Of a stretch of 64,000 nt of DNA, positions 1-64,000 are shown in pieces. This DNA is from Chthoniobacterales bacterium. GTDB taxonomy: Bacteria; Verrucomicrobiota; Verrucomicrobiia; Chthoniobacterales; Terrimicrobiaceae. The stretch covers positions 1 to 64,000 of the forward strand of contig JACSRU010000115.1 of assembly GCA_014879575.1 (NCBI GenBank), given 5' to 3'. The notes under the pieces were generated by a model that was not told the origin of the DNA, ran no database searches, and saw only the letters and a program-made list of their open reading frames with translations. The translations under genes were made by a program, and so were the position numbers. The number at the start of each line of letters is the position of its first letter. The first letter of the stretch is position 1.

Positions 1-15
1 GCGGAGCGCCACTTC

Positions 16-100
16 TGGAGGGATGACCTCCGTGTCGTCCGCCTCGGGCCGCGCCATCCCACGCCAACCACCCGCGGACCAGACGGAGCTGGTCCCTCCA
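16..100. repeat. Hairpin repeat element, copy 1
   Basis: The element is 85 bp and carries a small hairpin at each end. Left hairpin: stem GGATGAC (21-27), loop CTCCGT (28-33), stem GTCGTCC (34-40), with one G-T pair. Right hairpin: GGACCAG (76-82), loop ACGGAG, CTGGTCC (89-95), which is the same fold in the opposite orientation with a different stem sequence. The outer ends TGGAGGGA and TCCCTCCA are inverted repeats. Two further copies lie at 52.6-52.95 kb. Similarity to the copy at 52.8 kb also continues leftwards to base 1, so the window may begin inside a larger repeat block. Confidence 0.85.
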
Positions 101-217
101 GGAAGTGATGTGTCACTTTTTCCTGGGGAGGCGTTCCCGCAAGCCTCAATCGTTTGTCTCTTTGGCGCAAAAGAATCGTGTTCCGGACCTCCTGCACGGG
201 AGGGATCTTGTCGAAGA

Positions 218-247
218 TTGCATGCGGCCACCGGATTTGGCTAGGAT
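218..247 (+). promoter_or_regulatory. Putative sigma-70 promoter of the MscS gene
   Basis: A -35-like TTGCAT (218-223) and a -10-like TAGGAT (242-247) are separated by 18 bp. Transcription would begin about 7 nt after the -10 box, at or next to the ATG at 255, giving a leaderless or nearly leaderless mRNA. The same bases (AGGA, 243-246) could instead act as a ribosome binding site, so the assignment is tentative. Confidence 0.4.
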
Positions 248-254
248 GCCTCCC

Positions 255-1808
255 ATGTTGAGTGCGCTTCTCCTTTTGGCACAGGCCACCGTCCCCACGG
301 AAACCGAACAAATTTTGGAGACAAGCCTCCGCCTGACCCGCTCCACAGGCATTTATCTGGCCTGCGCCATCGTCCTGTATCTGGGACTTCTTTTTGGCGG
401 ACGGATCCTCAAGCGCACATTTCGAATCCCATTGAGTTGGGTTTACCATTTTTTCTGCATCCTGGCAGCTCTCTACCTGCCCACGCTTTTGCCCATTGTG
501 GTTCTCCCCGGAGAGAACCACCTCGGTGCCGCACTCGCCGTCACCGCCGCCTTTGTCCTGGTTGGATTGGTGAGACACTATTTCTTCGATTTGCTTGGAC
601 CCAAGGGCGACGGCGTCCAGGTGCCCAAGTTTTTGGGGGAGTTTGTCTCCATCGCGATCATCGTCGCGGCGATTCTGCTGGTCCTGCAATTTTTCTATGA
701 CATCCAGGTGCCCGGGTTGCTGGCCGGTGCCGGAATCATCGGTATCGTGTTGGGTCTTGCCCTCCAGGACACCCTCGGAAACATCTTTAGCGGGTTTGCG
801 ATTTACTTCGGCGGGCAGTTCAAGGCCGGGGACTGGCTTTTGGTGGATGGACAGCATGCCAAAATTGTGGAAATCAACTGGCGATCCACCCGGCTGCGCA
901 CGACGGACGACATCTGCCTGGACATCCCGAACAGCAACATCACCAAACAAACCGTCGTCAACTACACCTACCCGACCAGCACACATGGAATCCGCCTGGA
1001 TATCGGACTGGAATACGATGCCCCGCCCTCGCTGGTGAAACAGGTTCTTATCGAGGCCGCTCTGGACTGTCCCTATGTCCTCCGCGATCCGGCCCCGACA
1101 GTTTACCTGACGGAATTTGGGAATTGGAGCATCACCTACCAACTCCGCTTCTGGCTTGATGACCACCTGAACTACAACCCAGCCAACAGCCATATCCGAA
1201 CCAATCTCTGGTATTCGCTGCGTCGAAACAACATCTCGATCCCCTATCCCATTCAGCATGAAATGTCCCTCGAGCGACCGAAGCCCCACCTCGAAAACCG
1301 GGATCTCATCCGGGAGTCGATCCGCAAGACCGTCTTTGCGCCGGCCCTCTCGCCCGCCCAGCTGGAGGAAATCGTCCAGCGCGCCAGAATCGTCCGCTTT
1401 GGCGAAGGCGAAAACATCATCCGCCAGGATGCCGAGGCGGGCCCCATGTATGTCATCGTCAGCGGGCGGGCCGAAGTCTGGATCCAGGCCGAGAACCGGC
1501 GCACCTCGGTGGCGGTCCTCGAAGCCGACGCCTGCATCGGAGAGAATTCCGTGCTCACGGGGGAAAAGCGCACCGCCACCATCCTCGCCCTCGAAGACTG
1601 CCTCGCCGTCGAGGTGGACAAAGCCACTCTCGCCACGATTATCGGCACGAGCCCCGAACTCCTCGAGTCTCTCAGCGAACTTCTCGCGCAACGCCGCATG
1701 AAAAATGAAGGCCTCGTCGCGGAATCCGCCGGAACCTCCGGTGCGTCGAAACAAAAAAACTACAAGGCCGGATTCCTCGACAAGCTCCGGTTATTTTTCG
1801 AGGTGTGA
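255..1808 (+). CDS. MscS-family channel with C-terminal cyclic-nucleotide-binding domain
   Basis: Predicted inner-membrane protein of 517 residues. Hydrophobic helices occupy roughly residues 30-165. They lead into an MscS pore helix and beta domain (about 145-330), shown by the Gly/Ala-rich AGAGIIGIVLGLALQDTLGN and the following GDWL stretch. Residues about 365-480 form a cyclic-nucleotide-binding domain, with the phosphate-cassette-like IGENSVLTGEKRTATI keeping the Glu and Arg usually needed for ligand. This is the architecture of the bacterial cyclic-nucleotide-gated branch of the MscS superfamily, so gating by cAMP or a related nucleotide is likely (inference). ATG 255 was chosen over ATG 246 and over more upstream starts because the N-terminal helices begin soon after it. 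Confidence 0.85.
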   Translation: MLSALLLLAQATVPTETEQILETSLRLTRSTGIYLACAIVLYLGLLFGGRILKRTFRIPLSWVYHFFCILAALYLPTLLPIVVLPGENHLGAALAVTAAFVLVGLVRHYFFDLLGPKGDGVQVPKFLGEFVSIAIIVAAILLVLQFFYDIQVPGLLAGAGIIGIVLGLALQDTLGNIFSGFAIYFGGQFKAGDWLLVDGQHAKIVEINWRSTRLRTTDDICLDIPNSNITKQTVVNYTYPTSTHGIRLDIGLEYDAPPSLVKQVLIEAALDCPYVLRDPAPTVYLTEFGNWSITYQLRFWLDDHLNYNPANSHIRTNLWYSLRRNNISIPYPIQHEMSLERPKPHLENRDLIRESIRKTVFAPALSPAQLEEIVQRARIVRFGEGENIIRQDAEAGPMYVIVSGRAEVWIQAENRRTSVAVLEADACIGENSVLTGEKRTATILALEDCLAVEVDKATLATIIGTSPELLESLSELLAQRRMKNEGLVAESAGTSGASKQKNYKAGFLDKLRLFFEV

Positions 1809-1836
1809 AGCCCTCCGCCCGGGAAACCAGAAACAT

Positions 1837-3168
1837 ATGATAAAATTAGCTGTTGTGGCATTGGCTCTGATGGCAACCGTGCAGGGGTTTGCCGGAGAGG
1901 AACGGACTTTTGAGACTTGGTGGAACGGGAAATACGCCACGGGGAATTGGTGGGGGGCGCGCGATGGCCTGGTCGAGCACGGGGTGACGCTGGGCGGGGA
2001 ATGGCGGGCGGACTTCCTTTGGAATGTGGACGGCGGGCTCGAACAGCGGTTCGGCTATGACGATGATTGGAAAGTGCGTTTGAACATCGATGTGGCAAAG
2101 CTCACCGGCTGGGAGGCCGTCAAGGGGTTGTCGTTGTATGCCGACATGAGATACCGCGGCGGAGCCGGGGTAAACAAATGGGTGGGCGCCTCACAAAATT
2201 TTGCGCCGAGCACCTACCAAGGGGGGCGGCTCTGGCGGTTTCTCAATGCTTATGGGACCTATACGACGCCGGAATTGTTTGGGGTGAAGGAGCTGCTCAC
2301 GATCTCGGGAGGCTGGCAGAATCCGACGGAACATTTCATCACGCAGCCGTTGAACAAATTTTTTGTGAACAATACGTTCAACTCCGGACGCGGGCTGAAT
2401 GCCAACGGGATTCCCTGGGGCGGGAGCTTCGGAACGTGGGGCGGCTATCTGAAGGTCAAGCCCACGGATTGGTATTACGCACAAGGCGGGCTCTATCTGG
2501 CGATCCCGCAGGGAGCAAACGTAAACAATCACGGAATGGATTTTGCCGGTTACCGGATCAATCCGAACCTCAATGGCCTCTATTTCCTCGCGGAGACAGG
2601 CGTCACCCCGAAGGTCGGTCCCTCGAAACTTCCCGGACGTTACGCGGCCGGATTTCTCTACTGGGGGGTCGAGAATCGCTCGTTCTACGGACAGAATTAC
2701 GATCAGCGGGTCGCCCTCTACTGGCAGGCGGACCAGCAACTGTTCCGCGAGCCTCTGCCGGGCAAAAGTCCCTCCGACGGAAAGCAAGTGGCCGACAGCC
2801 CGCCGAAGCCCGGCGATCAGGGCCTCTCGTTTTTCAGTCTCATCAACTTCGCGCCGAAGTTTAACAACAACATTCCGTTCTATTTTCACACCGGACTCGT
2901 TTACAAGGGGCTGATTCCCACGCGGGATCAGGACCAGGCCGGCGTGGCGTTTGCCTTCGGAAACTACAGTGCCTACAAGCAGGTCGCCGACGAAAATGCG
3001 GGACGTCCAATCCAGACCTATGAGGGCGTCCTGGAGTTTGACTATCGCGTTCAGATCACCAAGTGGGCGTATGTCCAACCCGTCCTGCAATACCTCCTCC
3101 AGCCGGGGGGAACCGGCCTCACAAAAAATGCCACCGTGATCGGCTTCCAAACCGGCGTCATTTTCTGA
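1837..3168 (+). CDS. OprB-family carbohydrate porin
   Basis: Outer-membrane protein of 443 residues. A signal peptide (about residues 1-18, ending VQGFAG) precedes a beta-rich body. The N-terminal YATGNWWGARDGLVEHGVTL is a hallmark of OprB porins, which let glucose and other sugars across the outer membrane. The C-terminus ends in Phe, as expected for BAM-recognised barrels. ATG 1837 is chosen because it places the signal peptide at the N-terminus; longer upstream reading would run into the MscS gene. The 3' end overlaps the convergent DUF4405-like gene by 118 bp. Confidence 0.88.
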   Translation: MIKLAVVALALMATVQGFAGEERTFETWWNGKYATGNWWGARDGLVEHGVTLGGEWRADFLWNVDGGLEQRFGYDDDWKVRLNIDVAKLTGWEAVKGLSLYADMRYRGGAGVNKWVGASQNFAPSTYQGGRLWRFLNAYGTYTTPELFGVKELLTISGGWQNPTEHFITQPLNKFFVNNTFNSGRGLNANGIPWGGSFGTWGGYLKVKPTDWYYAQGGLYLAIPQGANVNNHGMDFAGYRINPNLNGLYFLAETGVTPKVGPSKLPGRYAAGFLYWGVENRSFYGQNYDQRVALYWQADQQLFREPLPGKSPSDGKQVADSPPKPGDQGLSFFSLINFAPKFNNNIPFYFHTGLVYKGLIPTRDQDQAGVAFAFGNYSAYKQVADENAGRPIQTYEGVLEFDYRVQITKWAYVQPVLQYLLQPGGTGLTKNATVIGFQTGVIF

Positions 3169-3596
3169 TGGTCGGACGGACGCCCCTTTGGAATATCAGG
3201 ACAAGCAGGGAGCCCCTGGGCTGATCCCGAAGTCGGCTCCTTGTGTTTTCCCCCGCCCGCAGGGCGTCTTTCCACAGGCAGCAACAGGAAGGCTGCGATG
3301 ATTGCGAGACCGGCAAGCAGTCCGATGACCAGCCGCCAGAACCGTCCCTGGGCGGCGCACTTGACAAGCCACGTCCAGCTCATTGCAAGGTGAACGATAA
3401 TGATCGCCATGAAAAAATACGCAATCCAGGTGTGCAGATCCCCCCAATCGTGCCGACTCCATCCCAGCATTTCCAATCCCTGTCCGCCCCGGCGTCCCGG
3501 CACCAGCCGGTAGGCCAACAAGAGGCCGCTTCCGATCATGAAGCAGAAACTGAGGTAAAGGAGCAGATTCAGGACTCGGCGGATGAGGAGTTTCAT
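3051..3596 (-). CDS. DUF4405-like membrane protein (cytochrome b561-type helices)
   Basis: Small inner-membrane protein of 181 residues with hydrophobic segments at about 8-29, 55-77 and 88-107. Histidines at positions 49, 55 and 69 (HDWGDLHTW and VHL) are placed as in b-type-haem membrane proteins of the DUF4405 class, so a role in electron transfer is plausible. It is the last gene of the leftward sulfur/redox operon, 6 bp after the CoA-disulfide reductase. The C-terminal 40 residues are not membrane-like and overlap the porin gene tail-to-tail by 118 bp; a frameshift near the end cannot be excluded. Confidence 0.7.
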   Translation of the reverse strand: MKLLIRRVLNLLLYLSFCFMIGSGLLLAYRLVPGRRGGQGLEMLGWSRHDWGDLHTWIAYFFMAIIIVHLAMSWTWLVKCAAQGRFWRLVIGLLAGLAIIAAFLLLPVERRPAGGGKHKEPTSGSAQGLPACPDIPKGRPSDHQKMTPVWKPITVAFFVRPVPPGWRRYCRTGWTYAHLVI

Positions 3597-3602
3597 GGAG
3601 AG

Positions 3603-5291
3603 TCAGGATGGCGGGCGGCTTGCCTGGATCAAATCGTGGGTCAAATACCCTCCGGAAAGATTTCTTGCCCGGAAGCCATGCTGCAGGAGCAGTCGGGTTC
3701 CGTAATATCCGCGCTGCCCGACGCGGCAGTAGAGCCAGAGTTCGCGGTCACGCGGCAATTCGTTGAGGCGGGCGCGGAGTTCATTGAGAGGGATGTTGAC
3801 CGCCCCGGCCAGGTGGCCCTCCTCGAACTCCCCCGGATCGCGAACATCCAACAAAACCGCCGACCCGGAACCCACTTCCCCCCACTCCGCGAGCGGGTGA
3901 TCGCCCCGGAGGGTATTGGCCGCAATCATGCCCGCATAATTCACGGGATCTTTGGCACCGCCGAATTGCGGCGCGTAGCAGAGTTCCGACTCCTCGAGAT
4001 CGAAGACCGTTCCCCCGAACTGGATGGCGGTCGCAATCGTGTCAATGCGTCTGTCAACGCCCGCTTCCCCGACCGCCTGGGCGCCGAGAATGCGGCCATC
4101 GGACTTCCGGAAAAGGAGCTTCAGGTTGATCGGCTTGGCACCGGGGTAGTATCCGACGTGGTTGGCAGGATGCAGATAGACTTTGTCGTAATCGGTCATG
4201 CCCGCACGACGGAGACTCTTCTCGCTGGCTCCCGTGCTGGCGACCGCAAGGTCAAAAACTCCGCAGATCGCCGTCCCTTGGACGCCCCGGAATTTTGAAT
4301 TCCGTCCGCAAATTCCATCCGCCGCGATGCGGCCCTGCCGGTTGGCGGGACCTGCGAGGGGAATGAGCGCCCACCCGCCGGTCAGAACATCCCGGACCTC
4401 GACCGCATCCCCAACCGCCCAGATATTCTCATCACTCGTGCGCATCCGCTCATCCACCCGAATCCCTCCCCGCTCGCCGATCTCGAGTCCTGCGGTCTTT
4501 GCGAGCGCGGTCTCGGGACGCACGCCGATCGCAAGGATCACGAGATCGCCCGCATGCCCGGCACCGGATTTTGTCTTTACGACAATTTGTCCGCTGCGGG
4601 GCTCGAAACCCGCGACGCCATCCCCAAGAGCAAACCGGACGCCGTGGCTTTCGAGATGGTCCTGCACCGGACGGGCCATTTCGGGATCGAGTGGCGGCAT
4701 CACCTGGTCAAGCATTTCGACAACCGTCACGGAAAGACCGCGATGCGTGAGGTTCTCAGCCATTTCGAGTCCGATGAAACCGCCGCCCACGATCACCGCG
4801 CTCCGGGCGGATTTTTCGTCAATCCACGCGCGGATCTGTCGGCTGTCCGGAATCGTGCGCACCACAAAAATCCCCGGCAGATCAATCCCCGGCAGGGGCG
4901 GGCGCACGGGCGCGGCGCCAGGCGAGAGAACAAGCGCATCGTAACCCTCCCGATACGTGCGGCCGGTGGCCGGTTCCCGGACCTCGATCTCCTTCGCCTT
5001 GCGGTCAATGGCCACGACCTCCTGCCCGGTGCGGACTTCGATGTTGAAGCGCTCGCGGAAAAGCGTGGGATTTGCGAGAAGAAGCCGGGATTCCTCCTTG
5101 ATCACATCCCCGACAAAGTAGGGCAGTCCACAGTTGGCGAAGGACACATAGGGCCCCCGGTCCAACAGGAGAATTTCCGCCGTTTCATCCAGCCGCCGGC
5201 AACGGGCCGCACACGAAGCACCCCCCGCCACCCCGCCAACAATCACGATGCGTTTTTGTTTCACAACAATCTCCCCTTTTTCAGATGCCAC
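3603..5291 (-). CDS. CoA-disulfide reductase / NAD(P)H sulfur reductase with rhodanese domain
   Basis: Flavoenzyme of 562 residues in the pyridine nucleotide-disulfide oxidoreductase family. The FAD-binding VIVGGVAGGASCAA is at residues 16-29, and the single redox cysteine C54 lies in SFANCGLPYF, as in CoA-disulfide reductases. The NAD(P)H loop VGGGFIGLEMAENL follows. Residues about 450-555 form a rhodanese domain with its own active cysteine, C522, in CRVGQRGYYG. This fused layout occurs in CoA-disulfide and persulfide reductases, which reduce CoA-bound sulfur. The start overlaps the end of the preceding rhodanese gene by 11 bp, implying translational coupling. A later start near the KQKRIVIVGG motif is also possible. 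Confidence 0.88.
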   Translation of the reverse strand: MASEKGEIVVKQKRIVIVGGVAGGASCAARCRRLDETAEILLLDRGPYVSFANCGLPYFVGDVIKEESRLLLANPTLFRERFNIEVRTGQEVVAIDRKAKEIEVREPATGRTYREGYDALVLSPGAAPVRPPLPGIDLPGIFVVRTIPDSRQIRAWIDEKSARSAVIVGGGFIGLEMAENLTHRGLSVTVVEMLDQVMPPLDPEMARPVQDHLESHGVRFALGDGVAGFEPRSGQIVVKTKSGAGHAGDLVILAIGVRPETALAKTAGLEIGERGGIRVDERMRTSDENIWAVGDAVEVRDVLTGGWALIPLAGPANRQGRIAADGICGRNSKFRGVQGTAICGVFDLAVASTGASEKSLRRAGMTDYDKVYLHPANHVGYYPGAKPINLKLLFRKSDGRILGAQAVGEAGVDRRIDTIATAIQFGGTVFDLEESELCYAPQFGGAKDPVNYAGMIAANTLRGDHPLAEWGEVGSGSAVLLDVRDPGEFEEGHLAGAVNIPLNELRARLNELPRDRELWLYCRVGQRGYYGTRLLLQHGFRARNLSGGYLTHDLIQASRPPS

Positions 5292-5844
5292 AACATGTCC
5301 CCGCCGATTTGGCGCCTCCCTGATTCCACGGCATTTTCGCGATGAGCGAGCGCATCAGACAAATTCCGCTGAGCCCGGCAAAGATCATCCCGCAACCCAC
5401 GAACCCCGACAGCCAAATCCAGGCGGAATTCAAAAACTGCGAGAGCAGAACGCCCGTCAACACGAGCAACCCAATGACGATCTGGAGCTGACGATCGAGG
5501 GGAAGCACTCTGCGCTCACCGCGCACCACGGGATACCCCTCGTCCGCCCAGGCCTGGGTGCCGCCCTCGACAACCAGACAATCCTGGAAGCCTGCCGCCG
5601 CAAATTTTTTGGCCGCCTGTTTGGCGCGCCCTCCGCTATGGCACAGAATGGCGATCGGCGAGACGTCTCCGGATTTTTCGCGTTCCGCAAGGATGCTCGC
5701 GCAATCCAGCGTGTCCAGCGGCGTCAATTGCGCCTCCGGCACATGGATGGCCTCGAATTCGGCGGGCGTGCGCACATCGATCACCCGAGGCGGCAGGGTC
5801 CGGCCAAGGAGAGTTTTCAGTTCGTTAACAGGGATGGTTTTCAT
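5281..5844 (-). CDS. Membrane-anchored rhodanese (YgaP-like)
   Basis: Protein of 187 residues. An N-terminal rhodanese domain (about 1-110) carries the catalytic loop CHSGGRA with C68. It is followed by a two-helix membrane hairpin (about 120-170) of the DUF2892 type. The E. coli protein YgaP has the same arrangement and moves sulfane sulfur at the inner membrane. The gene begins 5 bp downstream of the ArsR-type regulator and overlaps the CoA-disulfide reductase, so all are likely co-transcribed. A cysteine pair near the C-terminus (GTCCGI) could take part in sulfur transfer (inference). Confidence 0.88.
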   Translation of the reverse strand: MKTIPVNELKTLLGRTLPPRVIDVRTPAEFEAIHVPEAQLTPLDTLDCASILAEREKSGDVSPIAILCHSGGRAKQAAKKFAAAGFQDCLVVEGGTQAWADEGYPVVRGERRVLPLDRQLQIVIGLLVLTGVLLSQFLNSAWIWLSGFVGCGMIFAGLSGICLMRSLIAKMPWNQGGAKSAGTCCGI

Positions 5845-5849
5845 TGGGT

Positions 5850-6245
5850 TTATTGTGTGGTTGGTTTTGGAATCTTTCCATGCGCCCAGTCACGGTTTTC
5901 GCCGATGGGACGCAGAGTGTCGGCCTGCGCATCGAGCCGCCGCTGGAGGCTCCCGCAGACGTGGTCGCACATTTCAAAAATGGATTTGTCCGCTATGCGG
6001 TAAATGACGTTCAACCCCTCCTTCCTCCTCGCCAGCAGGCCGGCGTCGGTCAGAATTTGAAGCTGACGCGAGACATTGGTCTGTGTGCGTCCGGTGATCT
6101 TAACAAGGGACGAAACATTTTTCTCCCCGTCCTCAAGGGCGATCATCAACTTCAGACGCGTCGCCTCGCCCAGGACCCGGAAGCGTCCGGCGATCATTTC
6201 CAAAACCTCCTCGTCCATCTTCGCTCGTTTTGCGCGGTTGCCCAT
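5850..6245 (-). CDS. ArsR/SmtB-family transcriptional regulator
   Basis: Winged-helix repressor of 131 residues. The segment RFRVLGEATRLKLMIAL is the typical ArsR N-terminus, and the recognition helix lies in TQTNVSRQLQILTDAGLL. Two C-terminal cysteines in MCDHVCGSL are a possible sensing pair for sulfur species, oxidant or metal. Its operon mates (two rhodaneses and a CoA-disulfide reductase) favour persulfide or sulfide sensing, but this is inference. The ATG at 6245 was chosen because the preceding 31 codons of open frame are unlike the family. A tandem palindrome lies about 90 bp upstream. Confidence 0.87.
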   Translation of the reverse strand: MGNRAKRAKMDEEVLEMIAGRFRVLGEATRLKLMIALEDGEKNVSSLVKITGRTQTNVSRQLQILTDAGLLARRKEGLNVIYRIADKSIFEMCDHVCGSLQRRLDAQADTLRPIGENRDWAHGKIPKPTTQ

Positions 6246-6335
6246 ATGTCGTCTCAGGGTTTGCGCAGGGAAAGACCCGCATCCTCCCGGGCGCGGCATC
6301 CGCCAATGGTGTTCCTTTCCCCGCTCATGTGAGAA

Positions 6336-6361
6336 CATATATGCTCACATAATCATATATG
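6336..6361. promoter_or_regulatory. Candidate ArsR operator: two CATATATG palindromes
   Basis: Two identical 8-bp palindromes CATATATG at 6336-6343 and 6354-6361 are spaced 18 bp start to start in the AT-rich gap between doxX and the ArsR gene. On the minus strand they overlap the region where the ArsR promoter must lie. AT-rich dyads of this type are normal ArsR-family operators. Autoregulation of the sulfur operon is the likely function. Confidence 0.55.
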
Positions 6362-6409
6362 CAATAAAAAAATGCCGGGGGGAAGACTTGGGTTTTTGTG
6401 GGGCGCGGG

Positions 6410-6820
6410 TCAGGCCCGGTCCACGCTGTATTTTCCCGCGCCGATAATGATCAGCGAGAAGCAGACGATACCCATTTCCGCCGGGTGGCTCCATTGGGTA
6501 AAGGCGTCCGGGGCTCCGCGATACATGGTGATGGTGGCCACCGCCATGGTAAAGGTAAGGAACAGCGCGGCGTATCGGGTCAAAAATCCCGCCGCGAGAA
6601 GGGCGCCGCCGAGTGTTTCGCTCATGGCGGCAAGAAACCCCCAGAGCACCGGCCAGAAAGTGACACCCAGGTTCCCCATTGCGCCGCCGACTTTTTCCCA
6701 GGCCTGCTGGCCGCCGGCCAGTTTCGGCCAGCCGTGAAGGACCATCATGACACCCACCCCGACACGGAGAATGAGAATCCCCACATCGCGGTATTGGCCG
6801 AGCCAGGAGAGATTCATCAC
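6410..6820 (-). CDS. DoxX family membrane protein
   Basis: Inner-membrane protein of 136 residues with four hydrophobic helices. The N-terminal RVGVGVMMVLHGWPKLAGG and the later SETLGGALLAAGFLTRYAAL are typical of the DoxX family, whose members are linked to thiosulfate/quinone and redox chemistry in some organisms. It starts 7 bp after rpsR on the same strand, so it is read through from the ribosomal genes, and it ends before the ArsR promoter region. Its position next to the sulfur operon may be functional or chance. Confidence 0.85.
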   Translation of the reverse strand: MMNLSWLGQYRDVGILILRVGVGVMMVLHGWPKLAGGQQAWEKVGGAMGNLGVTFWPVLWGFLAAMSETLGGALLAAGFLTRYAALFLTFTMAVATITMYRGAPDAFTQWSHPAEMGIVCFSLIIIGAGKYSVDRA

Positions 6821-6827
6821 CGAAAGG

Positions 6828-7067
6828 CTACTTCATCAAAAGCGCGGCGCGCGCCCGCTTGATCTCGCCCGTGATTTTTCGGTGAAGGCGGGCGGACATG
6901 CCGGTGACCCGGCGGGGAAGAATTTTCCCGCTCTCGGTGACAAAGCGTTTGAGGAGGTCGGGATTTTTGTAGTCGATCGCTTCGAGGTTGAGATCCACGC
7001 GACGGCGGGGCATCGAGCGGTTGGCCTTGCGGAAGTTCGTGCGTCGTTGAGGAGTTTTCGGCTGCAT
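6828..7067 (-). CDS. rpsR: 30S ribosomal protein S18
   Basis: 79 residues, normal S18 length. The signature [26 protein letters not shown] is present (positions about 31-56), with the usual basic C-terminus. There is no cysteine, so this is the zinc-free type. It lies 6 bp after rpmG and 7 bp before doxX, all leftward. The more common partners rpsF, ssb and rplI are absent here. Confidence 0.95.
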
Positions 7068-7073
7068 GGCAGG

Positions 7074-7247
7074 TTATTTGATTTCGCGGTGGAGCGTATG
7101 GCGCTTGAGGAAAGGATTGTATTTCTTTTTCTCCAGGCGATTTGGCGTGCGCGGGCTCTTTTTATTGCGGGTGGTGATGTAACGCGAGGTGGGCTTCCCT
7201 TCGGCCTTCGCCTCGGTGCATTCGAGAGTGATGTTTTCCTGTGGCAT
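7074..7247 (-). CDS. rpmG: 50S ribosomal protein L33
   Basis: 57-residue protein read from the minus strand: it begins [14 protein letters not shown], contains SRYITTRNK and ends in [14 protein letters not shown], which are L33 features. Only one cysteine (C10) remains of the four zinc ligands found in the zinc-ribbon form, so this is a C-minus L33. It starts 3 bp after the DksA-like gene and ends 6 bp before rpsR, forming one operon. Confidence 0.93.
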
Positions 7248-7250
7248 GGT

Positions 7251-8012
7251 TTAGTCTTTGCTGTCGTTGGATGTCTCGTCGTCGTCGTCCCCCTCGTCAT
7301 CCCCCAATCCAAACAGGGAGGTGACTGGCTGGCGGACGCGGCTGAAACGGTTCTTTTTTTCGATTTCCGCCTGACACTCCACCGTGTAGCGGGCGAAGGG
7401 CAGGGCTTCAAGCCGGGCATGGAGGATCGGCTTGCCGGACATTTCGCAAATCCCGTATGTGCCGGTCTCGATCCGCTTGAGCGCCTCGTCAATTTCGTAG
7501 AGAGAATCCTTTTCCTGGGAAAGAAGACTGAGCGCCAAATCCCGGTCGTAGGCATCGCTTCCGGCATCCGCTTGGTGCATTCCGAAAGCGGAAGCCTCGT
7601 TGCCGTCGGCGCGGGACCGAAGGCTGTCTTTTGCCACGACAGACATGGAATCCAAAAGCGTATCCTTAAGCGTCAGAAGACGAATCCTTTGTTTGGCAAG
7701 AAACCCTGCGGGAACAACATGGATCTTTTTCTTGCTTACGATCACGACTGCGGGCTGTGCGCCCGGTTTGGAGCTTTGCGCTGTCGGCTTGCGGCCTTTC
7801 TGAGTCGTCTTCGGGCTTTTCCGAGCGATTTTTTCCTTTGCGGCGACCCCGGTGGTTTTTTTGATCTTTTTGGGTGCGGCCACCGGTTTTTTGGATTGGG
7901 AGACCGGTGGAGCGGATTTTTTCGCCGATTTGGCCGAAGCCTTTTTCACGACGTTCTTTTTCACCGCCTTTTTGGGGACACTGCGGGGGGGTTTTTGGGA
8001 TTTGCTCGGCAT
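7251..8012 (-). CDS. DksA/TraR-family protein with Lys/Pro/Ala-rich N-terminus
   Basis: 253 residues. The first 80 or so are a basic, disordered Lys/Ala/Pro tail, and residues about 100-235 carry a DksA/TraR coiled coil and C-terminal finger. The finger is degenerate: positions 189-192 read CEMS and 210-213 read TVEC, so one cysteine of each zinc pair is lost. This resembles zinc-independent DksA paralogues, which bind RNA polymerase and adjust rRNA promoters with ppGpp. The ATG at 8012 was chosen because the basic tail begins there. It heads the operon with rpmG and rpsR. The C-terminus is acidic (DDEGDDDDE). Confidence 0.85.
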   Translation of the reverse strand: MPSKSQKPPRSVPKKAVKKNVVKKASAKSAKKSAPPVSQSKKPVAAPKKIKKTTGVAAKEKIARKSPKTTQKGRKPTAQSSKPGAQPAVVIVSKKKIHVVPAGFLAKQRIRLLTLKDTLLDSMSVVAKDSLRSRADGNEASAFGMHQADAGSDAYDRDLALSLLSQEKDSLYEIDEALKRIETGTYGICEMSGKPILHARLEALPFARYTVECQAEIEKKNRFSRVRQPVTSLFGLGDDEGDDDDETSNDSKD

Positions 8013-8191
8013 GATATCGCTGAAATGAAAAGAAAGGGGGCGATATGTAGCGTCTGGGTCGGGGTTATGCAAGGGGATTCTTGGAAAAAACGTCCGGAGG
8101 CGGAACGGGGCTCCCCCTTGGCCAGGTTTCCAGGGGTCGAGGGGCTTTCGTGGGGATGGCGCGGGGGGTGGTTATCTGATAGGGTCCGCAG

Positions 8192-9484
8192 ATGTTTGAA
8201 ATCAATCCGCGGGATAAAATGGTGGAGCGGGCATTGCTGGTGGGTGCCTATGATGATCCTTTGCGGAAAGCCGACGAGCGGGATTTGCTGGAGGAGTTGG
8301 AGGAACTTGTCCGCACGTTGGGCATTCCGGTGATCGACCGCCTGTTGGTGTATCACCGCGAACCGCAGGCGCGCTACCTCCTGGGTTCCGGGAAGGCGGA
8401 GGAAATCTGCGAACACATCCGTACGCTGGGTTGCGATGTCGTAATTTTTGACAACGAGCTGACTCCGGCGCAGCAGCGCAACTGGGAGAAACTGTCCAAG
8501 GTGCTCGTGATCGACCGGCGCGAAATCATTCTCGACATTTTTGGGGCCCGGGCGCGCACTCGCGAGGCGAGGATCCAGGTGGACCTCGCCCGCATGGCCT
8601 ATTCCCTGCCCCGGCTTACCCGCGCCTGGAGCCATCTGGGGCAGCAGGGCGGTGGCATTGGCGCCAAGGGCGAGGGCGAAAGCCAGCTGGAACAGGACAA
8701 ACGGAAGATCCGCGGCCAGATGGACCGGCTTCGTAAGGAGCTCCTCGGCGTGCGCAGCTCGAGAGCCACGCAACGCAAGGACCGGAAGCGTGCGCCGGTC
8801 CCGAACGCGGCCATCGTGGGTTACACGAATGTCGGCAAGTCCTCGCTTTTGCGAAAGCTCACGGGCGCGGACGTGCTGGTCGAGAACAAGCTCTTTGCCA
8901 CCCTCGACACCACGACCCGAAAGATTGCCCTGCCCAACAACCAGCCGTTATTGCTCACGGACACGGTGGGATTTATCCGGAAACTCCCGCACGAGTTGGT
9001 GGATTCCTTTCATGCAACCCTCGAGGAGGTCGTGCATTCGGATTTTCTCATCCATGTCCTCGACGCCTCGCATCCCAGGGTTCTCGAATTTTACCATACG
9101 ACGATGGGCGTCCTCTCGGATCTTGGGGCCGATACGAAACGAACCCTCGTGGTCTTCAACAAGATGGACCGCGTTGCCGACGACGGCACCCGGGAGGTGA
9201 TCCGGAAACACTTTCCCGGCGCGGTGTTCGTCTCGGTGAAGACCGGCGAGGGCCTGGAAAATTTGATTGGGAGGATCTCGGAATTTGTGAGCGACGGCAC
9301 CTGTCGGGGAACGTTTCGGATTCCGCTCGCGCGCACGGATCTCCTTGCCCGCCTCCATCGCGAGGGCGTGGTGCATCAGACCGAGTATGAGGAAGATGCC
9401 ATTCGGGTGAGCGCAACGGCGCCTGCGCGGCTCATGGAAGCCCTCCGGTCCTACGCCGCATCGCCGGGGCCGCCTTCGCGCTGA
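8192..9484 (+). CDS. hflX: GTPase HflX
   Basis: 430 residues. An N-terminal HflX subdomain includes YLLGSGKAEEI and VIFDNELTPAQQRN; a glycine-rich linker GQQGGGIGAKGEGESQLE follows; then a G domain with G1 GYTNVGKSS, G3 DTVGFI and G4 NKMD. HflX binds the 50S E site and splits stalled or heat-damaged ribosomes. The gene is divergent from the DksA operon. A TAGGGT hexamer preceded by TG (8177-8185) sits 6 bp before the ATG with no Shine-Dalgarno sequence, suggesting a leaderless start; no convincing -35 is seen. Confidence 0.95.
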   Translation: MFEINPRDKMVERALLVGAYDDPLRKADERDLLEELEELVRTLGIPVIDRLLVYHREPQARYLLGSGKAEEICEHIRTLGCDVVIFDNELTPAQQRNWEKLSKVLVIDRREIILDIFGARARTREARIQVDLARMAYSLPRLTRAWSHLGQQGGGIGAKGEGESQLEQDKRKIRGQMDRLRKELLGVRSSRATQRKDRKRAPVPNAAIVGYTNVGKSSLLRKLTGADVLVENKLFATLDTTTRKIALPNNQPLLLTDTVGFIRKLPHELVDSFHATLEEVVHSDFLIHVLDASHPRVLEFYHTTMGVLSDLGADTKRTLVVFNKMDRVADDGTREVIRKHFPGAVFVSVKTGEGLENLIGRISEFVSDGTCRGTFRIPLARTDLLARLHREGVVHQTEYEEDAIRVSATAPARLMEALRSYAASPGPPSR

Positions 9485-9559
9485 ACCACTCCCCCGCCCG
9501 CACATTCTTCCCACAACGAACAACTGGAGATATTTTTCGGCGTGGTCCATGTTGGGGGC

Positions 9560-11161
9560 ATGTTGCAGCGGCCGGATTTGAACATTCTTCTTCGGGACAT
9601 GCCCCACAAGCCGGGCGTCTATGTGATGCGCGACCGGCTCAAGCATGTGATTTATGTCGGCAAGGCCCGGGATCTCCGCAAGCGGGTGGGCAGTTATTTT
9701 CTGCCTTCGCGAAAAATGGCAGCCGATCCGAAAACCCGTGCCCTGATGGAAAGTGTGTGGGATCTCGAATACCATGTCGTCCGCAGCGACGCGGAAGCCG
9801 TCCTCTTTGAGGGACGTCTCATCAAGGAATTCCGTCCGAAATACAATGTGAGCTTCAAGGACGACAAACGGTTTCTGCTTGTCCGGGTGGACCTCAACGA
9901 ACCGTATCCGAAGTTCGCGCTCACCCGTCTGCGGAAAGAGGATGGCGCCCGGTATTTCGGGCCCTTTGCGCATTCCGGCGCCCTGCGGTCCACGCTCAAT
10001 ACCATGCGCAAAAAGTTTGGCCTGCGGTCCTGCCGGGCGACCCTCCCCGGCGAACGGGACTTCAGGCATTGCCTCGACCACATCATCAAAAATTGCAGTG
10101 CGCCCTGTGTGGGCCGGGTGACACAGGAGGAATACCTGGGCCGCGTCGAGGCGGCGTGCGAGTTCCTCGACGGCCAGAGTCGGGAATGGATCCACCAGGT
10201 CGAAGCCGACATGAAGGCCGCAGCGGAGAAGCTGGATTTCGAGAAGGCGGCGCAACTCCGGAATCTGCTCGATGATCTCCGGACGACCACGCGCTCGATG
10301 ACGCGTTTCACGCGGAAGTCCCTCCCGACAACGATCCATCCAGAGGCCGACATCCGCGCGCTGCAGGAGGCACTTGACCTCCCGCGTCCGCCCCATGTGA
10401 TGGAGTGTTTTGACATCTCAAACATTTCCTCGACGCACATCGTGGCGTCCATGGTCCGGTTTCGCGGCGGCATCCCCGACCGCGCCGGCTACAGAAAATA
10501 CCGGATCCATGGCACGAAGGGGCAAAACGATTTTGCCAGCATGGCCGAAGTCGTCCGGAGACGCTACGGACGCCTCCTGCGCGAAGCCGCCAGGACGGAT
10601 CCCGATGCGGAGTTCAATCAGGAGACCGCCGCAGACGCGGTGGCGCGCGTGGAGACAGAGACCCGCACCACGATCATTCCGGATCTCATCATTGTGGACG
10701 GAGGGCGGGGCCAGCTCACCAGTGCCTGCAAGGCACTCCGCCACCTCGGCCTGCACGAGGCACCGGTCATCGGGCTCGCCAAGGAATTTGAGGAAATCTA
10801 CCGTCCGGGCCGTCCGCTCCCGATGAAGCTGCCGGAAGACAGCGGGGCACTGCGGTTGCTCCAGCGGATTCGCGATGAAGCCCACCGCACGGCCAACGGC
10901 TACCACAGCCTGCTCCTCAAGCGGCGCATCAGCGAAAGTCTTCTCGACGGGATTCCAGGCGTCAGTGCCAGCCGCAAAAAATCGCTTCTCAAGCACTTCG
11001 GATCGGTGGCCCGGCTGAAAAAGGCATCGGTGGAAAGGATTTCGGACGTCCCGGGAATCAGCACGACTCTTGCCGCCGCGATTCTCGAACACCTGGCTCC
11101 CCGTCCGGGAAAAACCAGCCAGGAAACAGAGTCCGTCCCGAGCGGCCGGGCGGTTACTTGA
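9560..11161 (+). CDS. uvrC: Excinuclease ABC subunit C
   Basis: About 533 residues, shorter than E. coli UvrC (610). Visible parts in order: GIY-YIG nuclease (PGVYVMRD ... VIYVGKARDLRKRVGSYF), a four-cysteine cluster CX12CX7CX3C ending in CSAPCVG, a UVR motif (AAEKLDFEKAAQLRNLLDDL), an RNase H-like nuclease (MECFDISNIS, VDGGRGQL), and tandem helix-hairpin-helix repeats near the C-terminus (IPGVSASRKKSLL, VPGISTTLAAAIL). It makes both incisions in nucleotide excision repair. ATG 9560 was preferred; a GTG at 9542 with an upstream GGAG is an alternative. The end overlaps the convergent START-like gene by 8 bp. Confidence 0.95.
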   Translation: MLQRPDLNILLRDMPHKPGVYVMRDRLKHVIYVGKARDLRKRVGSYFLPSRKMAADPKTRALMESVWDLEYHVVRSDAEAVLFEGRLIKEFRPKYNVSFKDDKRFLLVRVDLNEPYPKFALTRLRKEDGARYFGPFAHSGALRSTLNTMRKKFGLRSCRATLPGERDFRHCLDHIIKNCSAPCVGRVTQEEYLGRVEAACEFLDGQSREWIHQVEADMKAAAEKLDFEKAAQLRNLLDDLRTTTRSMTRFTRKSLPTTIHPEADIRALQEALDLPRPPHVMECFDISNISSTHIVASMVRFRGGIPDRAGYRKYRIHGTKGQNDFASMAEVVRRRYGRLLREAARTDPDAEFNQETAADAVARVETETRTTIIPDLIIVDGGRGQLTSACKALRHLGLHEAPVIGLAKEFEEIYRPGRPLPMKLPEDSGALRLLQRIRDEAHRTANGYHSLLLKRRISESLLDGIPGVSASRKKSLLKHFGSVARLKKASVERISDVPGISTTLAAAILEHLAPRPGKTSQETESVPSGRAVT

Positions 11162-11810
11162 CCGGATCGCTTTTCAAGGCGGATTCGAGGGCCTGCACAT
11201 TGGTCTTCAGGCTCTCGGGATTTTCGGACTTTTGCTTCTCGACCTGGGCGACGATCGCCTTGACCGTGCTGCGCATCTGGTCAATGGCCGGCATTTTGAG
11301 AAGTCCGGCCATGCGGGAACCGGGGATGACAAGGTTCGTATAGCGGATCAACGAGCCGTCCTTCCATTTTTCGATCCGCAGGTTGCCTTCGCTCGCCTTG
11401 GTTTGCATTGCGCGGAGGAGATGCCACTTGATGACGTAGCCGCCATCCGGCTCGCTCATAAGGGTGTTGCGGGCGGTGTAGAACTCATCGGGAAGGATCG
11501 GGACATCCACCCCGTAGTCCACTTCCGCCACGCACGGCGAGATTTGTCTGGCGACCTCGGACTTGATGATTTTGGGGACATACTGCTTCGCGGCGTTGTA
11601 ATCGCAAAAGACTGCGGCCACCTCATCGGGAGACGCCGCGACCTTTTGGTAGATCCGAACCTTCGGCCAGGGATTGCCCGCAACCTCCTCGAGGAGGACG
11701 ACCTGGGCGCCTCCGGACACTTCCTCCGTCTGCTTGGGATCCAGATCTTCCACCAGGGAGGCAGCCATCAAAAACGAACCGCTGAGGAGGAAGGCCAGGA
11801 GGGGTTTCAT
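11154..11810 (-). CDS. START/SRPBCC-like exported protein
   Basis: 218 residues with an N-terminal signal peptide (MKPLLAFLLSGSFLMAAS). The body resembles the START/polyketide-cyclase helix-grip fold: VRIYQKVAASPDEVAAVFCDY, then AEVDYGV, then GYVIKWHL and DGSLIRYTNLVIPGS. Such proteins hold lipids or other hydrophobic ligands; the ligand here is unknown. Its 3' end overlaps uvrC by 8 bp tail to tail. It appears to be a single-gene unit, with the queE region lying in the opposite direction upstream. Confidence 0.65.
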   Translation of the reverse strand: MKPLLAFLLSGSFLMAASLVEDLDPKQTEEVSGGAQVVLLEEVAGNPWPKVRIYQKVAASPDEVAAVFCDYNAAKQYVPKIIKSEVARQISPCVAEVDYGVDVPILPDEFYTARNTLMSEPDGGYVIKWHLLRAMQTKASEGNLRIEKWKDGSLIRYTNLVIPGSRMAGLLKMPAIDQMRSTVKAIVAQVEKQKSENPESLKTNVQALESALKSDPVK

Positions 11811-11999
11811 GTTGGGTTAGAAAACCACGGATTCCCGCGCATGCAAGCCGTGATGCAGAAAACGCTTCCGGCGCTGCGCCTTCGCCTGTTTACTGTCGGC
11901 TCCATCCATGAGCCTGCCGAAAAACACCCCGCCGAAAAAAATCCCGCCGGAGATTTTTGGCGTTGTCCCCCGGCCCAAGGCAGGGAACCGCGAACCCTG

Positions 12000-12650
12000 A
12001 TGCCCGTCACCCTGAAAATCAACGAAATCTACCAGTCAATCCAGGGCGAGAGCACGTGGGCCGGACTCCCCTGCGTTTTCATCCGACTGACAGGATGCGA
12101 TCTGCGCTGCACGTATTGCGATACGGAATATGCGTTCTTCGAAGGGAAAAAGCGGGAGGTGGACGACATTCTCCGGGAGGTCATTTCCCTGAAGTGTCCC
12201 CTGGTGGAAGTCACCGGCGGAGAGCCGCTCCTGCAAAAGAATGTTCTCCCCCTCATGACCGCACTCTGCGATGCTGGGAAGACCGTCCTTATCGAGACAA
12301 GCGGCGCGCATGACATTTCGCGGGTTGATCCCCGCGTGCACCGAATTCTGGATTTGAAGTGTCCGGATTCCGGAGAGTGCGCCCGGAACCGCTTTGAAAA
12401 CATCCCGCATCTTACGCCGGGGGATGAAGTGAAGTTTGTCATTGGCTCACGCGGGGATTACGAGTGGACGCGCGATCAAATCCGCACCCACGATCTCTCC
12501 CGGCGCTGTGGGGCCGTCCTCCTGAGTCCGGTCTTTGGCCGGATCGAGCCCCGGGAGATTGTCGAGTGGATGCTGGCCGACGGCCTGCCGGCAAGATTTC
12601 AGCTTCAAATGCACAAAATGATTTGGGAGCCCCGCGCCCGTGGGGTATAA
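12000..12650 (+). CDS. queE: 7-carboxy-7-deazaguanine synthase
   Basis: 216-residue radical SAM enzyme. The cysteine motif CDLRCTYCD is near the N-terminus after IYQSIQGESTWAGLPCVFIR, and the SAM-contacting VTGGEPLLQ follows. The segment EIVEWMLADGLPARFQLQMH is typical of the QueE C-terminus. It converts 6-carboxytetrahydropterin to CDG in the queuosine pathway. It lies 9 bp upstream of queD, the preceding pathway step. The first 930 bp of the same open frame upstream belong to uvrC and the START gene region and are not part of it. No preQ1 riboswitch is visible in the leader. Confidence 0.95.
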   Translation: MPVTLKINEIYQSIQGESTWAGLPCVFIRLTGCDLRCTYCDTEYAFFEGKKREVDDILREVISLKCPLVEVTGGEPLLQKNVLPLMTALCDAGKTVLIETSGAHDISRVDPRVHRILDLKCPDSGECARNRFENIPHLTPGDEVKFVIGSRGDYEWTRDQIRTHDLSRRCGAVLLSPVFGRIEPREIVEWMLADGLPARFQLQMHKMIWEPRARGV

Positions 12651-12651
12651 G
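12623..12651 (+). promoter_or_regulatory. Promoter inside the queE 3' end, driving queD
   Basis: TTGGGA (12623-12628), a 17-bp spacer and TATAAG (12646-12651) match sigma-70 elements 4/6 and 5/6. The -10 overlaps the queE stop codon and ends 8 nt before the queD ATG, so transcription would start within a few bases of the start codon, giving an almost leaderless queD mRNA. Confidence 0.5.
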
Positions 12652-12659
12652 GGCGGACC

Positions 12660-13022
12660 ATGAAAGTTCGCCTGTCCAAAGATTTTATTGTCGAAGCCGC
12701 CCAGAGCCTCCCGAAAGTTCCTTCGACCCACAAATGTTCGAAACTCCACGGCCATACATTTACGATCGAGATTTGCGCCGAGGGCGAAGTGAATCCCGAA
12801 ACGGGCTGGCTCTACGACCATGCCGAGATCAGCCGGGCCATGAAACCGATTGTCGAGGAACTGGACCACGCGTATTTGAACGAGATTCCCGGCTTGGAAA
12901 ATCCGACCATCGAGATGATGTGCGGCTGGATCTGGAACAAGCTCAAGCCGACGCTCCCGGAGCTTTGCGAGATCACCATCCACGAGACGCCCACCGCCCG
13001 GTGCATCTACCGCGGAAACTGA
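12660..13022 (+). CDS. queD: 6-carboxytetrahydropterin synthase
   Basis: 120 residues, normal QueD length. The catalytic cysteine and zinc histidines appear in HKCSKLHGHTF (about 24-34), with further pathway residues in DHAEIS, LDHAYLNEI, NPTIEMMCGWIW and the C-terminal HETPTARCIYRG. It makes 6-carboxytetrahydropterin from dihydroneopterin triphosphate, the product of the folE2 enzyme encoded 6 kb away, and passes it to QueE. queC and queF are not in this window; tgt is at 60.4 kb. Confidence 0.95.
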   Translation: MKVRLSKDFIVEAAQSLPKVPSTHKCSKLHGHTFTIEICAEGEVNPETGWLYDHAEISRAMKPIVEELDHAYLNEIPGLENPTIEMMCGWIWNKLKPTLPELCEITIHETPTARCIYRGN

Positions 13023-13038
13023 GATCTGGCACGTCCCC

Positions 13039-13833
13039 ATGCAAACCATTCCGCTCTGGGAGGGGCCCGTGCCCCACGCGAAAGGCACCGCAGATCGCGA
13101 CATTCCCACGCTCGACATTTATGAGCCTTTCGGCAGCCGGTTCTCCGACGCGGCGATTCTGATTCTCCCCGGCGGTGGCTATGAGAAATTGTCCGCCCAG
13201 GAAGGCGAAGGGTTCGCGGGCTTTTTCCAACTCCACGGCTTCAAATCCTTCGTATTGAATTACCGGCTGGGCAGTTCGGGATACCGGCACCCGGCCATGC
13301 TCGCCGATGTGACCCGCGCGATGCGCCTCGTCCGCTCCCGCGCAGCGGCCGACGGCTTCCGTCCGGACAAGATCATCCTCATCGGATCCTCTGCGGGCGG
13401 TCACCTGGCGGCGACCCTTCTCACAAAATGGGATGCCGGAAACCCCAACGATCCGGATCCTGTGGAACGGGTGAGTTCGCGTCCGGATCTCGGGGTTCTC
13501 TGCTATCCCGTGATCACCATGCGCACTGCCACACACGGTGGATCCCGGGCGAACTTGTTGGGCCAGACTCCCTCCGCAGCTCTGCAGGCCGAACTTTCCG
13601 CCGAGGAACATGTCGCCGCCACAACTCCGCCGTGCTTTGTCTGGCACACATGGGAGGATCCCAGTGTTCCGGTGGACAACGCGCTTCTCTTTGTGGGTGC
13701 GCTGCAAAAGGTCGGCGTGCCCTTCGAACTTCACATCTATCAGGACGGGGGGCACGGGCTGGGCATGAAAGACGGCACCTTTTGGCAGGAGGATTGCCTC
13801 CGCTGGTTGAAACGGCGCCTGAAGACGCCTTGA
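13039..13833 (+). CDS. Alpha/beta hydrolase (carbohydrate esterase-like)
   Basis: 264 residues with an alpha/beta-hydrolase fold. The oxyanion-side PGGGYEKLS (about 44-52) replaces the HGG motif, the nucleophile elbow is GSSAGGH with S118, and the likely acid and base are D207 (WEDPSVP) and H239 (GGHGLG). This layout is shared with acetyl-xylan and other acyl-sugar esterases and with BD-FAE enzymes. There is no obvious signal peptide, so a cytoplasmic role is expected. It follows queD by 16 bp but is probably not functionally linked. The substrate is unknown. Confidence 0.8.
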   Translation: MQTIPLWEGPVPHAKGTADRDIPTLDIYEPFGSRFSDAAILILPGGGYEKLSAQEGEGFAGFFQLHGFKSFVLNYRLGSSGYRHPAMLADVTRAMRLVRSRAAADGFRPDKIILIGSSAGGHLAATLLTKWDAGNPNDPDPVERVSSRPDLGVLCYPVITMRTATHGGSRANLLGQTPSAALQAELSAEEHVAATTPPCFVWHTWEDPSVPVDNALLFVGALQKVGVPFELHIYQDGGHGLGMKDGTFWQEDCLRWLKRRLKTP

Positions 13834-13924
13834 AATCGCCAAGAAAATTCCCCGCCGAAATTTCGGCCTTCCCGCCATTTGAGCAGAAAAATGCTGTTGC
13901 CTTGGACCGCGAGCGGGATGTCTA

Positions 13925-15337
13925 GTGGACAAGGTGAAACTCGAAAGGGATTTTCCAAATCGTAGATCGGTTCTTCTGGCGGTTCTGTGTCTTCTTTTCG
14001 TCTCGGGAGCCCAAGCCGCCGAGGAGAGTCCAGGGACGCTTCGTGCGCCGGTGACCCTGCCGGTTAGAACAGGGGAGGCCCTCGACGTCCCCTGCGACAA
14101 TGGAGTTTCCGGCGAACTGAGCGAGGAAGACTCGGATCCGAGCATCGGGGCGAGCGGCGATTTCTCCACTCCCTCGCCCCAGCCCACTCCGACGCCGGAG
14201 ACCACCCCGGTTCCGGAGCCGATCCCGGAGGTTCCGACGCCGGCGCCTGTCATCACTCCGGTTCATGCAACTTATCACACCCCGGACGCGGTGCCTGTCA
14301 TTGTGCCCGTCACGCCGTCGGTGTCTCCCTCCGCATCTCCACAGCCCAGCGTCGAAGTGCGACCTGTCCCCGAATCGAGCACGCCCCCCATCCCGCCGCC
14401 CCCGCACTCTCCTTCCTGGGCAGGGAAGCTGGTTCTGCTGGTCTTCATCCTTCTCTGCGCACTCTGGCTGGGCGCGGTTCCCTGGAGAAGGCGGGCGGCG
14501 ACCACACGCAAGGATTTCGAGTTTCTCGGGCTGGACAAACTGGGGATCCCGGACGCCATGCGCGAGGAATTCGTGCGTGTGATCCACTCGCGCAGCGGGC
14601 TCATCCTCGCGACCGGCCCGGCCCGCTCCGGGAAGACTTCCACGCTCTACTCGGCCCTCAGCCAGATCGTCCATGCGCCCGGACGCCACATCACAACCCT
14701 CGAGGATCCGGTGGAGTATGAACTCGCCGGCACCACACAGATCCACGTCAACAAACAGGTCGGTATCACCTACGAATCCGGTCTGAAGTCCCTCCTCCGC
14801 CAAAACCCCGATGTGATCTTCGTGGGTGAGATTCGAAACTTTGCCGCGACAAAAATCGTCCTGCGCGCGGCAGCATCCGGGCACCTCCTTTTTGGTTCCC
14901 TGCGCACAAAGGATGCCGCGAGCACAATCCTCCGACTCCAGAAGATGGGATTCCGGTTGGAGGAACTCTCCTCCGCACTTTTGCTGGTGATTGCGCAGCG
15001 CCTGGTTCGTGTGCTCTGTCCCTCCTGTCGGGAGGCCTTTTCCTCCACGGGAAGGGAATTGCGGGCGATCGGAGTGGAACTCACGCCCGGAGAAACGCTT
15101 TATCGCGCAAAGGGCTGCCCGACCTGCAAACGAACCGGCTATGTCGGCCGGACCGGAATTTTTGAAATGCTCGTTTTTGATGAGGAAATCCGTCAGGCTG
15201 TGGATGACGGATTGCAGGTCGCGGCACTCACCGAATTGGCAAAATCAAAAGGCTTCCGCGAATGCCACCAGGATGGAGTCCAAAAAATCCGGGACGGCAT
15301 CACGACTGCGGAGGAAGTCCTGCGGGCCATGCGATAG
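13925..15337 (+). CDS. Membrane-anchored GspE/PilB-like secretion ATPase fusion
   Basis: 470 residues starting at GTG. An N-terminal signal-like helix (15-31) is followed by a 130-residue Pro/Thr/Ser-rich stretch, a transmembrane helix (168-184) and a GspE/PilB/PilT ATPase core. The core has Walker A GPARSGKT (231-238), Asp box TLEDPVEYE (258-266), Walker B-like DVIFVGEIRN (296-305) and the zinc-binding cysteines C365, C368, C398, C401. The N-terminal N1E domain used to dock on the secretion platform is missing. The normally conserved His of the His box is Arg (R327 in GSLRTKDA). No pilin or secretin genes are nearby. Its role is unknown; it may be a divergent or regulatory motor. Confidence 0.8.
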   Translation: MDKVKLERDFPNRRSVLLAVLCLLFVSGAQAAEESPGTLRAPVTLPVRTGEALDVPCDNGVSGELSEEDSDPSIGASGDFSTPSPQPTPTPETTPVPEPIPEVPTPAPVITPVHATYHTPDAVPVIVPVTPSVSPSASPQPSVEVRPVPESSTPPIPPPPHSPSWAGKLVLLVFILLCALWLGAVPWRRRAATTRKDFEFLGLDKLGIPDAMREEFVRVIHSRSGLILATGPARSGKTSTLYSALSQIVHAPGRHITTLEDPVEYELAGTTQIHVNKQVGITYESGLKSLLRQNPDVIFVGEIRNFAATKIVLRAAASGHLLFGSLRTKDAASTILRLQKMGFRLEELSSALLLVIAQRLVRVLCPSCREAFSSTGRELRAIGVELTPGETLYRAKGCPTCKRTGYVGRTGIFEMLVFDEEIRQAVDDGLQVAALTELAKSKGFRECHQDGVQKIRDGITTAEEVLRAMR

Positions 15338-15368
15338 GAGATCCGCCTTCGCCCGCAGGAAATCGTCC

Positions 15369-16595
15369 CTACTTCCGGTGGACCCGGGAAGCGACCTTCA
15401 GGCGCAGTCCGTTGAGTCGGATGAATCCGGTGGCATCGTCCTGGTTGTAGGCCTGGGTCGGATCCGCCTCCATGGTGGCGATGTGCGGATTGTAGAGACT
15501 CACCGGGCTCTTGCGCCCCGCCGCATGGATGCCCCCCTTGAACAGTTTCACGCGCACGGTGCCGGTCACATTCTTTTGGGATTCGGTAACCAGTGCCTGG
15601 ATCGCCTCCCGTTCCGGCGCGAACCAGAATCCGTTGTAAACAAGCGCGCTGTATTTTGGGATCAAACCATCGCGCAGGTGCATGACCTCGCGGTCCATCG
15701 TGAGCGATTCCATCTGCCGATGTGCAAAATGGATGATCGCCCCGCCCGGAGTTTCGTAAACGCCCCGGCTCTTCATGCCGACGAACCGATTCTCCACCAT
15801 GTCCACACGACCGACCCCGTGGGTGCCGCCGAGCTTGTTGAGTTTGCGCATGACGTCCAGCGGACTCAACACCTCGCCATTGACGGCGACGCAGAGGCCT
15901 TTTTCAAATTCCAACTCGACGAGCTCCGGCGTGTCCGGCGCGTCCTCGGGCAACACCGAGAGCGTGGTAAAATACTCGCGGTTCCTGAGATCTCCGGCAT
16001 CGAACCAGGGATCTTCGAGAATCCCGGCCTCGTAACTGATGTGAAGAAGATTGCGGTCCATCGAAAACGGTTTTTTGGAACTTGCGGCGACGGCCACGCC
16101 ATGCGCCTCGGCGTAGGCGATCATCTCGGCGCGTCCGGGGAATTTTTCCCGGAAGCGGGCATCCCGCCAGGGTGCGATCACTTCGACATCGGGTGCCAGG
16201 GCGGCGGCGGTGAGTTCGAAGCGCACCTGATCATTTCCCTTGCCGGTTGCCCCATGAGCCACCGCAGTGGCACCCTCGGCGCGCGCGATCTCGACCATTC
16301 GCTTTGCGATGAGGGGCCGCGCGATGCTCGTGCCCAGAAAGTATTGCCCTTCGTAGAGGGCACCCGCCTGGAGCATCGGATAGATGAAATCCCGGGCGAA
16401 TTCCTCCTGGAGGTCGTCCACATGGCATTTGGAAGCGCCGGTGCGCAGCGCCTTTTCCTCAAGTCCGTCCAGCTCCTCCCCCTGTCCGATATCCGCACAA
16501 AACGCCACGATCTCGGCTCCGTAGGTTTCCTTGAGCCAATTCAAAAGAACCGAGGTGTCCAGCCCCCCGGAATATGCCACAACGATTTTTTCCAT
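15369..16595 (-). CDS. argG: Argininosuccinate synthase
   Basis: 408 residues, normal family length. The ATP-binding PP-motif [10 protein letters not shown] is at about 8-17, and [23 protein letters not shown] and [12 protein letters not shown] are all ArgG signatures. It condenses citrulline and aspartate in arginine synthesis. The ATG at 16595 is chosen because the family starts just before KIVVAYSGG; the 13 upstream codons are unlikely to be coding. It is convergent with the GspE-like gene and has cdd upstream on the same strand. Confidence 0.96.
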
Positions 16596-16687
16596 AAACC
16601 GGGGAGTATGGACGGGAACCTGCCGGTTTCGCAACCCGCGAGACGGAGAATTTTTCCGGACCTGAAAAAAGCGGATGCGCTAAACTG

Positions 16688-17083
16688 TTACGGTTTGTTG
16701 AGAATCCCCTTGGCTGCCCGGGGCAGCAACACGCCAAGGGAAAATTCCTCGACCTTCCCGTGCAAATTGGCGGCAAGAATCGTCAGGGCCGGATCAAACT
16801 CGGCGAGCACCTGGCGGCATGCCCCGCAGGGGCTGAGCACTTCCTCGGAATCCGCTATGATCGCAAGGCACCGAATTTTTCGGTTTCCGGCCGCGACAGC
16901 CGAACCGAGTGCCACCCTCTCCGCACATTGGGTGAGTCCGAAGCTGAGGTTCTCGACATTGCAGCCGCTAAAAACCGAACCGTCTTCGCAGAGGAGTGCC
17001 GCACCCACAGAAAATCCGGAGTAAGGGGCATAGGCGTTTTCGCGGACTTCTCTGGCCGCGCGAATCAATGAGGAATGGTCCAT
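16688..17083 (-). CDS. cdd: Cytidine deaminase
   Basis: 131 residues, normal length for the tetrameric class. The motif AYAPYSGFSVGAAL is followed by CNVENLSFGLTQCAERVAL, with the zinc cysteine and catalytic Glu, and by PCGACRQVL, with the two further zinc cysteines. It deaminates cytidine and deoxycytidine for salvage. ATG 17083 starts the conserved region; the 31 codons of open frame before it do not look like this family. It lies 92 bp upstream of argG. Confidence 0.95.
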   Translation of the reverse strand: MDHSSLIRAAREVRENAYAPYSGFSVGAALLCEDGSVFSGCNVENLSFGLTQCAERVALGSAVAAGNRKIRCLAIIADSEEVLSPCGACRQVLAEFDPALTILAANLHGKVEEFSLGVLLPRAAKGILNKP

Positions 17084-17226
17084 TTGGGTGGGCGACTTGC
17101 GCAACGCTATCAAGTGTGCTTGATTCCTGCACGATGAAAACCGACCAACCTGGCGCCTCCCCTGCGGAGATCCCACGGGATGATCCTTTCCGGAGGAGCG
17201 AAACTTGGTGAGAAATCCCCGCTCTC

Positions 17227-17790
17227 ATGCGAATCCTCCCCGCCGCCCTGTCCCTGCTTGCGATGTGCGCCATGGCCGCTGACGAAAAAGCCGTCCTGGG
17301 CGGCGGGTGCTTCTGGTGTGTCGAGGCCGTCTATCATGGCCAACCGGGCATCAAATCCGTGGTGAGCGGCTATGCCGGCGGCGCGACTCCCCGGCCCACC
17401 TACGAACAAGTCTGCACCGGAACGACCGGACACGCGGAGGTCGTCGAAATTACCTTTGATCCCACGCGGACATCCTACGAAAACATCCTCCGCCTGTTTT
17501 GGGTGGCTCATGACCCAACAACCCTCAACCGCCAGGGCGCGGACTCCGGCACCCAATACCGCTCGATCATTATTGCGCAAAATCCCGACCAAGCGGCCGC
17601 CGCAAAAAAATCCCGGGAGACCGCCCAGCCAGGCTTTCGCCAGCCGATTGTGACCGAAATCACCGAGGGGAAGGAATTTTATCCGGCAGAGCCCCATCAT
17701 CAGGATTATTACGAGCGCAACCCGACCGCTCCCTACTGCCGGGCCGTGATCGCCCCCAAGCTCGAAAAACTCGGGCGACAGACTCCTTGA
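17227..17790 (+). CDS. msrA: Peptide methionine sulfoxide reductase A, exported
   Basis: 187 residues. A signal peptide (MRILPAALSLLAMCAMAAD) precedes the catalytic GGCFWCVEA motif. The segments GYAGG, TGHAEVVEITFDP, YRSIIIAQN and a C-terminal resolving cysteine in APYCRAVI complete the MsrA fold. It repairs oxidised methionine, here in the periplasm, where DsbD-linked electron supply from elsewhere in this window could support it (inference). It is transcribed divergently from cdd. Confidence 0.93.
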   Translation: MRILPAALSLLAMCAMAADEKAVLGGGCFWCVEAVYHGQPGIKSVVSGYAGGATPRPTYEQVCTGTTGHAEVVEITFDPTRTSYENILRLFWVAHDPTTLNRQGADSGTQYRSIIIAQNPDQAAAAKKSRETAQPGFRQPIVTEITEGKEFYPAEPHHQDYYERNPTAPYCRAVIAPKLEKLGRQTP

Positions 17791-18013
17791 GCCCGGAATG
17801 CCCCCCCCCAAAGGACCGCCTTCTTCCCAGGCAGCGCACGAAGCACCATCCCCAAGGAAATTTCTCCATCCTGTTAGCTATGAATCTGTTACGTTATTTA
17901 CGGAGTCTTTTCATTCCTCCTGTCCGTTGATTAGACATTTCGCGTCCCAGATACCCCTATTTCTAGGACAAATTATGTCCCATGTAAGCTTTCCTGGGAT
18001 TTTTGTGAGGCAC

Positions 18014-18029
18014 TGTTCCACGTGGAACA
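18014..18029. promoter_or_regulatory. parS: parS centromere site 1
   Basis: Perfect 16-bp palindrome TGTTCCACGTGGAACA. It differs from the classic ParB site TGTTTCACGTGAAACA by one symmetrical change per arm, a change seen in the parS sites of many bacteria. An identical site lies 666 bp away. ParB would load here to organise the origin region; parA and parB themselves are not in this window. Confidence 0.85.
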
Positions 18030-18350
18030 ACACCCACTCAAAACAGGTCTTCAGTGCCACAACGAACCAAAACTGGAGAAACTTGGCGAAGGCCGGCGTA
18101 ACCACCGTATGCGAAAACCTCCGCATCGGCTTCTCAGAACCCGCAAGAAAGTGATGGTTGGCAGAATCCAGGCGAAAATGGCGAGCCGCAGCACGCGGTG
18201 AGGGAGCACATCCCCAGAGATACGTGACCGAACCGCGACGCGGCAGGACGCCGTTCTTCCACCGCAAGGTGGCGACCACCACTTTTTCACGGACTCCAAG
18301 GAAATATTTATGGGAGCACGTCATGGCATGAATTTTGTCTGCCACAGGAA

Positions 18351-18452
18351 TCAAAAAGCCAGCCGTGCTGGCTCGGAACCATTCACTCCGATACATTTCG
18401 ATCCGACAGCGTCTCTGAGTTTAAGCTCGTTCATTCTCAATCGAAAATTCAT
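18351..18452 (-). CDS. Possible 33-residue small protein (unrecognised)
   Basis: Minus-strand frame beginning MNFRLRMNELKLRDAV and ending EPARLAF. A GGAGAG sequence lies 8 nt before the ATG, and the stop codon directly abuts the base of a terminator-like hairpin. The coupling of ribosome site, short frame and terminator is suggestive, but no homologue is recognised and the frame could be chance. Confidence 0.2.
   Translation of the reverse strand: MNFRLRMNELKLRDAVGSKCIGVNGSEPARLAF
18353..18373 (-). terminator. Terminator-like hairpin on the minus strand
   Basis: Read on the minus strand: stem AGCCAGC, loop ACG, stem GCTGGCT, then TTTT. A 7-bp GC-rich stem with a T tract fits an intrinsic terminator for a leftward transcript arising between the two parS sites. 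Confidence 0.5.
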
Positions 18453-18679
18453 CGCGCTTTCTCTCCGCCGACAAAATGCAGGGCGCGTCGTCTTATCAAT
18501 TTTCTCGCGAGCGCACGCTTGACTCAACCGATCCCAATCTCTGGAAGCAGATTATCAGGAGAAGCAATTCTTGGTTTTGTTATCACCTCAACGAACGCCT
18601 GTTTCCGGAGCCTCGGGCTTCCTTCCACGGATCCATCGCGCGGGTTTCTGCAAAACGCTTCATTGGAAATGCCACATTA

Positions 18680-18695
18680 TGTTCCACGTGGAACA
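18680..18695. promoter_or_regulatory. parS: parS centromere site 2
   Basis: A second perfect copy of TGTTCCACGTGGAACA, 73 bp before the folE2 ATG. Two identical 16-bp palindromes in one intergenic region are very unlikely by chance and mark a ParB-loading region. Confidence 0.85.
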
Positions 18696-18767
18696 TCGTT
18701 CTTCCTGCGCAAATACATCGACAAACGAAGGTTTTCGGTTCATTTTGGCGGTTCATCAATCAGCGGA

Positions 18768-19556
18768 ATGAAAGACACTCAAAACGAGCCGGACAGTCGG
18801 CAAATCCCGATTGATCGGGTTGGCGTGAAAGCGCTGCGGTATCCGATTCAGGTGCGGGATAAGGACCATGTGATACAGAGCACCATTGCCTTGGTGCAGC
18901 TGACAGTTGATCTTCCGCACCACTTCAAGGGAACGCACATGAGTCGTTTTATTGAGGTTTTAGGTTCGCATGGGCCTGTCGTTCACGTGGATAATATTCA
19001 ACAGATTTTGAAGGAGCTGACCAAGCGCCTGGAGAGCGACTGTGCTCATCTGGAGTTCGACTTTCCCTTTTTTCTGGAAAAACGGGCACCCGTGACAGGG
19101 GCGAGGGGGATGCTCGACTATCAGGCGAAATTTCAGGCGACCCTTGAGCGGGGGAAAATGGACTTTGTTGTTCAAGTCATTGTCCCCGTGACGACGCTGT
19201 GTCCCTGCTCAAAAGCCATCAGCAAGGCGGGGGCTCACAATCAACGGGGCCAGGCGACCTTGGCGATTCGATTTCGAAAGCCGATGTGGCTTGAAGACAT
19301 GATCCGACTGGTGGAAGATTCGGCGAGTTCCGAGCTTTACAGTCTTTTGAAGCGACCTGATGAAAAAGCGGTCACGGAGCGCGCTTACGAGAATCCGGTC
19401 TTTGTGGAAGACTTGGTTCGCAACATCGCCCTTCGCTGCGAGGCGGATCAAAATATTACTTGGTATCGTGTGGAGGCGGAAAATTTTGAATCCATCCACA
19501 ACCACAGCGCGTATGCGCTGATCGAAAAGCCTTCCAACGCCAAGAATATTTTATAA
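18768..19556 (+). CDS. folE2: GTP cyclohydrolase FolE2 (type IB)
   Basis: 262 residues. Family features include RVGVKALRYPIQVRDK near the start, GTHMSRF, the cysteine segment TTLCPCSKAIS and NQRGQATLAI, and the C-terminal ESIHNHSAYALIE. FolE2 makes dihydroneopterin triphosphate from GTP for folate and queuosine and, unlike FolE, can use metals other than zinc. ATG 18768 (MKDTQN) is chosen because the family begins a short way before the conserved region; the open frame extends upstream through the parS site without family likeness. The end overlaps ispE by 6 bp tail to tail. Confidence 0.95.
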   Translation: MKDTQNEPDSRQIPIDRVGVKALRYPIQVRDKDHVIQSTIALVQLTVDLPHHFKGTHMSRFIEVLGSHGPVVHVDNIQQILKELTKRLESDCAHLEFDFPFFLEKRAPVTGARGMLDYQAKFQATLERGKMDFVVQVIVPVTTLCPCSKAISKAGAHNQRGQATLAIRFRKPMWLEDMIRLVEDSASSELYSLLKRPDEKAVTERAYENPVFVEDLVRNIALRCEADQNITWYRVEAENFESIHNHSAYALIEKPSNAKNIL

Positions 19557-20384
19557 CTCGTTTTGTTTGAACGCATTAAGTGTTTTTGCTTGGGCCGTCC
19601 AGACCGTCTTTCCGAAACGTTCTCGGGCGCGTTGGGCCAACGCCACGCCATCGGCTTGTAGAACGGCGAACAGGGTGGAGCCGGAGCCGGACATCTGGGC
19701 GGCGGCAACTTCCTTTTGATCGAGAAGCCAGTTTTTGATGACTGGGCAGAGAAGGTATTTTTGGAAGACGGGCTCTTCGAGGTCGTTGGCAAACGCCAGA
19801 TTCTTCCAGGTTTGTTGTGCGCATGGGGCGCCTTGTTTCCAGTTTTGGTAGGCCCAGGCGGTGGAAACGGGAAAAGGGGGCTTGATCAGGAAGAGGTCTG
19901 CCGGGGGAATATCGCCGACGGGAGTGATGACTTCCCCGCGTCCTGAGCATCGGGACGGTTGGCAGCGAATGAAAAAAGGCACATCGGATCCCAGGGTCCC
20001 CGCGATATCCTCCATCCGGGATTCGGAGAGTCCGGTTTTGCAGAGTTGGTTGAGTGCCCGGATCACAGCGGCGGCGTCGCTGCTCCCGCCGCCCAGGCCG
20101 GCGCCTTGCGGGATATTTTTTCTTATGTCAATCGTGATGGAAATTTTTTGTCCGGTTGATTTCCGAAAGGCGTCCGCCGCCCGCCACGCCAGATTTTCCG
20201 GGCCGCCGGCGATCGCCGGATCGTCGCAGGAGAGGCGGATCTCGTTCCCGCCGGCGATCGCAACGTCCATTTCATCGGCAAGCGAAATCGGCACGATGAG
20301 GGATTCGATGTTGTGATATCCGTCTGAGCGCTTCGTGAGAATCCGGAGGGTGAGATTGACTTTGGCGGGTGCCTGAATTGTCAT
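19551..20384 (-). CDS. ispE: 4-diphosphocytidyl-2-C-methyl-D-erythritol kinase
   Basis: 277-residue GHMP kinase. APAKVNLTL at the N-terminus with K8, the ATP loop PQGAGLGGGSSDAAAV (92-107), LGSDVPFF, and the C-terminal MSGSGSTLFAV are all present. It phosphorylates CDP-methylerythritol in the MEP isoprenoid pathway. ATG 20384 is the start expected from the conserved N-terminus. It is divergent from pyrF, with only 21 bp between the start codons, so the two promoters must overlap neighbouring coding sequence. Confidence 0.95.
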   Translation of the reverse strand: MTIQAPAKVNLTLRILTKRSDGYHNIESLIVPISLADEMDVAIAGGNEIRLSCDDPAIAGGPENLAWRAADAFRKSTGQKISITIDIRKNIPQGAGLGGGSSDAAAVIRALNQLCKTGLSESRMEDIAGTLGSDVPFFIRCQPSRCSGRGEVITPVGDIPPADLFLIKPPFPVSTAWAYQNWKQGAPCAQQTWKNLAFANDLEEPVFQKYLLCPVIKNWLLDQKEVAAAQMSGSGSTLFAVLQADGVALAQRARERFGKTVWTAQAKTLNAFKQNEL

Positions 20385-20405
20385 GCGAAAAAGCATCTTC
20401 CGCCA

Positions 20406-21110
20406 ATGTCCGTTCCTTCCAATCAAAAAATTATCGTTGCGCTCGACGCTCCTGACTTGTCATCCGCGCTTGCGCTGGCAGAGCCGCTGGCGGGAGAAGG
20501 GTGTGTTTTTAAAATCGGTCTTCAGCTTTTTACCGCCGTCGGTCCCTCAATTGTGAAGAAAATTCAATCCCTTGGTGCGCGTGTCTTTCTGGATCTAAAA
20601 TTTCACGACATCCCAAACACCGCCCGGGAGGCCGTTGCTTCAGCGGTTGCCTTGGGTGTTGACATGACAACCATCCATCTCGCCGGTGGACCCGCCATGG
20701 TCTCCGCTGCGGTGAAGGCCGCGGAAAGCTCCAAGACTTTGGTGCTGGGCGTCACGGTTTTGACCAGCATGGACGACACCACTCTCGATCTCGTCGGAAT
20801 CCGACACCCGGCGACAGATCAAGTTTTGCGTCTTACCGAGATGGGTGCCAACTGCCAGCTGCGTGGTGTTGTTGCCAGCCCGCACGAAATTACCCCGTTG
20901 CGGGAAGAGTTCGGTCACAGTCTTGTGATCGTCACTCCGGGGGTCCGGCCAGCTGGAAGTGCCCTTGACGACCAACGCCGCGTCATGACTCCCGGGGAGG
21001 CAATTCGGTGCGGGGCCGATTATCTGGTCATTGGGCGCCCGATCACTTCCGCCCGATCTCCCCGCGACGCCTTCCTGCAAATCCTCGGGGAAGTTCACGC
21101 GGCCGCGTAA
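20406..21110 (+). CDS. pyrF: Orotidine 5'-phosphate decarboxylase
   Basis: 234 residues, type 1 OMP decarboxylase. IIVALDAPD at the N-terminus, FKIGLQLFT, the catalytic DLKFHDIPNTA and the phosphate-binding TPGVRP and VIGRPIT are present. It makes UMP, the last step of de novo pyrimidine synthesis; pyrR, pyrB and pyrC are at 57.5-60.3 kb. The probable replication origin begins just after its stop codon. Confidence 0.96.
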   Translation: MSVPSNQKIIVALDAPDLSSALALAEPLAGEGCVFKIGLQLFTAVGPSIVKKIQSLGARVFLDLKFHDIPNTAREAVASAVALGVDMTTIHLAGGPAMVSAAVKAAESSKTLVLGVTVLTSMDDTTLDLVGIRHPATDQVLRLTEMGANCQLRGVVASPHEITPLREEFGHSLVIVTPGVRPAGSALDDQRRVMTPGEAIRCGADYLVIGRPITSARSPRDAFLQILGEVHAAA

Positions 21111-21411
21111 CGGACAAAAGGAGTTGTTCACGCAGGTTAAGAAGAAGAGAATATTTGCGAAACACACTTCTTCTTATTCATTGTGTGAATATGCGTAGCC
21201 GAAAGTGTTCCTCATCGTCTGCAAGAGCGTTCCACACCGAAAACGACCTGTGAATAAAAAGGTGTTCACCGGCTGTTCCGTCGAACAAGAGGTGCCAGAA
21301 GGCTGGGTTTTTCCAAAACGCCCCCCGAAATCCACAAACTATCCACAATTCATCCACAAGCGGTAAGACCCCCCGCCATCAGCAGGAGCGGGAGTGGCGC
21401 GAAAAGCGGGA
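21111..21411. other. oriC: Candidate replication origin (oriC) with DnaA boxes
   Basis: This 301-bp gap holds a DnaA-box cluster. TGTGAATAA (21249-21257) is a perfect 9/9 box on the minus strand, and TGTGAATAT (21184-21192) is 8/9. Three plus-strand boxes ending in TCCACA begin at 21328, 21339 and 21350, exactly 11 bp apart, matching TTATNCACA at 7, 8 and 8 of 9 positions. An AT-rich stretch with a 10-bp inverted repeat (21138-21147 and 21167-21176) lies at the left side and could be an unwinding element or the pyrF terminator. Two parS sites lie 2.4-3.1 kb away. dnaA, dnaN and gidA are not in the window. Confidence 0.65.
21328..21358 (+). repeat. Three tandem DnaA-box-like repeats, 11-bp period
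   Basis: AAATCCACA, CTATCCACA and TCATCCACA start at 21328, 21339 and 21350. The 11-bp period places them on the same face of the helix, as in arrays that nucleate a DnaA filament. Confidence 0.7.
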
Positions 21412-22497
21412 TCACAGAAAAAACTCACTGCTCGATTCCGTCTCCGGCAAACGGAGGGGGAGTGCGGCGGAAAGGCCGTGTTTTGCGAGGAGGTTCTCGA
21501 GGCTGGTCCTTACCAGCGAACCCATGGTTTCGCAGGCGAGGAACGCCCTGTCTTTATAGTGCTCCGCAAGTTCCGCCCGCAAGTGGGACACGTTGTGTTC
21601 CGAGGAAAGCTCGTCTTCCACCATGACGTCCAAGAGCATTTTGAGGCGATCAGGAATAATTTGCATCCGTCGTAGAATCAGGGACTGTTCCTCGCGCTGA
21701 TACTGCATGGCCGTTTGAACGTTCAGATGCTTCATGCAGTAAAGCACGAGCGGCTTGTTGTCCTTGAAGAATTGCGGGAAATAAAATTTTTTGCGCTCGT
21801 TATGACACTGCTGGTCAAAATCCATCGCGCGAATCCGAATCTGGACCTCTTCCACGTCCGGCGTCATGTCCATGACAAAGTTGCAGGCCCGCATGTCGCC
21901 GAGAAGGCGAATGAAACACCGCTCGTTGAATTTGACGAGTTCTTTTGCCAGGCGGATAATTTTTACCTGCGGGTTATGAAGCCAGTCCTTGATGAAGAGG
22001 TCTCCGGGAATGCCGGCGACATGTTCCTCGACAAGCGTGTTTCCGCAGGTCAGATAGTGCATGCGGTTCGGTGAGAGGAGGTGTTCGAGTTCCAGGCCAT
22101 AGGTGCGGGAGGCATCCGCCCGCTTGACATAGAAATAATCCTGGTTGTCGTTGTAGGAATTCACGATCCGAATCCGGAACGGCTGCGTGTTGCCGAAGGA
22201 ACAGTAGTCCACCCGATCCACATAGAGATGCTCCAACGCGGAGCGGTCGCCGCCGCTTTTTAAGAGGGCATAAATTTCCTTCAGCGCCTCGAAAATTCGG
22301 GGCATCTCAAACGAACGATATCCAACGGTCTGCCAGAGAGTGTCCTTTCCGGATTTGTCCAAAAGCGGACCGGCGACATGGAAATAGAAGAGATCCGAAT
22401 ACGTCAGCGGGAGCTTTGTCTCCCGACTGTATTTGGCCAGATATTCGCGCAATCCCGGCTGGATGGGATAGATGGGTTTTTTGTAGATCGTCGCCAT
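21412..22497 (-). CDS. Uncharacterised protein with kinase-like motifs
   Basis: 361 residues; no named family is recognised. Several motifs together suggest a protein-kinase-like fold: YFYVKRAD with K125 (beta-3 lysine), E136/E138 in YGLELEHLL (helix C), a hinge-like LVEEHVAGIPGD, GDMRACNFV with D201 and N206 (catalytic loop, HGDxxxxN pattern without the His), and DFD at 226-228 in place of DFG. Aminoglycoside/choline-kinase-like or atypical protein kinases share this pattern. ATG 22497 precedes the first conserved-looking segment. It ends at the edge of the putative origin and is probably co-transcribed with the small membrane protein gene 19 bp upstream. Confidence 0.6.
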   Translation of the reverse strand: MATIYKKPIYPIQPGLREYLAKYSRETKLPLTYSDLFYFHVAGPLLDKSGKDTLWQTVGYRSFEMPRIFEALKEIYALLKSGGDRSALEHLYVDRVDYCSFGNTQPFRIRIVNSYNDNQDYFYVKRADASRTYGLELEHLLSPNRMHYLTCGNTLVEEHVAGIPGDLFIKDWLHNPQVKIIRLAKELVKFNERCFIRLLGDMRACNFVMDMTPDVEEVQIRIRAMDFDQQCHNERKKFYFPQFFKDNKPLVLYCMKHLNVQTAMQYQREEQSLILRRMQIIPDRLKMLLDVMVEDELSSEHNVSHLRAELAEHYKDRAFLACETMGSLVRTSLENLLAKHGLSAALPLRLPETESSSEFFL

Positions 22498-22516
22498 GTC
22501 TGCGAGGTGGCGACAG

Positions 22517-22948
22517 TCAGGGGTCTTCCGGGGAATCGGACGCCGCAGTTTGATCCAACCGGCGCACCTCCACGGTTGCCTTGTCGGTGGCTTCCTTTGC
22601 AAGCCCAATCAGGCTTGCGTCAAAATCCGTTGAGCGTTCGGCCTCCAAAATGAGGAGCTGCATCTTGTTGAAATAGTTCAGGAGAATGTGATGCGACTGC
22701 CGCACCGTGCGCTGGAATTCCTCCAGGCGTTTCTTTTCCGCGAGCAACTGCAGACGATAGGCGCGCTTCGTCAAAAACAGGATGAGTCCGCCGGATCCGA
22801 ACACATAGATCCAGCCTTTGAGTGTCTGCCAGCCGGTCATGGCGGCAACGCTGTCCATGGACAGGGGGGAGATCAGTCGGTCCGTCAAAGAAATCCAAAG
22901 TCCGCCAAAAAGAAGATACCACAGGGTGATGCGAAGATAGGGTTTCAT
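22517..22948 (-). CDS. Small two-helix membrane protein with histidine-kinase-like helices
   Basis: 143 residues. Two transmembrane helices (about 8-27 and 46-65) are followed by a cytoplasmic helical segment. The N-terminal YLLFGGLWISLTDRL is common in bacterial sensor kinases and diguanylate cyclases. Residues about 88-120 (RQSHHILLNYFNKMQLLI) resemble a dimerisation helix, but there is no ATPase domain, so it is not a complete kinase. It may be a membrane sensor or scaffold for the kinase-like protein encoded just downstream (inference). ATG 22948 is preferred over upstream ATGs for its position before the first helix. Confidence 0.5.
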   Translation of the reverse strand: MKPYLRITLWYLLFGGLWISLTDRLISPLSMDSVAAMTGWQTLKGWIYVFGSGGLILFLTKRAYRLQLLAEKKRLEEFQRTVRQSHHILLNYFNKMQLLILEAERSTDFDASLIGLAKEATDKATVEVRRLDQTAASDSPEDP

Positions 22949-23093
22949 TTGGGATATCAGTCCTTCCGCGACCCGGTGCGGTGCGGCGGGAAACCACGGT
23001 AAGTCTGCCATCACATTCCCCGGGTTGCAATTCGCGAATGCAGGTATTTTGCCCGCCAGGCAGAGGGTGCGCGGGTTGTGAAAAATGTCTCCT

Positions 23094-23121
23094 TTGCTTG
23101 TGATACAGGTTCTGCTAGTGT
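23094..23121 (+). promoter_or_regulatory. Extended -10 promoter
   Basis: TTGCTT (23094-23099), a 16-bp spacer ending in TGC, and TAGTGT (23116-23121). The same arrangement, with identical spacing and a TGC-TAGCGT core, precedes atpB at 62575-62602. Transcription would start near 23128, about 53 nt before the ATG at 23181. Confidence 0.45.
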
Positions 23122-23180
23122 GTCCGGCTAATCATTTGAATTCTGCAAATCCAGTCAGCGGGGAAGAACCGGGAAAAACT

Positions 23181-23744
23181 ATGCGTGGAAAGTCCCAAGG
23201 GGCCTTGTCAATCGAGGCGATGGCTGCCATTGGGGCGTGCATTTTGCTTGTGGTAATTGTGGCGTTGACGATGAGAGATAAAAAGCCGCGGTTTCGCTTT
23301 GACAATCCGAAGGCCGAGCCGACAGCCAGTGCTTCGCCTGCGGCGGCGGTTCCTCCCGCCGCATCGGCCACCGCATCCCATCTGCAGACGCTCTTTGTTG
23401 AGGGGCGGCAGGAAAGTCCGCTCATCGCGCCGGTGGAGGCGCCCGCCTCTCCACCTTTTGTTGCGATGAATACCGACTATGCTCACGCGCCGGTGTACCG
23501 GGACATCCGCGAGGCGGATCTGGGCCGGATCTACGCAGCGGCTCCCCAGAAGGACAAGCGAGCCCTAAGCAAGGTGGCCCGGCTCGGAGGGTTTGGCACG
23601 CCCGAGGCCATGGCGCGTGCTTTTGGCTATCCCTCGGTGGATCAGATGGTGTGGAGTTGGGATCAGACGGTTGTCACGACCCCGCAATTTCAAGCCAACA
23701 ATTTCGGCACCAACTCCGCTCCCCCATTGCCCTGGCAGGATTGA
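23181..23744 (+). CDS. Single-pass membrane protein of unknown function
   Basis: 187 residues. A transmembrane helix (about 13-30, AAIGACILLVVIVAL) is followed by an Ala/Pro-rich linker and a C-terminal region with no recognised domain (ALSKVARLGGFGTPEAMARAF). It probably faces the periplasm (inference). It has its own promoter and is convergent with dsbD, 25 bp apart. No function can be offered. Confidence 0.6.
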   Translation: MRGKSQGALSIEAMAAIGACILLVVIVALTMRDKKPRFRFDNPKAEPTASASPAAAVPPAASATASHLQTLFVEGRQESPLIAPVEAPASPPFVAMNTDYAHAPVYRDIREADLGRIYAAAPQKDKRALSKVARLGGFGTPEAMARAFGYPSVDQMVWSWDQTVVTTPQFQANNFGTNSAPPLPWQD

Positions 23745-23769
23745 TTCCTTCCGACCAGGACGTCCTTTT

Positions 23770-25821
23770 TCAGGGAAGTGTCTTCAACGCCTCCAGCAGG
23801 ATTGCCTCGGTGAGAATTTCCGGGAGCACAATCGGCTCGTCCGCCCGCCCGCCGGGAAAGATCACATAAAAGGGAACCCCCACCCTCCCGAAATTTTTCA
23901 AGGCGGCGGTGATTTCGGGATTTGCGTTTGTCCAATCCGCTTTCATGGCGACGACATTTTTTTCGCGCAACATCCGTCCAACGGCGGGGGTGGCGATTGC
24001 CGTCCGCTCGTTGAATTTGCAGGTGATGCACCAGTCGGCGGTAAAATCGACAAAAACGGATTTTCCGGAAGCCTTGAGGGTGGCCAGTTCCTTGGTGGAA
24101 AAGGGAACCCAGGCAATGCCGCCGGACTTCGGACTTCCCTCGGAAGCAAATTTTTCCGAGAGAAACAACCAACCGCCCCCTCCGGCAAAAAGTGCCGCCA
24201 GAAAAAGGGCGACCGCCCGCGTCCGGGGTTTGGAGAGCGGCCCGCAGAAGCTGCCGTAGAGCCAGCAGGCGAGGGCAAGGCAGAGCAGAAAACTCAAAAA
24301 CCACACGACGGCATCCAGGCCGCGCTGGCCGCCCACAATACCCAGAATCCAAACCAGCGTGGCCATGAGCGGAAATCCCATGAGTTGCTTCAGGCGTTCC
24401 ATCCAGGCGCCGGGTCGTGGAAGGAACCGCATCCATCCCGGACGGGCCGTCAGCAGCAAATAGGGAAATCCCATACCGGTTGCCACAGCGGCAAACATTC
24501 CCAGAATAACGGGAGCGGATTGACTGAACGCAAAGCCAAGGGCGGTTCCAAGGAAGGGGGCGGTGCAGGGGGTTGCCAGCAGGGTCGCGAACACCCCCTG
24601 GAAAAATGATCCAGAGAGTCCGCTTTTCGAAGAGGCGGATTCCATCGCCGTGCTCGCTCTGCCGGGGAGGACAAGCTCGTAAACACCGAAGAGATTCAGG
24701 GCAAAAACAAACACCACCGAGCCAATCACCACATTGAACCAGGGGTTTTGAAATTGAAACGCCCAGGTGACCTCGCTTCCGCCGGATTTGAGGATCACAA
24801 TCAGAATGCCCAGGCCGAGAAACCAGAGGAAAATGCCCGCGACAAAAGCCAGTCCGTGCGCAAAAATCTTTCCGGGCGACTCCCCGGCCTGCTTGATAAA
24901 GCCGAAGATTTTCAGCGAGATGACCGGGAGAACACACGGCATGAGATTCAGAATCAGTCCTCCAAGGAAGCCGTAGAAAAGAGCGAGAAGGAGACCCTGT
25001 TTCGGCGTGGCGGAAGGGGTCTCGCTCTCCACGATCCAGGCCCGGGTTTCCGGCCCCTTGCTGACGGAGAGCACCCCGCGGAAGGGGCCCGCCATTTCCA
25101 TAGAAAATTGGTTGGACCCGCTGGCGATCGGATGCCCCGCCGCCAGATTGCCGGCAGGCAGGGGGAAAAGTTCGGCCTTGGCGTCGGCGGGAAGATGCGG
25201 AAGTTTCAGAGTCCAGCCCGTTTTGGTCTGCGTCCACCGGAGATCAAAGGGGGGTGCCTCGACGGAGGGGATGCGTGAACGAAATTCCGAAAAAATTGTT
25301 TCATTGGTCTGCGTGGCGGACGCCGCCACGGGAAGTTTCAGATCCAAATCGGCGGATCCCGGGATGCACATATACTTGCAGACAAGCCAGGAGGCCTTTG
25401 CGCGGAGGGAGATTTCCGAGCCGGTGGGAAGGTCCGCCGGCGGGATGATTGTTGTGATCAGAAGCACCCTGCCCCCGTAACCATACGTCCAGATTTCCCC
25501 TGGCTCGATCATCAGATGGGGAGCCGGCCACTGGATCGGGCTGGCTTCAAATCCGGCGGGAAGTGTCCAGGTAATCTCGGTGGGGAAACCGGCATCTCCG
25601 CTATATTCCCAGTAAGTATGCCAGTCCGGTGCCATCTCGAGCAAAAGCCCGACCTCGAACGGTTGCCCGGGAACCACTGCCGCCTGCGAAGAAATCAATT
25701 TTGGGGAAACCAAAACCTGTCCGTCAAGCACCTGGGCGTGTCCCGGCGTGGGATCCAAGACCAGACAGGCCGCAAAAAGGAAGCCCCAAAGAAAGTGTCG
25801 AGCAGAAGCGGAGATTTGCAT
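23770..25821 (-). CDS. dsbD: Thiol:disulfide interchange protein DsbD
   Basis: About 683 residues. After a signal peptide, an N-terminal periplasmic domain has the redox pair C148/C152 (VCKYMC). An eight-helix membrane domain carries the essential cysteines C296 (LMPCVLPVISLK) and C419 (LATPCTAPFLG), and a C-terminal thioredoxin domain has C598/C601 (ADWCITCK). It moves electrons from cytoplasmic thioredoxin to periplasmic thiol proteins. Two start codons are close, at 25827 and 25821. The second is chosen because AGGA lies 6 nt before it, though the same bases could be part of a -10 box. Confidence 0.95.
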   Translation of the reverse strand: MQISASARHFLWGFLFAACLVLDPTPGHAQVLDGQVLVSPKLISSQAAVVPGQPFEVGLLLEMAPDWHTYWEYSGDAGFPTEITWTLPAGFEASPIQWPAPHLMIEPGEIWTYGYGGRVLLITTIIPPADLPTGSEISLRAKASWLVCKYMCIPGSADLDLKLPVAASATQTNETIFSEFRSRIPSVEAPPFDLRWTQTKTGWTLKLPHLPADAKAELFPLPAGNLAAGHPIASGSNQFSMEMAGPFRGVLSVSKGPETRAWIVESETPSATPKQGLLLALFYGFLGGLILNLMPCVLPVISLKIFGFIKQAGESPGKIFAHGLAFVAGIFLWFLGLGILIVILKSGGSEVTWAFQFQNPWFNVVIGSVVFVFALNLFGVYELVLPGRASTAMESASSKSGLSGSFFQGVFATLLATPCTAPFLGTALGFAFSQSAPVILGMFAAVATGMGFPYLLLTARPGWMRFLPRPGAWMERLKQLMGFPLMATLVWILGIVGGQRGLDAVVWFLSFLLCLALACWLYGSFCGPLSKPRTRAVALFLAALFAGGGGWLFLSEKFASEGSPKSGGIAWVPFSTKELATLKASGKSVFVDFTADWCITCKFNERTAIATPAVGRMLREKNVVAMKADWTNANPEITAALKNFGRVGVPFYVIFPGGRADEPIVLPEILTEAILLEALKTLP

Positions 25822-25921
25822 GCCCATTCCTACCATCCGATAGGGCGTTCGGCAAATGGGGGCTTTCAGGTGACGACTCCCGTCGGAGGAAAAGCGCGCC
25901 AAAAAAAGGGTTTTCAGTCGC

Positions 25922-26710
25922 CTATTTTCCGTCGAGGAATTCCCGCCAGAAAAAAATCAGGGAGAGCGAGATGCCGATGAAGCCGATGAGTGTTCTCACC
26001 TGGCGTTGGCTGACTTTTTGCGCCAAGTGGGCGCCGAGAAAGTAGCCCAGTGTGGCGCCGAGGGTCATAATGATCGCCTGGGGCCAGATCACGAGACCGG
26101 CGAAAATGAAATAGCCGGCGGCGACCACATTGATCAGCGAAGAGAGCACGGTTTTGATCGCATTCATCTCATGGATGTGGTGGAGCCCGAGCAATCCCAT
26201 CGTGGCCAGCATGAGAATGCCAATTCCCGCGCCGAAGTATCCGCCATAGACGGCGACCCCAAACTGTAAAACGAGTGCCGAGAGTGTTCCGGCGGTCGGC
26301 GACGGACGTCCCACAGCAACCACCTCGATGCCCGCCAGTCGGCGAAAGACGTTGTTCAGCAAAAACAGGAGGGTCGCAAAGAGGATCAGGAAGGGAACCA
26401 ACTGATCAAAAAATCTCTCGCTGGTGCAGGTCAGCAACCATGCCCCCAGCAGGCCACCCAGAATGCTGACGGGTGCAAAGCTTTTCAGCCAGGGCTTTGC
26501 CGCCGACAGGTGGCGACGGTATCCGTAAAGACTGCCAAGGATTCCCACCAGGAGGGCCAGAGTGCTCGTGGCGTTGGCTTGGATGGAGGGCATGCCGAAT
26601 GCGAGCAGGGTTGGGAATGTGAGAATCGTCCCCCCGCCGGCCACGGCATTCATTCCTCCCGCCACGCAGGCGACAACGAAGAGGACCAGGAATTCTGTAG
26701 AGCCGGACAT
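25922..26710 (-). CDS. TSUP family (TauE/SafE) membrane transporter
   Basis: 262 residues with about eight hydrophobic helices. The N-terminal GGMNAVAGGGTILTFPTLL and the second-half repeat YGGYFGAGIGILMLATMGLL are the two family motifs. Members export sulfite, sulfoacetate or other small sulfonates and organic acids; the substrate here is unknown. ATG 26710 is chosen because 48 upstream codons are in the thiE gene and do not look like a membrane protein. It lies 5 bp after thiE. Confidence 0.88.
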   Translation of the reverse strand: MSGSTEFLVLFVVACVAGGMNAVAGGGTILTFPTLLAFGMPSIQANATSTLALLVGILGSLYGYRRHLSAAKPWLKSFAPVSILGGLLGAWLLTCTSERFFDQLVPFLILFATLLFLLNNVFRRLAGIEVVAVGRPSPTAGTLSALVLQFGVAVYGGYFGAGIGILMLATMGLLGLHHIHEMNAIKTVLSSLINVVAAGYFIFAGLVIWPQAIIMTLGATLGYFLGAHLAQKVSQRQVRTLIGFIGISLSLIFFWREFLDGK

Positions 26711-26715
26711 GGTTC

Positions 26716-27339
26716 TCAGTCGAGCAGGGTGAGACACTTCCGACAATAGCCCGCGATGTCGTCCGCCTGAAGAATTCCAGAAACAATCACCACCCGCCGG
26801 GCACCAGCGGCTCGGACGGTTGGGAGGTTTTCGAGTTTGATCCCACCAATACAAAAGACCGGGAGTCCGACCCGTTCCTGCACGACGGCGATTTCCTCCA
26901 GTCCGATCGGGAGGTAATCCGGCTTGGTCGGTGTCGAAAAGAGTGGTCCAAACCCGATGTAGTCCGGCTGCGAATTTGCAGAATCCATCGCCTGGGCGAG
27001 GCTGTGCGTGGAGAGTCCAATGAGTGCCCCCGACCCCGCCAGTTCGCGGGCCCGCGAAACCGCAAGATCCTCCTGTCCGACATGGGCGCCATCCGCTCCG
27101 GTGAGAGGAACAAGTTCCGGATGGTCATTCAGGAGGAAGGGAACCCCGTAGCGGCGGCAGAGGGGGACAAGCCGCTCGGCAAACGTCCGAATCTCGGTGG
27201 CGGCAAACATTTTTGCGCGGAGCTGGAGGATTTCCACCCCACCGTCCAACATCCGGAGCGCCGTGGTTTCCAAGTTTTCGACAGGCACATACCCGAGGTC
27301 CAGGATCCCATACAGTCGGCAGCGCGAAAGGTTTTTCAC
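26716..27339 (-). CDS. thiE: Thiamine phosphate synthase
   Basis: 207 residues. LQLRAK near residue 40, FLLNDHPEL, GAHVGQEDL, IGLSTHS, IGFGPLFSTPTKP and CIGGI are the TIM-barrel phosphate- and pyrophosphate-binding motifs of ThiE. It couples the pyrimidine and thiazole halves of thiamine. No TPP riboswitch is visible in the short upstream gap. The other thi genes are not nearby. Confidence 0.94.
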   Translation of the reverse strand: MKNLSRCRLYGILDLGYVPVENLETTALRMLDGGVEILQLRAKMFAATEIRTFAERLVPLCRRYGVPFLLNDHPELVPLTGADGAHVGQEDLAVSRARELAGSGALIGLSTHSLAQAMDSANSQPDYIGFGPLFSTPTKPDYLPIGLEEIAVVQERVGLPVFCIGGIKLENLPTVRAAGARRVVIVSGILQADDIAGYCRKCLTLLD

Positions 27340-27385
27340 GGGAGGAAATTAGCCGGAACCCCCTGCGGATGCAATAATGTCCGGG

Positions 27386-28105
27386 CTATTCCCTGGATTC
27401 GGAGCCCTGCGCGACATGCATGCCCACCAGGCGGGCGATTTGGACCATGAGGAGCACCTGTCCGAGCACCGCCACAAGAATCGCTGCGCTCCGCGCAACG
27501 GCGCTCGCCGGCAGGATGTCGCCGTATCCCACGGTCGTCAGTGTCACGAAACTGAAATACAACAGCGACCCCGGATCCTCGAGAAACGAGGCCCGTTGGG
27601 CGAGGGCGTCGGTCGCCATGTTGTTGATCAGAAAACTGCCGGGCACATAATACTCGATCAACACGAACCCCAGACCCGCCAGGACGCCGACGAGCAGATA
27701 GACGGAAACCGCGCCGCATAGGATGTCGCTTGTGATAATTTTCGCCTGGAAGACCGCGCGCACCACAATTCCCAGAACGTAGCTGAGAAAGAGGATTTGG
27801 ATAATGAGTTGGATCGGAATCCATGTGTGATGCGTCAGGACGCTGCCAAGGACGAGGACAATCAGGACAACTCCGCCGGCGAACATGTGCCGTGCGTGGT
27901 GGTGTGCCCGCTTCCAAAGGGTGAGCATCGAGGCCCCGATGACAAAGAGACTGAGCGGAGCGAGGGTCACCATGCCATAGAAATTGGGATTCCACTGCTT
28001 AAACAGGGAGGAACTCGGGGCGAGAACAAGCATGAGGAACAGTGCCACGAGGAGCACGCCGAAGGGATGACGACTCAGGGCACTCCAAAATCCTTGCTTG
28101 GTCAT
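27386..28105 (-). CDS. Two-pore-helix potassium channel
   Basis: 239 residues with about five to six hydrophobic helices. A selectivity filter TVGYGD (191-196) sits between the last two helices, SLLYFSFVTLT and SAAILVAVLGQVLLMVQ, which is the Ion_trans_2 layout. No RCK or nucleotide-binding domain follows. It probably passes K+ across the inner membrane. It is divergent from the UDP-sugar pyrophosphorylase, with 98 bp between the starts. Confidence 0.88.
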   Translation of the reverse strand: MTKQGFWSALSRHPFGVLLVALFLMLVLAPSSSLFKQWNPNFYGMVTLAPLSLFVIGASMLTLWKRAHHHARHMFAGGVVLIVLVLGSVLTHHTWIPIQLIIQILFLSYVLGIVVRAVFQAKIITSDILCGAVSVYLLVGVLAGLGFVLIEYYVPGSFLINNMATDALAQRASFLEDPGSLLYFSFVTLTTVGYGDILPASAVARSAAILVAVLGQVLLMVQIARLVGMHVAQGSESRE

Positions 28106-28164
28106 TCCGGCAATCTGCCACCGATCCGCCAGATTTGACCAGCCTGTTTCCCCTCAATCCCCGG

Positions 28165-28193
28165 TTGTCAAATTTGTCTTCGGAAAATACAAT
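28165..28193 (+). promoter_or_regulatory. Near-consensus promoter of the UDP-sugar pyrophosphorylase gene
   Basis: TTGTCA (28165-28170), a 17-bp spacer and TACAAT (28188-28193) match sigma-70 elements 5/6 each. The ATG is only 10 nt past the -10 box and lacks a Shine-Dalgarno sequence, so the transcript would have a leader of about 3-4 nt. Confidence 0.65.
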
Positions 28194-28203
28194 TCCCCCT
28201 GTC

Positions 28204-30057
28204 ATGTCGTCCGTCCTGTCATCCGCCGTCCTTCCCGAAGCCTACCTTGCGAACAAACACCTTTTTCCACCTGAAGAACGGGACCTTGCCGAACGTCTGA
28301 TCGCAGAAAACCAACGCCACCTATTTGAAAATTGGGGGGGACCGGGAGAGGGGGACGCAAAAAAACAGGCATTTTTGAAATCGCTCAGTGCCATCAACCG
28401 TTCCTATCCGGGCGGCCTGTTGGGCTACATTCGGAATGCGCGGGAGCTCCTGGCGGCGGCGGTGACGGGAAGCAATCCTTACGAGGGATACACGCCCGAA
28501 CAACCCGAGATTGCAGATCTCACTGGCTTCGGCGAGGAATATGCCCAGGCCGAGGAGGCGGGTCGGGCCGCCTTTGCGCAGACGGCGGTGGTTCTGGTTG
28601 CCGGGGGGCTTGGCGAGCGGCTGGGCTACAGCGGCATCAAGCTCGACATTCCGGTCGAGGTCACCCGGGGCACTTCCTACCTTGCCCACTATGCGGAATT
28701 CCTCCGCGCGGCATCCCAAACACTCGCGCGGCCCATCCCGCTGGTGATCATGACCAGCCAGGATACGCATGCGGGAACGGTCGCATCGCTGGCCGCGCAC
28801 AAAAACTTTGGACTCGAGGACGGCCAGATCACGATCCTTCGTCAGGAACTGGTTCCGGCACTGGATGGCGTTGATGCCCGCCTGGCACTTGAGGCACCCT
28901 GTGAGTTGATCCTAAAGCCCCACGGGCACGGCGACATTCACATGCTTCTGCACACGAGCGGCACGGCAAAAAAACTGGCGGCGGAGGGGATCCGTCATTT
29001 GCTCTTTATCCAGGATACCAACGGTCAGGTGTTCAACGCCGCGCTGGCCGCGATCGGGGTGTCCGAACTCCGGGGGTATGACTTCAATTCCATCGCCGTC
29101 CATCGCGTGCCCGGAGAAGCGGTGGGTGGGATCACGACGCTCGTGAAGCCGGGAGCACCCCGGCTCACGATCAATGTGGAATACAATCAACTCGACCCGC
29201 TCCTCCGTGCCACGGTGAGCCCGGAAGGCGATGTGCCCAATGAGAAGGGATTTTCCCGCTTTCCCGGAAACATCAACCTTCTCGTCATCCGCATGGATCC
29301 CTACCTGCGGCTGCTCGAGGCCTCCGGGGGAATCATCGCCGAATTCGTGAATCCCAAGTTCGCCGACGACTCCCGCACCACCTTCAAAAAACCCGCCCGC
29401 CTGGAGACCATGATGCAGGATTTGCCGAAGCTCTTTGTTTCCGGGGAAAAAGTCGGGGTCACCATTTTTGACCGGGCGTGGTGTTTTAGCCCCTGCAAAA
29501 ACAATCTGGGGGAAGCCGCCGGGAAAGCGGCAAGGAATTCGCCCCCGGAGAGTGCCTCCAGTGCGGAGAGCGATTTCTACCTTGCCGGACGCATGAAGGC
29601 ACGCTTCGCGGGCATGCAGGTCACCGATGCACCGGTTCGATTGATCCAGGGAATTCCATTTACACCCGGTCCAAGAATCCTCCTCCAGCCGTCGTTCGCG
29701 CTGACGCTGGCGGAGGTGAAGCAGAAGATCCGTGGCGGCGGCATCTCCGGAGCAGGCACGCTCATCCTCGACGGAGACATCGCGCTCGACAACGTCACAA
29801 TCCGCGACGGCGCCTCCCTTGTGATCACGGCGGTGCGTGGCGCGAAGGTGAGGGTCCGGGATCTGGAGATTTCCGGAGATCCGGGATATCAGTTGGAGGA
29901 ACTCACTTCCGAAGAGATGGCGTCGAAGAGTCAACCCGAGTATCTCCGGATCCGGGGATACCGGATCGTGGATCCCGGCGTGAAAAAAATCGAGATTCTG
30001 GAGTCCGGGCTTTGGGAGGTTGACAAGGCCGGCGCGCGAAAAATCCTTCCCGGTTGA
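28204..30057 (+). CDS. UDP-sugar pyrophosphorylase (eukaryote-like USP family)
   Basis: 617 residues. The nucleotide-binding loop AGGLGERLGYSGIKLDIP (133-150), with the catalytic K146, closely resembles the plant and protist UDP-sugar pyrophosphorylases rather than bacterial GalU. Further motifs are PHGHGDIHMLLH, FIQDTNGQVFN and VEYNQLDPLLR. The length also fits that family (about 600 residues), with a C-terminal left-handed helix-like tail (about 520-617). It would turn UTP and sugar-1-phosphates into UDP-sugars with broad specificity, feeding glycosyltransferases such as those at 53-55.5 kb (inference). It starts at ATG 28204, directly after a strong promoter. Confidence 0.88.
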   Translation: MSSVLSSAVLPEAYLANKHLFPPEERDLAERLIAENQRHLFENWGGPGEGDAKKQAFLKSLSAINRSYPGGLLGYIRNARELLAAAVTGSNPYEGYTPEQPEIADLTGFGEEYAQAEEAGRAAFAQTAVVLVAGGLGERLGYSGIKLDIPVEVTRGTSYLAHYAEFLRAASQTLARPIPLVIMTSQDTHAGTVASLAAHKNFGLEDGQITILRQELVPALDGVDARLALEAPCELILKPHGHGDIHMLLHTSGTAKKLAAEGIRHLLFIQDTNGQVFNAALAAIGVSELRGYDFNSIAVHRVPGEAVGGITTLVKPGAPRLTINVEYNQLDPLLRATVSPEGDVPNEKGFSRFPGNINLLVIRMDPYLRLLEASGGIIAEFVNPKFADDSRTTFKKPARLETMMQDLPKLFVSGEKVGVTIFDRAWCFSPCKNNLGEAAGKAARNSPPESASSAESDFYLAGRMKARFAGMQVTDAPVRLIQGIPFTPGPRILLQPSFALTLAEVKQKIRGGGISGAGTLILDGDIALDNVTIRDGASLVITAVRGAKVRVRDLEISGDPGYQLEELTSEEMASKSQPEYLRIRGYRIVDPGVKKIEILESGLWEVDKAGARKILPG

Positions 30058-30087
30058 ATCGCGGGATCGTTTGACCGCGCGGGCACT

Positions 30088-32517
30088 TTACGCGTAAGTC
30101 CCGCGCGTGACGCCGATTTGATTCCGGGCCTTGAGATCCTTCCAGAGCGTGGTGCCATCAATCTTCCCGGCGAGCAGTTCCTGGTAGCTGCGGAGAATCC
30201 TGGTGACCTCGGCGGGGGATTCTTCGAGGAGTTCGACGCGATAATGCCGAAGCCCGGCCGCAAGAAAGTCCCGAAAGAATCCGGCACCCGACTGCGGCAC
30301 GGCATGGAAGAGGGTGTTCCTGCATCCCACATCCGCGCGCAGCGGATGTTCCATCCCCACGCGATCCCGCAGGTGAACGCGATGGTCATCGCACGGACGG
30401 CCGCAATTTGTGTGGTCCGTGCCGTCGGACAAAAATGCCGCAAACACACAATGCTCCATGTGAAACATCGGCATGTGATGGTGGATCGTGAGGTCGAACC
30501 ATTCCGGAGGAGCCTGTTTGAGCAACTCCAGGATTTGCGAGGCATTCAGATCATGTGAAAGCGTCATTCTCTCGATGCCGAATTTCCGGAAGACGGAAGC
30601 GGTCAGAGGGTTCGTGACATTCAGGGAAAAATCCCCGATCCGGCGCAGGGGGCTTCCGGAAAAATAGGAAAGGCCGCCGACATTGCGGATGAGAACCCCA
30701 TCGGGTGCGGCATTTTCGATGAGTTTGAAAAAGCCCTCCTCGCCCGCTTTTTGAATGCGGGGCGTGGCGAGAAAAATTTCGGTGCCGGGCTGCGATCGGG
30801 CGAGCAAGACCGCCTCCTTGTAGCGCCGGATATCCTCGAAGTCGGCTGCCACGGTCGCGATCCCGCATTCCAGGGCGGCGGACAGCTGTTCCAGGGAGCG
30901 GCAGAGAACCGTGAGGCTTGGCTTTCCCGCCTCGGAATTTCCCGCCTTTTGACAGGCCTCCTGCAAAAGCGTTTCGAGCGGGATGCGGGGGGCACGGGCG
31001 TGGTTGGTGAGCCGGAGAACCAATTCCCGACGGAGCCGGTTGATTTCCGCAAGGGGGAGAATCACGTCCCCCACAAGTTCGTTTCGCACAGTGCCCAAAA
31101 CAAACGGCGTGCCCCCAAGTTTGCCGAGTTGGGCGCGGAGCGACTCCCCGGTCAGGGGACGTGTCCGGGCCGGCGCGAGGGCGGCCGATGACGACAGGGA
31201 AATGCCCCGGCATTCCAAAACCAGCGACGACCCCGCCCGCCCATGGACGACAAAATCCAGCGACGGCAGATCGGCCCGATGACCGACGATTTTTCCGGAA
31301 AATGTTTTTCGAAGTTCGCGATTCAGGGCCGGATCATCGGTCTTCCAGACCCGGGTGCCCGGAGGGATCGCCGGGAAGTCCAACTTTCCGTGTTCAAAGA
31401 AAAGTTGGTTGCCCCGGATTTCAAAGATCCGTCCGCCCTGTTCCTGTTCGGTGTCGCCCCCCGTATCGAAAACCACGCCATCGCCGGGTTTGAGGGGAAC
31501 CGCCGGTTCGGGAATTTCCACATGATCCCGCGCCGTGACGGAAACCCTCCCGACATAGGCGCCCCGCTTTTTTCCGAACCGCGCCCCGACGAGTTTCTGG
31601 TGGTTGACCCCATGAATCCATCCGCTGAAAAGCCCCCGGGAAAACGTCATTTCGAGCCGGTAGCGATCTTCGCGCGTGGGTCCCGGACTCCGCCCCACCA
31701 GTGCCGCGTCAATGGCCTTGCGATAAACCGCCGTGACGGCCGCTACGTATTCGGGCGCCTTCAGGCGGCCTTCGATTTTGAAACTCGTGACCCCCCGCGC
31801 AATCAAGTCGGGGATATCCTGGACGGCGGCAAGATCCTGGGGGGAGAGAAGGTATTTCCGATCGCCGAGATCCCGCGGCTCGCCCTCCACAATCAGCTCA
31901 TACGGCAGGCGGCAGGCCTGCGCGCATTCCCCGCGGTTTGCGCTCCGCCGTCCCAGCGCCTCGCTGGTCAGGCACTGACCGGAATACGCCACACAGAGGG
32001 CGCCATGCACAAAGACTTCCAATGGGAGAATCGGTGGAAATTTTTCGAGTTCCCGCAGCGACAACTCCCGGGCCAGCACGACCTGGCGGATGCCAAGCGA
32101 CTCGGCAAATCGGACGCCTTCCGGCGAGGTGATCGTCATTTGCGTGGAGGCATGGACGCGCAGCTCCGGGAACATCGCGCGCGCGATCGCGGCCAGTCCG
32201 ACATCCTGAATGATCACCGCATCCACCCCGGTGGAGTCGAGCAACTGGAGCTCGGCGACCGCCTCGGGGAGCTCCTCCGTAAAAATCAGAACATTCAGCG
32301 CGACATACGCCTTGACCCCGTGGCTGTGAAGAAACGCAACGACCTCCGGCAATTCCTCATTGCGAAAATTGTCCGCCCGCATGCGGGCGTTGAACCGCGG
32401 GAGGCCGAAATAAACGGCGTCCGCCCCATTTGCGACCGCCGCCCGCAGGCAATCCCAATCCCCGGCAGGCGCAAGCAATTCCACAGGCATGTCGGAAAAA
32501 TCAGTTCCTGATTTCAT
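30088..32517 (-). CDS. U32 family peptidase-like protein (RlhA/PrtC type)
   Basis: 809 residues. The first half is a U32 TIM-barrel domain: VELLAPAGDWDCLRAAV at the N-terminus, DAVYFGLPRFNAR, and the cysteine segment GQCLTSEALGRRSANRGECA. A later copy-like region (about 560-800) includes SLNVTNPLTASVF and LSHDLNASQIL. U32 members include the rRNA and tRNA hydroxylation proteins RlhA and TrhP, and also PrtC-type enzymes; true protease activity is doubtful. Cysteines in TDHTNCGRPCDDH could bind an iron-sulfur cluster. It follows the AraC gene by 58 bp on the same strand. Confidence 0.88.
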   Translation of the reverse strand: MKSGTDFSDMPVELLAPAGDWDCLRAAVANGADAVYFGLPRFNARMRADNFRNEELPEVVAFLHSHGVKAYVALNVLIFTEELPEAVAELQLLDSTGVDAVIIQDVGLAAIARAMFPELRVHASTQMTITSPEGVRFAESLGIRQVVLARELSLRELEKFPPILPLEVFVHGALCVAYSGQCLTSEALGRRSANRGECAQACRLPYELIVEGEPRDLGDRKYLLSPQDLAAVQDIPDLIARGVTSFKIEGRLKAPEYVAAVTAVYRKAIDAALVGRSPGPTREDRYRLEMTFSRGLFSGWIHGVNHQKLVGARFGKKRGAYVGRVSVTARDHVEIPEPAVPLKPGDGVVFDTGGDTEQEQGGRIFEIRGNQLFFEHGKLDFPAIPPGTRVWKTDDPALNRELRKTFSGKIVGHRADLPSLDFVVHGRAGSSLVLECRGISLSSSAALAPARTRPLTGESLRAQLGKLGGTPFVLGTVRNELVGDVILPLAEINRLRRELVLRLTNHARAPRIPLETLLQEACQKAGNSEAGKPSLTVLCRSLEQLSAALECGIATVAADFEDIRRYKEAVLLARSQPGTEIFLATPRIQKAGEEGFFKLIENAAPDGVLIRNVGGLSYFSGSPLRRIGDFSLNVTNPLTASVFRKFGIERMTLSHDLNASQILELLKQAPPEWFDLTIHHHMPMFHMEHCVFAAFLSDGTDHTNCGRPCDDHRVHLRDRVGMEHPLRADVGCRNTLFHAVPQSGAGFFRDFLAAGLRHYRVELLEESPAEVTRILRSYQELLAGKIDGTTLWKDLKARNQIGVTRGTYA

Positions 32518-32575
32518 GGGTGTCCGCAGGGCGGTGTTTTGGGCATGTTGCTTTATAAAACCTCTCCGTTTTCCC

Positions 32576-33565
32576 TCAACATTTTACATTTGTTGAGGGA
32601 TAAGTCCGGGATTTCCTGCTCAACGCTTCCCGCGGGACGCCCGGGGTTTCCAGGATCGTTCCGTTGAACGATTGTAATTCCGTACGGAGTCGGCCGCGAT
32701 ACGCGGACGGGGCCATGCCCGTACAGGCGCGAAAGGTTCGGCTGAAAAACGACAGCGAGTGGAACCCGCAGCGTTCCGCGATTTCGGTGAGGGACAGGGA
32801 CGGCGTCGAAAGCAATGTCTTGGCGTGGCCGACACGCGCCTCGCGCACGTGGGCAAAGACGCTGCGCCCCGTCCGGTGCTTGAAAATGCGGGCGAGATGT
32901 TCCTCGCCTTTGCCGACATGCCAGGCAATCTCTCCGAGGGTCAGGTCGCTTGCGAAATGTTTGACAATGTATTCGCGCGCGGCGTTCACGAGGGGTTCGG
33001 AACGCGGCAGTGCGGTCGTTCGCCTGACTTCGGGCGCGCGCCCGATCTTTCTTGCCAGCAGGACGATCATTTCCGTGCAAATCGCGCGCACGCGGTGCCG
33101 ATGCCCGGGAGCCTGCGCCTCGGCTTCGGCCCGGAACTCCCCGATCAGCGCGTGCATGCGGGAGTCAATCCCGCCCCGCACCTGCCGCACCTGCGAAAAG
33201 TGATGCAGGATAAAATCCGACAAGTCTCTTTCCGGGGCGTGTGCGCGATGCCGCCGACACCCGGCAAGATGGCCCTCGTCCAGGAACATCCGGAAGACCT
33301 GAAGGGAAACCGCCTTGCGCGCGCCGGGATTGATGTACCAGTGCCGGTCCACAACCGGAGCCACCAACACGTCTCCGGCCCCCAGCGTCTGACGCCCCTC
33401 CAGGCCCTCAATCTCGTGCTCGATGGCTCCCTCCAGAACAAAGAGAATTTTGAAATGGTGACGGCTCAGGCGCACGGTGCCTTTCTTGGGAATGACAAAG
33501 ACGCCTTCGTCCACCATCTCGAACGGACTGCCGAGTCCGTCCACCGCGCGCATCGAGTAGGCCAT
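32576..33565 (-). CDS. AraC-family transcriptional regulator
   Basis: 329 residues. An N-terminal cupin-like sensing domain (about 20-110; LFVLEGAIEHEIEG, TLGAGDVLVAP) is followed by two AraC helix-turn-helix units in about 205-305, with DLTLGEIAWHVGKGEEHLARIFK and SLTEIAERCGFHSLSFFSRTF. It probably responds to a sugar or aromatic ligand. It is divergent from the RraA-like gene, and two direct GGTCAA repeats sit in the 169-bp gap, so it likely controls the catabolic cluster to its right and itself (inference). Confidence 0.88.
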   Translation of the reverse strand: MAYSMRAVDGLGSPFEMVDEGVFVIPKKGTVRLSRHHFKILFVLEGAIEHEIEGLEGRQTLGAGDVLVAPVVDRHWYINPGARKAVSLQVFRMFLDEGHLAGCRRHRAHAPERDLSDFILHHFSQVRQVRGGIDSRMHALIGEFRAEAEAQAPGHRHRVRAICTEMIVLLARKIGRAPEVRRTTALPRSEPLVNAAREYIVKHFASDLTLGEIAWHVGKGEEHLARIFKHRTGRSVFAHVREARVGHAKTLLSTPSLSLTEIAERCGFHSLSFFSRTFRACTGMAPSAYRGRLRTELQSFNGTILETPGVPREALSRKSRTYPSTNVKC

Positions 33566-33596
33566 GCCACCGCAGGAAAGCGGATTTCGTTCAAAA

Positions 33597-33622
33597 GGTC
33601 AAAATAATGAAAATTTGGTCAA
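33597..33622. promoter_or_regulatory. Candidate AraC operator: direct GGTCAA repeats
   Basis: GGTCAA occurs at 33597-33602 and 33617-33622, 20 bp apart start to start, about two helical turns. Direct half-sites on one helix face are typical of AraC-family operators. They lie 32 bp before the AraC start codon and about 110 bp before the RraA-like gene. Confidence 0.45.
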
Positions 33623-33734
33623 TTCCCTCTAAAGACCTTCGGTTCGCGCGGTGCTAAGGTTTTTTCGATCCCAACCGCCCGTTGAAAACCGCCGTCCCTC
33701 TCACTCTCGCCCTGGCTGCCTCTCCCGATTCCCT

Positions 33735-34388
33735 ATGACATCCCAACCCACCATGAACCTGGACGCCTTCAAGGCCATGCGCGCGGAACGTCCCCTTGAA
33801 CCGCTCGCCATCCCCGACCAGGAACTTTGCGAACGCTACGAGGCGCTGTTTACCGCCGCGGTCAATGATGTGCTGCGCGAGCGCGGACTCACCCACCAGA
33901 CCCTGCCCACCGGCATTCTTCCGCTCAAGGACGATATGAAGGTGGCCGGTCCGGCGTTCACCATCAAGGGCGCGAAGAGCCTGTTGGTGAAGGATGAAAT
34001 GAAGGAGCGCGCCGAGATGCTGGAATCCATTCCGGCCCACGGCGTGGTGGCCTGGGACACCAGCGGCGACGATGAATCCGCCCAGTGGGGCGAAGTCATG
34101 ACCATGGCCGCCGTCAAACGCGGATGCCGGGGCGCGATTGTGGACGGCGGTGTGCGCGACACCGACCGCGTGCTGCCGCAGAACTTTCCCGTGTTCGTGA
34201 AATACCGCACGTCCAACGGCATGCTCGGACGCTTCCGCATCAGCGGGTGGCAGCTTCCGATTCGCATCGGCGAGGTGGACATTTTTCCCGGCGACATCGT
34301 TTTTGGCGACATCGACGGCGTGATCGTCGTGCCGCGCGCCATGGCCTGCAACAACAGGTGGCTGCCGACAAAATCCGCGTCTCTCTGA
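33735..34388 (+). pseudogene. RraA-like aldolase/regulator, 3' end replaced
   Basis: 217 codons from ATG 33735. The body is a good RraA/demethylmenaquinone-methyltransferase-like fold: AGPAFTIKGAKSLLV, GEVMTMAAVKRGCRGAIVDG, GVRDTD and DGVIVVPRAMA. Members act as 4-hydroxy-4-methyl-2-oxoglutarate aldolases or as RNase E regulators. The expected C-terminal helix (roughly 30-40 residues) is missing: after PRAMA the frame reads an unrelated 13-residue tail, while a second frame shows the tail of a short-chain dehydrogenase. The gene is therefore truncated by a recombination junction near 34350. Residual activity is possible but uncertain. Confidence 0.75.
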
Positions 34389-34546
34389 TCTCTCCTTCCG
34401 CTGTGGATACGGCTTATTGGGATGGGCGTCCGGTGGATCGCAGCAAATTTCTCAAGCCCGAAGAAATCGCCTCAGTCATTTTCTTCGTTGCTTCGCAACC
34501 CGAGGGCGTCCTCATCAAGGACATTGATCTCACCGCACTGCGATAA
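34346..34546 (+). pseudogene. C-terminal fragment of a short-chain dehydrogenase
   Basis: In a different frame from RraA, the sequence reads ADKIRVSLISPSAVDTAYW, then PEEIASVIFFVASQPE and a stop. These are the C-terminal beta strand, loop and helix of an NAD(P)-dependent short-chain dehydrogenase. The Rossmann fold and catalytic Tyr-Lys are absent. The fragment is joined to the broken RraA gene. A complementary N-terminal dehydrogenase fragment lies 2.8 kb away on the same strand. Confidence 0.75.
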
Positions 34547-34552
34547 ATCCCA

Positions 34553-34960
34553 ATGATCATCGAACACATCGCCTGGCAGGTTCAAGACCCCGTTGCGGTG
34601 GCCGCGTGGTATGGGGAAAACTTCGGTTTTACCATCCTGCGGAAATTCGATAACCCCGCTCAAGCCCACTTTCTCGCGGACGCTGCGGGCCGGGTTGTTC
34701 TGGAAATCTACAATAATCCCAAACTCGCCGTGCCGGACTACGGGGCAATGGATCCCCTTCTCCTGCACATCGCCTTCCTCACCAGTGATCCCGCTGCCGT
34801 ACGTGACCGTCTGTTGCCAGCGGGCGCATCGCTGGTGGACGACCTGTTCATCACTCCTGCCGGCGATGAATTGGTCATGCTGCGCGATCCCTGGGGCTTT
34901 CCCGTGCAGTTGGTCAAACGCGCCAGCCCACTTCAGGGATCCCTCGAAGAAAGATCATGA
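34553..34960 (+). CDS. VOC family (glyoxalase-like) protein
   Basis: 135 residues with the VOC beta-alpha-beta-beta-beta fold. IEHIAWQVQDPVAVAAWYGENFGF at the start and MLRDPWGFPVQLV near the end each supply metal-site residues (His, Glu/Gln). Members include glyoxalases, dioxygenases and epimerases, so the reaction cannot be set. It starts 6 bp after the dehydrogenase fragment and overlaps the alcohol dehydrogenase by 4 bp (ATGA), so it belongs to the same operon. Confidence 0.8.
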   Translation: MIIEHIAWQVQDPVAVAAWYGENFGFTILRKFDNPAQAHFLADAAGRVVLEIYNNPKLAVPDYGAMDPLLLHIAFLTSDPAAVRDRLLPAGASLVDDLFITPAGDELVMLRDPWGFPVQLVKRASPLQGSLEERS

Positions 34961-35973
34961 AAGCCGCCTACTATCAGGGAAACAGAACCTTCACCATAGC
35001 CTCATCCGCTGCTGTGCCACCGGGTCCCGGCGAAGTCCGTCTTGATGTTGCCTACTGTGGCGTCTGCGGCACCGACATCCATATTTACCACGGCGCGATG
35101 GACAAGCGGGTGAAAATTCCGCAGATCATCGGCCACGAAGCCTCTGCCACCGTTGGCGAGGTTGGTGAAGGGGTCACCGGATTCCAGCCCGGCGATCCCG
35201 TCGTCGTTCGTCCGCTTGACAACCGCGCCGAGACGCCCGCCGATCGAGGCCACAGCCACATCTGCAAGGGACTGAAATTCATCGGCATTGACTCGCCCGG
35301 TGCCTACCAGAATTCCTGGACCGTCCCCGCCTTCACCCTTCACAAAGCTCCCGCCGGACTCGACCTGAAACTCGCCGCCCTTGCCGAGCCTCTCGCGGTC
35401 GCCTGCCACGATGTGCGGCTCTCCGGTGCCAAGCCTGGCGAACTCGCCGTCGTCCTCGGCGGCGGTCCGATCGGCCTGCTTGTCGCCCTCGTGGCCCGTA
35501 ATGCGGGAGCGCGCGTGATCCTCTCCGAAGTCAACGAGTTCCGCCTCGACTTCGCCCGGAGCCTCGGCCTCGAAGCCGTTCACTCAGGCCGAAACGACTT
35601 GGTAAAACTCTGCCAGGATCAAAGCGAAGGCAGCGGTGCCGACATCGTCTTCGAAGTTTCCGGCGCAAAGTCCGCCGCCCTTGGCATGACCGATCTCCTC
35701 GCCATCCGGGGCCGCATTGTTGTCGTCGCCATCTATCCGCAGCCCGTCGAGATCAACCTCTTTCATTTTTTCTGGAAGGAACTGCAAATGCGCGGCGCGC
35801 GCGTCTATGAGCCGGAGGACTACGAAAAAGCTCTCAGTCTTCTGGCCTCCGGCTGTCTGCCCCTCGAAAAGATGATCACAAAAACCGTCCCCCTCGGCAA
35901 CGTCCAGCAGGCTTTCGAGGAACTCGATGCCAATCCGAACGCCATGAAAGTCCTCCTCGACTGCCGCGCCTAA
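34957..35973 (+). CDS. Zinc-type medium-chain alcohol/polyol dehydrogenase
   Basis: 338 residues. The catalytic zinc ligands are present (CGVCGTD, GHEASATV), and the Rossmann fold has VLGGGPIGLLVALVARN. It resembles sorbitol, galactitol and threonine dehydrogenases. The structural-zinc lobe is degenerate: the loop between about residues 88 and 105 (NRAETPADRGHSHIC) keeps only the last of the four usual cysteines. The enzyme may fold without structural zinc or be impaired. The C-terminus (NAMKVLLDC) is normal. It sits between the VOC gene and the toroid-like gene. Confidence 0.85.
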   Translation: MKAAYYQGNRTFTIASSAAVPPGPGEVRLDVAYCGVCGTDIHIYHGAMDKRVKIPQIIGHEASATVGEVGEGVTGFQPGDPVVVRPLDNRAETPADRGHSHICKGLKFIGIDSPGAYQNSWTVPAFTLHKAPAGLDLKLAALAEPLAVACHDVRLSGAKPGELAVVLGGGPIGLLVALVARNAGARVILSEVNEFRLDFARSLGLEAVHSGRNDLVKLCQDQSEGSGADIVFEVSGAKSAALGMTDLLAIRGRIVVVAIYPQPVEINLFHFFWKELQMRGARVYEPEDYEKALSLLASGCLPLEKMITKTVPLGNVQQAFEELDANPNAMKVLLDCRA

Positions 35974-35991
35974 GCACTCTTTGAAAATTCT

Positions 35992-37185
35992 ATGAAAGAA
36001 AACGGAAATCATTCTGGACAGGAATCCTTCGCACGCATTCGCCGGGTGACGCTGGCTTATGTGAATGCCATGAAAGCCGGGAGCACGCCGGGCATCTATG
36101 CCAAGGAACGCGGCGAAGCGCCGGGGCTTTACGGATCCTATCATGCCGCGCATATCCTCGACCTTTTTGGGGAACTCTCCCCGCTTGGACCGGATCATCT
36201 TGCGGCTTGGGCCGCCTTTTTCCAAGCCAGGCAATCGGAGCAGGGATTTTTTACAAACGATCCCGAATTGCTCACCGCCCGGCTGTCCGGCACGGAATTG
36301 AATCCGGTATGGCACACGACGCGCGGGTGTCTTTGGGCCTTGCGCCTTCTGAACAAGACCGCAGAACGGCCTCTGCGGTTTTTGCAACCTTTCCGGAAAT
36401 CCGGCGCGCTGCAATCCTGGGTGCTTGATTATGATTGGAGCCAGCCCTGGGCCGCCAGCAATCAGGTGCTGGCCATGGCCACGGCCATGTTCGCGCAACG
36501 CGATTGGTTTGGCGACGAGTCCATTGACGCGCAGCTTGCTGCGGAATTGCAACCCGCGCTGCATGAACTTCTGGATGAAAGCACCGGCCTCTGGGGAACG
36601 CAGTTCGGGGCCGGCGTGGCCGATGGCCTTTTTGCCAACATCCATTTGATGCCCATCTATTTTGCCTGCGGCTGGCCGTTGCCGGCGGTCGAGCGCATGG
36701 TGGACGCCACGCTGTCCGCGCAGCTTCCGGACGGATCCTACTGGCCCGGAGGTTCCGACTGCCCGGACTTCGATGGGGCCTACATGTTGGCCAACCTTTA
36801 TGAATTGACCGATTACCGGCGCGCAGAAATGGAAGGCGCGGCGCGAAAATACCTCGCCCACGCTCTCCAACACGAGGATGCGGACGGCTGCGGCTGGCTG
36901 CTGCACCGCCGCGATACGGCACCCCACGGCTGGAAAGCGCGGCCCCATTGGAAATGGCCGGCCGGCGCGACGCGCGCGATTGCCGAACAGAGGGATGAAA
37001 ATTTCCAGCGCACGCACATCATGCTGGGGTCCTGGTTTTATCCGCTCTCCATCGCGCTCATTGCCAACATGCTGGGAGATACCGGCTATGAAGGACCGTA
37101 TCGCATCAACGGACATTCCCTTCACCAATGCAACGTCTTCAACGGTACCCGCACCATCACCCTTTGCGATGAACACCATTCCTAA
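35992..37185 (+). CDS. Uncharacterised all-helical (toroid-like) protein
   Basis: 397 residues; not recognised. Repeated Trp/Gly-rich helix hairpins (GLWGTQFGAGVADGLFANIH, DGSYWPGGSDCPDFDGAYM, GCGWLLHRRDT) suggest an alpha/alpha-toroid, as in glycan-processing enzymes, terpene cyclases and lanthionine cyclases. Conserved-looking acidic residues DCPDFDGAYM could be catalytic. It is cytoplasmic by appearance (no signal peptide). Its position after a polyol dehydrogenase suggests a role in sugar catabolism, but this is only inference. The end overlaps the dehydrogenase fragment by 17 bp. Confidence 0.6.
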   Translation: MKENGNHSGQESFARIRRVTLAYVNAMKAGSTPGIYAKERGEAPGLYGSYHAAHILDLFGELSPLGPDHLAAWAAFFQARQSEQGFFTNDPELLTARLSGTELNPVWHTTRGCLWALRLLNKTAERPLRFLQPFRKSGALQSWVLDYDWSQPWAASNQVLAMATAMFAQRDWFGDESIDAQLAAELQPALHELLDESTGLWGTQFGAGVADGLFANIHLMPIYFACGWPLPAVERMVDATLSAQLPDGSYWPGGSDCPDFDGAYMLANLYELTDYRRAEMEGAARKYLAHALQHEDADGCGWLLHRRDTAPHGWKARPHWKWPAGATRAIAEQRDENFQRTHIMLGSWFYPLSIALIANMLGDTGYEGPYRINGHSLHQCNVFNGTRTITLCDEHHS

Positions 37186-37365
37186 TCACTTTCGCCTCGA
37201 TAGAAAAGTCGCGCTTGTCACCGGCTGCAAACGGGGCATCGGGAAAGCCATGGCCGTGGCCCTCGCTGAAGCGGGAGCTGACATCATAGGAGTCAGCGTC
37301 TCTCTCGAAGCCAAGGGGAGTCTGGTGGAGCAGGAAGTCACTTCGTTGGGAAGGAAGTTTTCGCC
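37169..37365 (+). pseudogene. N-terminal fragment of a short-chain dehydrogenase
   Basis: From ATG 37169 the frame reads FRLDRKVALVTGCKRGIGKA, then ALAEAGADIIGVSVSLEAKG, then EVTSLGRKF. This is the first half of a Rossmann fold with the TGxxxGIG cofactor loop. After about residue 65 the sequence loses all likeness and continues to a stop at 37591, antisense to the HAD gene. The catalytic Ser-Tyr-Lys region is absent, so it is not an active enzyme. The start overlaps the preceding gene by 17 bp, as in a former operon. Confidence 0.8.
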
Positions 37366-37452
37366 CGACGCCTTTCCCTTGCGTCCGGTATCTTTGCGGC
37401 TTGTGGAAGGAGGCAGGGCTGCCATGGGGCCTGCGCCTCAATTGACGCCCAA

Positions 37453-38115
37453 TCAAGCCATCCGCCTTCCCCAGAGGTCAGGATGTCTGAGCATGGTGAG
37501 ATCGGGCAGGAGGGCGGTGCCGGGTGGGAACGGACTTGTTCCGTCGGTCGCAATGCCCAGGAACGGCAGTCCGCATTCGGTGGCGGCGTGAAAGTCGGTC
37601 ATCGCATCTCCAACAAACAGGGTTTTTTCGGGATCGAGGGAGTGTCGTGTGAGGAGGTCGCGGATGATTTTCGTTTTTGTGCGGGGCGAGCCGTGTGCCT
37701 CACGAAAGAAATTTGCCAGTCCGCGACGCTCCAGGATGTGGTGCAACTCGGTCTCGGGAGTGCCGGAAGCCACAAAAAGGGGCAGTTCACACGAGCCCAA
37801 AAATTCCCGGGCTCCCGCGATGAAGGGGGCGTTGAGGACGCCATCCAGGGCGAGATTTTCAAACTGACGGCCCATTGCGGAGGATTCGTCCCCGGAGAGT
37901 TCCCGCCCCAAAACCTCGCGCGCAAACCACTCGAACTTCTTGAAGCGGGAAATGCCGCCGTTCGCGCGATGATAGTCGGTCATCCGCCGGACGGCATCCG
38001 GCCCATGCGGGGCGACCAACTGCGCGAAGGCGTGCGTTTTGACATCCACGCTGTCGAGAATGACCCCGTCGAAATCGAAGATGATGGCTGTGAGGGGCGG
38101 GAGGCAGTCAGACAT
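37453..38115 (-). CDS. HAD-superfamily phosphatase (phosphoglycolate phosphatase-like)
   Basis: 220 residues. Motif I is FDFDGVILDS near residue 15, motif II is VASGTPETEL, and motif III/IV is FVGDAMTDFHAA. A helical cap (about 20-85) fits subclass I. The substrate is likely a small sugar or hydroxy-acid phosphate. ATG 38115 was chosen because it precedes motif I by the usual distance. It starts 31 bp after the methyltransferase gene and may be in the same leftward operon. Confidence 0.88.
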   Translation of the reverse strand: MSDCLPPLTAIIFDFDGVILDSVDVKTHAFAQLVAPHGPDAVRRMTDYHRANGGISRFKKFEWFAREVLGRELSGDESSAMGRQFENLALDGVLNAPFIAGAREFLGSCELPLFVASGTPETELHHILERRGLANFFREAHGSPRTKTKIIRDLLTRHSLDPEKTLFVGDAMTDFHAATECGLPFLGIATDGTSPFPPGTALLPDLTMLRHPDLWGRRMA

Positions 38116-38146
38116 GGCGCAGGCTCGGCAAATAGGTCGGCTCTTT

Positions 38147-38953
38147 TTACAATTTCTCAAACCCGACAATGCTGGTCTTCTCAATCCAGAACAATTTGTG
38201 CTCTCGGGCGATTTCTGTCAGTGCGCGCACGACTCCCGGCTGACTGGAATCGAAGTCGTGCCAAAAGACATGGCCTCCGGGAGAAACCATCTTCAGAGCG
38301 TGGCGGGAATCTGTCATGACGTTTTCATAGGAGTGACCGGCATCCACCCAGATAAAATCATATTGTTGCTGACGCTCCGAGTCATCGAATTTTGCCGAAT
38401 CGCATAAAATCTGAGTGATCCGGTTCTCTTCGGGTGTTCCTTTGAACAGCTTTCCAATTTGGCTATTGGAAATGAGTTCTCCGGCCTGGATGGCACTGAT
38501 CCCCTGGGAGGGGGCGACATCTTCGGGAATGTTCAAGGTTTGAATTCGTGCGTCGGGTGATGCCTTTGCAAACATGAGCGTTGCCTCGCCAAAGTAGGTG
38601 CCAAATTCAAAGATGTTCTGCGGCTTCAAAAGCGAGCAAAGGGCAGCAAGAAGCGGATACTCGATCTGTTCATGGCTGGATGTCCAATGTCCCGGCACCA
38701 GGAACACCTGTTCCCGGTCGATTCCGGGAAAGCGGACGAAGGGATTGACTCTTTGAATCCCGGCACGTTGTGCGGCATGTCTAAACGGCGCCTCTCGGAA
38801 GAGCGCATCAATGGCCCGCTCGATGCCATCAAAAAAGTGACCCCGGTGGCGCAGGCATTGGATGGGGAGCCAGAACGGCGCGGTTGCCAGCACGGCGAGG
38901 TTGCGGAGGCGTGCGGAGGCGTGCGGAGGCGTGCGGAGGCGTGCGGGTTTCAT
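38147..38953 (-). CDS. Class I SAM-dependent methyltransferase
   Basis: 268 residues. The SAM-binding strand and loop IFEFGTYFGEATLMFA, then DFIWVDAGHSYENV and the following GGHVFWHDFD, mark a Methyltransf_24-like enzyme. Target unknown; small molecules, glycans and proteins are all possible. A 10-bp tandem repeat begins 4 codons after the start, so length changes there would shift the frame. The start overlaps the upstream dehydrogenase gene by 4 bp (ATGA), showing translational coupling. Confidence 0.82.
   Translation of the reverse strand: MKPARLRTPPHASARLRNLAVLATAPFWLPIQCLRHRGHFFDGIERAIDALFREAPFRHAAQRAGIQRVNPFVRFPGIDREQVFLVPGHWTSSHEQIEYPLLAALCSLLKPQNIFEFGTYFGEATLMFAKASPDARIQTLNIPEDVAPSQGISAIQAGELISNSQIGKLFKGTPEENRITQILCDSAKFDDSERQQQYDFIWVDAGHSYENVMTDSRHALKMVSPGGHVFWHDFDSSQPGVVRALTEIAREHKLFWIEKTSIVGFEKL
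38903..38946. repeat. 10-bp tandem repeat inside a methyltransferase start
   Basis: The unit GTGCGGAGGC is repeated about 4.4 times. It lies just inside the methyltransferase reading frame and encodes ARLRTPPHASARL. Because 10 is not a multiple of 3, slippage by one unit would switch the frame. Confidence 0.9.
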
Positions 38954-39888
38954 TTTTCGGAAAGTGTGGTCAGCAAATTTTGTGAGGCCTCGATTTCCAT
39001 GCGCACGCGGGTGGCTCGTGCATAGGAGCCCGCGTGAGGGGAGAGGATCACGTTGGGTTGATTGATCAAGACCCCCTGGTAGGGTTCGTGCTCAAAGACA
39101 TCCAGGGCTGCGCCGGCGAGATGGCCGGAGTCCAGGGCGGCAGTGAGGGCCGCCTCGTCAATGAGGGCGCCCCGCGAGGTATTGACCAGATAGGAACCCG
39201 GCTTCATGTGGGCGATCCGGGTCGCATTCATGAAATGGTGCATTTCCTTTGCCGCGCTGGGCAGGTGGAGGGTGACGAGATCTGCTGCGGGGAGAAGTTC
39301 CCCGATATCCACCAATGTCACGCGGGGATGGGCGGCCAGCCAGGCGTGGTCGGGGTGGACATCGCAGGCCACGATCTTGGCGCCGAGCATATCCAAAAAT
39401 GTGCCAACCCGTCGGCCCACGCGTCCGAGTCCGGCAATTCCCACGGTGGTTTCCGAGAGGAGAAAGCCCATTTTTTTGGACCATTGGCCCGAGCGCACGG
39501 AGTGGTTGTGAAACGCCAGATTGCGCAGGAGGGCAAAGACAAGCCCGATGGTCAGTTCCGCAACCGCTTCGGCGGGAGCTTCCGGGGTGTTCAGCACCTG
39601 AATGGCGTGCGCCCGCGCGGCATCCAGATCCACATTGTCCAGTCCGGTCCCACAACGGGACACGACTTTCAAATGCGCCGCAGCATCCGCAAGGACCGCG
39701 CGGGTGAGGGGCTCGACGCCGGCGATGATGCCGTCAGGCTTGTGCCGGTGAAGGAGCTCCGCCACCTCGTCTTCGGTGAGCGTGCGGCCGTGCGGATTGT
39801 CCTGCACTTCGCAGCCGGCAGCGGTGAGCAAGTCGACCGGCGAGCGATCTGCCCGCCCGAAGGAGGAAGTTGTCGTAAGAATTTTCAT
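38950..39888 (-). CDS. D-isomer-specific 2-hydroxyacid dehydrogenase (SerA-like)
   Basis: 312 residues. The NAD-binding GIAGLGRVGRRVG is present, with the catalytic Arg in VNTSRGALIDE, a Glu in ALDVFEHEPY and a His in ILSPHAGSY. VVSRCGTGLDNVDL is close to phosphoglycerate dehydrogenase. It lacks the regulatory ACT domain of serine-pathway SerA. The substrate may be 3-phosphoglycerate or another 2-hydroxy acid. Its stop overlaps the methyltransferase start (ATGA). Upstream is a 387-bp gap that contains a thiolase remnant. Confidence 0.88.
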   Translation of the reverse strand: MKILTTTSSFGRADRSPVDLLTAAGCEVQDNPHGRTLTEDEVAELLHRHKPDGIIAGVEPLTRAVLADAAAHLKVVSRCGTGLDNVDLDAARAHAIQVLNTPEAPAEAVAELTIGLVFALLRNLAFHNHSVRSGQWSKKMGFLLSETTVGIAGLGRVGRRVGTFLDMLGAKIVACDVHPDHAWLAAHPRVTLVDIGELLPAADLVTLHLPSAAKEMHHFMNATRIAHMKPGSYLVNTSRGALIDEAALTAALDSGHLAGAALDVFEHEPYQGVLINQPNVILSPHAGSYARATRVRMEIEASQNLLTTLSEK

Positions 39889-40275
39889 GGGAAAAACCAG
39901 GATGCCAGACAGCGCGTCGCCGACCGGTTGGCCGGGATGCGCGATGAGAAGTTTTCCACGAATCTCCCCGGCATTGCGAGAAAGAATAAGTGGTCAGGCG
40001 GACACACGCCGCTTGGGTTAGGCGTTGCGGCGATTTGCGACAGACATCCTTTCGGTGTCTCACGCGCTGAACCTCGACAATGCGAAAATCCGCGAAAACC
40101 TCGCAAACGACGCGGCAATCCGATCCGGTCTCGCCAGCCTCTGTGTCGGTGGCGGCATGGGTATCGCGCTTGCCTTGCAATCCATTGCCACAGACTCCGC
40201 AAAATAGTGCGGAAAAACCTTGTGTCACAACGGTGTGATTTTTTAGTTTTCCGGGAGAGACAGGGTGAGGAATAC
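39889..40275. other. 387-bp divergent gap with thiolase remnant
   Basis: This gap lies between the leftward dehydrogenase and the rightward 697-residue gene. Apart from the thiolase fragment at 40025-40207 it shows no gene. It must also hold both promoters; no strong one is seen. A GAGG ribosome site (40267-40270) serves the gene at 40276. Confidence 0.5.
40025..40207 (+). pseudogene. Thiolase C-terminal remnant
   Basis: A 60-codon fragment ends with SGLASLCVGGGMGIALALQ, which closely matches the C-terminal active-site segment of thiolases (acetyl-CoA acetyltransferases), including the acid-base cysteine in CVGGGMG. Upstream, VSHALNLDNAKI resembles the thiolase segment before the GHP loop, which is missing. 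The rest of the gene has gone, so this is decayed DNA. Confidence 0.7.
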
Positions 40276-42369
40276 ATGGTGAGAATGCGATCCCGGCGAC
40301 AACTGAAGAAAACACCACTCCGAAAAGCAAGGTGTCTGACCTACGTGCTGCGTCAAACATTCCCTGATCGTGCGCCCCGATCTTTGGTGGATGATTTGGT
40401 CCGTTCGTGCGGTGCAGCCGGCATTGAAGAGGTTCTTTTCTTTCCATTGGGAGTCGGCATGTGTGACACGGCTTCCGGATACTGGCCGCTTTCTCATGCA
40501 GGGACTGTTAAGGAAAATCTGACGTATTATCGCCGGAAGCTCGCGGAGGCGGGAATCGGCATGGGGTTGAACATTTGGCACAGCCTTGGGCATGGGGACC
40601 GGGGGCGCGTCGCAAGTCCTGAGTTTCCATTTCGCAAGTTGGTGGCGGAAACCGGCAGTGAGGCGCAGGCCGTTGTGTGTCCGCTGGATCCCCAATGGCA
40701 GCAATATTTTTTGCAGTGGATTGATGTCTTTGCGTCTGTCAAGCCCACGAAGATCTTCCTCGATGATGATTTCCGATGGTTGTGTCATCACCAGGATAAT
40801 GGAGACGGCAATGTCACCTGCTTTTGTGAGGAACATCTGCGAATCTTCAATGAAGAATTTGGAAGCACTCATGATCGGGCTTCGCTTGTCCAAGCACTAT
40901 TGGCACCGGGAAAGCCCCAGCCGGAACGAAGGGCCTGGTTTGCCCTCCTGAATCGTCAGCTCACCGAAATTGCCGGCGCCATCGAAGCGCGGGTCCATGC
41001 CACGAGTCCGGAGACGGAGGTTTGTTCGATGATCAGTCTCGCGGATCTCATGATGAAGGAAGGGCGCGATTTTGACACACTCTTAAGCCGACTGGCCGGA
41101 GAGGGTCGCCGGATGCTCACGCGTCCCTGCTACCAGGATTACAGTGAGTTGCACATGCGGCAAACTGCGGAATCCTATGCGCTCTATCAGCAAATCTTTC
41201 CCTACCTTCCGCGCGACATCGTGGATTATGCGGAAATCGACAATTGTCTGCCGGGTCTCTTCAACCAATCGCCCAATCATGTGGCGATGCGCATGTTGTT
41301 GATCGCCGTTACGGGAAGGCGTCGGTTTCATTTGAGTTTGTGCGGTTACTTGGGAAATCGCGACACGATCACCAACGCGGAGCCTTATTTTACCATGCTG
41401 CGTTCGCTGGACGAAAGTCTGGCGGAGATTTTGGAGGGTTGCGAGGGTGTGGCCGTTTTGTCGGGCATCGGCTTGCCCGCCAATCCGCAGGCGTGCCTGG
41501 AAAAGCGGCTGGGCGAGAACGCCTCAATGGCCGATTACAGCGTCAACAGCTACTCTTGGGCGATGCCTTTGCAGCATGCGGGCCTCCCGATTACCTTTGA
41601 TCCCTCCCCGGTCATGGCATTGACTCGTGACAATCTCTGGGGCATGCCGGAAGCGCGGATTCGGGAGATTCTTTCCAGGGCGGTGATGCTGGATTTTCCC
41701 GCCATGCACTATCTCGTGGATATCGGTTTGGGGAATCTCATCGGGGTGGAGTCCTGTGCCCTGCTTGATCGGTCCGTTCAATCCGTCCGGAGCGAACGGA
41801 TCGTGGAGGAGGACAGTCCGTATCCTGGGGAGTTGTTCGAGCACAAAGCACTTGGATGGCATCAGGAAGGGCGTCTGAAGCTGCTGGAAACAGCAAAGCC
41901 CCTGACGACGCTCTGCGGGAGGGAAGGAGCGGAATACGGGCCGGGTGCCTACACTTTTCAAAATCACCTGGGCGGAAATATTTTGGGAATCCCACTGTTT
42001 CCGGAATCCTTGGACAGCACCGCTTTTCTGAACCATTACCGCCTGGAGTCTGTCTGGAGATGGGTCCGGGAGGCCATGCATTCCGCCGGAGTGCCATTTT
42101 TTATGGTGGATGGACACCCTTATATCCTTCCGATTCATGCCCGCTTCAAGGAACGGGAAATCCTCCTTTGCCTCAATCTGTATTCCCAAAGTGCCGAGGG
42201 ATTGACCCTGCGGGGACACCATCTTTCCCCGCCCTGCAGAGCTTACCTCTGGGAAGAGTCCAAAACGCAGGAAATCGCGTTTTCCGTGGAAAAGACGGAA
42301 TCGCGCACGCTCATTCGAACGGCGGCCCGCATCCGGCCATTCAGTGCCTGCCTCTTTATTTGCGAATGA
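40276..42369 (+). CDS. Putative TIM-barrel glycoside hydrolase-like protein, unassigned family
   Basis: 697 residues. ATG 40276 is supported by GAGG 6 nt upstream; the open frame extends 1.2 kb further upstream only as antisense of the dehydrogenase gene. The N-terminal half has barrel-like segments: MGLNIWHSLGH, WIDVFASVKPTKIFLDDDFRW, CFCEEHLRIFNEEFG. Acidic residues in FLDDDFRW and DYAEIDNC are possible catalytic acids. The C-terminal domain (about 560-697) resembles a beta domain found at the end of sugar hydrolases. It is cytoplasmic by appearance. It precedes a transporter gene and opposes a sugar oxidoreductase gene, which suits carbohydrate metabolism, but no family can be named with certainty. 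Confidence 0.55.
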   Translation: MVRMRSRRQLKKTPLRKARCLTYVLRQTFPDRAPRSLVDDLVRSCGAAGIEEVLFFPLGVGMCDTASGYWPLSHAGTVKENLTYYRRKLAEAGIGMGLNIWHSLGHGDRGRVASPEFPFRKLVAETGSEAQAVVCPLDPQWQQYFLQWIDVFASVKPTKIFLDDDFRWLCHHQDNGDGNVTCFCEEHLRIFNEEFGSTHDRASLVQALLAPGKPQPERRAWFALLNRQLTEIAGAIEARVHATSPETEVCSMISLADLMMKEGRDFDTLLSRLAGEGRRMLTRPCYQDYSELHMRQTAESYALYQQIFPYLPRDIVDYAEIDNCLPGLFNQSPNHVAMRMLLIAVTGRRRFHLSLCGYLGNRDTITNAEPYFTMLRSLDESLAEILEGCEGVAVLSGIGLPANPQACLEKRLGENASMADYSVNSYSWAMPLQHAGLPITFDPSPVMALTRDNLWGMPEARIREILSRAVMLDFPAMHYLVDIGLGNLIGVESCALLDRSVQSVRSERIVEEDSPYPGELFEHKALGWHQEGRLKLLETAKPLTTLCGREGAEYGPGAYTFQNHLGGNILGIPLFPESLDSTAFLNHYRLESVWRWVREAMHSAGVPFFMVDGHPYILPIHARFKEREILLCLNLYSQSAEGLTLRGHHLSPPCRAYLWEESKTQEIAFSVEKTESRTLIRTAARIRPFSACLFICE

Positions 42370-42408
42370 TGTCCGCTGCCTTTCTCCCAAGCAACGGCGT
42401 TTCTGAGC

Positions 42409-43290
42409 ATGGGCTATTTGATCGTTAGCATTCTTGCCTCGGTTGGAGTGACGCTTCTTCTGAAGGCTGCGACCAATTTTGGAATGCCGGTCCAAATTCT
42501 GAATTTCTTCTACCGCCTGGGAATGGGAACTTTTGCCGTCGTCGGTCTTTTGATCTCCTTCAGGCTGACTGAATTTCCGGCACTTTGGTTGCGGACCTGG
42601 ATGTTCGTTATCCCGGGCATTCTCTGTCTCTATCTTGCCGGGATGGGAGCGATGAGCGGAGCGAAATACGGACACATCGGGATTACGACGATGGTCATTC
42701 GCTCTTCCCTCATTCTCCCGGTGGGTTATGCCCTCACGGTGATTTTTTTTGAAAACCGTGAAAAATTCTTTCATGTGCTGCCTTGGGCCGGTGCGGGTTG
42801 TGTGGCCATCCTCATGGGTTTTGTGATGATCGGTGCGGAGCGGGAAACCCGGCGGCATGTGGCATCTCCCGGGAAGTGGATCGGCTGGCTGGGGCTCGGA
42901 TTTTTGTTCCAGGGAGGATGGGACACGCTGGTCGCCATCGCCAGTGGTCTGAGCGGCCGGGAAATGCAGTTTTGTTTTTTTCTTGTGAGTCTGGGAGCGG
43001 CCCTCTTGTCTTCCTTCAAGCTGGAAGTTCAGTCGGGCCATTGGAGCTGGTGGCAGGCGGGCGGTGGCCTCCTGGCCGGCTTGCTCTCTTTGATCGTCGC
43101 GCTGGCTCGTCCGCTCGCTGTCAAAGATCTCGGTGCCTTGATTGTCTTTCCAGCCTTCTCGATCGGCGGCTTGCTTCTTGTGCAGTTTTGCGGGGCATTA
43201 TTTTTCAAACACGCTCTTGGGCGCCTTGGCTGGGTTGGCGTTTCGCTGTCCGCAATCGGGATTATCCTGCTGGTTTTTGCCAGGCAATAG
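42409..43290 (+). CDS. DMT-superfamily (EamA-like) transporter
   Basis: 293 residues with about ten hydrophobic helices in two halves. The motifs MGYLIVSILASVGVTLLLKAA and LALARPLAVKDLGALIVFPAF fit drug/metabolite transporters. It follows the 697-residue gene by 39 bp in the same direction and probably moves the product or substrate of that enzyme (inference). The 3' end overlaps the convergent Gfo/Idh gene by 29 bp. Confidence 0.78.
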   Translation: MGYLIVSILASVGVTLLLKAATNFGMPVQILNFFYRLGMGTFAVVGLLISFRLTEFPALWLRTWMFVIPGILCLYLAGMGAMSGAKYGHIGITTMVIRSSLILPVGYALTVIFFENREKFFHVLPWAGAGCVAILMGFVMIGAERETRRHVASPGKWIGWLGLGFLFQGGWDTLVAIASGLSGREMQFCFFLVSLGAALLSSFKLEVQSGHWSWWQAGGGLLAGLLSLIVALARPLAVKDLGALIVFPAFSIGGLLLVQFCGALFFKHALGRLGWVGVSLSAIGIILLVFARQ

Positions 43291-44467
43291 AACCTGTCGG
43301 GTGGGAACCGGCATCGGTCGGAACAATGCCGGCCCGCGCCCAATCCTCTTCCAATCCGGTCGTCCGTCCGGTCTCCATGGCGTCATTGATGGCGAATGCC
43401 GTGAAGCAGGATGCAATGCCCTCCTCCACGCCCGCCAAGGGCTGCGCTCCACTCAACATGGTCTCGCGGAGCCCCCGCGCCATGACCTCATCCCCACCGC
43501 CGTGCCCATCCAGAGCCAGCGAGTCGAGCCCCTCGATCTCCGTGTCGAATCCGATGCGTTGAAGCTCAATCTTTCCGGTGGACAAGTCGGCCCGCAGGGT
43601 GCCTTCCGACCCGCAGAGATAGAACCGCCGTTCCGTGATCGCGCAGTTGCAGTTTGTATGAAAGGTCGCCCGGACATGGTTGGCGTATTCGATGATCGCC
43701 ACCTGATTATCAACCACGTCCGACCCGGGGGAAAACGGCGGTGCCTGATAACCCGGCCATGTATCGTAGGCCGACTGCCCCTTGGCGTTGCGCCCGATGC
43801 GCTCGACGTGATGCGCATTCTCCGGGATGAAAAAATTGCGTCCACCGAAGCTGGCTACCTTCAGTGGCAGGCTGCCGACAAGCCAGTTGGCCAGATCAAG
43901 ATCATGACAACATTTTTCCAGCAGGTGCGTTCCTGAAAGCCGCCGATGGCGCCGCCAGTTGTTAAAAATGTGTCCGCCGTGGTTGAAGTCCAGCGTCTCG
44001 TTGAACTCAAAGGAAATCAGCTGGCCGATTTTTCCGGCGGAAACCCACCGGGAGATTTGTTGATAATGCGGGGAATATCGCAGGACCAAGCCGAAGAAAA
44101 ATGTGCGCCCGGATTCCTCCACGGCCTGTTTCACCGCCAGGCAGTCCTCCCGGTTTGTCGCCAACGGCTTTTCGCAAAATACGTCTTTTCCCGCTCGGAG
44201 AGCCTGGATGGCGTGGGTGGCATGCAAGTTGTTGTAAGAGCCGACAAACACCCAATCGAGATCCTTTCGGCCAACCAGTTCTTCCGCAGATTCGGATGTC
44301 GCGAAATGTTCCCCAAAAGCTTCGCGCGCGACCGCCACCGCCCGGGCATCAGGATCATATACGGCACCCACGGTGATTTCCCCGTCTGACGCCGCGAGAA
44401 GATTTTTTACAACCGCACGCAATCTGTTGCCGCTGCCAAGCAGCCCAATCCTTTTTGATGAACTCAT
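43262..44467 (-). CDS. Gfo/Idh/MocA family oxidoreductase
   Basis: 401 residues. The N-terminal Rossmann fold begins RIGLLGSGNRLRAVVKNL, and the signature CEKPLATNREDCLAV contains the family Lys-Pro. A C-terminal half with CCHDLDLANWL supplies the catalytic His-Asp. Such enzymes oxidise or reduce sugars, inositols and amino sugars using NAD(P). The 3' end overlaps the transporter gene by 29 bp, tail to tail. It is separated from the primase-helicase gene upstream by 101 bp and is probably unrelated to it. Confidence 0.9.
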   Translation of the reverse strand: MSSSKRIGLLGSGNRLRAVVKNLLAASDGEITVGAVYDPDARAVAVAREAFGEHFATSESAEELVGRKDLDWVFVGSYNNLHATHAIQALRAGKDVFCEKPLATNREDCLAVKQAVEESGRTFFFGLVLRYSPHYQQISRWVSAGKIGQLISFEFNETLDFNHGGHIFNNWRRHRRLSGTHLLEKCCHDLDLANWLVGSLPLKVASFGGRNFFIPENAHHVERIGRNAKGQSAYDTWPGYQAPPFSPGSDVVDNQVAIIEYANHVRATFHTNCNCAITERRFYLCGSEGTLRADLSTGKIELQRIGFDTEIEGLDSLALDGHGGGDEVMARGLRETMLSGAQPLAGVEEGIASCFTAFAINDAMETGRTTGLEEDWARAGIVPTDAGSHPTGSIAWQKPAG

Positions 44468-44568
44468 TTTTGGAACAATTTTTCTGTGAAAGGGGAATCC
44501 CGATTTCTGCGTGCTCCCTCGGACTCACCAACGATGTCGCTCCACTAAGGGAGGCCGACGCCATTCCT

Positions 44569-47421
44569 TCAAGCTCTTTGTTTTCGATGGCGAGGCAGCG
44601 GGTCACTTCGCGAACCGTTGGTTCCGGCCGAGGCCGTGCGCCATGCCAGCGCGGCGAGAAGGGAATCGAGGATCCGCCCGAGATCCTTTGCGATATCGGC
44701 GGCGAGGAAGCGGAGAATGCAATACCCGTTTTGCTGGAGGAGGGCGTCCTTATGGCGGTCGCGCCGCCAGGCCACCTCATCTGCGAGGTGCTGCGGCCCG
44801 TCGAGTTCGAGGACGAGGCGGGCCTCTTCGCAGAGAAAATCCACCTCCATCGCGCCGTGTTGGTCGAAGGAAATCGGGAGGGTGGCGTTGAGGAGGAATT
44901 TCCCCCGGGTCGCCGCAAGGGTTTCGAGACGATGGAACAGGAAGGCCTCGGAGGCGCTGCGCGCGCGAGCGGTCCCCCCGGTCTCCGGCAGCGGACGGAT
45001 TGCGGCACGGACGAACAGATCGGCGAGTTCGTTGCCAAGGCCGTCGAGGATGAGCCGCCGGACACTCGCCGAGTAGTCCCGCTTCCACTCCGGATCAACC
45101 GGCAGGGGAATCTCCGGCGGCCAGCCGGGGACCGCGCTGGCCGGGAGCAGGATCGAATACCCAACGGCCTCGTAGCTGGCGCAGCGCTTGTCGAACATGC
45201 GCGAAAGCATCGGGACATTGAGGTCCGCGTAGTCGAAGACCCGGACCTCGGATTTTCCCTCGTGCAGGCGGTGGAGACGTCCGGCATATTGGGCGACCGT
45301 GCCGCGCCAGGAGATCGGCATCGCGAGAAACAGCGTGTCGAGCCGGGCGGCGTCGAACCCCTCTCCAAGAAATCGTCCGGTGGCCAACAGCACCGGGCGA
45401 TCACCTTTGGGAAGTTCCTCCATCGCCGCGAGCAAAGCCGTTTTCCCCATACCTCCCCGGAGCTGGATAACCGGCAGTCCCCGCGTCACGAGGAGGTCTG
45501 CGAGGCATTCGAGATGCCCCGTCCGTTCGGTGAGCACGACCGGATTTCTTCCATCGCGGTGGCACGCCTCCACGTCGCTGCAGATCATCGCATTGCGGAC
45601 GCCGTCGTCAGCGATCGCGTCGCAGAGGTTTTGAAATGCCATTCGCGGGTCGGCTTCGGGTTCGGCGAAATCCCGGAACGCGGTGGGTCGCACGAAAACG
45701 CGGTGACGGAACGGACGCGCATCGGCCTGGGCTTTTGCGTCCACCCTGTGTCGAACCGGGCCGCATTGCATGAAGATGATCGGATGGTGGCCGTCCTTCC
45801 GCGCGACGGTCGCCGAGAGTCCGGTGACGAATCGCGCCTTCGCCCGGCGGGCGACGAGTTCGAAACTCCGTGCGGAGAGGTGATGGCATTCGTCCACGAC
45901 CAGGTGCCCGTAGTGCGCCACGCAATCATCCACGATGCCCTTGCGGACGAGGGATTGGATCAGGGCGACATCGAGTGTGCCGTTGAGTTTCCGGCGTCCG
46001 CCGCCGAACCGTCCGATGTCCGAAACGCCGAGGAACTGGGAAAGCCGCCCGATCCATTGTTCGAGAAGCTGTGCGCGGTGGACCAGCACGAGGGTGTTGA
46101 CCCCCCGCCGGGCGATCAGCCATGCCGCCAGGACGGTTTTTCCGAAGGCTGTTGTGGCGGCGAGCACCCCGGTTTCGTGCGCAAGCATCGCCTCCGCCGC
46201 TGCGGCTTGCTCCGGCCTGAGCGTGCCTTGAAATGTGGTGTCCAGCGGCATTCCGGCCTGACGTTGGTCGTCGAGATCCAGACGAACGCGGTGGGTCTTC
46301 AGCATCGCATGAAGGTCGTCCAGGCAGCCGCGCGGGATCGCGATGTGGGCCGGGTGATCCTCCGCGCAGGCGATGATCCGGGGCTTGTCGAAGACCGGAA
46401 GCCGCATCGCCTGAGCCCGGTAAAATTCCGGGTTCTGAAACGCCGCGAGTCGGATGATCCGGTTTTGCAAGGCCGCCGACAGCCGCTCCTTCGGAAGATA
46501 GATTTGGTCGGAAAGGACCGCGTGGATCGCCTTGGGGAGCGGGCCGGTGATCGGCGGCTCCATCGTCCGGCGGGACGGCGGCGCCTCCCACGGAGTCAGG
46601 GCGAAATCCTCGTCGGGAGCCACCCGCACACCGATCACCCGGTTTCTTTTCTCCGCTCCGGATGCGATCTCCGTAATCCGCTCGATCCCGATTTTTTCGA
46701 TTCGTCCGAGAAAGGCCCACTGGTCGGTGTGTGGTTCGAGCGATTCGTCGAGGAAAACCGAGTTCCCCCGCTCGCGCGCCGATTTTTGCAGGGGGAGCGC
46801 AATCAGGTTCCCGAAGCCTCCCCTCGGGAGCGTGTCCTGGTTGGGAAACAGCCGGTCGTAGGATCGCAATCCGAGTTCCGGACGCGTTTCCATCGTTTCG
46901 GTCAGCAGGTGTGCGCCGAGTTTGCGCGCGAGAACGGCGGGAACCGCCTCCGCGAAAAACAGCCAGGCATGCGCCCCGCAGCCGGAGCGCGACCGCTCGA
47001 GCACCACCGGAAGACCGCGCTCGCGGCACACCGAGCCGAACGCCGCGACATCGTCACTCCACCCCGCACCGTCGAAATCCACCGCAAGGAAAAAGCACGT
47101 CTCGTCCCGCAGCATCGGATACAAGCCCATCACGAAGGGCTTGCCGTTCGCGTCGCGTCCGGCGAGATGCCAGCGGACGGTCTCGTCGCTGACGCCCAGC
47201 CAGCACGGAGCCGGGCACTCGGAGCACTTCACGCGCGGTTTCTCGCAGACCCCGCGGACCCACTCGTTCCCGCAGGCCGGCGAATAGCCGGATTTCCCGG
47301 AACGCGCGTTCTCGAACCTCCGCGCATACACGTCGTCCCGGCCGCGGAACAGGGCGCGAAACCGCGCGATCTTCTCCGTCACCGGGCTCCCATTCCACAA
47401 CCCGGTCTCCGCCGGGATCAT
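44569..47421 (-). CDS. Primase-helicase-nuclease fusion (AEP + SF2 helicase + DUF559-like nuclease)
   Basis: 950 residues in three modules. (1) Residues about 12-215 form an archaeo-eukaryotic primase-like domain of the TOTE conflict-system type: a cysteine cluster C50, C59, C66, C69, C73, the acidic pair D115/D117 in LAVDFDG, and the SGCGAH motif with H151. (2) Residues about 400-760 form a superfamily 2 helicase: TTAFGKT (K428), DECHH (510-514), SAT (536-538) and QYAGRLHR (711-718). (3) Residues about 840-925 form a DUF559/Vsr-like nuclease: EVDFLCEE with D861 and LELDGPQH with E872 and D874. ATG 47421 follows the SNF2 gene by 98 bp; the frame is open further upstream only as antisense-like, Arg-rich translation inside that gene. 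Not an ordinary restriction or repair enzyme. Confidence 0.82.
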   Translation of the reverse strand: MIPAETGLWNGSPVTEKIARFRALFRGRDDVYARRFENARSGKSGYSPACGNEWVRGVCEKPRVKCSECPAPCWLGVSDETVRWHLAGRDANGKPFVMGLYPMLRDETCFFLAVDFDGAGWSDDVAAFGSVCRERGLPVVLERSRSGCGAHAWLFFAEAVPAVLARKLGAHLLTETMETRPELGLRSYDRLFPNQDTLPRGGFGNLIALPLQKSARERGNSVFLDESLEPHTDQWAFLGRIEKIGIERITEIASGAEKRNRVIGVRVAPDEDFALTPWEAPPSRRTMEPPITGPLPKAIHAVLSDQIYLPKERLSAALQNRIIRLAAFQNPEFYRAQAMRLPVFDKPRIIACAEDHPAHIAIPRGCLDDLHAMLKTHRVRLDLDDQRQAGMPLDTTFQGTLRPEQAAAAEAMLAHETGVLAATTAFGKTVLAAWLIARRGVNTLVLVHRAQLLEQWIGRLSQFLGVSDIGRFGGGRRKLNGTLDVALIQSLVRKGIVDDCVAHYGHLVVDECHHLSARSFELVARRAKARFVTGLSATVARKDGHHPIIFMQCGPVRHRVDAKAQADARPFRHRVFVRPTAFRDFAEPEADPRMAFQNLCDAIADDGVRNAMICSDVEACHRDGRNPVVLTERTGHLECLADLLVTRGLPVIQLRGGMGKTALLAAMEELPKGDRPVLLATGRFLGEGFDAARLDTLFLAMPISWRGTVAQYAGRLHRLHEGKSEVRVFDYADLNVPMLSRMFDKRCASYEAVGYSILLPASAVPGWPPEIPLPVDPEWKRDYSASVRRLILDGLGNELADLFVRAAIRPLPETGGTARARSASEAFLFHRLETLAATRGKFLLNATLPISFDQHGAMEVDFLCEEARLVLELDGPQHLADEVAWRRDRHKDALLQQNGYCILRFLAADIAKDLGRILDSLLAALAWRTASAGTNGSRSDPLPRHRKQRA

Positions 47422-47519
47422 GCGCCGGGGAGAGTCCACAGGACAGGGCTTTCCTTTTGATCCGTCCTCTTGTGGGTTGGCCGAAAATCCATCGTTTGTG
47501 GACTGGTCCGCAAGGGGGA

Positions 47520-50123
47520 TCAGGGCAAGCTTCCCGCCAGGATCCCGTCGGCTTCGGACTCGGCGGCTTCGGCGGATTTTTCGAGGGCGGCGGCTTCGTC
47601 GGGGAGTTCTTCGGCGAGGAGGGCTTTTGCGGCGCGACGTTTTTTTGCGGCGAGCGCGCGGAGGGATTCGACGCGGGCGAGTTGTTCCGGGGTGAGCGGG
47701 GGAGGGAGCGGACGTCCTTCGGTCGGCAGGAGGGGTCGCGTGGCACGGGTGTGAATGCTGATCATGCCGGCGGCGGCGAGGTTTTCGAGGGTCTGCCAGG
47801 TTGCGGCGTCGAGGATCTGGAGGACCGGCTTGTCGCCACGCCACGGGGTTTGGGCGAAAAGTTCCTCGACGCGCGGACGGTCGGCATCCGCATGGTCCTG
47901 CAGCACGGCCATCAGGACAGGGGTCGGCGAGCCCGGGATCCATGTCTCCTCGCAGTGCGCGAGGCGGCTGCCGAGCGCGGCCTTTGCCCGGGAGGCAAAA
48001 TGTGCGGCGGGGTCGGACGGCGGGGCGGGCGCGATGGTGCCGCCCTCCGGCACGGCCGCCATCACCTGCGAGAGACGTTTGAGGAAGGCCTGGCGTCCGC
48101 TCTTAAGCGCGATGTTTTTCAGGTCGCCCATGCCATCGAGCACGCCCTGCGCGAGGTCCATTTTCTGGGAGAGCGAGGCGAGCATCCCGTGCTCGATCGT
48201 ATTTTCGGCCACGAGGTTGACGACCGTGACCGGGCGGAGCTGGTTTTTCCGCCAGGCACGGGCGATCCGCTGCTCGAGTTTCGCCGGGTTCCAGGGAAGG
48301 TCACAATTGATGACGACGCTGGCGTTCTGCAAATTCAGTCCGACCCCGCCGGAGTCGGTGCTCAGGAAGAGTCGGCAGTCCGGATCCTGGCGGAACGCGA
48401 GGATTTCCGCCCGGCGTTGCTTTTGCGGGACGGATCCGGTGTGCCATGCATATCCGACGCGGGCCTTGTCCGCCCACTCGCGGACGCGCTCCAACATGCC
48501 GGTCCACTCGGAAAAGACGATGACCTTGACGTCCGGGGCGGCGAGGCATTCGTCAAGGACGCGGGCGAGTTCATCGAGTTTCGGGCAATCGCGGGATGGG
48601 TTGTTTTTTAAAATCCCCGGCGAGTCGCAGATTATGCGCATGATGTTGAGGAGGACCATGAGGATGTCCTGTTCCTTCGGGGTGAGAGGGCGGCGTTTGG
48701 ATTTGGCGAGAAGCTCCGCAACCTGCCTTTCGTATTCGGCGTATTCTCCGCGCATCGCGGGTGTGAGGGCGACGAAATGGTTGCGGTCCGAGCGGTCGGG
48801 CAGCTCGGTCTCCACATCGGCCTTGCGGCGGCGCAGCAGGATCGGACGCACGCGCTCGCGCAGTTTGTCGAGGTTCCTGTAACCCGCCGGACGGCCCCGC
48901 TCGTCAAGCTGGTAATACTCGCGGTTGAACCGGAAGAGCGGACCCAGGATCGCGGGGTCGAGGAAATCCACGATCGAGCGGAGCTCGTCAATCCGGTTCT
49001 CGATCGGCGTGCCAGTGAGGACGAACGCGTAACGGCTCTCGAGCCGCTTGACCGCCTGTGCGGTCTTCGTGGACCAGTTTTTGATCCGCTGGGCCTCGTC
49101 GAGGATGACGATGTCCGGGCGCAGGTGGCCATTGATGTCGAGGCTGTCCTGCACGATCTGCTCGTAATTCGTGATCGTGAAGAACGGAGCCTCCGGATCG
49201 GAGTAGATTTGTGATCGGAGGCTGCGCCCGCCGAAGACGAGTCGCGGCGCGAGGTCGGTGAATTTTTTGATCTGCTCCTCCCATTCGGCTTTCAGCGACG
49301 CGGGGGTGACGATCAGGACGCGGCGGGCCTTGCCGAGGTGGCAGAGCAGGGCGCACGCCGCGATGGCCTGGATGGTTTTTCCGAGACCCATCTCATCGGC
49401 GAGGAGTGCCCGCTCGTTGAAGGCCAGGTGCAGCATCCCCTCGCGCTGGTAGGGAAAGAGCGGGCTGCTGGTGACGTGTTCCGGGTGGATGCCTTTTGCG
49501 ACGCCCGTCTCGTAGTCGCGGCGGCTGAGGATCCGGTCGCGCTCGCGGAATGCGGCCTCCAGCCAGGGTCGGACATCCTGCGAAATCCTCACGGAGCGGA
49601 GGTTCGAGGCAAGGATCTCGTCCACCAACACCGCAGCCTCGAATTCTCCGCGCTGCACGCCGTCGGCGTCGAACCAGCTGCGGAACCGCGCGGGCAGTTT
49701 CGCCAGATTTCGCTCGACGCGAAGACGTCCGGTCCCGGAATCGGGCACGATATCCACGCGCGGGGATGAAACCCGCTGCGCCGCCTTGAATTCCGCGCGC
49801 TGGCGGCGGGCGAGCTGGAGGAGAGTCGCTTCGGCGTGCTTGCAGGTGCCCAGCCCGTTGATGCGGAAATCCGTGCAGGTGCAGGAAAACTGGCTCGTGA
49901 CCACGTCGCGGACCTCGACCGCGTAGGTCATCCCGCTCTGCGAGCGGACTTCAAAATTCGAGAAGACCGGATGGACGGGAGCGAGGTTCGTAATCCGGAA
50001 TTTTTCCTCGCGCGCCCGAAGCTTGCGCTTCGCGAGTTCATCGGCGTCGGTCGTCCGCCAGTCGGTGGGAACGGGCAACACCGCCCCAGACGCACCGGAT
50101 TTTTTTGGCTTTCTGTGGGTCAT
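47520..50123 (-). CDS. SWIM zinc-finger SNF2-family helicase
   Basis: 867 residues. An N-terminal SWIM zinc finger (C81, C83, C94, H96 in CTCTDFRINGLGTCKH) leads into a SNF2 ATPase: DEMGLGKT (243-250), DEAQ (342-345), LTGTPIENR, and the C-terminal motifs SEWTGMLERV and QRIARAWRKNQ. Such proteins move along or remodel duplex DNA and often serve defence or repair systems. A C-terminal region after about residue 700 has a charged coiled-coil-like tail. It is the upstream gene of a two-gene leftward unit with the primase-helicase-nuclease. ATG 50123 precedes a basic N-terminus (MTHRKPKKSG). Confidence 0.88.
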   Translation of the reverse strand: MTHRKPKKSGASGAVLPVPTDWRTTDADELAKRKLRAREEKFRITNLAPVHPVFSNFEVRSQSGMTYAVEVRDVVTSQFSCTCTDFRINGLGTCKHAEATLLQLARRQRAEFKAAQRVSSPRVDIVPDSGTGRLRVERNLAKLPARFRSWFDADGVQRGEFEAAVLVDEILASNLRSVRISQDVRPWLEAAFRERDRILSRRDYETGVAKGIHPEHVTSSPLFPYQREGMLHLAFNERALLADEMGLGKTIQAIAACALLCHLGKARRVLIVTPASLKAEWEEQIKKFTDLAPRLVFGGRSLRSQIYSDPEAPFFTITNYEQIVQDSLDINGHLRPDIVILDEAQRIKNWSTKTAQAVKRLESRYAFVLTGTPIENRIDELRSIVDFLDPAILGPLFRFNREYYQLDERGRPAGYRNLDKLRERVRPILLRRRKADVETELPDRSDRNHFVALTPAMRGEYAEYERQVAELLAKSKRRPLTPKEQDILMVLLNIMRIICDSPGILKNNPSRDCPKLDELARVLDECLAAPDVKVIVFSEWTGMLERVREWADKARVGYAWHTGSVPQKQRRAEILAFRQDPDCRLFLSTDSGGVGLNLQNASVVINCDLPWNPAKLEQRIARAWRKNQLRPVTVVNLVAENTIEHGMLASLSQKMDLAQGVLDGMGDLKNIALKSGRQAFLKRLSQVMAAVPEGGTIAPAPPSDPAAHFASRAKAALGSRLAHCEETWIPGSPTPVLMAVLQDHADADRPRVEELFAQTPWRGDKPVLQILDAATWQTLENLAAAGMISIHTRATRPLLPTEGRPLPPPLTPEQLARVESLRALAAKKRRAAKALLAEELPDEAAALEKSAEAAESEADGILAGSLP

Positions 50124-50534
50124 GGGAAATCGCGATCGCGCCCGGAGATTGCCAGAAGGCCGGAAAATGGGAAACCGATTTTGAGAAAATGCAGAGGGGG
50201 TCGGTCCCATAATTTATAATTGACTCCGACCCTAGCCGAAGACGACCTCATGGCCAGATGTGTTTCCATCCCGCCACGAAAGCCTCCACATCGAAGAGGA
50301 GTGGGCGCTGCTTGGATTGGGCAACTCCATTCACCTGACCCCCGTCTGCGCGAGGCTTGTCTGCCTTGCTGAATTGCGGACATGCCCTTGATCCGCAGTA
50401 ATGAAAAATCATAACTTATGGGACCCTCTCTGCTATCCCCTCCCAAAGTAGGGGGAGTGGAGGGGGGTTATTTCGTGCATGGCGCACGGGACGCACGGTA
50501 TCTTCTCCTTCACGAATAAAAATCCCTGTCCACC
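50124..50534. other. 411-bp intergenic region holding a miniature element
   Basis: No gene is supported between the SNF2 gene and the protease gene. Most of it is a 230-bp inverted-repeat element (50198-50428). Beyond the element, a pyrimidine/purine-mirrored stretch around 50437-50467 (CCCCTCCC and GGAGGGGG) could form a hairpin. The protease promoter must lie in the last 80 bp. Confidence 0.6.
50198..50428. mobile_element. Miniature inverted-repeat (REP/MITE-like) element
   Basis: About 230 bp bounded by imperfect inverted repeats of about 21 bp: TCGGTCCCATAATTTATAAT at the left end (from 50201) and, on the other strand at the right end, AGGGTCCCATAAGTTATGAT (to 50426). The left end is itself a hairpin, with GTCGGTC (50200-50206) pairing with GACTCCGAC (50221-50229) apart from a bulge. 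The interior has no transposase. It fits a non-autonomous element or a REP unit moved by a transposase encoded elsewhere. Confidence 0.6.
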
Positions 50535-51626
50535 ATGCGCGCACTTTCCCTTCTGGGCACAGCGGCCCTCTTTTTGCTGCGGCCTCCCCACGCCCGTGCC
50601 ATCGAAATCGCTGACGGTTTCACCTACGCCAACACCACTGGCTTTGCCGCCAGTCGCGCCCTGGCCACCGATTTTACGAACTACCCCATGTTTGAAGCCG
50701 TCGGGGTGATGTATATGCATAGCGGACAGGGCACCTCCACAGGCTCCGGCACTCTCTTGAATAATGAGTGGGTGTTAACAGCCGCCCACAATTGGAATAA
50801 TTCCATAACTTCCATGGAATTTGTCGTTGCCGGACAAAAGTATTCTGCGGATATGAGCGAGCGTTTCCAGCATCCGCTATGGGATGGCGCCGTCGGCCCC
50901 TCGCAAGGCTGGGACATTGCGCTCTTCAAACTCACCGCACCCGTCACCGCCAACATCACTTTCCCGGAACTTTACACGAAGAGCGACGAAATGGGGAAGG
51001 GGGGCATCATTCTTGGCGCCGGCGATCTCGGCACGGGAACGACGCCTTGGGCGGGTCAACCGGGCGATCCCAATCCCCTGCTGGTTTATGCCGCCGCCAA
51101 TGTGGTTGACCGCCTCACCACCCAGACAAACTCCGGTTACACCGGCGGCCTCATGGCGAACGATTTCGACGGGGAATCCCTTCCCGCTCAAAACACCCTC
51201 GGAATTTCCTACCACAACAACGGGGATGCCTGGCTCTGGGACTCCGGATCAGCTATTGTCACGACGTTAAATCCTGCCGGCACAATAACCGGCAATGACA
51301 GTGCGGACGAACAATTCACCCTGGGAGGCGACATCCTCGAAGGGTCCGTGGCACCGGGCGACAGCGGCGGCCCCACATTTCTCGAAGATGGCGGCGAGTG
51401 GAAACTGGCCGGCATCACGTCATGGGGACACAATCCCTGGGACGAACTCTCCAACGGGGGAGACGGATTTCGCGGATTCTACGGCGATGTGAACTACATG
51501 ACCCGCGTGTCGCAGAATGCCGATTGGATTGCCAGTGTCATCCCCGAGCCCTCGTCCTTCGCTTTGCTCGTCGCCTTCGGAGCCGGTGCCCTGCTTTTCA
51601 TCCGGAGAAAAGGGATTCCTTGTTAG
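50535..51626 (+). CDS. Trypsin-like serine protease with PEP-CTERM sorting signal
   Basis: 363 residues. A signal peptide (about 1-22) precedes a chymotrypsin-fold protease with the triad H85 (LTAAHNW), D127 (GWDIALFKL) and S277 (PGDSGGPTF). The C-terminus has a PEP-CTERM tag: PEP at 337-339, a hydrophobic helix (about 343-356), then RRK. PEP-CTERM proteins are processed by exosortase at the inner membrane and sent to the surface or matrix in Gram-negative bacteria. No exosortase gene is nearby. It is a lone gene upstream of tRNA-Leu, with no clear partner. Confidence 0.92.
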
Positions 51627-51712
51627 CGGGTGCTCGACGCGCAAATTCCCGTCGGAACCAAAGTTTTTCGAGTTTACTTGGCGGATTGATCGGGAGATAG
51701 TGTCCGCTCGTC

Positions 51713-51797
51713 GCTCACGTGGCGGAACTGGCAGACGCGTACGGCTCAGGACCGTATGGGGTAACCCTTGGAGGTTCGAATCCTCTCGTGAGCACCA
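51713..51797 (+). tRNA. tRNA-Leu (anticodon CAG)
   Basis: 85 nt including an encoded CCA. Acceptor stem GCTCACG/CGTGAGC, anticodon stem TACGG/CCGTA around loop CTCAGGA (anticodon CAG), a long variable arm (TGGGGTAACCCT) as in class II tRNAs, T arm GGAGG/CCTCT around TTCGAAT. Reads CUG codons. Confidence 0.97.
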
Positions 51798-51808
51798 ATT
51801 TTTCCGGA

Positions 51809-52561
51809 ATGCCCAATCCGCTGCCACAACAAAATCCGGAGTTCGTTCGCAGGACGTTTTCCTCGATTGCCGGACGGTATGATTTTGCGAACCATCTTTT
51901 GAGCGGGGGGCTGGATTTTCTCTGGCGTTTCCGGGTTTCGCGTTTGGTTGCCGCTTCGCAACCGTCCCGCATTTTGGATCTTGCCACCGGGAGCGGGGAT
52001 CTGGCTCTTGCCTTGCAGAAGGCCTGTCCCTCCGCACAGGTGGTCGCCGCCGATTTTTGCCTTCCGATGCTGGAAGAGGCACAAAAAAAATCCGTTGCCC
52101 ATCTGGTGCAGGCCGATGCGATGGCTCTCCCGTTTTCCGGAGCGACATTTGATGCGGTGACCGTGGCTTTCGGCCTGCGAAACATGGCCTCGTGGGAGAA
52201 GGCGCTTCAAGAAATGCACCGGGTGCTCCGCCCCGGGGGGCTGATGGTCGTGCTCGATTTTTCACTCCCTGCCAGGGGGCCGCTCCGTGAGATCTACCGT
52301 CTCTATCTTCACCACATCTTGCCGCACATCGCCGGTTGGACGACGGGTCGCGCAGAGGCCTACGAATATCTCGGGGAATCAATCGAGGCTTTCCCCCGGG
52401 GCTCAGACATGGCGGCTCTCATCGAAACATGCGGGTTTCAATGCGAGCCTCCCAACAAAATGTGCCTCGGCATCGTGTCGCTCTATGCCGCGAGAAAATC
52501 CGGACGATCGTCGCCTGGAACTCAGGCCGATCTTCCACATCTCGAAAAGCCGGGGATTTGA
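51809..52561 (+). CDS. ubiE: UbiE/MenG methyltransferase
   Basis: 250 residues. N-terminal [24 protein letters not shown] loop [16 protein letters not shown], and [26 protein letters not shown] and LDFS are the UbiE family signatures. It methylates the demethylmenaquinone or ubiquinone precursor ring. ATG 51809 follows the tRNA by 11 bp; longer upstream reading runs through the tRNA and is not coding. Whether menaquinone or ubiquinone is made cannot be told from this window. Confidence 0.93.
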
Positions 52562-52626
52562 TCATCAACAGGTTGTGCGGTGCCAAAAACTCGTTGGCAC
52601 GCCGTCTATGTCCCGGCCACCTCATT

Positions 52627-52639
52627 GCTGGTCCCTCCA
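52627..52639. repeat. Right-end remnant of the hairpin repeat
   Basis: GCTGGTCCCTCCA matches the right end of the element at 16-100 and 52657-52740. The remainder of this copy is missing. Confidence 0.55.
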
Positions 52640-52656
52640 GGCCAGGGTGTCACTTC

Positions 52657-52740
52657 TGGAGGGACGACCTCCGTGTCGTCCGGTTCGGGCCGTGCCATCC
52701 ACGCCAACCGCCTGCGGACCAGACGGAGCTGGTCCCTCCA
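52657..52740. repeat. Hairpin repeat element, copy 2
   Basis: 84 bp, closely similar to the copy at 16-100. Left hairpin: GGACGAC, loop CTCCGT, GTCGTCC (fully paired). Right hairpin: GGACCAG, loop ACGGAG, CTGGTCC. The G-T pair of copy 1 is replaced here by a G-C pair, a compensatory change that favours a real stem. Confidence 0.88.
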
Positions 52741-52803
52741 GGGGCACGCCGTGATTTCGGGTGCGGCGATTTGTCATCCACCCATAGCGCGAAGCGCCTC
52801 TTC

Positions 52804-52947
52804 TGGAGGGATGACCTTTGCTGGCCTGCGGCCACCCTTCGGGTTGTTCTTTCGAGCAAGCTGTCTCGCTTCGCTCGGCTGTGTCGTCCGCCTCGGGCGG
52901 TGTTCATCCGCACCAACCTCCCATGGACCAGACAGAGCTGGTCCCTC
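52804..52947. repeat. Hairpin repeat element, copy 3 (expanded)
   Basis: Begins TGGAGGGATGACCT and ends GGACCAGACAGAGCTGGTCCCTC. The left hairpin loop is expanded by about 60 bp, inserted between GATGACCT and TGTCGTCC. The inserted sequence carries further short inverted segments (CTCGCTTCGCTCGG). Confidence 0.75.
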
Positions 52948-53015
52948 GTGCGCGATTTCGGGCAGGGGGGATGTTCTTCCATTTCTGTGAAAAACCGGAT
53001 AGAGGTCGAGCCACC

Positions 53016-53984
53016 ATGCCGGAATCGTTCCCATTGGTTTCCATCGTTACGCCGATTTTCAACGAAGCCGGGAATGTTGCGCTCCTCGCATCCCGGCTTG
53101 TTGAGGTTTTCCAGGCACATCCGGAAGTTTCCTGGGAATGGGTGGCCGTTGATGACGGGAGCACAGACGGGACGGAATCGAAGCTGCGGGAAGTGATAAA
53201 TGCCGCCCCCCGGTGGCAATTGATTCAATTGTCGAGAAACTTTGGCCAGCAATCCGCCTTGCGGGCCGGGCTCGATGCGGCTTCGGGAGGGGCGGTGATT
53301 TTCCTGGATGCCGACCTCCAGGATCCCCCCGGCCTGATCCCGGAAATGGTCGCACGTTGGAAGGCGGGGGCGAAGGTTGTTTTTGCCGTCCGGCGCTCGC
53401 GCGGCGAATCCCGTGCCCGCCAGTTTCTTGTTTCCCTTTTTCACCGTTGCTTTCATGCACTCGCCGGCGGAAGGATGCCATTGGACAGTGGGAACTTCGG
53501 GCTCTGCGACCGGGAGGTCGCCGACATCCTGCGCAAACTGCCCGAGCACGATGCCTTTCTCCCGGCCCTCCGTGCATGGACCGGCTTCCCGGCGGCGGTG
53601 GTCGAATACGACAGGTTGTCGCGTCACTCCGGCAGCGGACTCCCGCTGCTCAAATTGGCGGGCTTTGCCTGGAGTGCCGTCACCGCCTTCAGCGATCTGC
53701 CGCTCCGTTTGATCTTTCTGGCAGGGCTGGTGATTTCCAGTGTGGGCTTCGCGTATGGAGCCATCCTTTTCGCCCAGCGCATTCTTCAGTTTTTTGGGTT
53801 TTTCAAGGAGCTGGAGGTGCTGGGATTTACCACCGTGGCGGTCGCCGTTTTTTTCATGGGAGGGGTTCAGCTCCTTTCGCTTGGCATCATCGGCGAATAT
53901 CTCGCCCGCATCTACCGGGAGGCAAAGGGGCGCCCACACTTCATCGTTGCCCGGCGGGAATCCGGAGGAAAGGACATCCCATGA
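53016..53984 (+). CDS. Family 2 glycosyltransferase (polyprenyl-phosphate type)
   Basis: 322 residues. The nucleotide-binding VSIVTPIFNEAGNV and AVDDGSTDGTE precede the metal motif FLDADLQDPPGLI, and two transmembrane helices lie in about 232-305 (IFLAGLVISSVGFAYGAILF and VAVAVFFMGGVQLLSLGII). This is the GtrB/ArnC/DPMS layout, which puts a sugar on undecaprenyl phosphate. The stop codon overlaps the start of the membrane glycosyltransferase gene (ATGA), so its lipid-linked sugar is probably that enzyme's donor. Confidence 0.9.
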   Translation: MPESFPLVSIVTPIFNEAGNVALLASRLVEVFQAHPEVSWEWVAVDDGSTDGTESKLREVINAAPRWQLIQLSRNFGQQSALRAGLDAASGGAVIFLDADLQDPPGLIPEMVARWKAGAKVVFAVRRSRGESRARQFLVSLFHRCFHALAGGRMPLDSGNFGLCDREVADILRKLPEHDAFLPALRAWTGFPAAVVEYDRLSRHSGSGLPLLKLAGFAWSAVTAFSDLPLRLIFLAGLVISSVGFAYGAILFAQRILQFFGFFKELEVLGFTTVAVAVFFMGGVQLLSLGIIGEYLARIYREAKGRPHFIVARRESGGKDIP

Positions 53985-55549
53985 CGAACGCATCCCCTGG
54001 GTTCCGACGGCCCCGGCTCGCCGCCCTCTCTCCCGTCCTTTGGGCAGTGATCAGCTTTGCCCTGCTCCTCGTCCCGCTGAGCAATGACAGCATTGACATG
54101 GATGAATCCCAGACATGGGATTACGCGCGACTTGGCACGTTTTCGGAGTTTTGCCACGAACTCCAAACCGACAACAACTCGGAATCCCAGATGCCTCTGG
54201 GAATGTTCTCCTTCTGGGCCTGGACCCGGGTCTTTGGGACAAGCGAGCTGGGGATGCGCTCCCTGAATCTTGTGTGGGCGGCCGTCATTTTGGCGGCTTT
54301 CGCGCAGGTCGGACGCCAGCTTTCCATTGCCTGGCTCCCCCTCCTCTTTGCGATCCAACCCTTCACATGGTATTGCATGAACTACGCCCGGACCCCTCTC
54401 ATGCAGATGGCGGGAGGAGCCCTTCTGCTCGCGGGAGTGGTGGGGTATTTTCGCGGACGGCAATGCGGCGAATGGGTCGGACTGAATCTGTGCATCGGCG
54501 CCATCCTTCTTTGCGGTGCCAGCATGCTGGGCCTCATTCCCCTGAGCGCGATTGTGGCGGGGCTTTTTGTTCATGGAGTTCTGAGGAAGATCCGGATGTC
54601 AGTCGCCGGAAAATTCCTCATCCTCTTCACGCTCGCCATTCTGTCCGCTCTGGGTGCCTACTATGCCTCGACCCTCTTCCGGGGAGCCGGTGGGGCAAAG
54701 CTCTGGGCTGTGTCCCCCGCCAATATCCTGTATGTCGGCTATGAGTTTTTGGGATTCCAGGGACTCGGTCCCGGACGCCAGGATTTGCGGGCGATCATCA
54801 AGGGATTTGTCCCCGCAAGGGATTTGCTCCCCTTCCTCTCCGGTCTGCTTGTCCTTGCCGCCGCCTATTTTTGCATTCTTGTTGTGGCCTTCAAATCCTG
54901 GACGACACGAACCATCCAAGCCTCCTTAAAGAAAACGCAGGCGACCCCTCCGACGGAAAGCAAACGCCACCTGTTCCCGCTTTGGCTGATGAGTGTGGGC
55001 GTGCCGATTCTGAGCGGCGGGCTTCTTTATCTGCTTGCGACGGTTGTGGGTTTTCCCTTCTGGGGAAGGCATCTGTCGGGGGCATTCCCCTTCTGGATTG
55101 TGGCTTTGGCCATCACCATTTTCTGGGCCCGCCAGGGAATTTGGAGAAGGGTGGGACGACTTGCCACCGCCGGGCTCCTCCTCCTCCTGCTCCTCTCCTC
55201 ACTCCTGGTCCGCTTTGCGCCCATCCACCACCATGATGACTACCGCGGGGCGGTCGCCGAAGCCCGGCGACTTTCCTCCCAGGAAAAAATTGTCTGGTGG
55301 GTCGCCGACCATTCCGGTGGCGCCTACTATGGTCTGCCCTTCGCCAAAACCTTCACCAACTTGCCCGGAGAAATTCAGTTTTCCATGAATCGCACCCTCC
55401 CGGGAACCCCGGGGGCGGTCATCATTTCCCGCCCCGACAACTTCGATGCCCTCGGCACATCCACACGCCTGCTCGCCTCAGGTGCCTACAAAAAAACACG
55501 GACCCTGAAATCCTTTGAGGTTTGGGAAAAAATCCCGTCACCCCGATAA
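53981..55549 (+). CDS. Membrane glycosyltransferase (ArnT/PMT-like, GT-C)
   Basis: 522 residues with about 10-12 transmembrane helices. The first periplasmic loop has the acidic motif SIDMDESQTWDYAR, with the Asp/Glu pair expected of GT-C enzymes. These enzymes move sugars from polyprenyl-phosphate donors to periplasmic acceptors (lipid A, proteins or polysaccharides). It follows the family 2 glycosyltransferase with a 4-bp overlap. Its acceptor is unknown. Confidence 0.8.
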   Translation: MTNASPGFRRPRLAALSPVLWAVISFALLLVPLSNDSIDMDESQTWDYARLGTFSEFCHELQTDNNSESQMPLGMFSFWAWTRVFGTSELGMRSLNLVWAAVILAAFAQVGRQLSIAWLPLLFAIQPFTWYCMNYARTPLMQMAGGALLLAGVVGYFRGRQCGEWVGLNLCIGAILLCGASMLGLIPLSAIVAGLFVHGVLRKIRMSVAGKFLILFTLAILSALGAYYASTLFRGAGGAKLWAVSPANILYVGYEFLGFQGLGPGRQDLRAIIKGFVPARDLLPFLSGLLVLAAAYFCILVVAFKSWTTRTIQASLKKTQATPPTESKRHLFPLWLMSVGVPILSGGLLYLLATVVGFPFWGRHLSGAFPFWIVALAITIFWARQGIWRRVGRLATAGLLLLLLLSSLLVRFAPIHHHDDYRGAVAEARRLSSQEKIVWWVADHSGGAYYGLPFAKTFTNLPGEIQFSMNRTLPGTPGAVIISRPDNFDALGTSTRLLASGAYKKTRTLKSFEVWEKIPSPR

Positions 55550-55877
55550 AGTTCCGGAAGATGCCCGCAGTGCCACGGCGCATGGAGGGCGGGTGGTCGT
55601 GGACGCTTTGGCCCGGGAGATCTGCTGCGGCCTCTCAGGCGGCGTCTGCCCCCAGCGAAAGGGAGATCGTCAGAAAGCGCAAAATAGCACTTGCGTTGCA
55701 GGCCGAATTTCCCTCATCTTCGCCGTGATCGTTTTGAAGAAAAGTTGAATACGCATTTATTTATTCGCAAAAGCTGATTCCTGCCGTGCATGAATCCAAC
55801 TTTTCCTGCTGCCCTGTGCAGCACACTGTTCGCGACCATCAGGACACGAGCGCACTCATACCAACCCCGGAGGCCCT
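55550..55877. other. 328-bp region upstream of infC
   Basis: No protein gene is supported here. It includes the infC leader and promoter region, an AT-rich stretch (about 55733-55775), and the GGAGG ribosome site at 55869-55873. A weak -35-like TTGAAG lies at about 55733. Open frames crossing it show no family features. Confidence 0.45.
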
Positions 55878-56450
55878 ATTAACTTAAAGGATATTCGAAT
55901 CAATGAACGGATCCGCGCCCGCGAGGTGCGCGTGATCATTGCATCAACCAACGAGCAACTGGGCGTGATGCGCCTGGATGAGGCCATTCGCAAGGCCCGC
56001 AGCATGGGTCTGGACCTGGTGGAAATCGCGCCAAACGCCCAGCCTCCCGTCTGCCGGATCGTGGATTTCGGAAAATTCCGTTACGACCTTTCCAAGCAGG
56101 AGAAGGACAAAAAACAGTCGGCCACGAAGGTCAAGGAAATCAAATTCCGCGTGAATATCGACGAGCATGACTACCTGACCAAGGTGCGGCATGCGGAGGA
56201 CTTTCTGGACAAGGGAAACAAGGTCAAAGTCCATCTTCAGTTCCGCGGACGCGAGATGGCCCACCAAGATCTTGGGATTTTGGTCGTGAAACGCGTGCGC
56301 GAGGATCTCGCGGGAATGGCCCATGTGGACATGGAGCCAAAGCTCGTCGGTCGCGCCATCGGCATGACACTCAGCCCCCTGCCTGTCGGCAAAAGGCACC
56401 GGAAGTTCACAAAACAGGGCGAAATCCTCGAAGACGATCCTACAGAGTGA
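55878..56450 (+). CDS. infC: Translation initiation factor IF-3, AUU start
   Basis: 190 residues. Conserved IF-3 sequence continues upstream of the first GTG (55926): INERIRAREVRVI is family-typical and begins well before it. In frame upstream are ATT codons at 55878 and 55893; the first has GGAGG 4 nt before it. infC genes classically begin with AUU, which allows IF-3 to control its own translation by rejecting the non-standard codon. The body shows VIDFGKFRYD-type (IVDFGKFRYDL), EIKFRVNIDEHDYLTK and VHLQFRGREM segments. The stop codon overlaps the HAD gene start. rpmI and rplT do not follow. Confidence 0.9.
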   Translation: MNLKDIRINERIRAREVRVIIASTNEQLGVMRLDEAIRKARSMGLDLVEIAPNAQPPVCRIVDFGKFRYDLSKQEKDKKQSATKVKEIKFRVNIDEHDYLTKVRHAEDFLDKGNKVKVHLQFRGREMAHQDLGILVVKRVREDLAGMAHVDMEPKLVGRAIGMTLSPLPVGKRHRKFTKQGEILEDDPTE

Positions 56451-57139
56451 TGGCGAGCGGTGCCCGGCTTTTTCTTTTCGACATCGACGGAACACTGATC
56501 ACCTCCGGAGGAGCCGGAGAGGCGGCGCTGATCCAGGCGATGGCTTCGCGGTTTGGGATTCTCGAAGACATGTGCGACATCACTCTTGCCGGAGCCACGG
56601 ATGTCCTGATCGCTGCGTCCCTCCTGAAAAAACACGGGCTGGAACCCTCGCCGCCAAATATCGCCGCCCTCTTGGACAGCTATCTGCACCACTTAAGGGA
56701 CCGCCTGCCGAAGCATGATGGGCGCGTGTTGCCCGGCATTGTTCTTCTGCTCGATGCGCTCAAACACCGTCCGGAGACCGTCGTCGCACTTCTCACCGGC
56801 AACCTGGTCAAAGGCGCCGAGATCAAGCTCAGCCACTATGGCGTCTGGGACTATTTCGAGTTCGGTGCCTTTGCCGACGATCACCACGACCGCAACGAAC
56901 TCGGGAAATTCGCACAGGCCCGAGCCGAAGAAAAACATGGCATCCCGTTCCCGCCATCGAAAACCTTCGTCATTGGCGATACGCCAAAAGATATCGAATG
57001 CGGCAAGGCCATCGGTGCCAAAACGGTCGCCATCGCAACCGGCATCTATGACAGCGATTCCCTGGCGAAACACGCCCCGGATTTTCTTTTCGAAAACCTT
57101 CAAAATACCGAAGCCGTCCTCGACGCCCTTTATTCCTGA
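56450..57139 (+). CDS. HAD-superfamily phosphatase
   Basis: 229 residues. Motif I FLFDIDGTLITSGGAG, motif II LLTGNLVKGA and motif III/IV FVIGDTPKDIECGKAIGAKT define a phosphoglycolate-phosphatase-like HAD enzyme with a helical cap. Its ATG shares a base with the infC stop codon (TGATG), so translation is coupled. The substrate is unknown. Confidence 0.9.
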   Translation: MASGARLFLFDIDGTLITSGGAGEAALIQAMASRFGILEDMCDITLAGATDVLIAASLLKKHGLEPSPPNIAALLDSYLHHLRDRLPKHDGRVLPGIVLLLDALKHRPETVVALLTGNLVKGAEIKLSHYGVWDYFEFGAFADDHHDRNELGKFAQARAEEKHGIPFPPSKTFVIGDTPKDIECGKAIGAKTVAIATGIYDSDSLAKHAPDFLFENLQNTEAVLDALYS

Positions 57140-57227
57140 GAAATTTCCCGAATAGTTTACTTTGATATAACCCACTTATTACCAGAAAGTTATATATCTA
57201 TTCCTCGGAAATTTAAAAGAAATCCGT

Positions 57228-57255
57228 TTGACATTTCTTGCGGGATTTTCATTAT
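57228..57255 (+). promoter_or_regulatory. Promoter with consensus -35, leaderless-type spacing
   Basis: TTGACA (57228-57233) is a perfect -35, and CATTAT (57250-57255) is a 4/6 -10 at 16-bp spacing. The ATG of the 70-residue gene is at 57265, only 9 nt after the -10, so transcription would begin within a few nt of the start codon. The upstream region is AT-rich. Confidence 0.6.
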
Positions 57256-57264
57256 GCGCTGCAA

Positions 57265-57477
57265 ATGAGCTCCCAGAAGAATGAGAGTGCCGACCTTGTG
57301 AAGAACTCGGTTCTCTACAAAGAGTTTCTCGCCGAGAGGGAGGAAATCCTCCGACACAAGTGGATTGAAAGTGAAAAAGTGGGGCAGGATATCGGATTTG
57401 AGCGGGCCCTTTTGGAGTGGATCGTCAAATATCGCTCCGCTTGGCGAACCAACCGCACCCGTCAGGTCAAGGCTTAA
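57265..57477 (+). CDS. Small uncharacterised protein, 70 residues
   Basis: Starts MSSQKNES, with a charged helical core: LYKEFLAEREEILRHKWIES, then DIGFERALLEWIVKYRSAWR. No membrane helix. The dense, even composition and a strong dedicated promoter support a real gene, but no family is recognised with confidence. It precedes pyrR by 57 bp and is probably separate from the pyrimidine operon. Confidence 0.7.
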   Translation: MSSQKNESADLVKNSVLYKEFLAEREEILRHKWIESEKVGQDIGFERALLEWIVKYRSAWRTNRTRQVKA

Positions 57478-57534
57478 GCTCCCTGATATTTCGTGACCTT
57501 TAATGTGCTCCCGAGAGGGCACGAAGGAGACCTA

Positions 57535-58077
57535 TTGAAAGAGACAGAACGCATCGAAATGGATGCGGACGCCATCCAGAAGGCGATCCGCCGGATGGCT
57601 CATGAAATCATCGAGCGGCATCCGAGTTTGGAAACCCTGGTGCTTGCGGGAATTCCGACACGGGGCGTGGAAGTGGCCCGGCGCCTTGTCGAGCACATCG
57701 AAAAGATCGAGCACAGGCGTCCGTTTTTGGCCACCCTCGATATTTCGATGCACCGGGACGACCTTTCGACGCGCGGAAAAGTCACGGTGCCCGTGCCCAC
57801 GCAACTGCCGGTGGATCTCGATGGGCGCGCGCTTGTCATCGTGGACGACGTTTTTTTCACAGGGCGAAGTTGCCGGGCGGCCCTCGATGCGCTGGCCTCG
57901 TTTGGACGGCCTTCGCAAATCCAACTGGCCGTCCTCGTGGACCGGGGGCATCGGGAGCTTCCGATTCGCGCGGACTTTGTCGGGAAAAACCTTCCCACCA
58001 GCCGGCGCGAAAGGATCCGGGTCCGCTTTGAAACCCTCGACCATGTTCCGGATTCCGTAAAGGTGGTGACGCCATGA
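57535..58077 (+). CDS. pyrR: PyrR, pyrimidine operon attenuator/uracil phosphoribosyltransferase
   Basis: 180 residues with a TTG start. AAGGAG (57524-57529) lies 5 nt before the TTG at 57535, and the resulting length is exactly normal for PyrR, so the longer GTG-initiated version (57493) is less likely. The PRPP loop [13 protein letters not shown] (100-112) and [14 protein letters not shown] fit the family. PyrR binds the operon mRNA with UMP in many bacteria, and some act as uracil phosphoribosyltransferase. The stop overlaps pyrB (ATGA). Confidence 0.93.
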
Positions 58078-59005
58078 AAACCTGGACACGCAAGGATTTG
58101 ATCGGACTCGATGACCTCAATCCGGAAGAAATCCAGTTCCTCCTGGACACGGCGACGGCCTTCAAGGGCGTCGGAGAGCGGAGCCTGAAAAAAGTTCCCG
58201 CCCTCCGCGGCAAGACGCTCGTAAATTTTTTTGTGGAGCCAAGCACGCGCACGCGCACCTCGTTCGAGATCGCCGCCATGCGGCTGAGCGCGGATGTTGT
58301 CAACATTACGGCCACGGCTTCGAGCCTGCAAAAAGGCGAGACCCTCAAGGACACGGCCCGGAATCTGCAGGCTCTGCACGCCGACATCATTGTCCTGCGC
58401 CACAGCTCCGCCGGCTCACCGCGCTTTCTGGCCGGGCACCTGGAGTCCTGCATTATTAACGCGGGGGATGGCTCGCACGAACACCCCACGCAGGGGTTGC
58501 TGGATATTTTTACGATGAGGGAAAAGCACGGACGCATTGCCGGACTCAATGTGCTGATCGTCGGCGATATTCTTTTCAGCCGGGTCGCGCGTTCCAACAT
58601 CCACGGACTCGTCAAATTGGGGGCGAAGGTGACCCTTGTCGGCCCGACGACACTCGTTCCCTCCGGATTCGAAAAACTGGGCGTGCGGATCGTCCACCGG
58701 CTGGACGAGGTGATCGAGGAGGCGGATGTGATCAACCTTCTCCGCATCCAGCACGAACGCCAACGGAAGGAATATTTTCCCGGGCTCGGAGAATACATCT
58801 CACTTTTCGGTCTCACCAAGGCGCGCGCGGCGCGTCTCAAACCCGGATGTCTGGTCATGCACCCGGGTCCGATCAACCGCGGTGTCGAAATCGACAGCGA
58901 GGTCGCGGACGGGGAGCGCAGTGTCATTCTGGAACAGGTGACCAACGGGATCGCCGTCCGCATGGCCGTTCTCTACTTGTGCGCCGGGGGCGCCGGACTT
59001 CCGAC

Positions 59006-59009
<4 letters not shown>
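58074..59009 (+). CDS. pyrB: Aspartate carbamoyltransferase catalytic subunit
   Basis: 311 residues. The carbamoyl-phosphate motif [39 protein letters not shown] and MHPGPINRG are classic ATCase segments. It catalyses the first committed step of pyrimidine synthesis. No pyrI is found nearby. It overlaps pyrR and pyrC by 4 bp at each end (ATGA), forming a tightly coupled operon. Confidence 0.96.
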
Positions 59010-61478
<2,469 letters not shown>

Positions 61479-61705
61479 GACCCGTTCTATACAAAAACTC
61501 CGCTCCAGCGTAACGCGTTGCCGGAAGTCCAAAATCGTCACAGGTCAACTAATGGAGAAGGAATCCTGCTCCAACAGGACGGAGATACTGGTGGCAAGGC
61601 GCAAGAGAAATCCCTGTTGCCTGGCAAAGTTCCAAAGGGAAAAAATCCGGAGATGGTGGATGAAAAAGGGAGGCGTTGTTGCCGGCAAGCTGATAGGAGA
61701 AAACG

Positions 61706-62521
61706 ATGACCGATCCGCTCCAAGAGGCGATTCACGCCTCGCTCCCACTTTTAAAAGAGATCCGAAAGAGTCTGAAACCGCTTCCGTGCGCCTCAAAATC
61801 CGCGCTGTCCAAACTTCGCGACACCGCTGCAAAACGCCCGTCCCTGGCACCTCCCCGGTCCCGTCCGGCTCCCGCCGCGCCATCGCCTGCCTCCGGAAAA
61901 CCGTGGACATTTGACTCCCTGCGGACGGCGATCCTTGCCTGTGAAAAGTGTCCGCACCTCGTGCGCACAAGGACACAGGTTGTCTTTGGTGTCGGAAATC
62001 CGAATGCGGATTTGCTCTTCGTCGGTGAGGCGCCCGGTGCCGAGGAGGACCTGCAGGGGGAACCCTTCGTCGGGCGGGCGGGCCAGCTCCTGACAAAGAT
62101 GATTCAGGCGATGGGATTCGAGCGTTCGGATGTCTTTATCGCAAACGTTCTGAAATGTCGTCCGGACATGCCCGAGGGAAAATCCGGCAACCGAAACCCC
62201 CGGGCGGACGAAATGGCCACCTGCCTACCGTGGCTCCGCGAGCAGATCGCCCTCATCCAACCACGCGCCATCGTGGCCCTGGGGGCAGTGGCTGCGGAAG
62301 GGCTCCTGGGGGACACCTCGCCAATGCGGGATCTGCGCGGACGCTGGCTCGAGTTCCAGGGGATACCCGTCATGGTCACCTACCACCCGGCCTACCTGCT
62401 TCGCAACCAGACCATTACAGAGAAGCGAAAAGTCTGGGAGGACCTCCTCCTGGTCCTGGAAAAGCTTGGGAAAAAAATCTCCGCCAAACAACGGGCGTTT
62501 TTCACGAAATCCGCCGGCTAA
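61706..62521 (+). CDS. Uracil-DNA glycosylase, family 4
   Basis: 271 residues. A Pro/Ala-rich N-terminus (about 1-68) precedes the catalytic domain. Four cysteines C79, C82, C151 and C173 would hold a 4Fe-4S cluster. Motif GEAPGAEED (107-115) is the uracil-binding loop, and HPAYLLRN is the second active-site motif. It removes uracil from DNA. It stands 227 bp after tgt; that gap shows no gene that can be supported. Confidence 0.92.
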
Positions 62522-62574
62522 CCGCCTCCCGTGCGCCCCCGGAAAAATCTTGGGAAATCCGGTTCATTTTCCGA

Positions 62575-62602
62575 TTGCCAGACCCGGTTGATGTGCTAGC
62601 GT
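62575..62602 (+). promoter_or_regulatory. Promoter of the ATP synthase operon
   Basis: TTGCCA (62575-62580), a 16-bp spacer ending TGC and TAGCGT (62597-62602) form an extended -10 promoter. The layout equals that at 23094-23121. The leader to the atpB ATG would be about 80 nt. Confidence 0.5.
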
Positions 62603-62690
62603 CGCCCCTTTCCTTGGGCCCGACTGGGAGGAATTCTGTTTCCCTTGCGACACGGAATCCGCCTTGGTCCACCGGCCCAACCATCTCCCA

Positions 62691-63563
62691 ATGTCATTTC
62701 ATCCAATCATCGCCGCAATTTTGAGCCTTCATGCGCCGCATCTCTTCGCGGCGGATGATGGCGTGAGCTTCCTGAGTTGGTTGACCAACTCGATTTTCGT
62801 CAGCATTTTCATCTCTGCTTTTGTGATCTGGCTCTGTCGCCGGGCGACGCGAAAGTTGTTGATCGTCCCGTCCCCGCTCCAGAATGGCTTCGAGTTGGTG
62901 GTGGAAAGCCTCTACACCATGTTGGAGGAAATCGTCGGGAAGCACATGATCGCGCGGACATTTTCGTTTTTTGCGACACTGTTTATTTTTATCCTGGCCT
63001 CGAACTGGTTCGGCCTGCTGCCCGGGGTCGGATCGATCGGCTGGGGGGAGCACCCCCCCGGACGCTTCCTGAGCCTTCCACACGTGGATACTCCGCTTCT
63101 GCGTCCCACCACTGCGGATCTGAACATGACGCTCGCGATGGCGCTGGTTTTCATGGTCCTGTGGCTCTATTGGTCGCTGAGCGAAGTCGGGCTGAAAAAT
63201 TTTCTCACCCACATGTTTGGCGTGAAAGGCGGTCTCAAGGGATTCATGGCACTCGCCCTGGCTCCCATTTTCTTTTTCGTGGGTATCATCGAGGTGATTT
63301 CCATCCTGTTTCGTCCGGTTTCGTTGTCCCTCCGGTTGTATGGCAACGTTTTTGCCGGAGAAAATCTTCTGAGTTCGATGATCACGCTCGGTCATGAACT
63401 CGGTCTGCCCCGGTGGATGGCCGCGCTGGCCTCGATCACCATCCCCATTCCCTTTTACTTCCTCGAACTCCTTGTGGGCGTCCTACAGGCCTTGGTCTTT
63501 ATGTTGCTCTGCGCGGTTTACATCCAACTTGCTACAAGCCACGACGAAGAAGAGGAACACTGA
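62691..63563 (+). CDS. atpB: ATP synthase F0 subunit a
   Basis: 290 residues with about six hydrophobic helices. The essential Arg is R215 in SLSLRLYGNVFAGE, facing the c-ring. NWFGLLPGVGS and the C-terminal LELLVGVLQALVFMLLCAVYI are further subunit a features. An N-terminal hydrophobic segment ending LFA (about 1-20) may be a cleaved signal, as in some bacterial a subunits. It is the first gene of the operon; no atpI is seen. Confidence 0.95.
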   Translation: MSFHPIIAAILSLHAPHLFAADDGVSFLSWLTNSIFVSIFISAFVIWLCRRATRKLLIVPSPLQNGFELVVESLYTMLEEIVGKHMIARTFSFFATLFIFILASNWFGLLPGVGSIGWGEHPPGRFLSLPHVDTPLLRPTTADLNMTLAMALVFMVLWLYWSLSEVGLKNFLTHMFGVKGGLKGFMALALAPIFFFVGIIEVISILFRPVSLSLRLYGNVFAGENLLSSMITLGHELGLPRWMAALASITIPIPFYFLELLVGVLQALVFMLLCAVYIQLATSHDEEEEH

Positions 63564-63633
63564 GACTTTTCCGTCGGGACCGTGGCAGGACTGCGGACGG
63601 CGGGGATAAAAACAACACATACAAAAAATACCT

Positions 63634-63876
63634 ATGAACCCTTACATCATTGCAGAGGCCGCCACAGCGGCGGCGGGAGTCACCGGAAGCCTCACCCTTG
63701 CCCTTGCCGGCGGCGCAGCAGCCATCGGCGTCGGAATGGTCGGATCGAAGGCCGCCGAGGCGGTCGGTCGCAACCCAGGAGCGTTTGGCAAGGTGCTCAC
63801 AATCAGCATCCTTGGCATGGCCCTCTCCGAGGCCATCGCGATTTACGCGTTGATCCTCGCCTTCCAAGGCCGCTAA
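63634..63876 (+). CDS. atpE: ATP synthase F0 subunit c
   Basis: 80 residues in two hydrophobic helices with a polar loop (AVGRNPGA). The ion-carrying carboxylate is E66 in LSEAIAIYAL. The residues next to it lack the pattern expected for Na+ binding, so a proton-driven ring is likely. It lies 70 bp after atpB. Confidence 0.96.
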   Translation: MNPYIIAEAATAAAGVTGSLTLALAGGAAAIGVGMVGSKAAEAVGRNPGAFGKVLTISILGMALSEAIAIYALILAFQGR

Positions 63877-63937
63877 CCTCATTCTTGGAGCCGCCGGTCC
63901 ACCGGACAAGGCGGCTCCTCCACTTTTTTCACTCTCA

Positions 63938-64000
63938 TGGACGCGTTAACCCAAATCTTTGCAACCTTCGGGATCAGCTGGCAAAAATTCGGCGCCCAGG
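63938..64000 (+). CDS. atpF: ATP synthase F0 subunit b, 5' end only
   Basis: The last 63 bp of the window open with ATG and read MDALTQIFATFGISWQKFGA, the usual start of subunit b before its membrane helix. The gene is cut by the window end. Confidence 0.75.

Follow-up and report, generated by a model that had tools for sequence, protein, structure and literature searches.

A reduced GspE/PilB-type ATPase from a clade of self-anchored ATPases usually encoded beside CvpA

Phylogenetic comparison has shown that a gene of a Chthoniobacterales bacterium, located at positions 13925-15337 of the plus strand of the window (the whole stretch of 64,000 nucleotides that was analysed), descends from a clade of self-anchored GspE/PilB-type ATPases, which as a rule have a short CvpA protein as partner. 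The C-terminal ATPase domain (CTD) is of a known type, and what is new here is the anchored GspE clade, previously unnamed, together with its conserved partner. The explanation that we prefer, with a probability of about 0.62, is that this clade would be coupled to CvpA and that the window copy would be a specialised non-motor derivative rather than a working secretion motor.

The window gene and the architecture of its product

The gene is complete and encodes a reduced membrane-anchored protein of 470 aa. Its frame, from a GTG start at 13925 to a stop codon ending at 15337, is intact over its 470 codons, and the fused ATPase that the initial annotation had described here was recovered with its ORF, its motifs and its N-terminal layout. 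An artefact, either a misplaced start or a chimeric assembly in which an unrelated secreted protein has been fused to part of a GspE, would agree with the origin of the sequence in a single MAG (G000, 97.7% complete), with the weak ribosome site of the GTG start (judged by eye) and with the missing N2D; nevertheless, signal peptide, linker, membrane helix and CTD appear in the same order and in one frame in relatives, the frame upstream of the GTG is open for only 14 more codons without any other start, and the base composition by codon position is like that of the neighbouring genes. As regards the fusion this reading is already refuted, and overall it is hardly credible. A misplaced start was discarded on the absence of an upstream in-frame alternative and on the same layout in relatives, which are anchored too instead of being normal soluble ATPases. 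A minus-strand ORF at 13922-14884 was also set aside, as no support was found for it and the plus frame shows a strong family match.

The window protein exhibits two strong hydropathy segments, aa 16-32 and aa 169-185. The first belongs to a predicted signal peptide (aa 1-31, 13925..14017, plus strand; hydropathy 2.32), which consists of a KVK..RR n-region, a hydrophobic core and an AQA motif, followed by Ala, for cleavage at 31/32. The second lies in a single transmembrane helix (about aa 165-187, 14417..14485, plus strand; hydropathy 3.02), after which the sequence PWRRR follows, in line with the positive-inside pattern. Between them, a Pro/Thr/Ser-rich stalk is found at about aa 80-164 (14162..14416, plus strand), with a pLDDT mostly of 34-49, and residues 31-160 contain 48% Pro+Thr+Ser, including 33 Pro. 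The structure model shows two helices and an ATPase domain predicted with confidence, along with this stalk, which is disordered. Hydropathy, composition and model thus agree with the proposal that the docking domain has been swapped for a signal-like helix, a Pro/Thr/Ser stretch of about 130 residues and a membrane helix.

A signal-like N-terminal segment similar to that of the window is found in the complete relatives of its phylum, and the N-terminal membrane anchor, the trait of the clade (accompanied by a signal peptide in this phylum), is present in the window protein. The second hydrophobic segment of the complete relatives is missing. The small beta-domain that follows the signal peptide in them was not detected in the window by profile scoring (-1.9 bits, with 305 of 413 scored shuffles as high); a degenerate remnant looks plausible by eye, but the profile score gives it no support.

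The CTD occupies aa 200-470 (14522..15334, plus strand), without an N2D between it and the membrane helix. Its match to PF00437 (T2SSE) reaches 258 bits (cut-off 24.9, E 1e-76) and covers profile positions 118-370 only. Since the match starts at position 118 of 370, both N-terminal domains, N1D and N2D, are missing, and the N2D region is a gap for this protein in the family alignment. The initial reading of a lost N-terminal docking domain was therefore right for N1D, and had to be extended, as N2D is gone as well. The best PDB matches of the CTD model are PilF/PilB of Thermus (T. thermophilus) and Geobacter, and the equivalog cut-offs of TIGR02533 (GspE; 281 vs 630 bits) and TIGR02538 (269 vs 676 bits) are both missed.

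All the motifs of the ATPase core were located on the plus strand, as had been proposed from the sequence. They comprise a Walker A GPARSGKT (aa 231-238, 14615..14638; GPTGSGKT in most members), the motif LEDPVEYEL (14699..14725; EDPVEYEL at 260-267) with the conserved E260 and D261, a Walker B VGEIRN (14822..14839; GEIRN at 301-305, GEMRD in most members), the His-box region GHLLFGSLRTKDA (14879..14917), and a zinc tetracysteine, C365-x2-C368 ... C398-x2-C401 (15017..15127). The protein departs from the Walker B pattern GE[IM]RD at N305 and, as also noticed initially, R327 replaces the second His of the His box. The alignment reveals that this change is not a family trait, as the window is alone in it among 17 aligned members.

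The neighbours of the gene are ordinary housekeeping genes. An esterase-like hydrolase gene ends 91 bases upstream, the convergent gene for argininosuccinate synthase (argG) lies 31 bases downstream, and HflX-like, UvrC-like and QueE-like proteins (by eye from translations) plus a QueD-family protein are encoded here too. The contig (C51) holds no gene for a T2SSF platform protein, in accordance with the earlier remark that pilus genes are not found nearby; the other T2SSE and T2SSF loci of the genome, which encodes several PilB/PilT-type ATPases, sit on different contigs. CvpA is not encoded beside the window gene, and Colicin_V (PF02674) has no match anywhere in the genome. The family ATPase is absent from three other searched genomes of the genus, and the flanks of argG in genus and family relatives are unlike those of the window, so that synteny does not reveal whether the gene was gained or lost here.

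A clade of anchored ATPases and its CvpA neighbour

In eight relative genomes, matches of 51-59% identity were found against a general PilB background of about 40%, and all of them except that of G010 are ATPases of about 640-660 aa. The complete relatives measure about 580-665 aa and consist of a signal peptide, a small periplasmic beta-domain with the pattern VVFQDGTKMHDVRTV...HMPKGVAEFPRQAIKSINGK, a variable and often Pro-rich linker, two hydrophobic helices, N2D and CTD. According to a family profile search, in which members are separated from other ATPases by a score gap (500 vs 446 bits), 12 of the 213 genomes of the order hold a member, that of the window among them. Another family of the class adds 4 genomes and a phylum sample of 388 adds 1 (G526), which disposes of the idea that the fusion might be absent elsewhere. 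For the G006 member, AlphaFold predicts a small beta-structure at aa 26-67 and helices at 142-172 and 178-204, followed by an N2D-CTD that superposes on PilF/PilB over 385 columns (TMt 0.89 to 5oiu_B).

The clade extends beyond this phylum. A first collection scan with the window protein alone as query gave no matches, and a second one, with the family alignment, retrieved mostly ordinary GspE/PilB but also an Omnitrophota locus (L129) with a two-helix anchor ahead of N2D. Wider surveys revealed anchored ATPases in three of 193 Omnitrophota genomes (G786, from which L129 comes, G931 and G844) and in two of 199 Planctomycetota genomes (G794 and G1044); a two-helix anchor that lacks a signal peptide is seen in these two phyla. 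In its succession of a hydrophobic helix, a basic loop and a second helix with a Pro/Gly motif, the anchor of the relatives is like PLDc_N (PF13396), the anchor found in cardiolipin synthase. Three members match PF13396 weakly (E 0.006-0.04, below the curated cut-off) and one matches TIGR04265 (cardiolipin synthase) with E 0.001, so the likeness would be only a resemblance.

A tree was built with 17 anchored ATPases from the window's phylum, Omnitrophota and Planctomycetota, to which 26 ordinary PilB/GspE of the same and further phyla were added. A branch with support 95/92 separates the 17 anchored rows, from three phyla, from the ordinary ones, and the position of the Omnitrophota rows among the anchored ones has weak support (86/74). 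In this tree, a PilB from a genome of the same class as the window stands beside that of a named Limisphaerales MAG, which points to Verrucomicrobiota as the probable phylum. The window protein was placed inside a 16-member group with support 99/96. As judged from the domain comparison, the N1D docking domain is what the membrane anchor replaces in this clade. N2D has been lost only in the window gene and in G010; as the relatives keep it, its absence is peculiar to these two. The initial reading stands in that the fusion is real and recurrent, and needs correcting in that neither the loss of N2D nor the His>Arg change is a general trait. In G010 (C306, L011/L040), the ATPase (9225-10574 in L040) lost N2D via a different in-frame deletion, its CTD has otherwise been well preserved, with a change at 1 of 92 invariant sites, and the adjacent CvpA gene (10581-11191) is broken by a frameshift.

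A conserved partner in other genomes, whose search had been suggested initially, was indeed found, although the window locus lacks it. Of the 20 complete members, 17 show a Colicin_V (CvpA) gene with a product of 180-229 aa directly downstream of the ATPase, with a spacing of -81 to +49 bases. All the scanned partners score above the Pfam cut-off of PF02674 except that of G078 (23.4 vs 29.3 bits). CvpA does not follow any of the 182 ordinary PilB/GspE ORFs for which the downstream sequence reached 500 bases or more, a count that leaves out G094, whose ORF with CvpA is a family member cut by the contig end. The Fisher value of the pairing is 5e-22, which overstates it because the members are related; the pairing holds in three phyla. 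Adjacent CvpA is absent in four clade members (the window, G044, G110 and G844). As Colicin_V/CvpA is present in 152 of 213 genomes of the order, co-occurrence per genome is not informative, and only adjacency is. CvpA is predicted to hold 4-5 transmembrane elements; enteric bacteria need it to resist deoxycholate, and it has a possible role in export (PMC6705877). The partners of the intact members match this family, but differ in being short proteins encoded beside an ATPase. That these ATPases are almost always found beside CvpA in three phyla suggests an undescribed two-part envelope machine.

Other genes have also been observed around these loci. The next gene after CvpA in Omnitrophota is that of an N-acetylmuramoyl-L-alanine amidase, so that anchored GspE, CvpA and amidase stand in a row at L129:3087-6365; at L214 (G844), an amidase-like gene comes directly after the ATPase, without CvpA. 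A PilT-family ATPase (TIGR01420, 421 bits) is encoded directly upstream of the anchored GspE and on the same strand in G027 (L046:9561-12669). Secreted proteins encoded close downstream of the ATPase-CvpA pair (L172:11589-12710, L174:11239-12360 and L175:8082-9308) open with a IKLKDGTALEGEI-like pattern that resembles the beta-domain of the ATPase, and they may share this domain with it. At L042:5383-6954 (G051) and L045:9451-11030 (G043), a small membrane protein adjoins the ATPase and further on comes a membrane protein, which in G051 carries an OmpA domain (PF00691).

Reduction and constraint of the window copy

As read from the alignment and the tree, the window copy is a reduced and fast-evolving member of the clade, without N2D, second helix, detectable beta-domain or CvpA, a form seen in one genome. 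It differs at 15 of 91 CTD positions that are invariant in 15 other members, while the others, the distant G526 apart, show 0-5 changes at such positions; among its changes are TG>AR in Walker A, RQDPD>RQNPD, GEMRD>GEIRN and LHT>LRT. Its end branch (0.92, median 0.14) is the longest in the clade, again apart from G526.

These features could be those of a decaying relic, in which an orphan copy without CvpA lost N2D and its N-terminal domain and drifts, its frame being open by luck. The long branch, the alteration of invariant residues that include nucleotide-binding motifs, the lack of the partner, the absence of the gene from the other searched genomes of the genus, and the existence in G010 of a second member without N2D and with a frameshifted CvpA would all be in agreement with it. 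Nevertheless, all 470 codons are open, and coding constraint is still visible in the codon-position distances to G044 (0.32/0.23/0.59). When neutral decay to 15/91 changes was simulated, no stop appeared in only 1.75% of the runs (21% for the CTD alone), with indels uncounted. In addition, the CTD keeps the P-loop Lys/Thr, the Walker B Glu, E260 and the four zinc cysteines. The open frame and the codon pattern argue against plain pseudogene decay and, together with the simulation, they favour a retained specialised protein, decay being an appreciably less probable reading.

Proposed working and significance

GspE/PilB motors are treated as soluble hexamers, which are brought to the membrane by separate docking and platform proteins. 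The window protein has the CTD, Walker A and B, the EDP motif and the zinc tetracysteine in common with GspE (type II secretion) and PilB/PilF (type IV pilus extension). Contrary to them, it holds a signal peptide and a membrane helix of its own where N1D would be, also lacks N2D, and has no platform gene on its contig.

In the intact members, the signal peptide would export the N-terminal beta-domain on a flexible linker, one helix would cross the inner membrane, and the cytoplasmic N2D-CTD hexamer would be held at the membrane without GspL/N1D docking. Judging from gene order, the clade most likely couples ATP hydrolysis to CvpA at the inner membrane, in such a way that ATP-driven movement would be passed to CvpA, standing in for the GspF/PilC platform. 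Regarding topology, after cleavage of the signal peptide the first helix would take the chain into the cytoplasm. The second hydrophobic segment of the intact members shows an LPxxG-like motif and is flanked by positive charges at either end; if it spanned the membrane the ATPase would be placed outside, so a re-entrant segment seems likelier, in line with the fact that the window protein keeps only the first helix.

The active site of PilB-type hexamers forms between domains, and an arginine finger in N2D completes it (PMC9765406), while PulE:PulF models place the platform contact on N2D (PMC10790770). As N2D supplies both, the lone CTD of the window protein is unlikely to hydrolyse ATP or to push a platform in the usual way. 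An active site shared between domains would also allow a mixed hexamer, in which this CTD borrows N2D from the PilB1, PilB2 or GspE of the same cell and tethers the hexamer to the membrane as a working motor or regulator. The several PilB/PilT-type ATPases of the genome and the intact CTD fold in the model are in accordance with this possibility; however, the window gene has no linkage with the genes of those ATPases, and Walker A, GEIRN and the His box are altered, which leaves it improbable. According to the explanation that we prefer, the window protein would be exported, anchored and folded, and may bind nucleotide via its retained P-loop. Alone, it could not form the N2D-CTD catalytic interface, and it would act as a specialised non-motor derivative, for example a nucleotide-bound switch between the periplasmic stalk and the cytoplasm or, alternatively, a modulator of another ATPase.

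The open-access papers searched contain no account of a self-anchored GspE clade or of GspE paired with CvpA. More tentatively, and at odds that we place below even, anchored GspE and CvpA might constitute an undescribed two-component ATP-driven inner-membrane machine, distributed over three or more phyla (probably the PVC group plus neighbouring ones), with CvpA as platform or channel and without pilin, of which the window protein would be a non-hydrolysing motor derivative.

The built-in anchor of this clade and its CvpA neighbour suggest a simpler way of wiring the GspE/PilB motor, and the poorly understood CvpA family gains a concrete candidate partner. The window copy, in turn, represents a natural test of how much of such a motor can go while the frame stays open.
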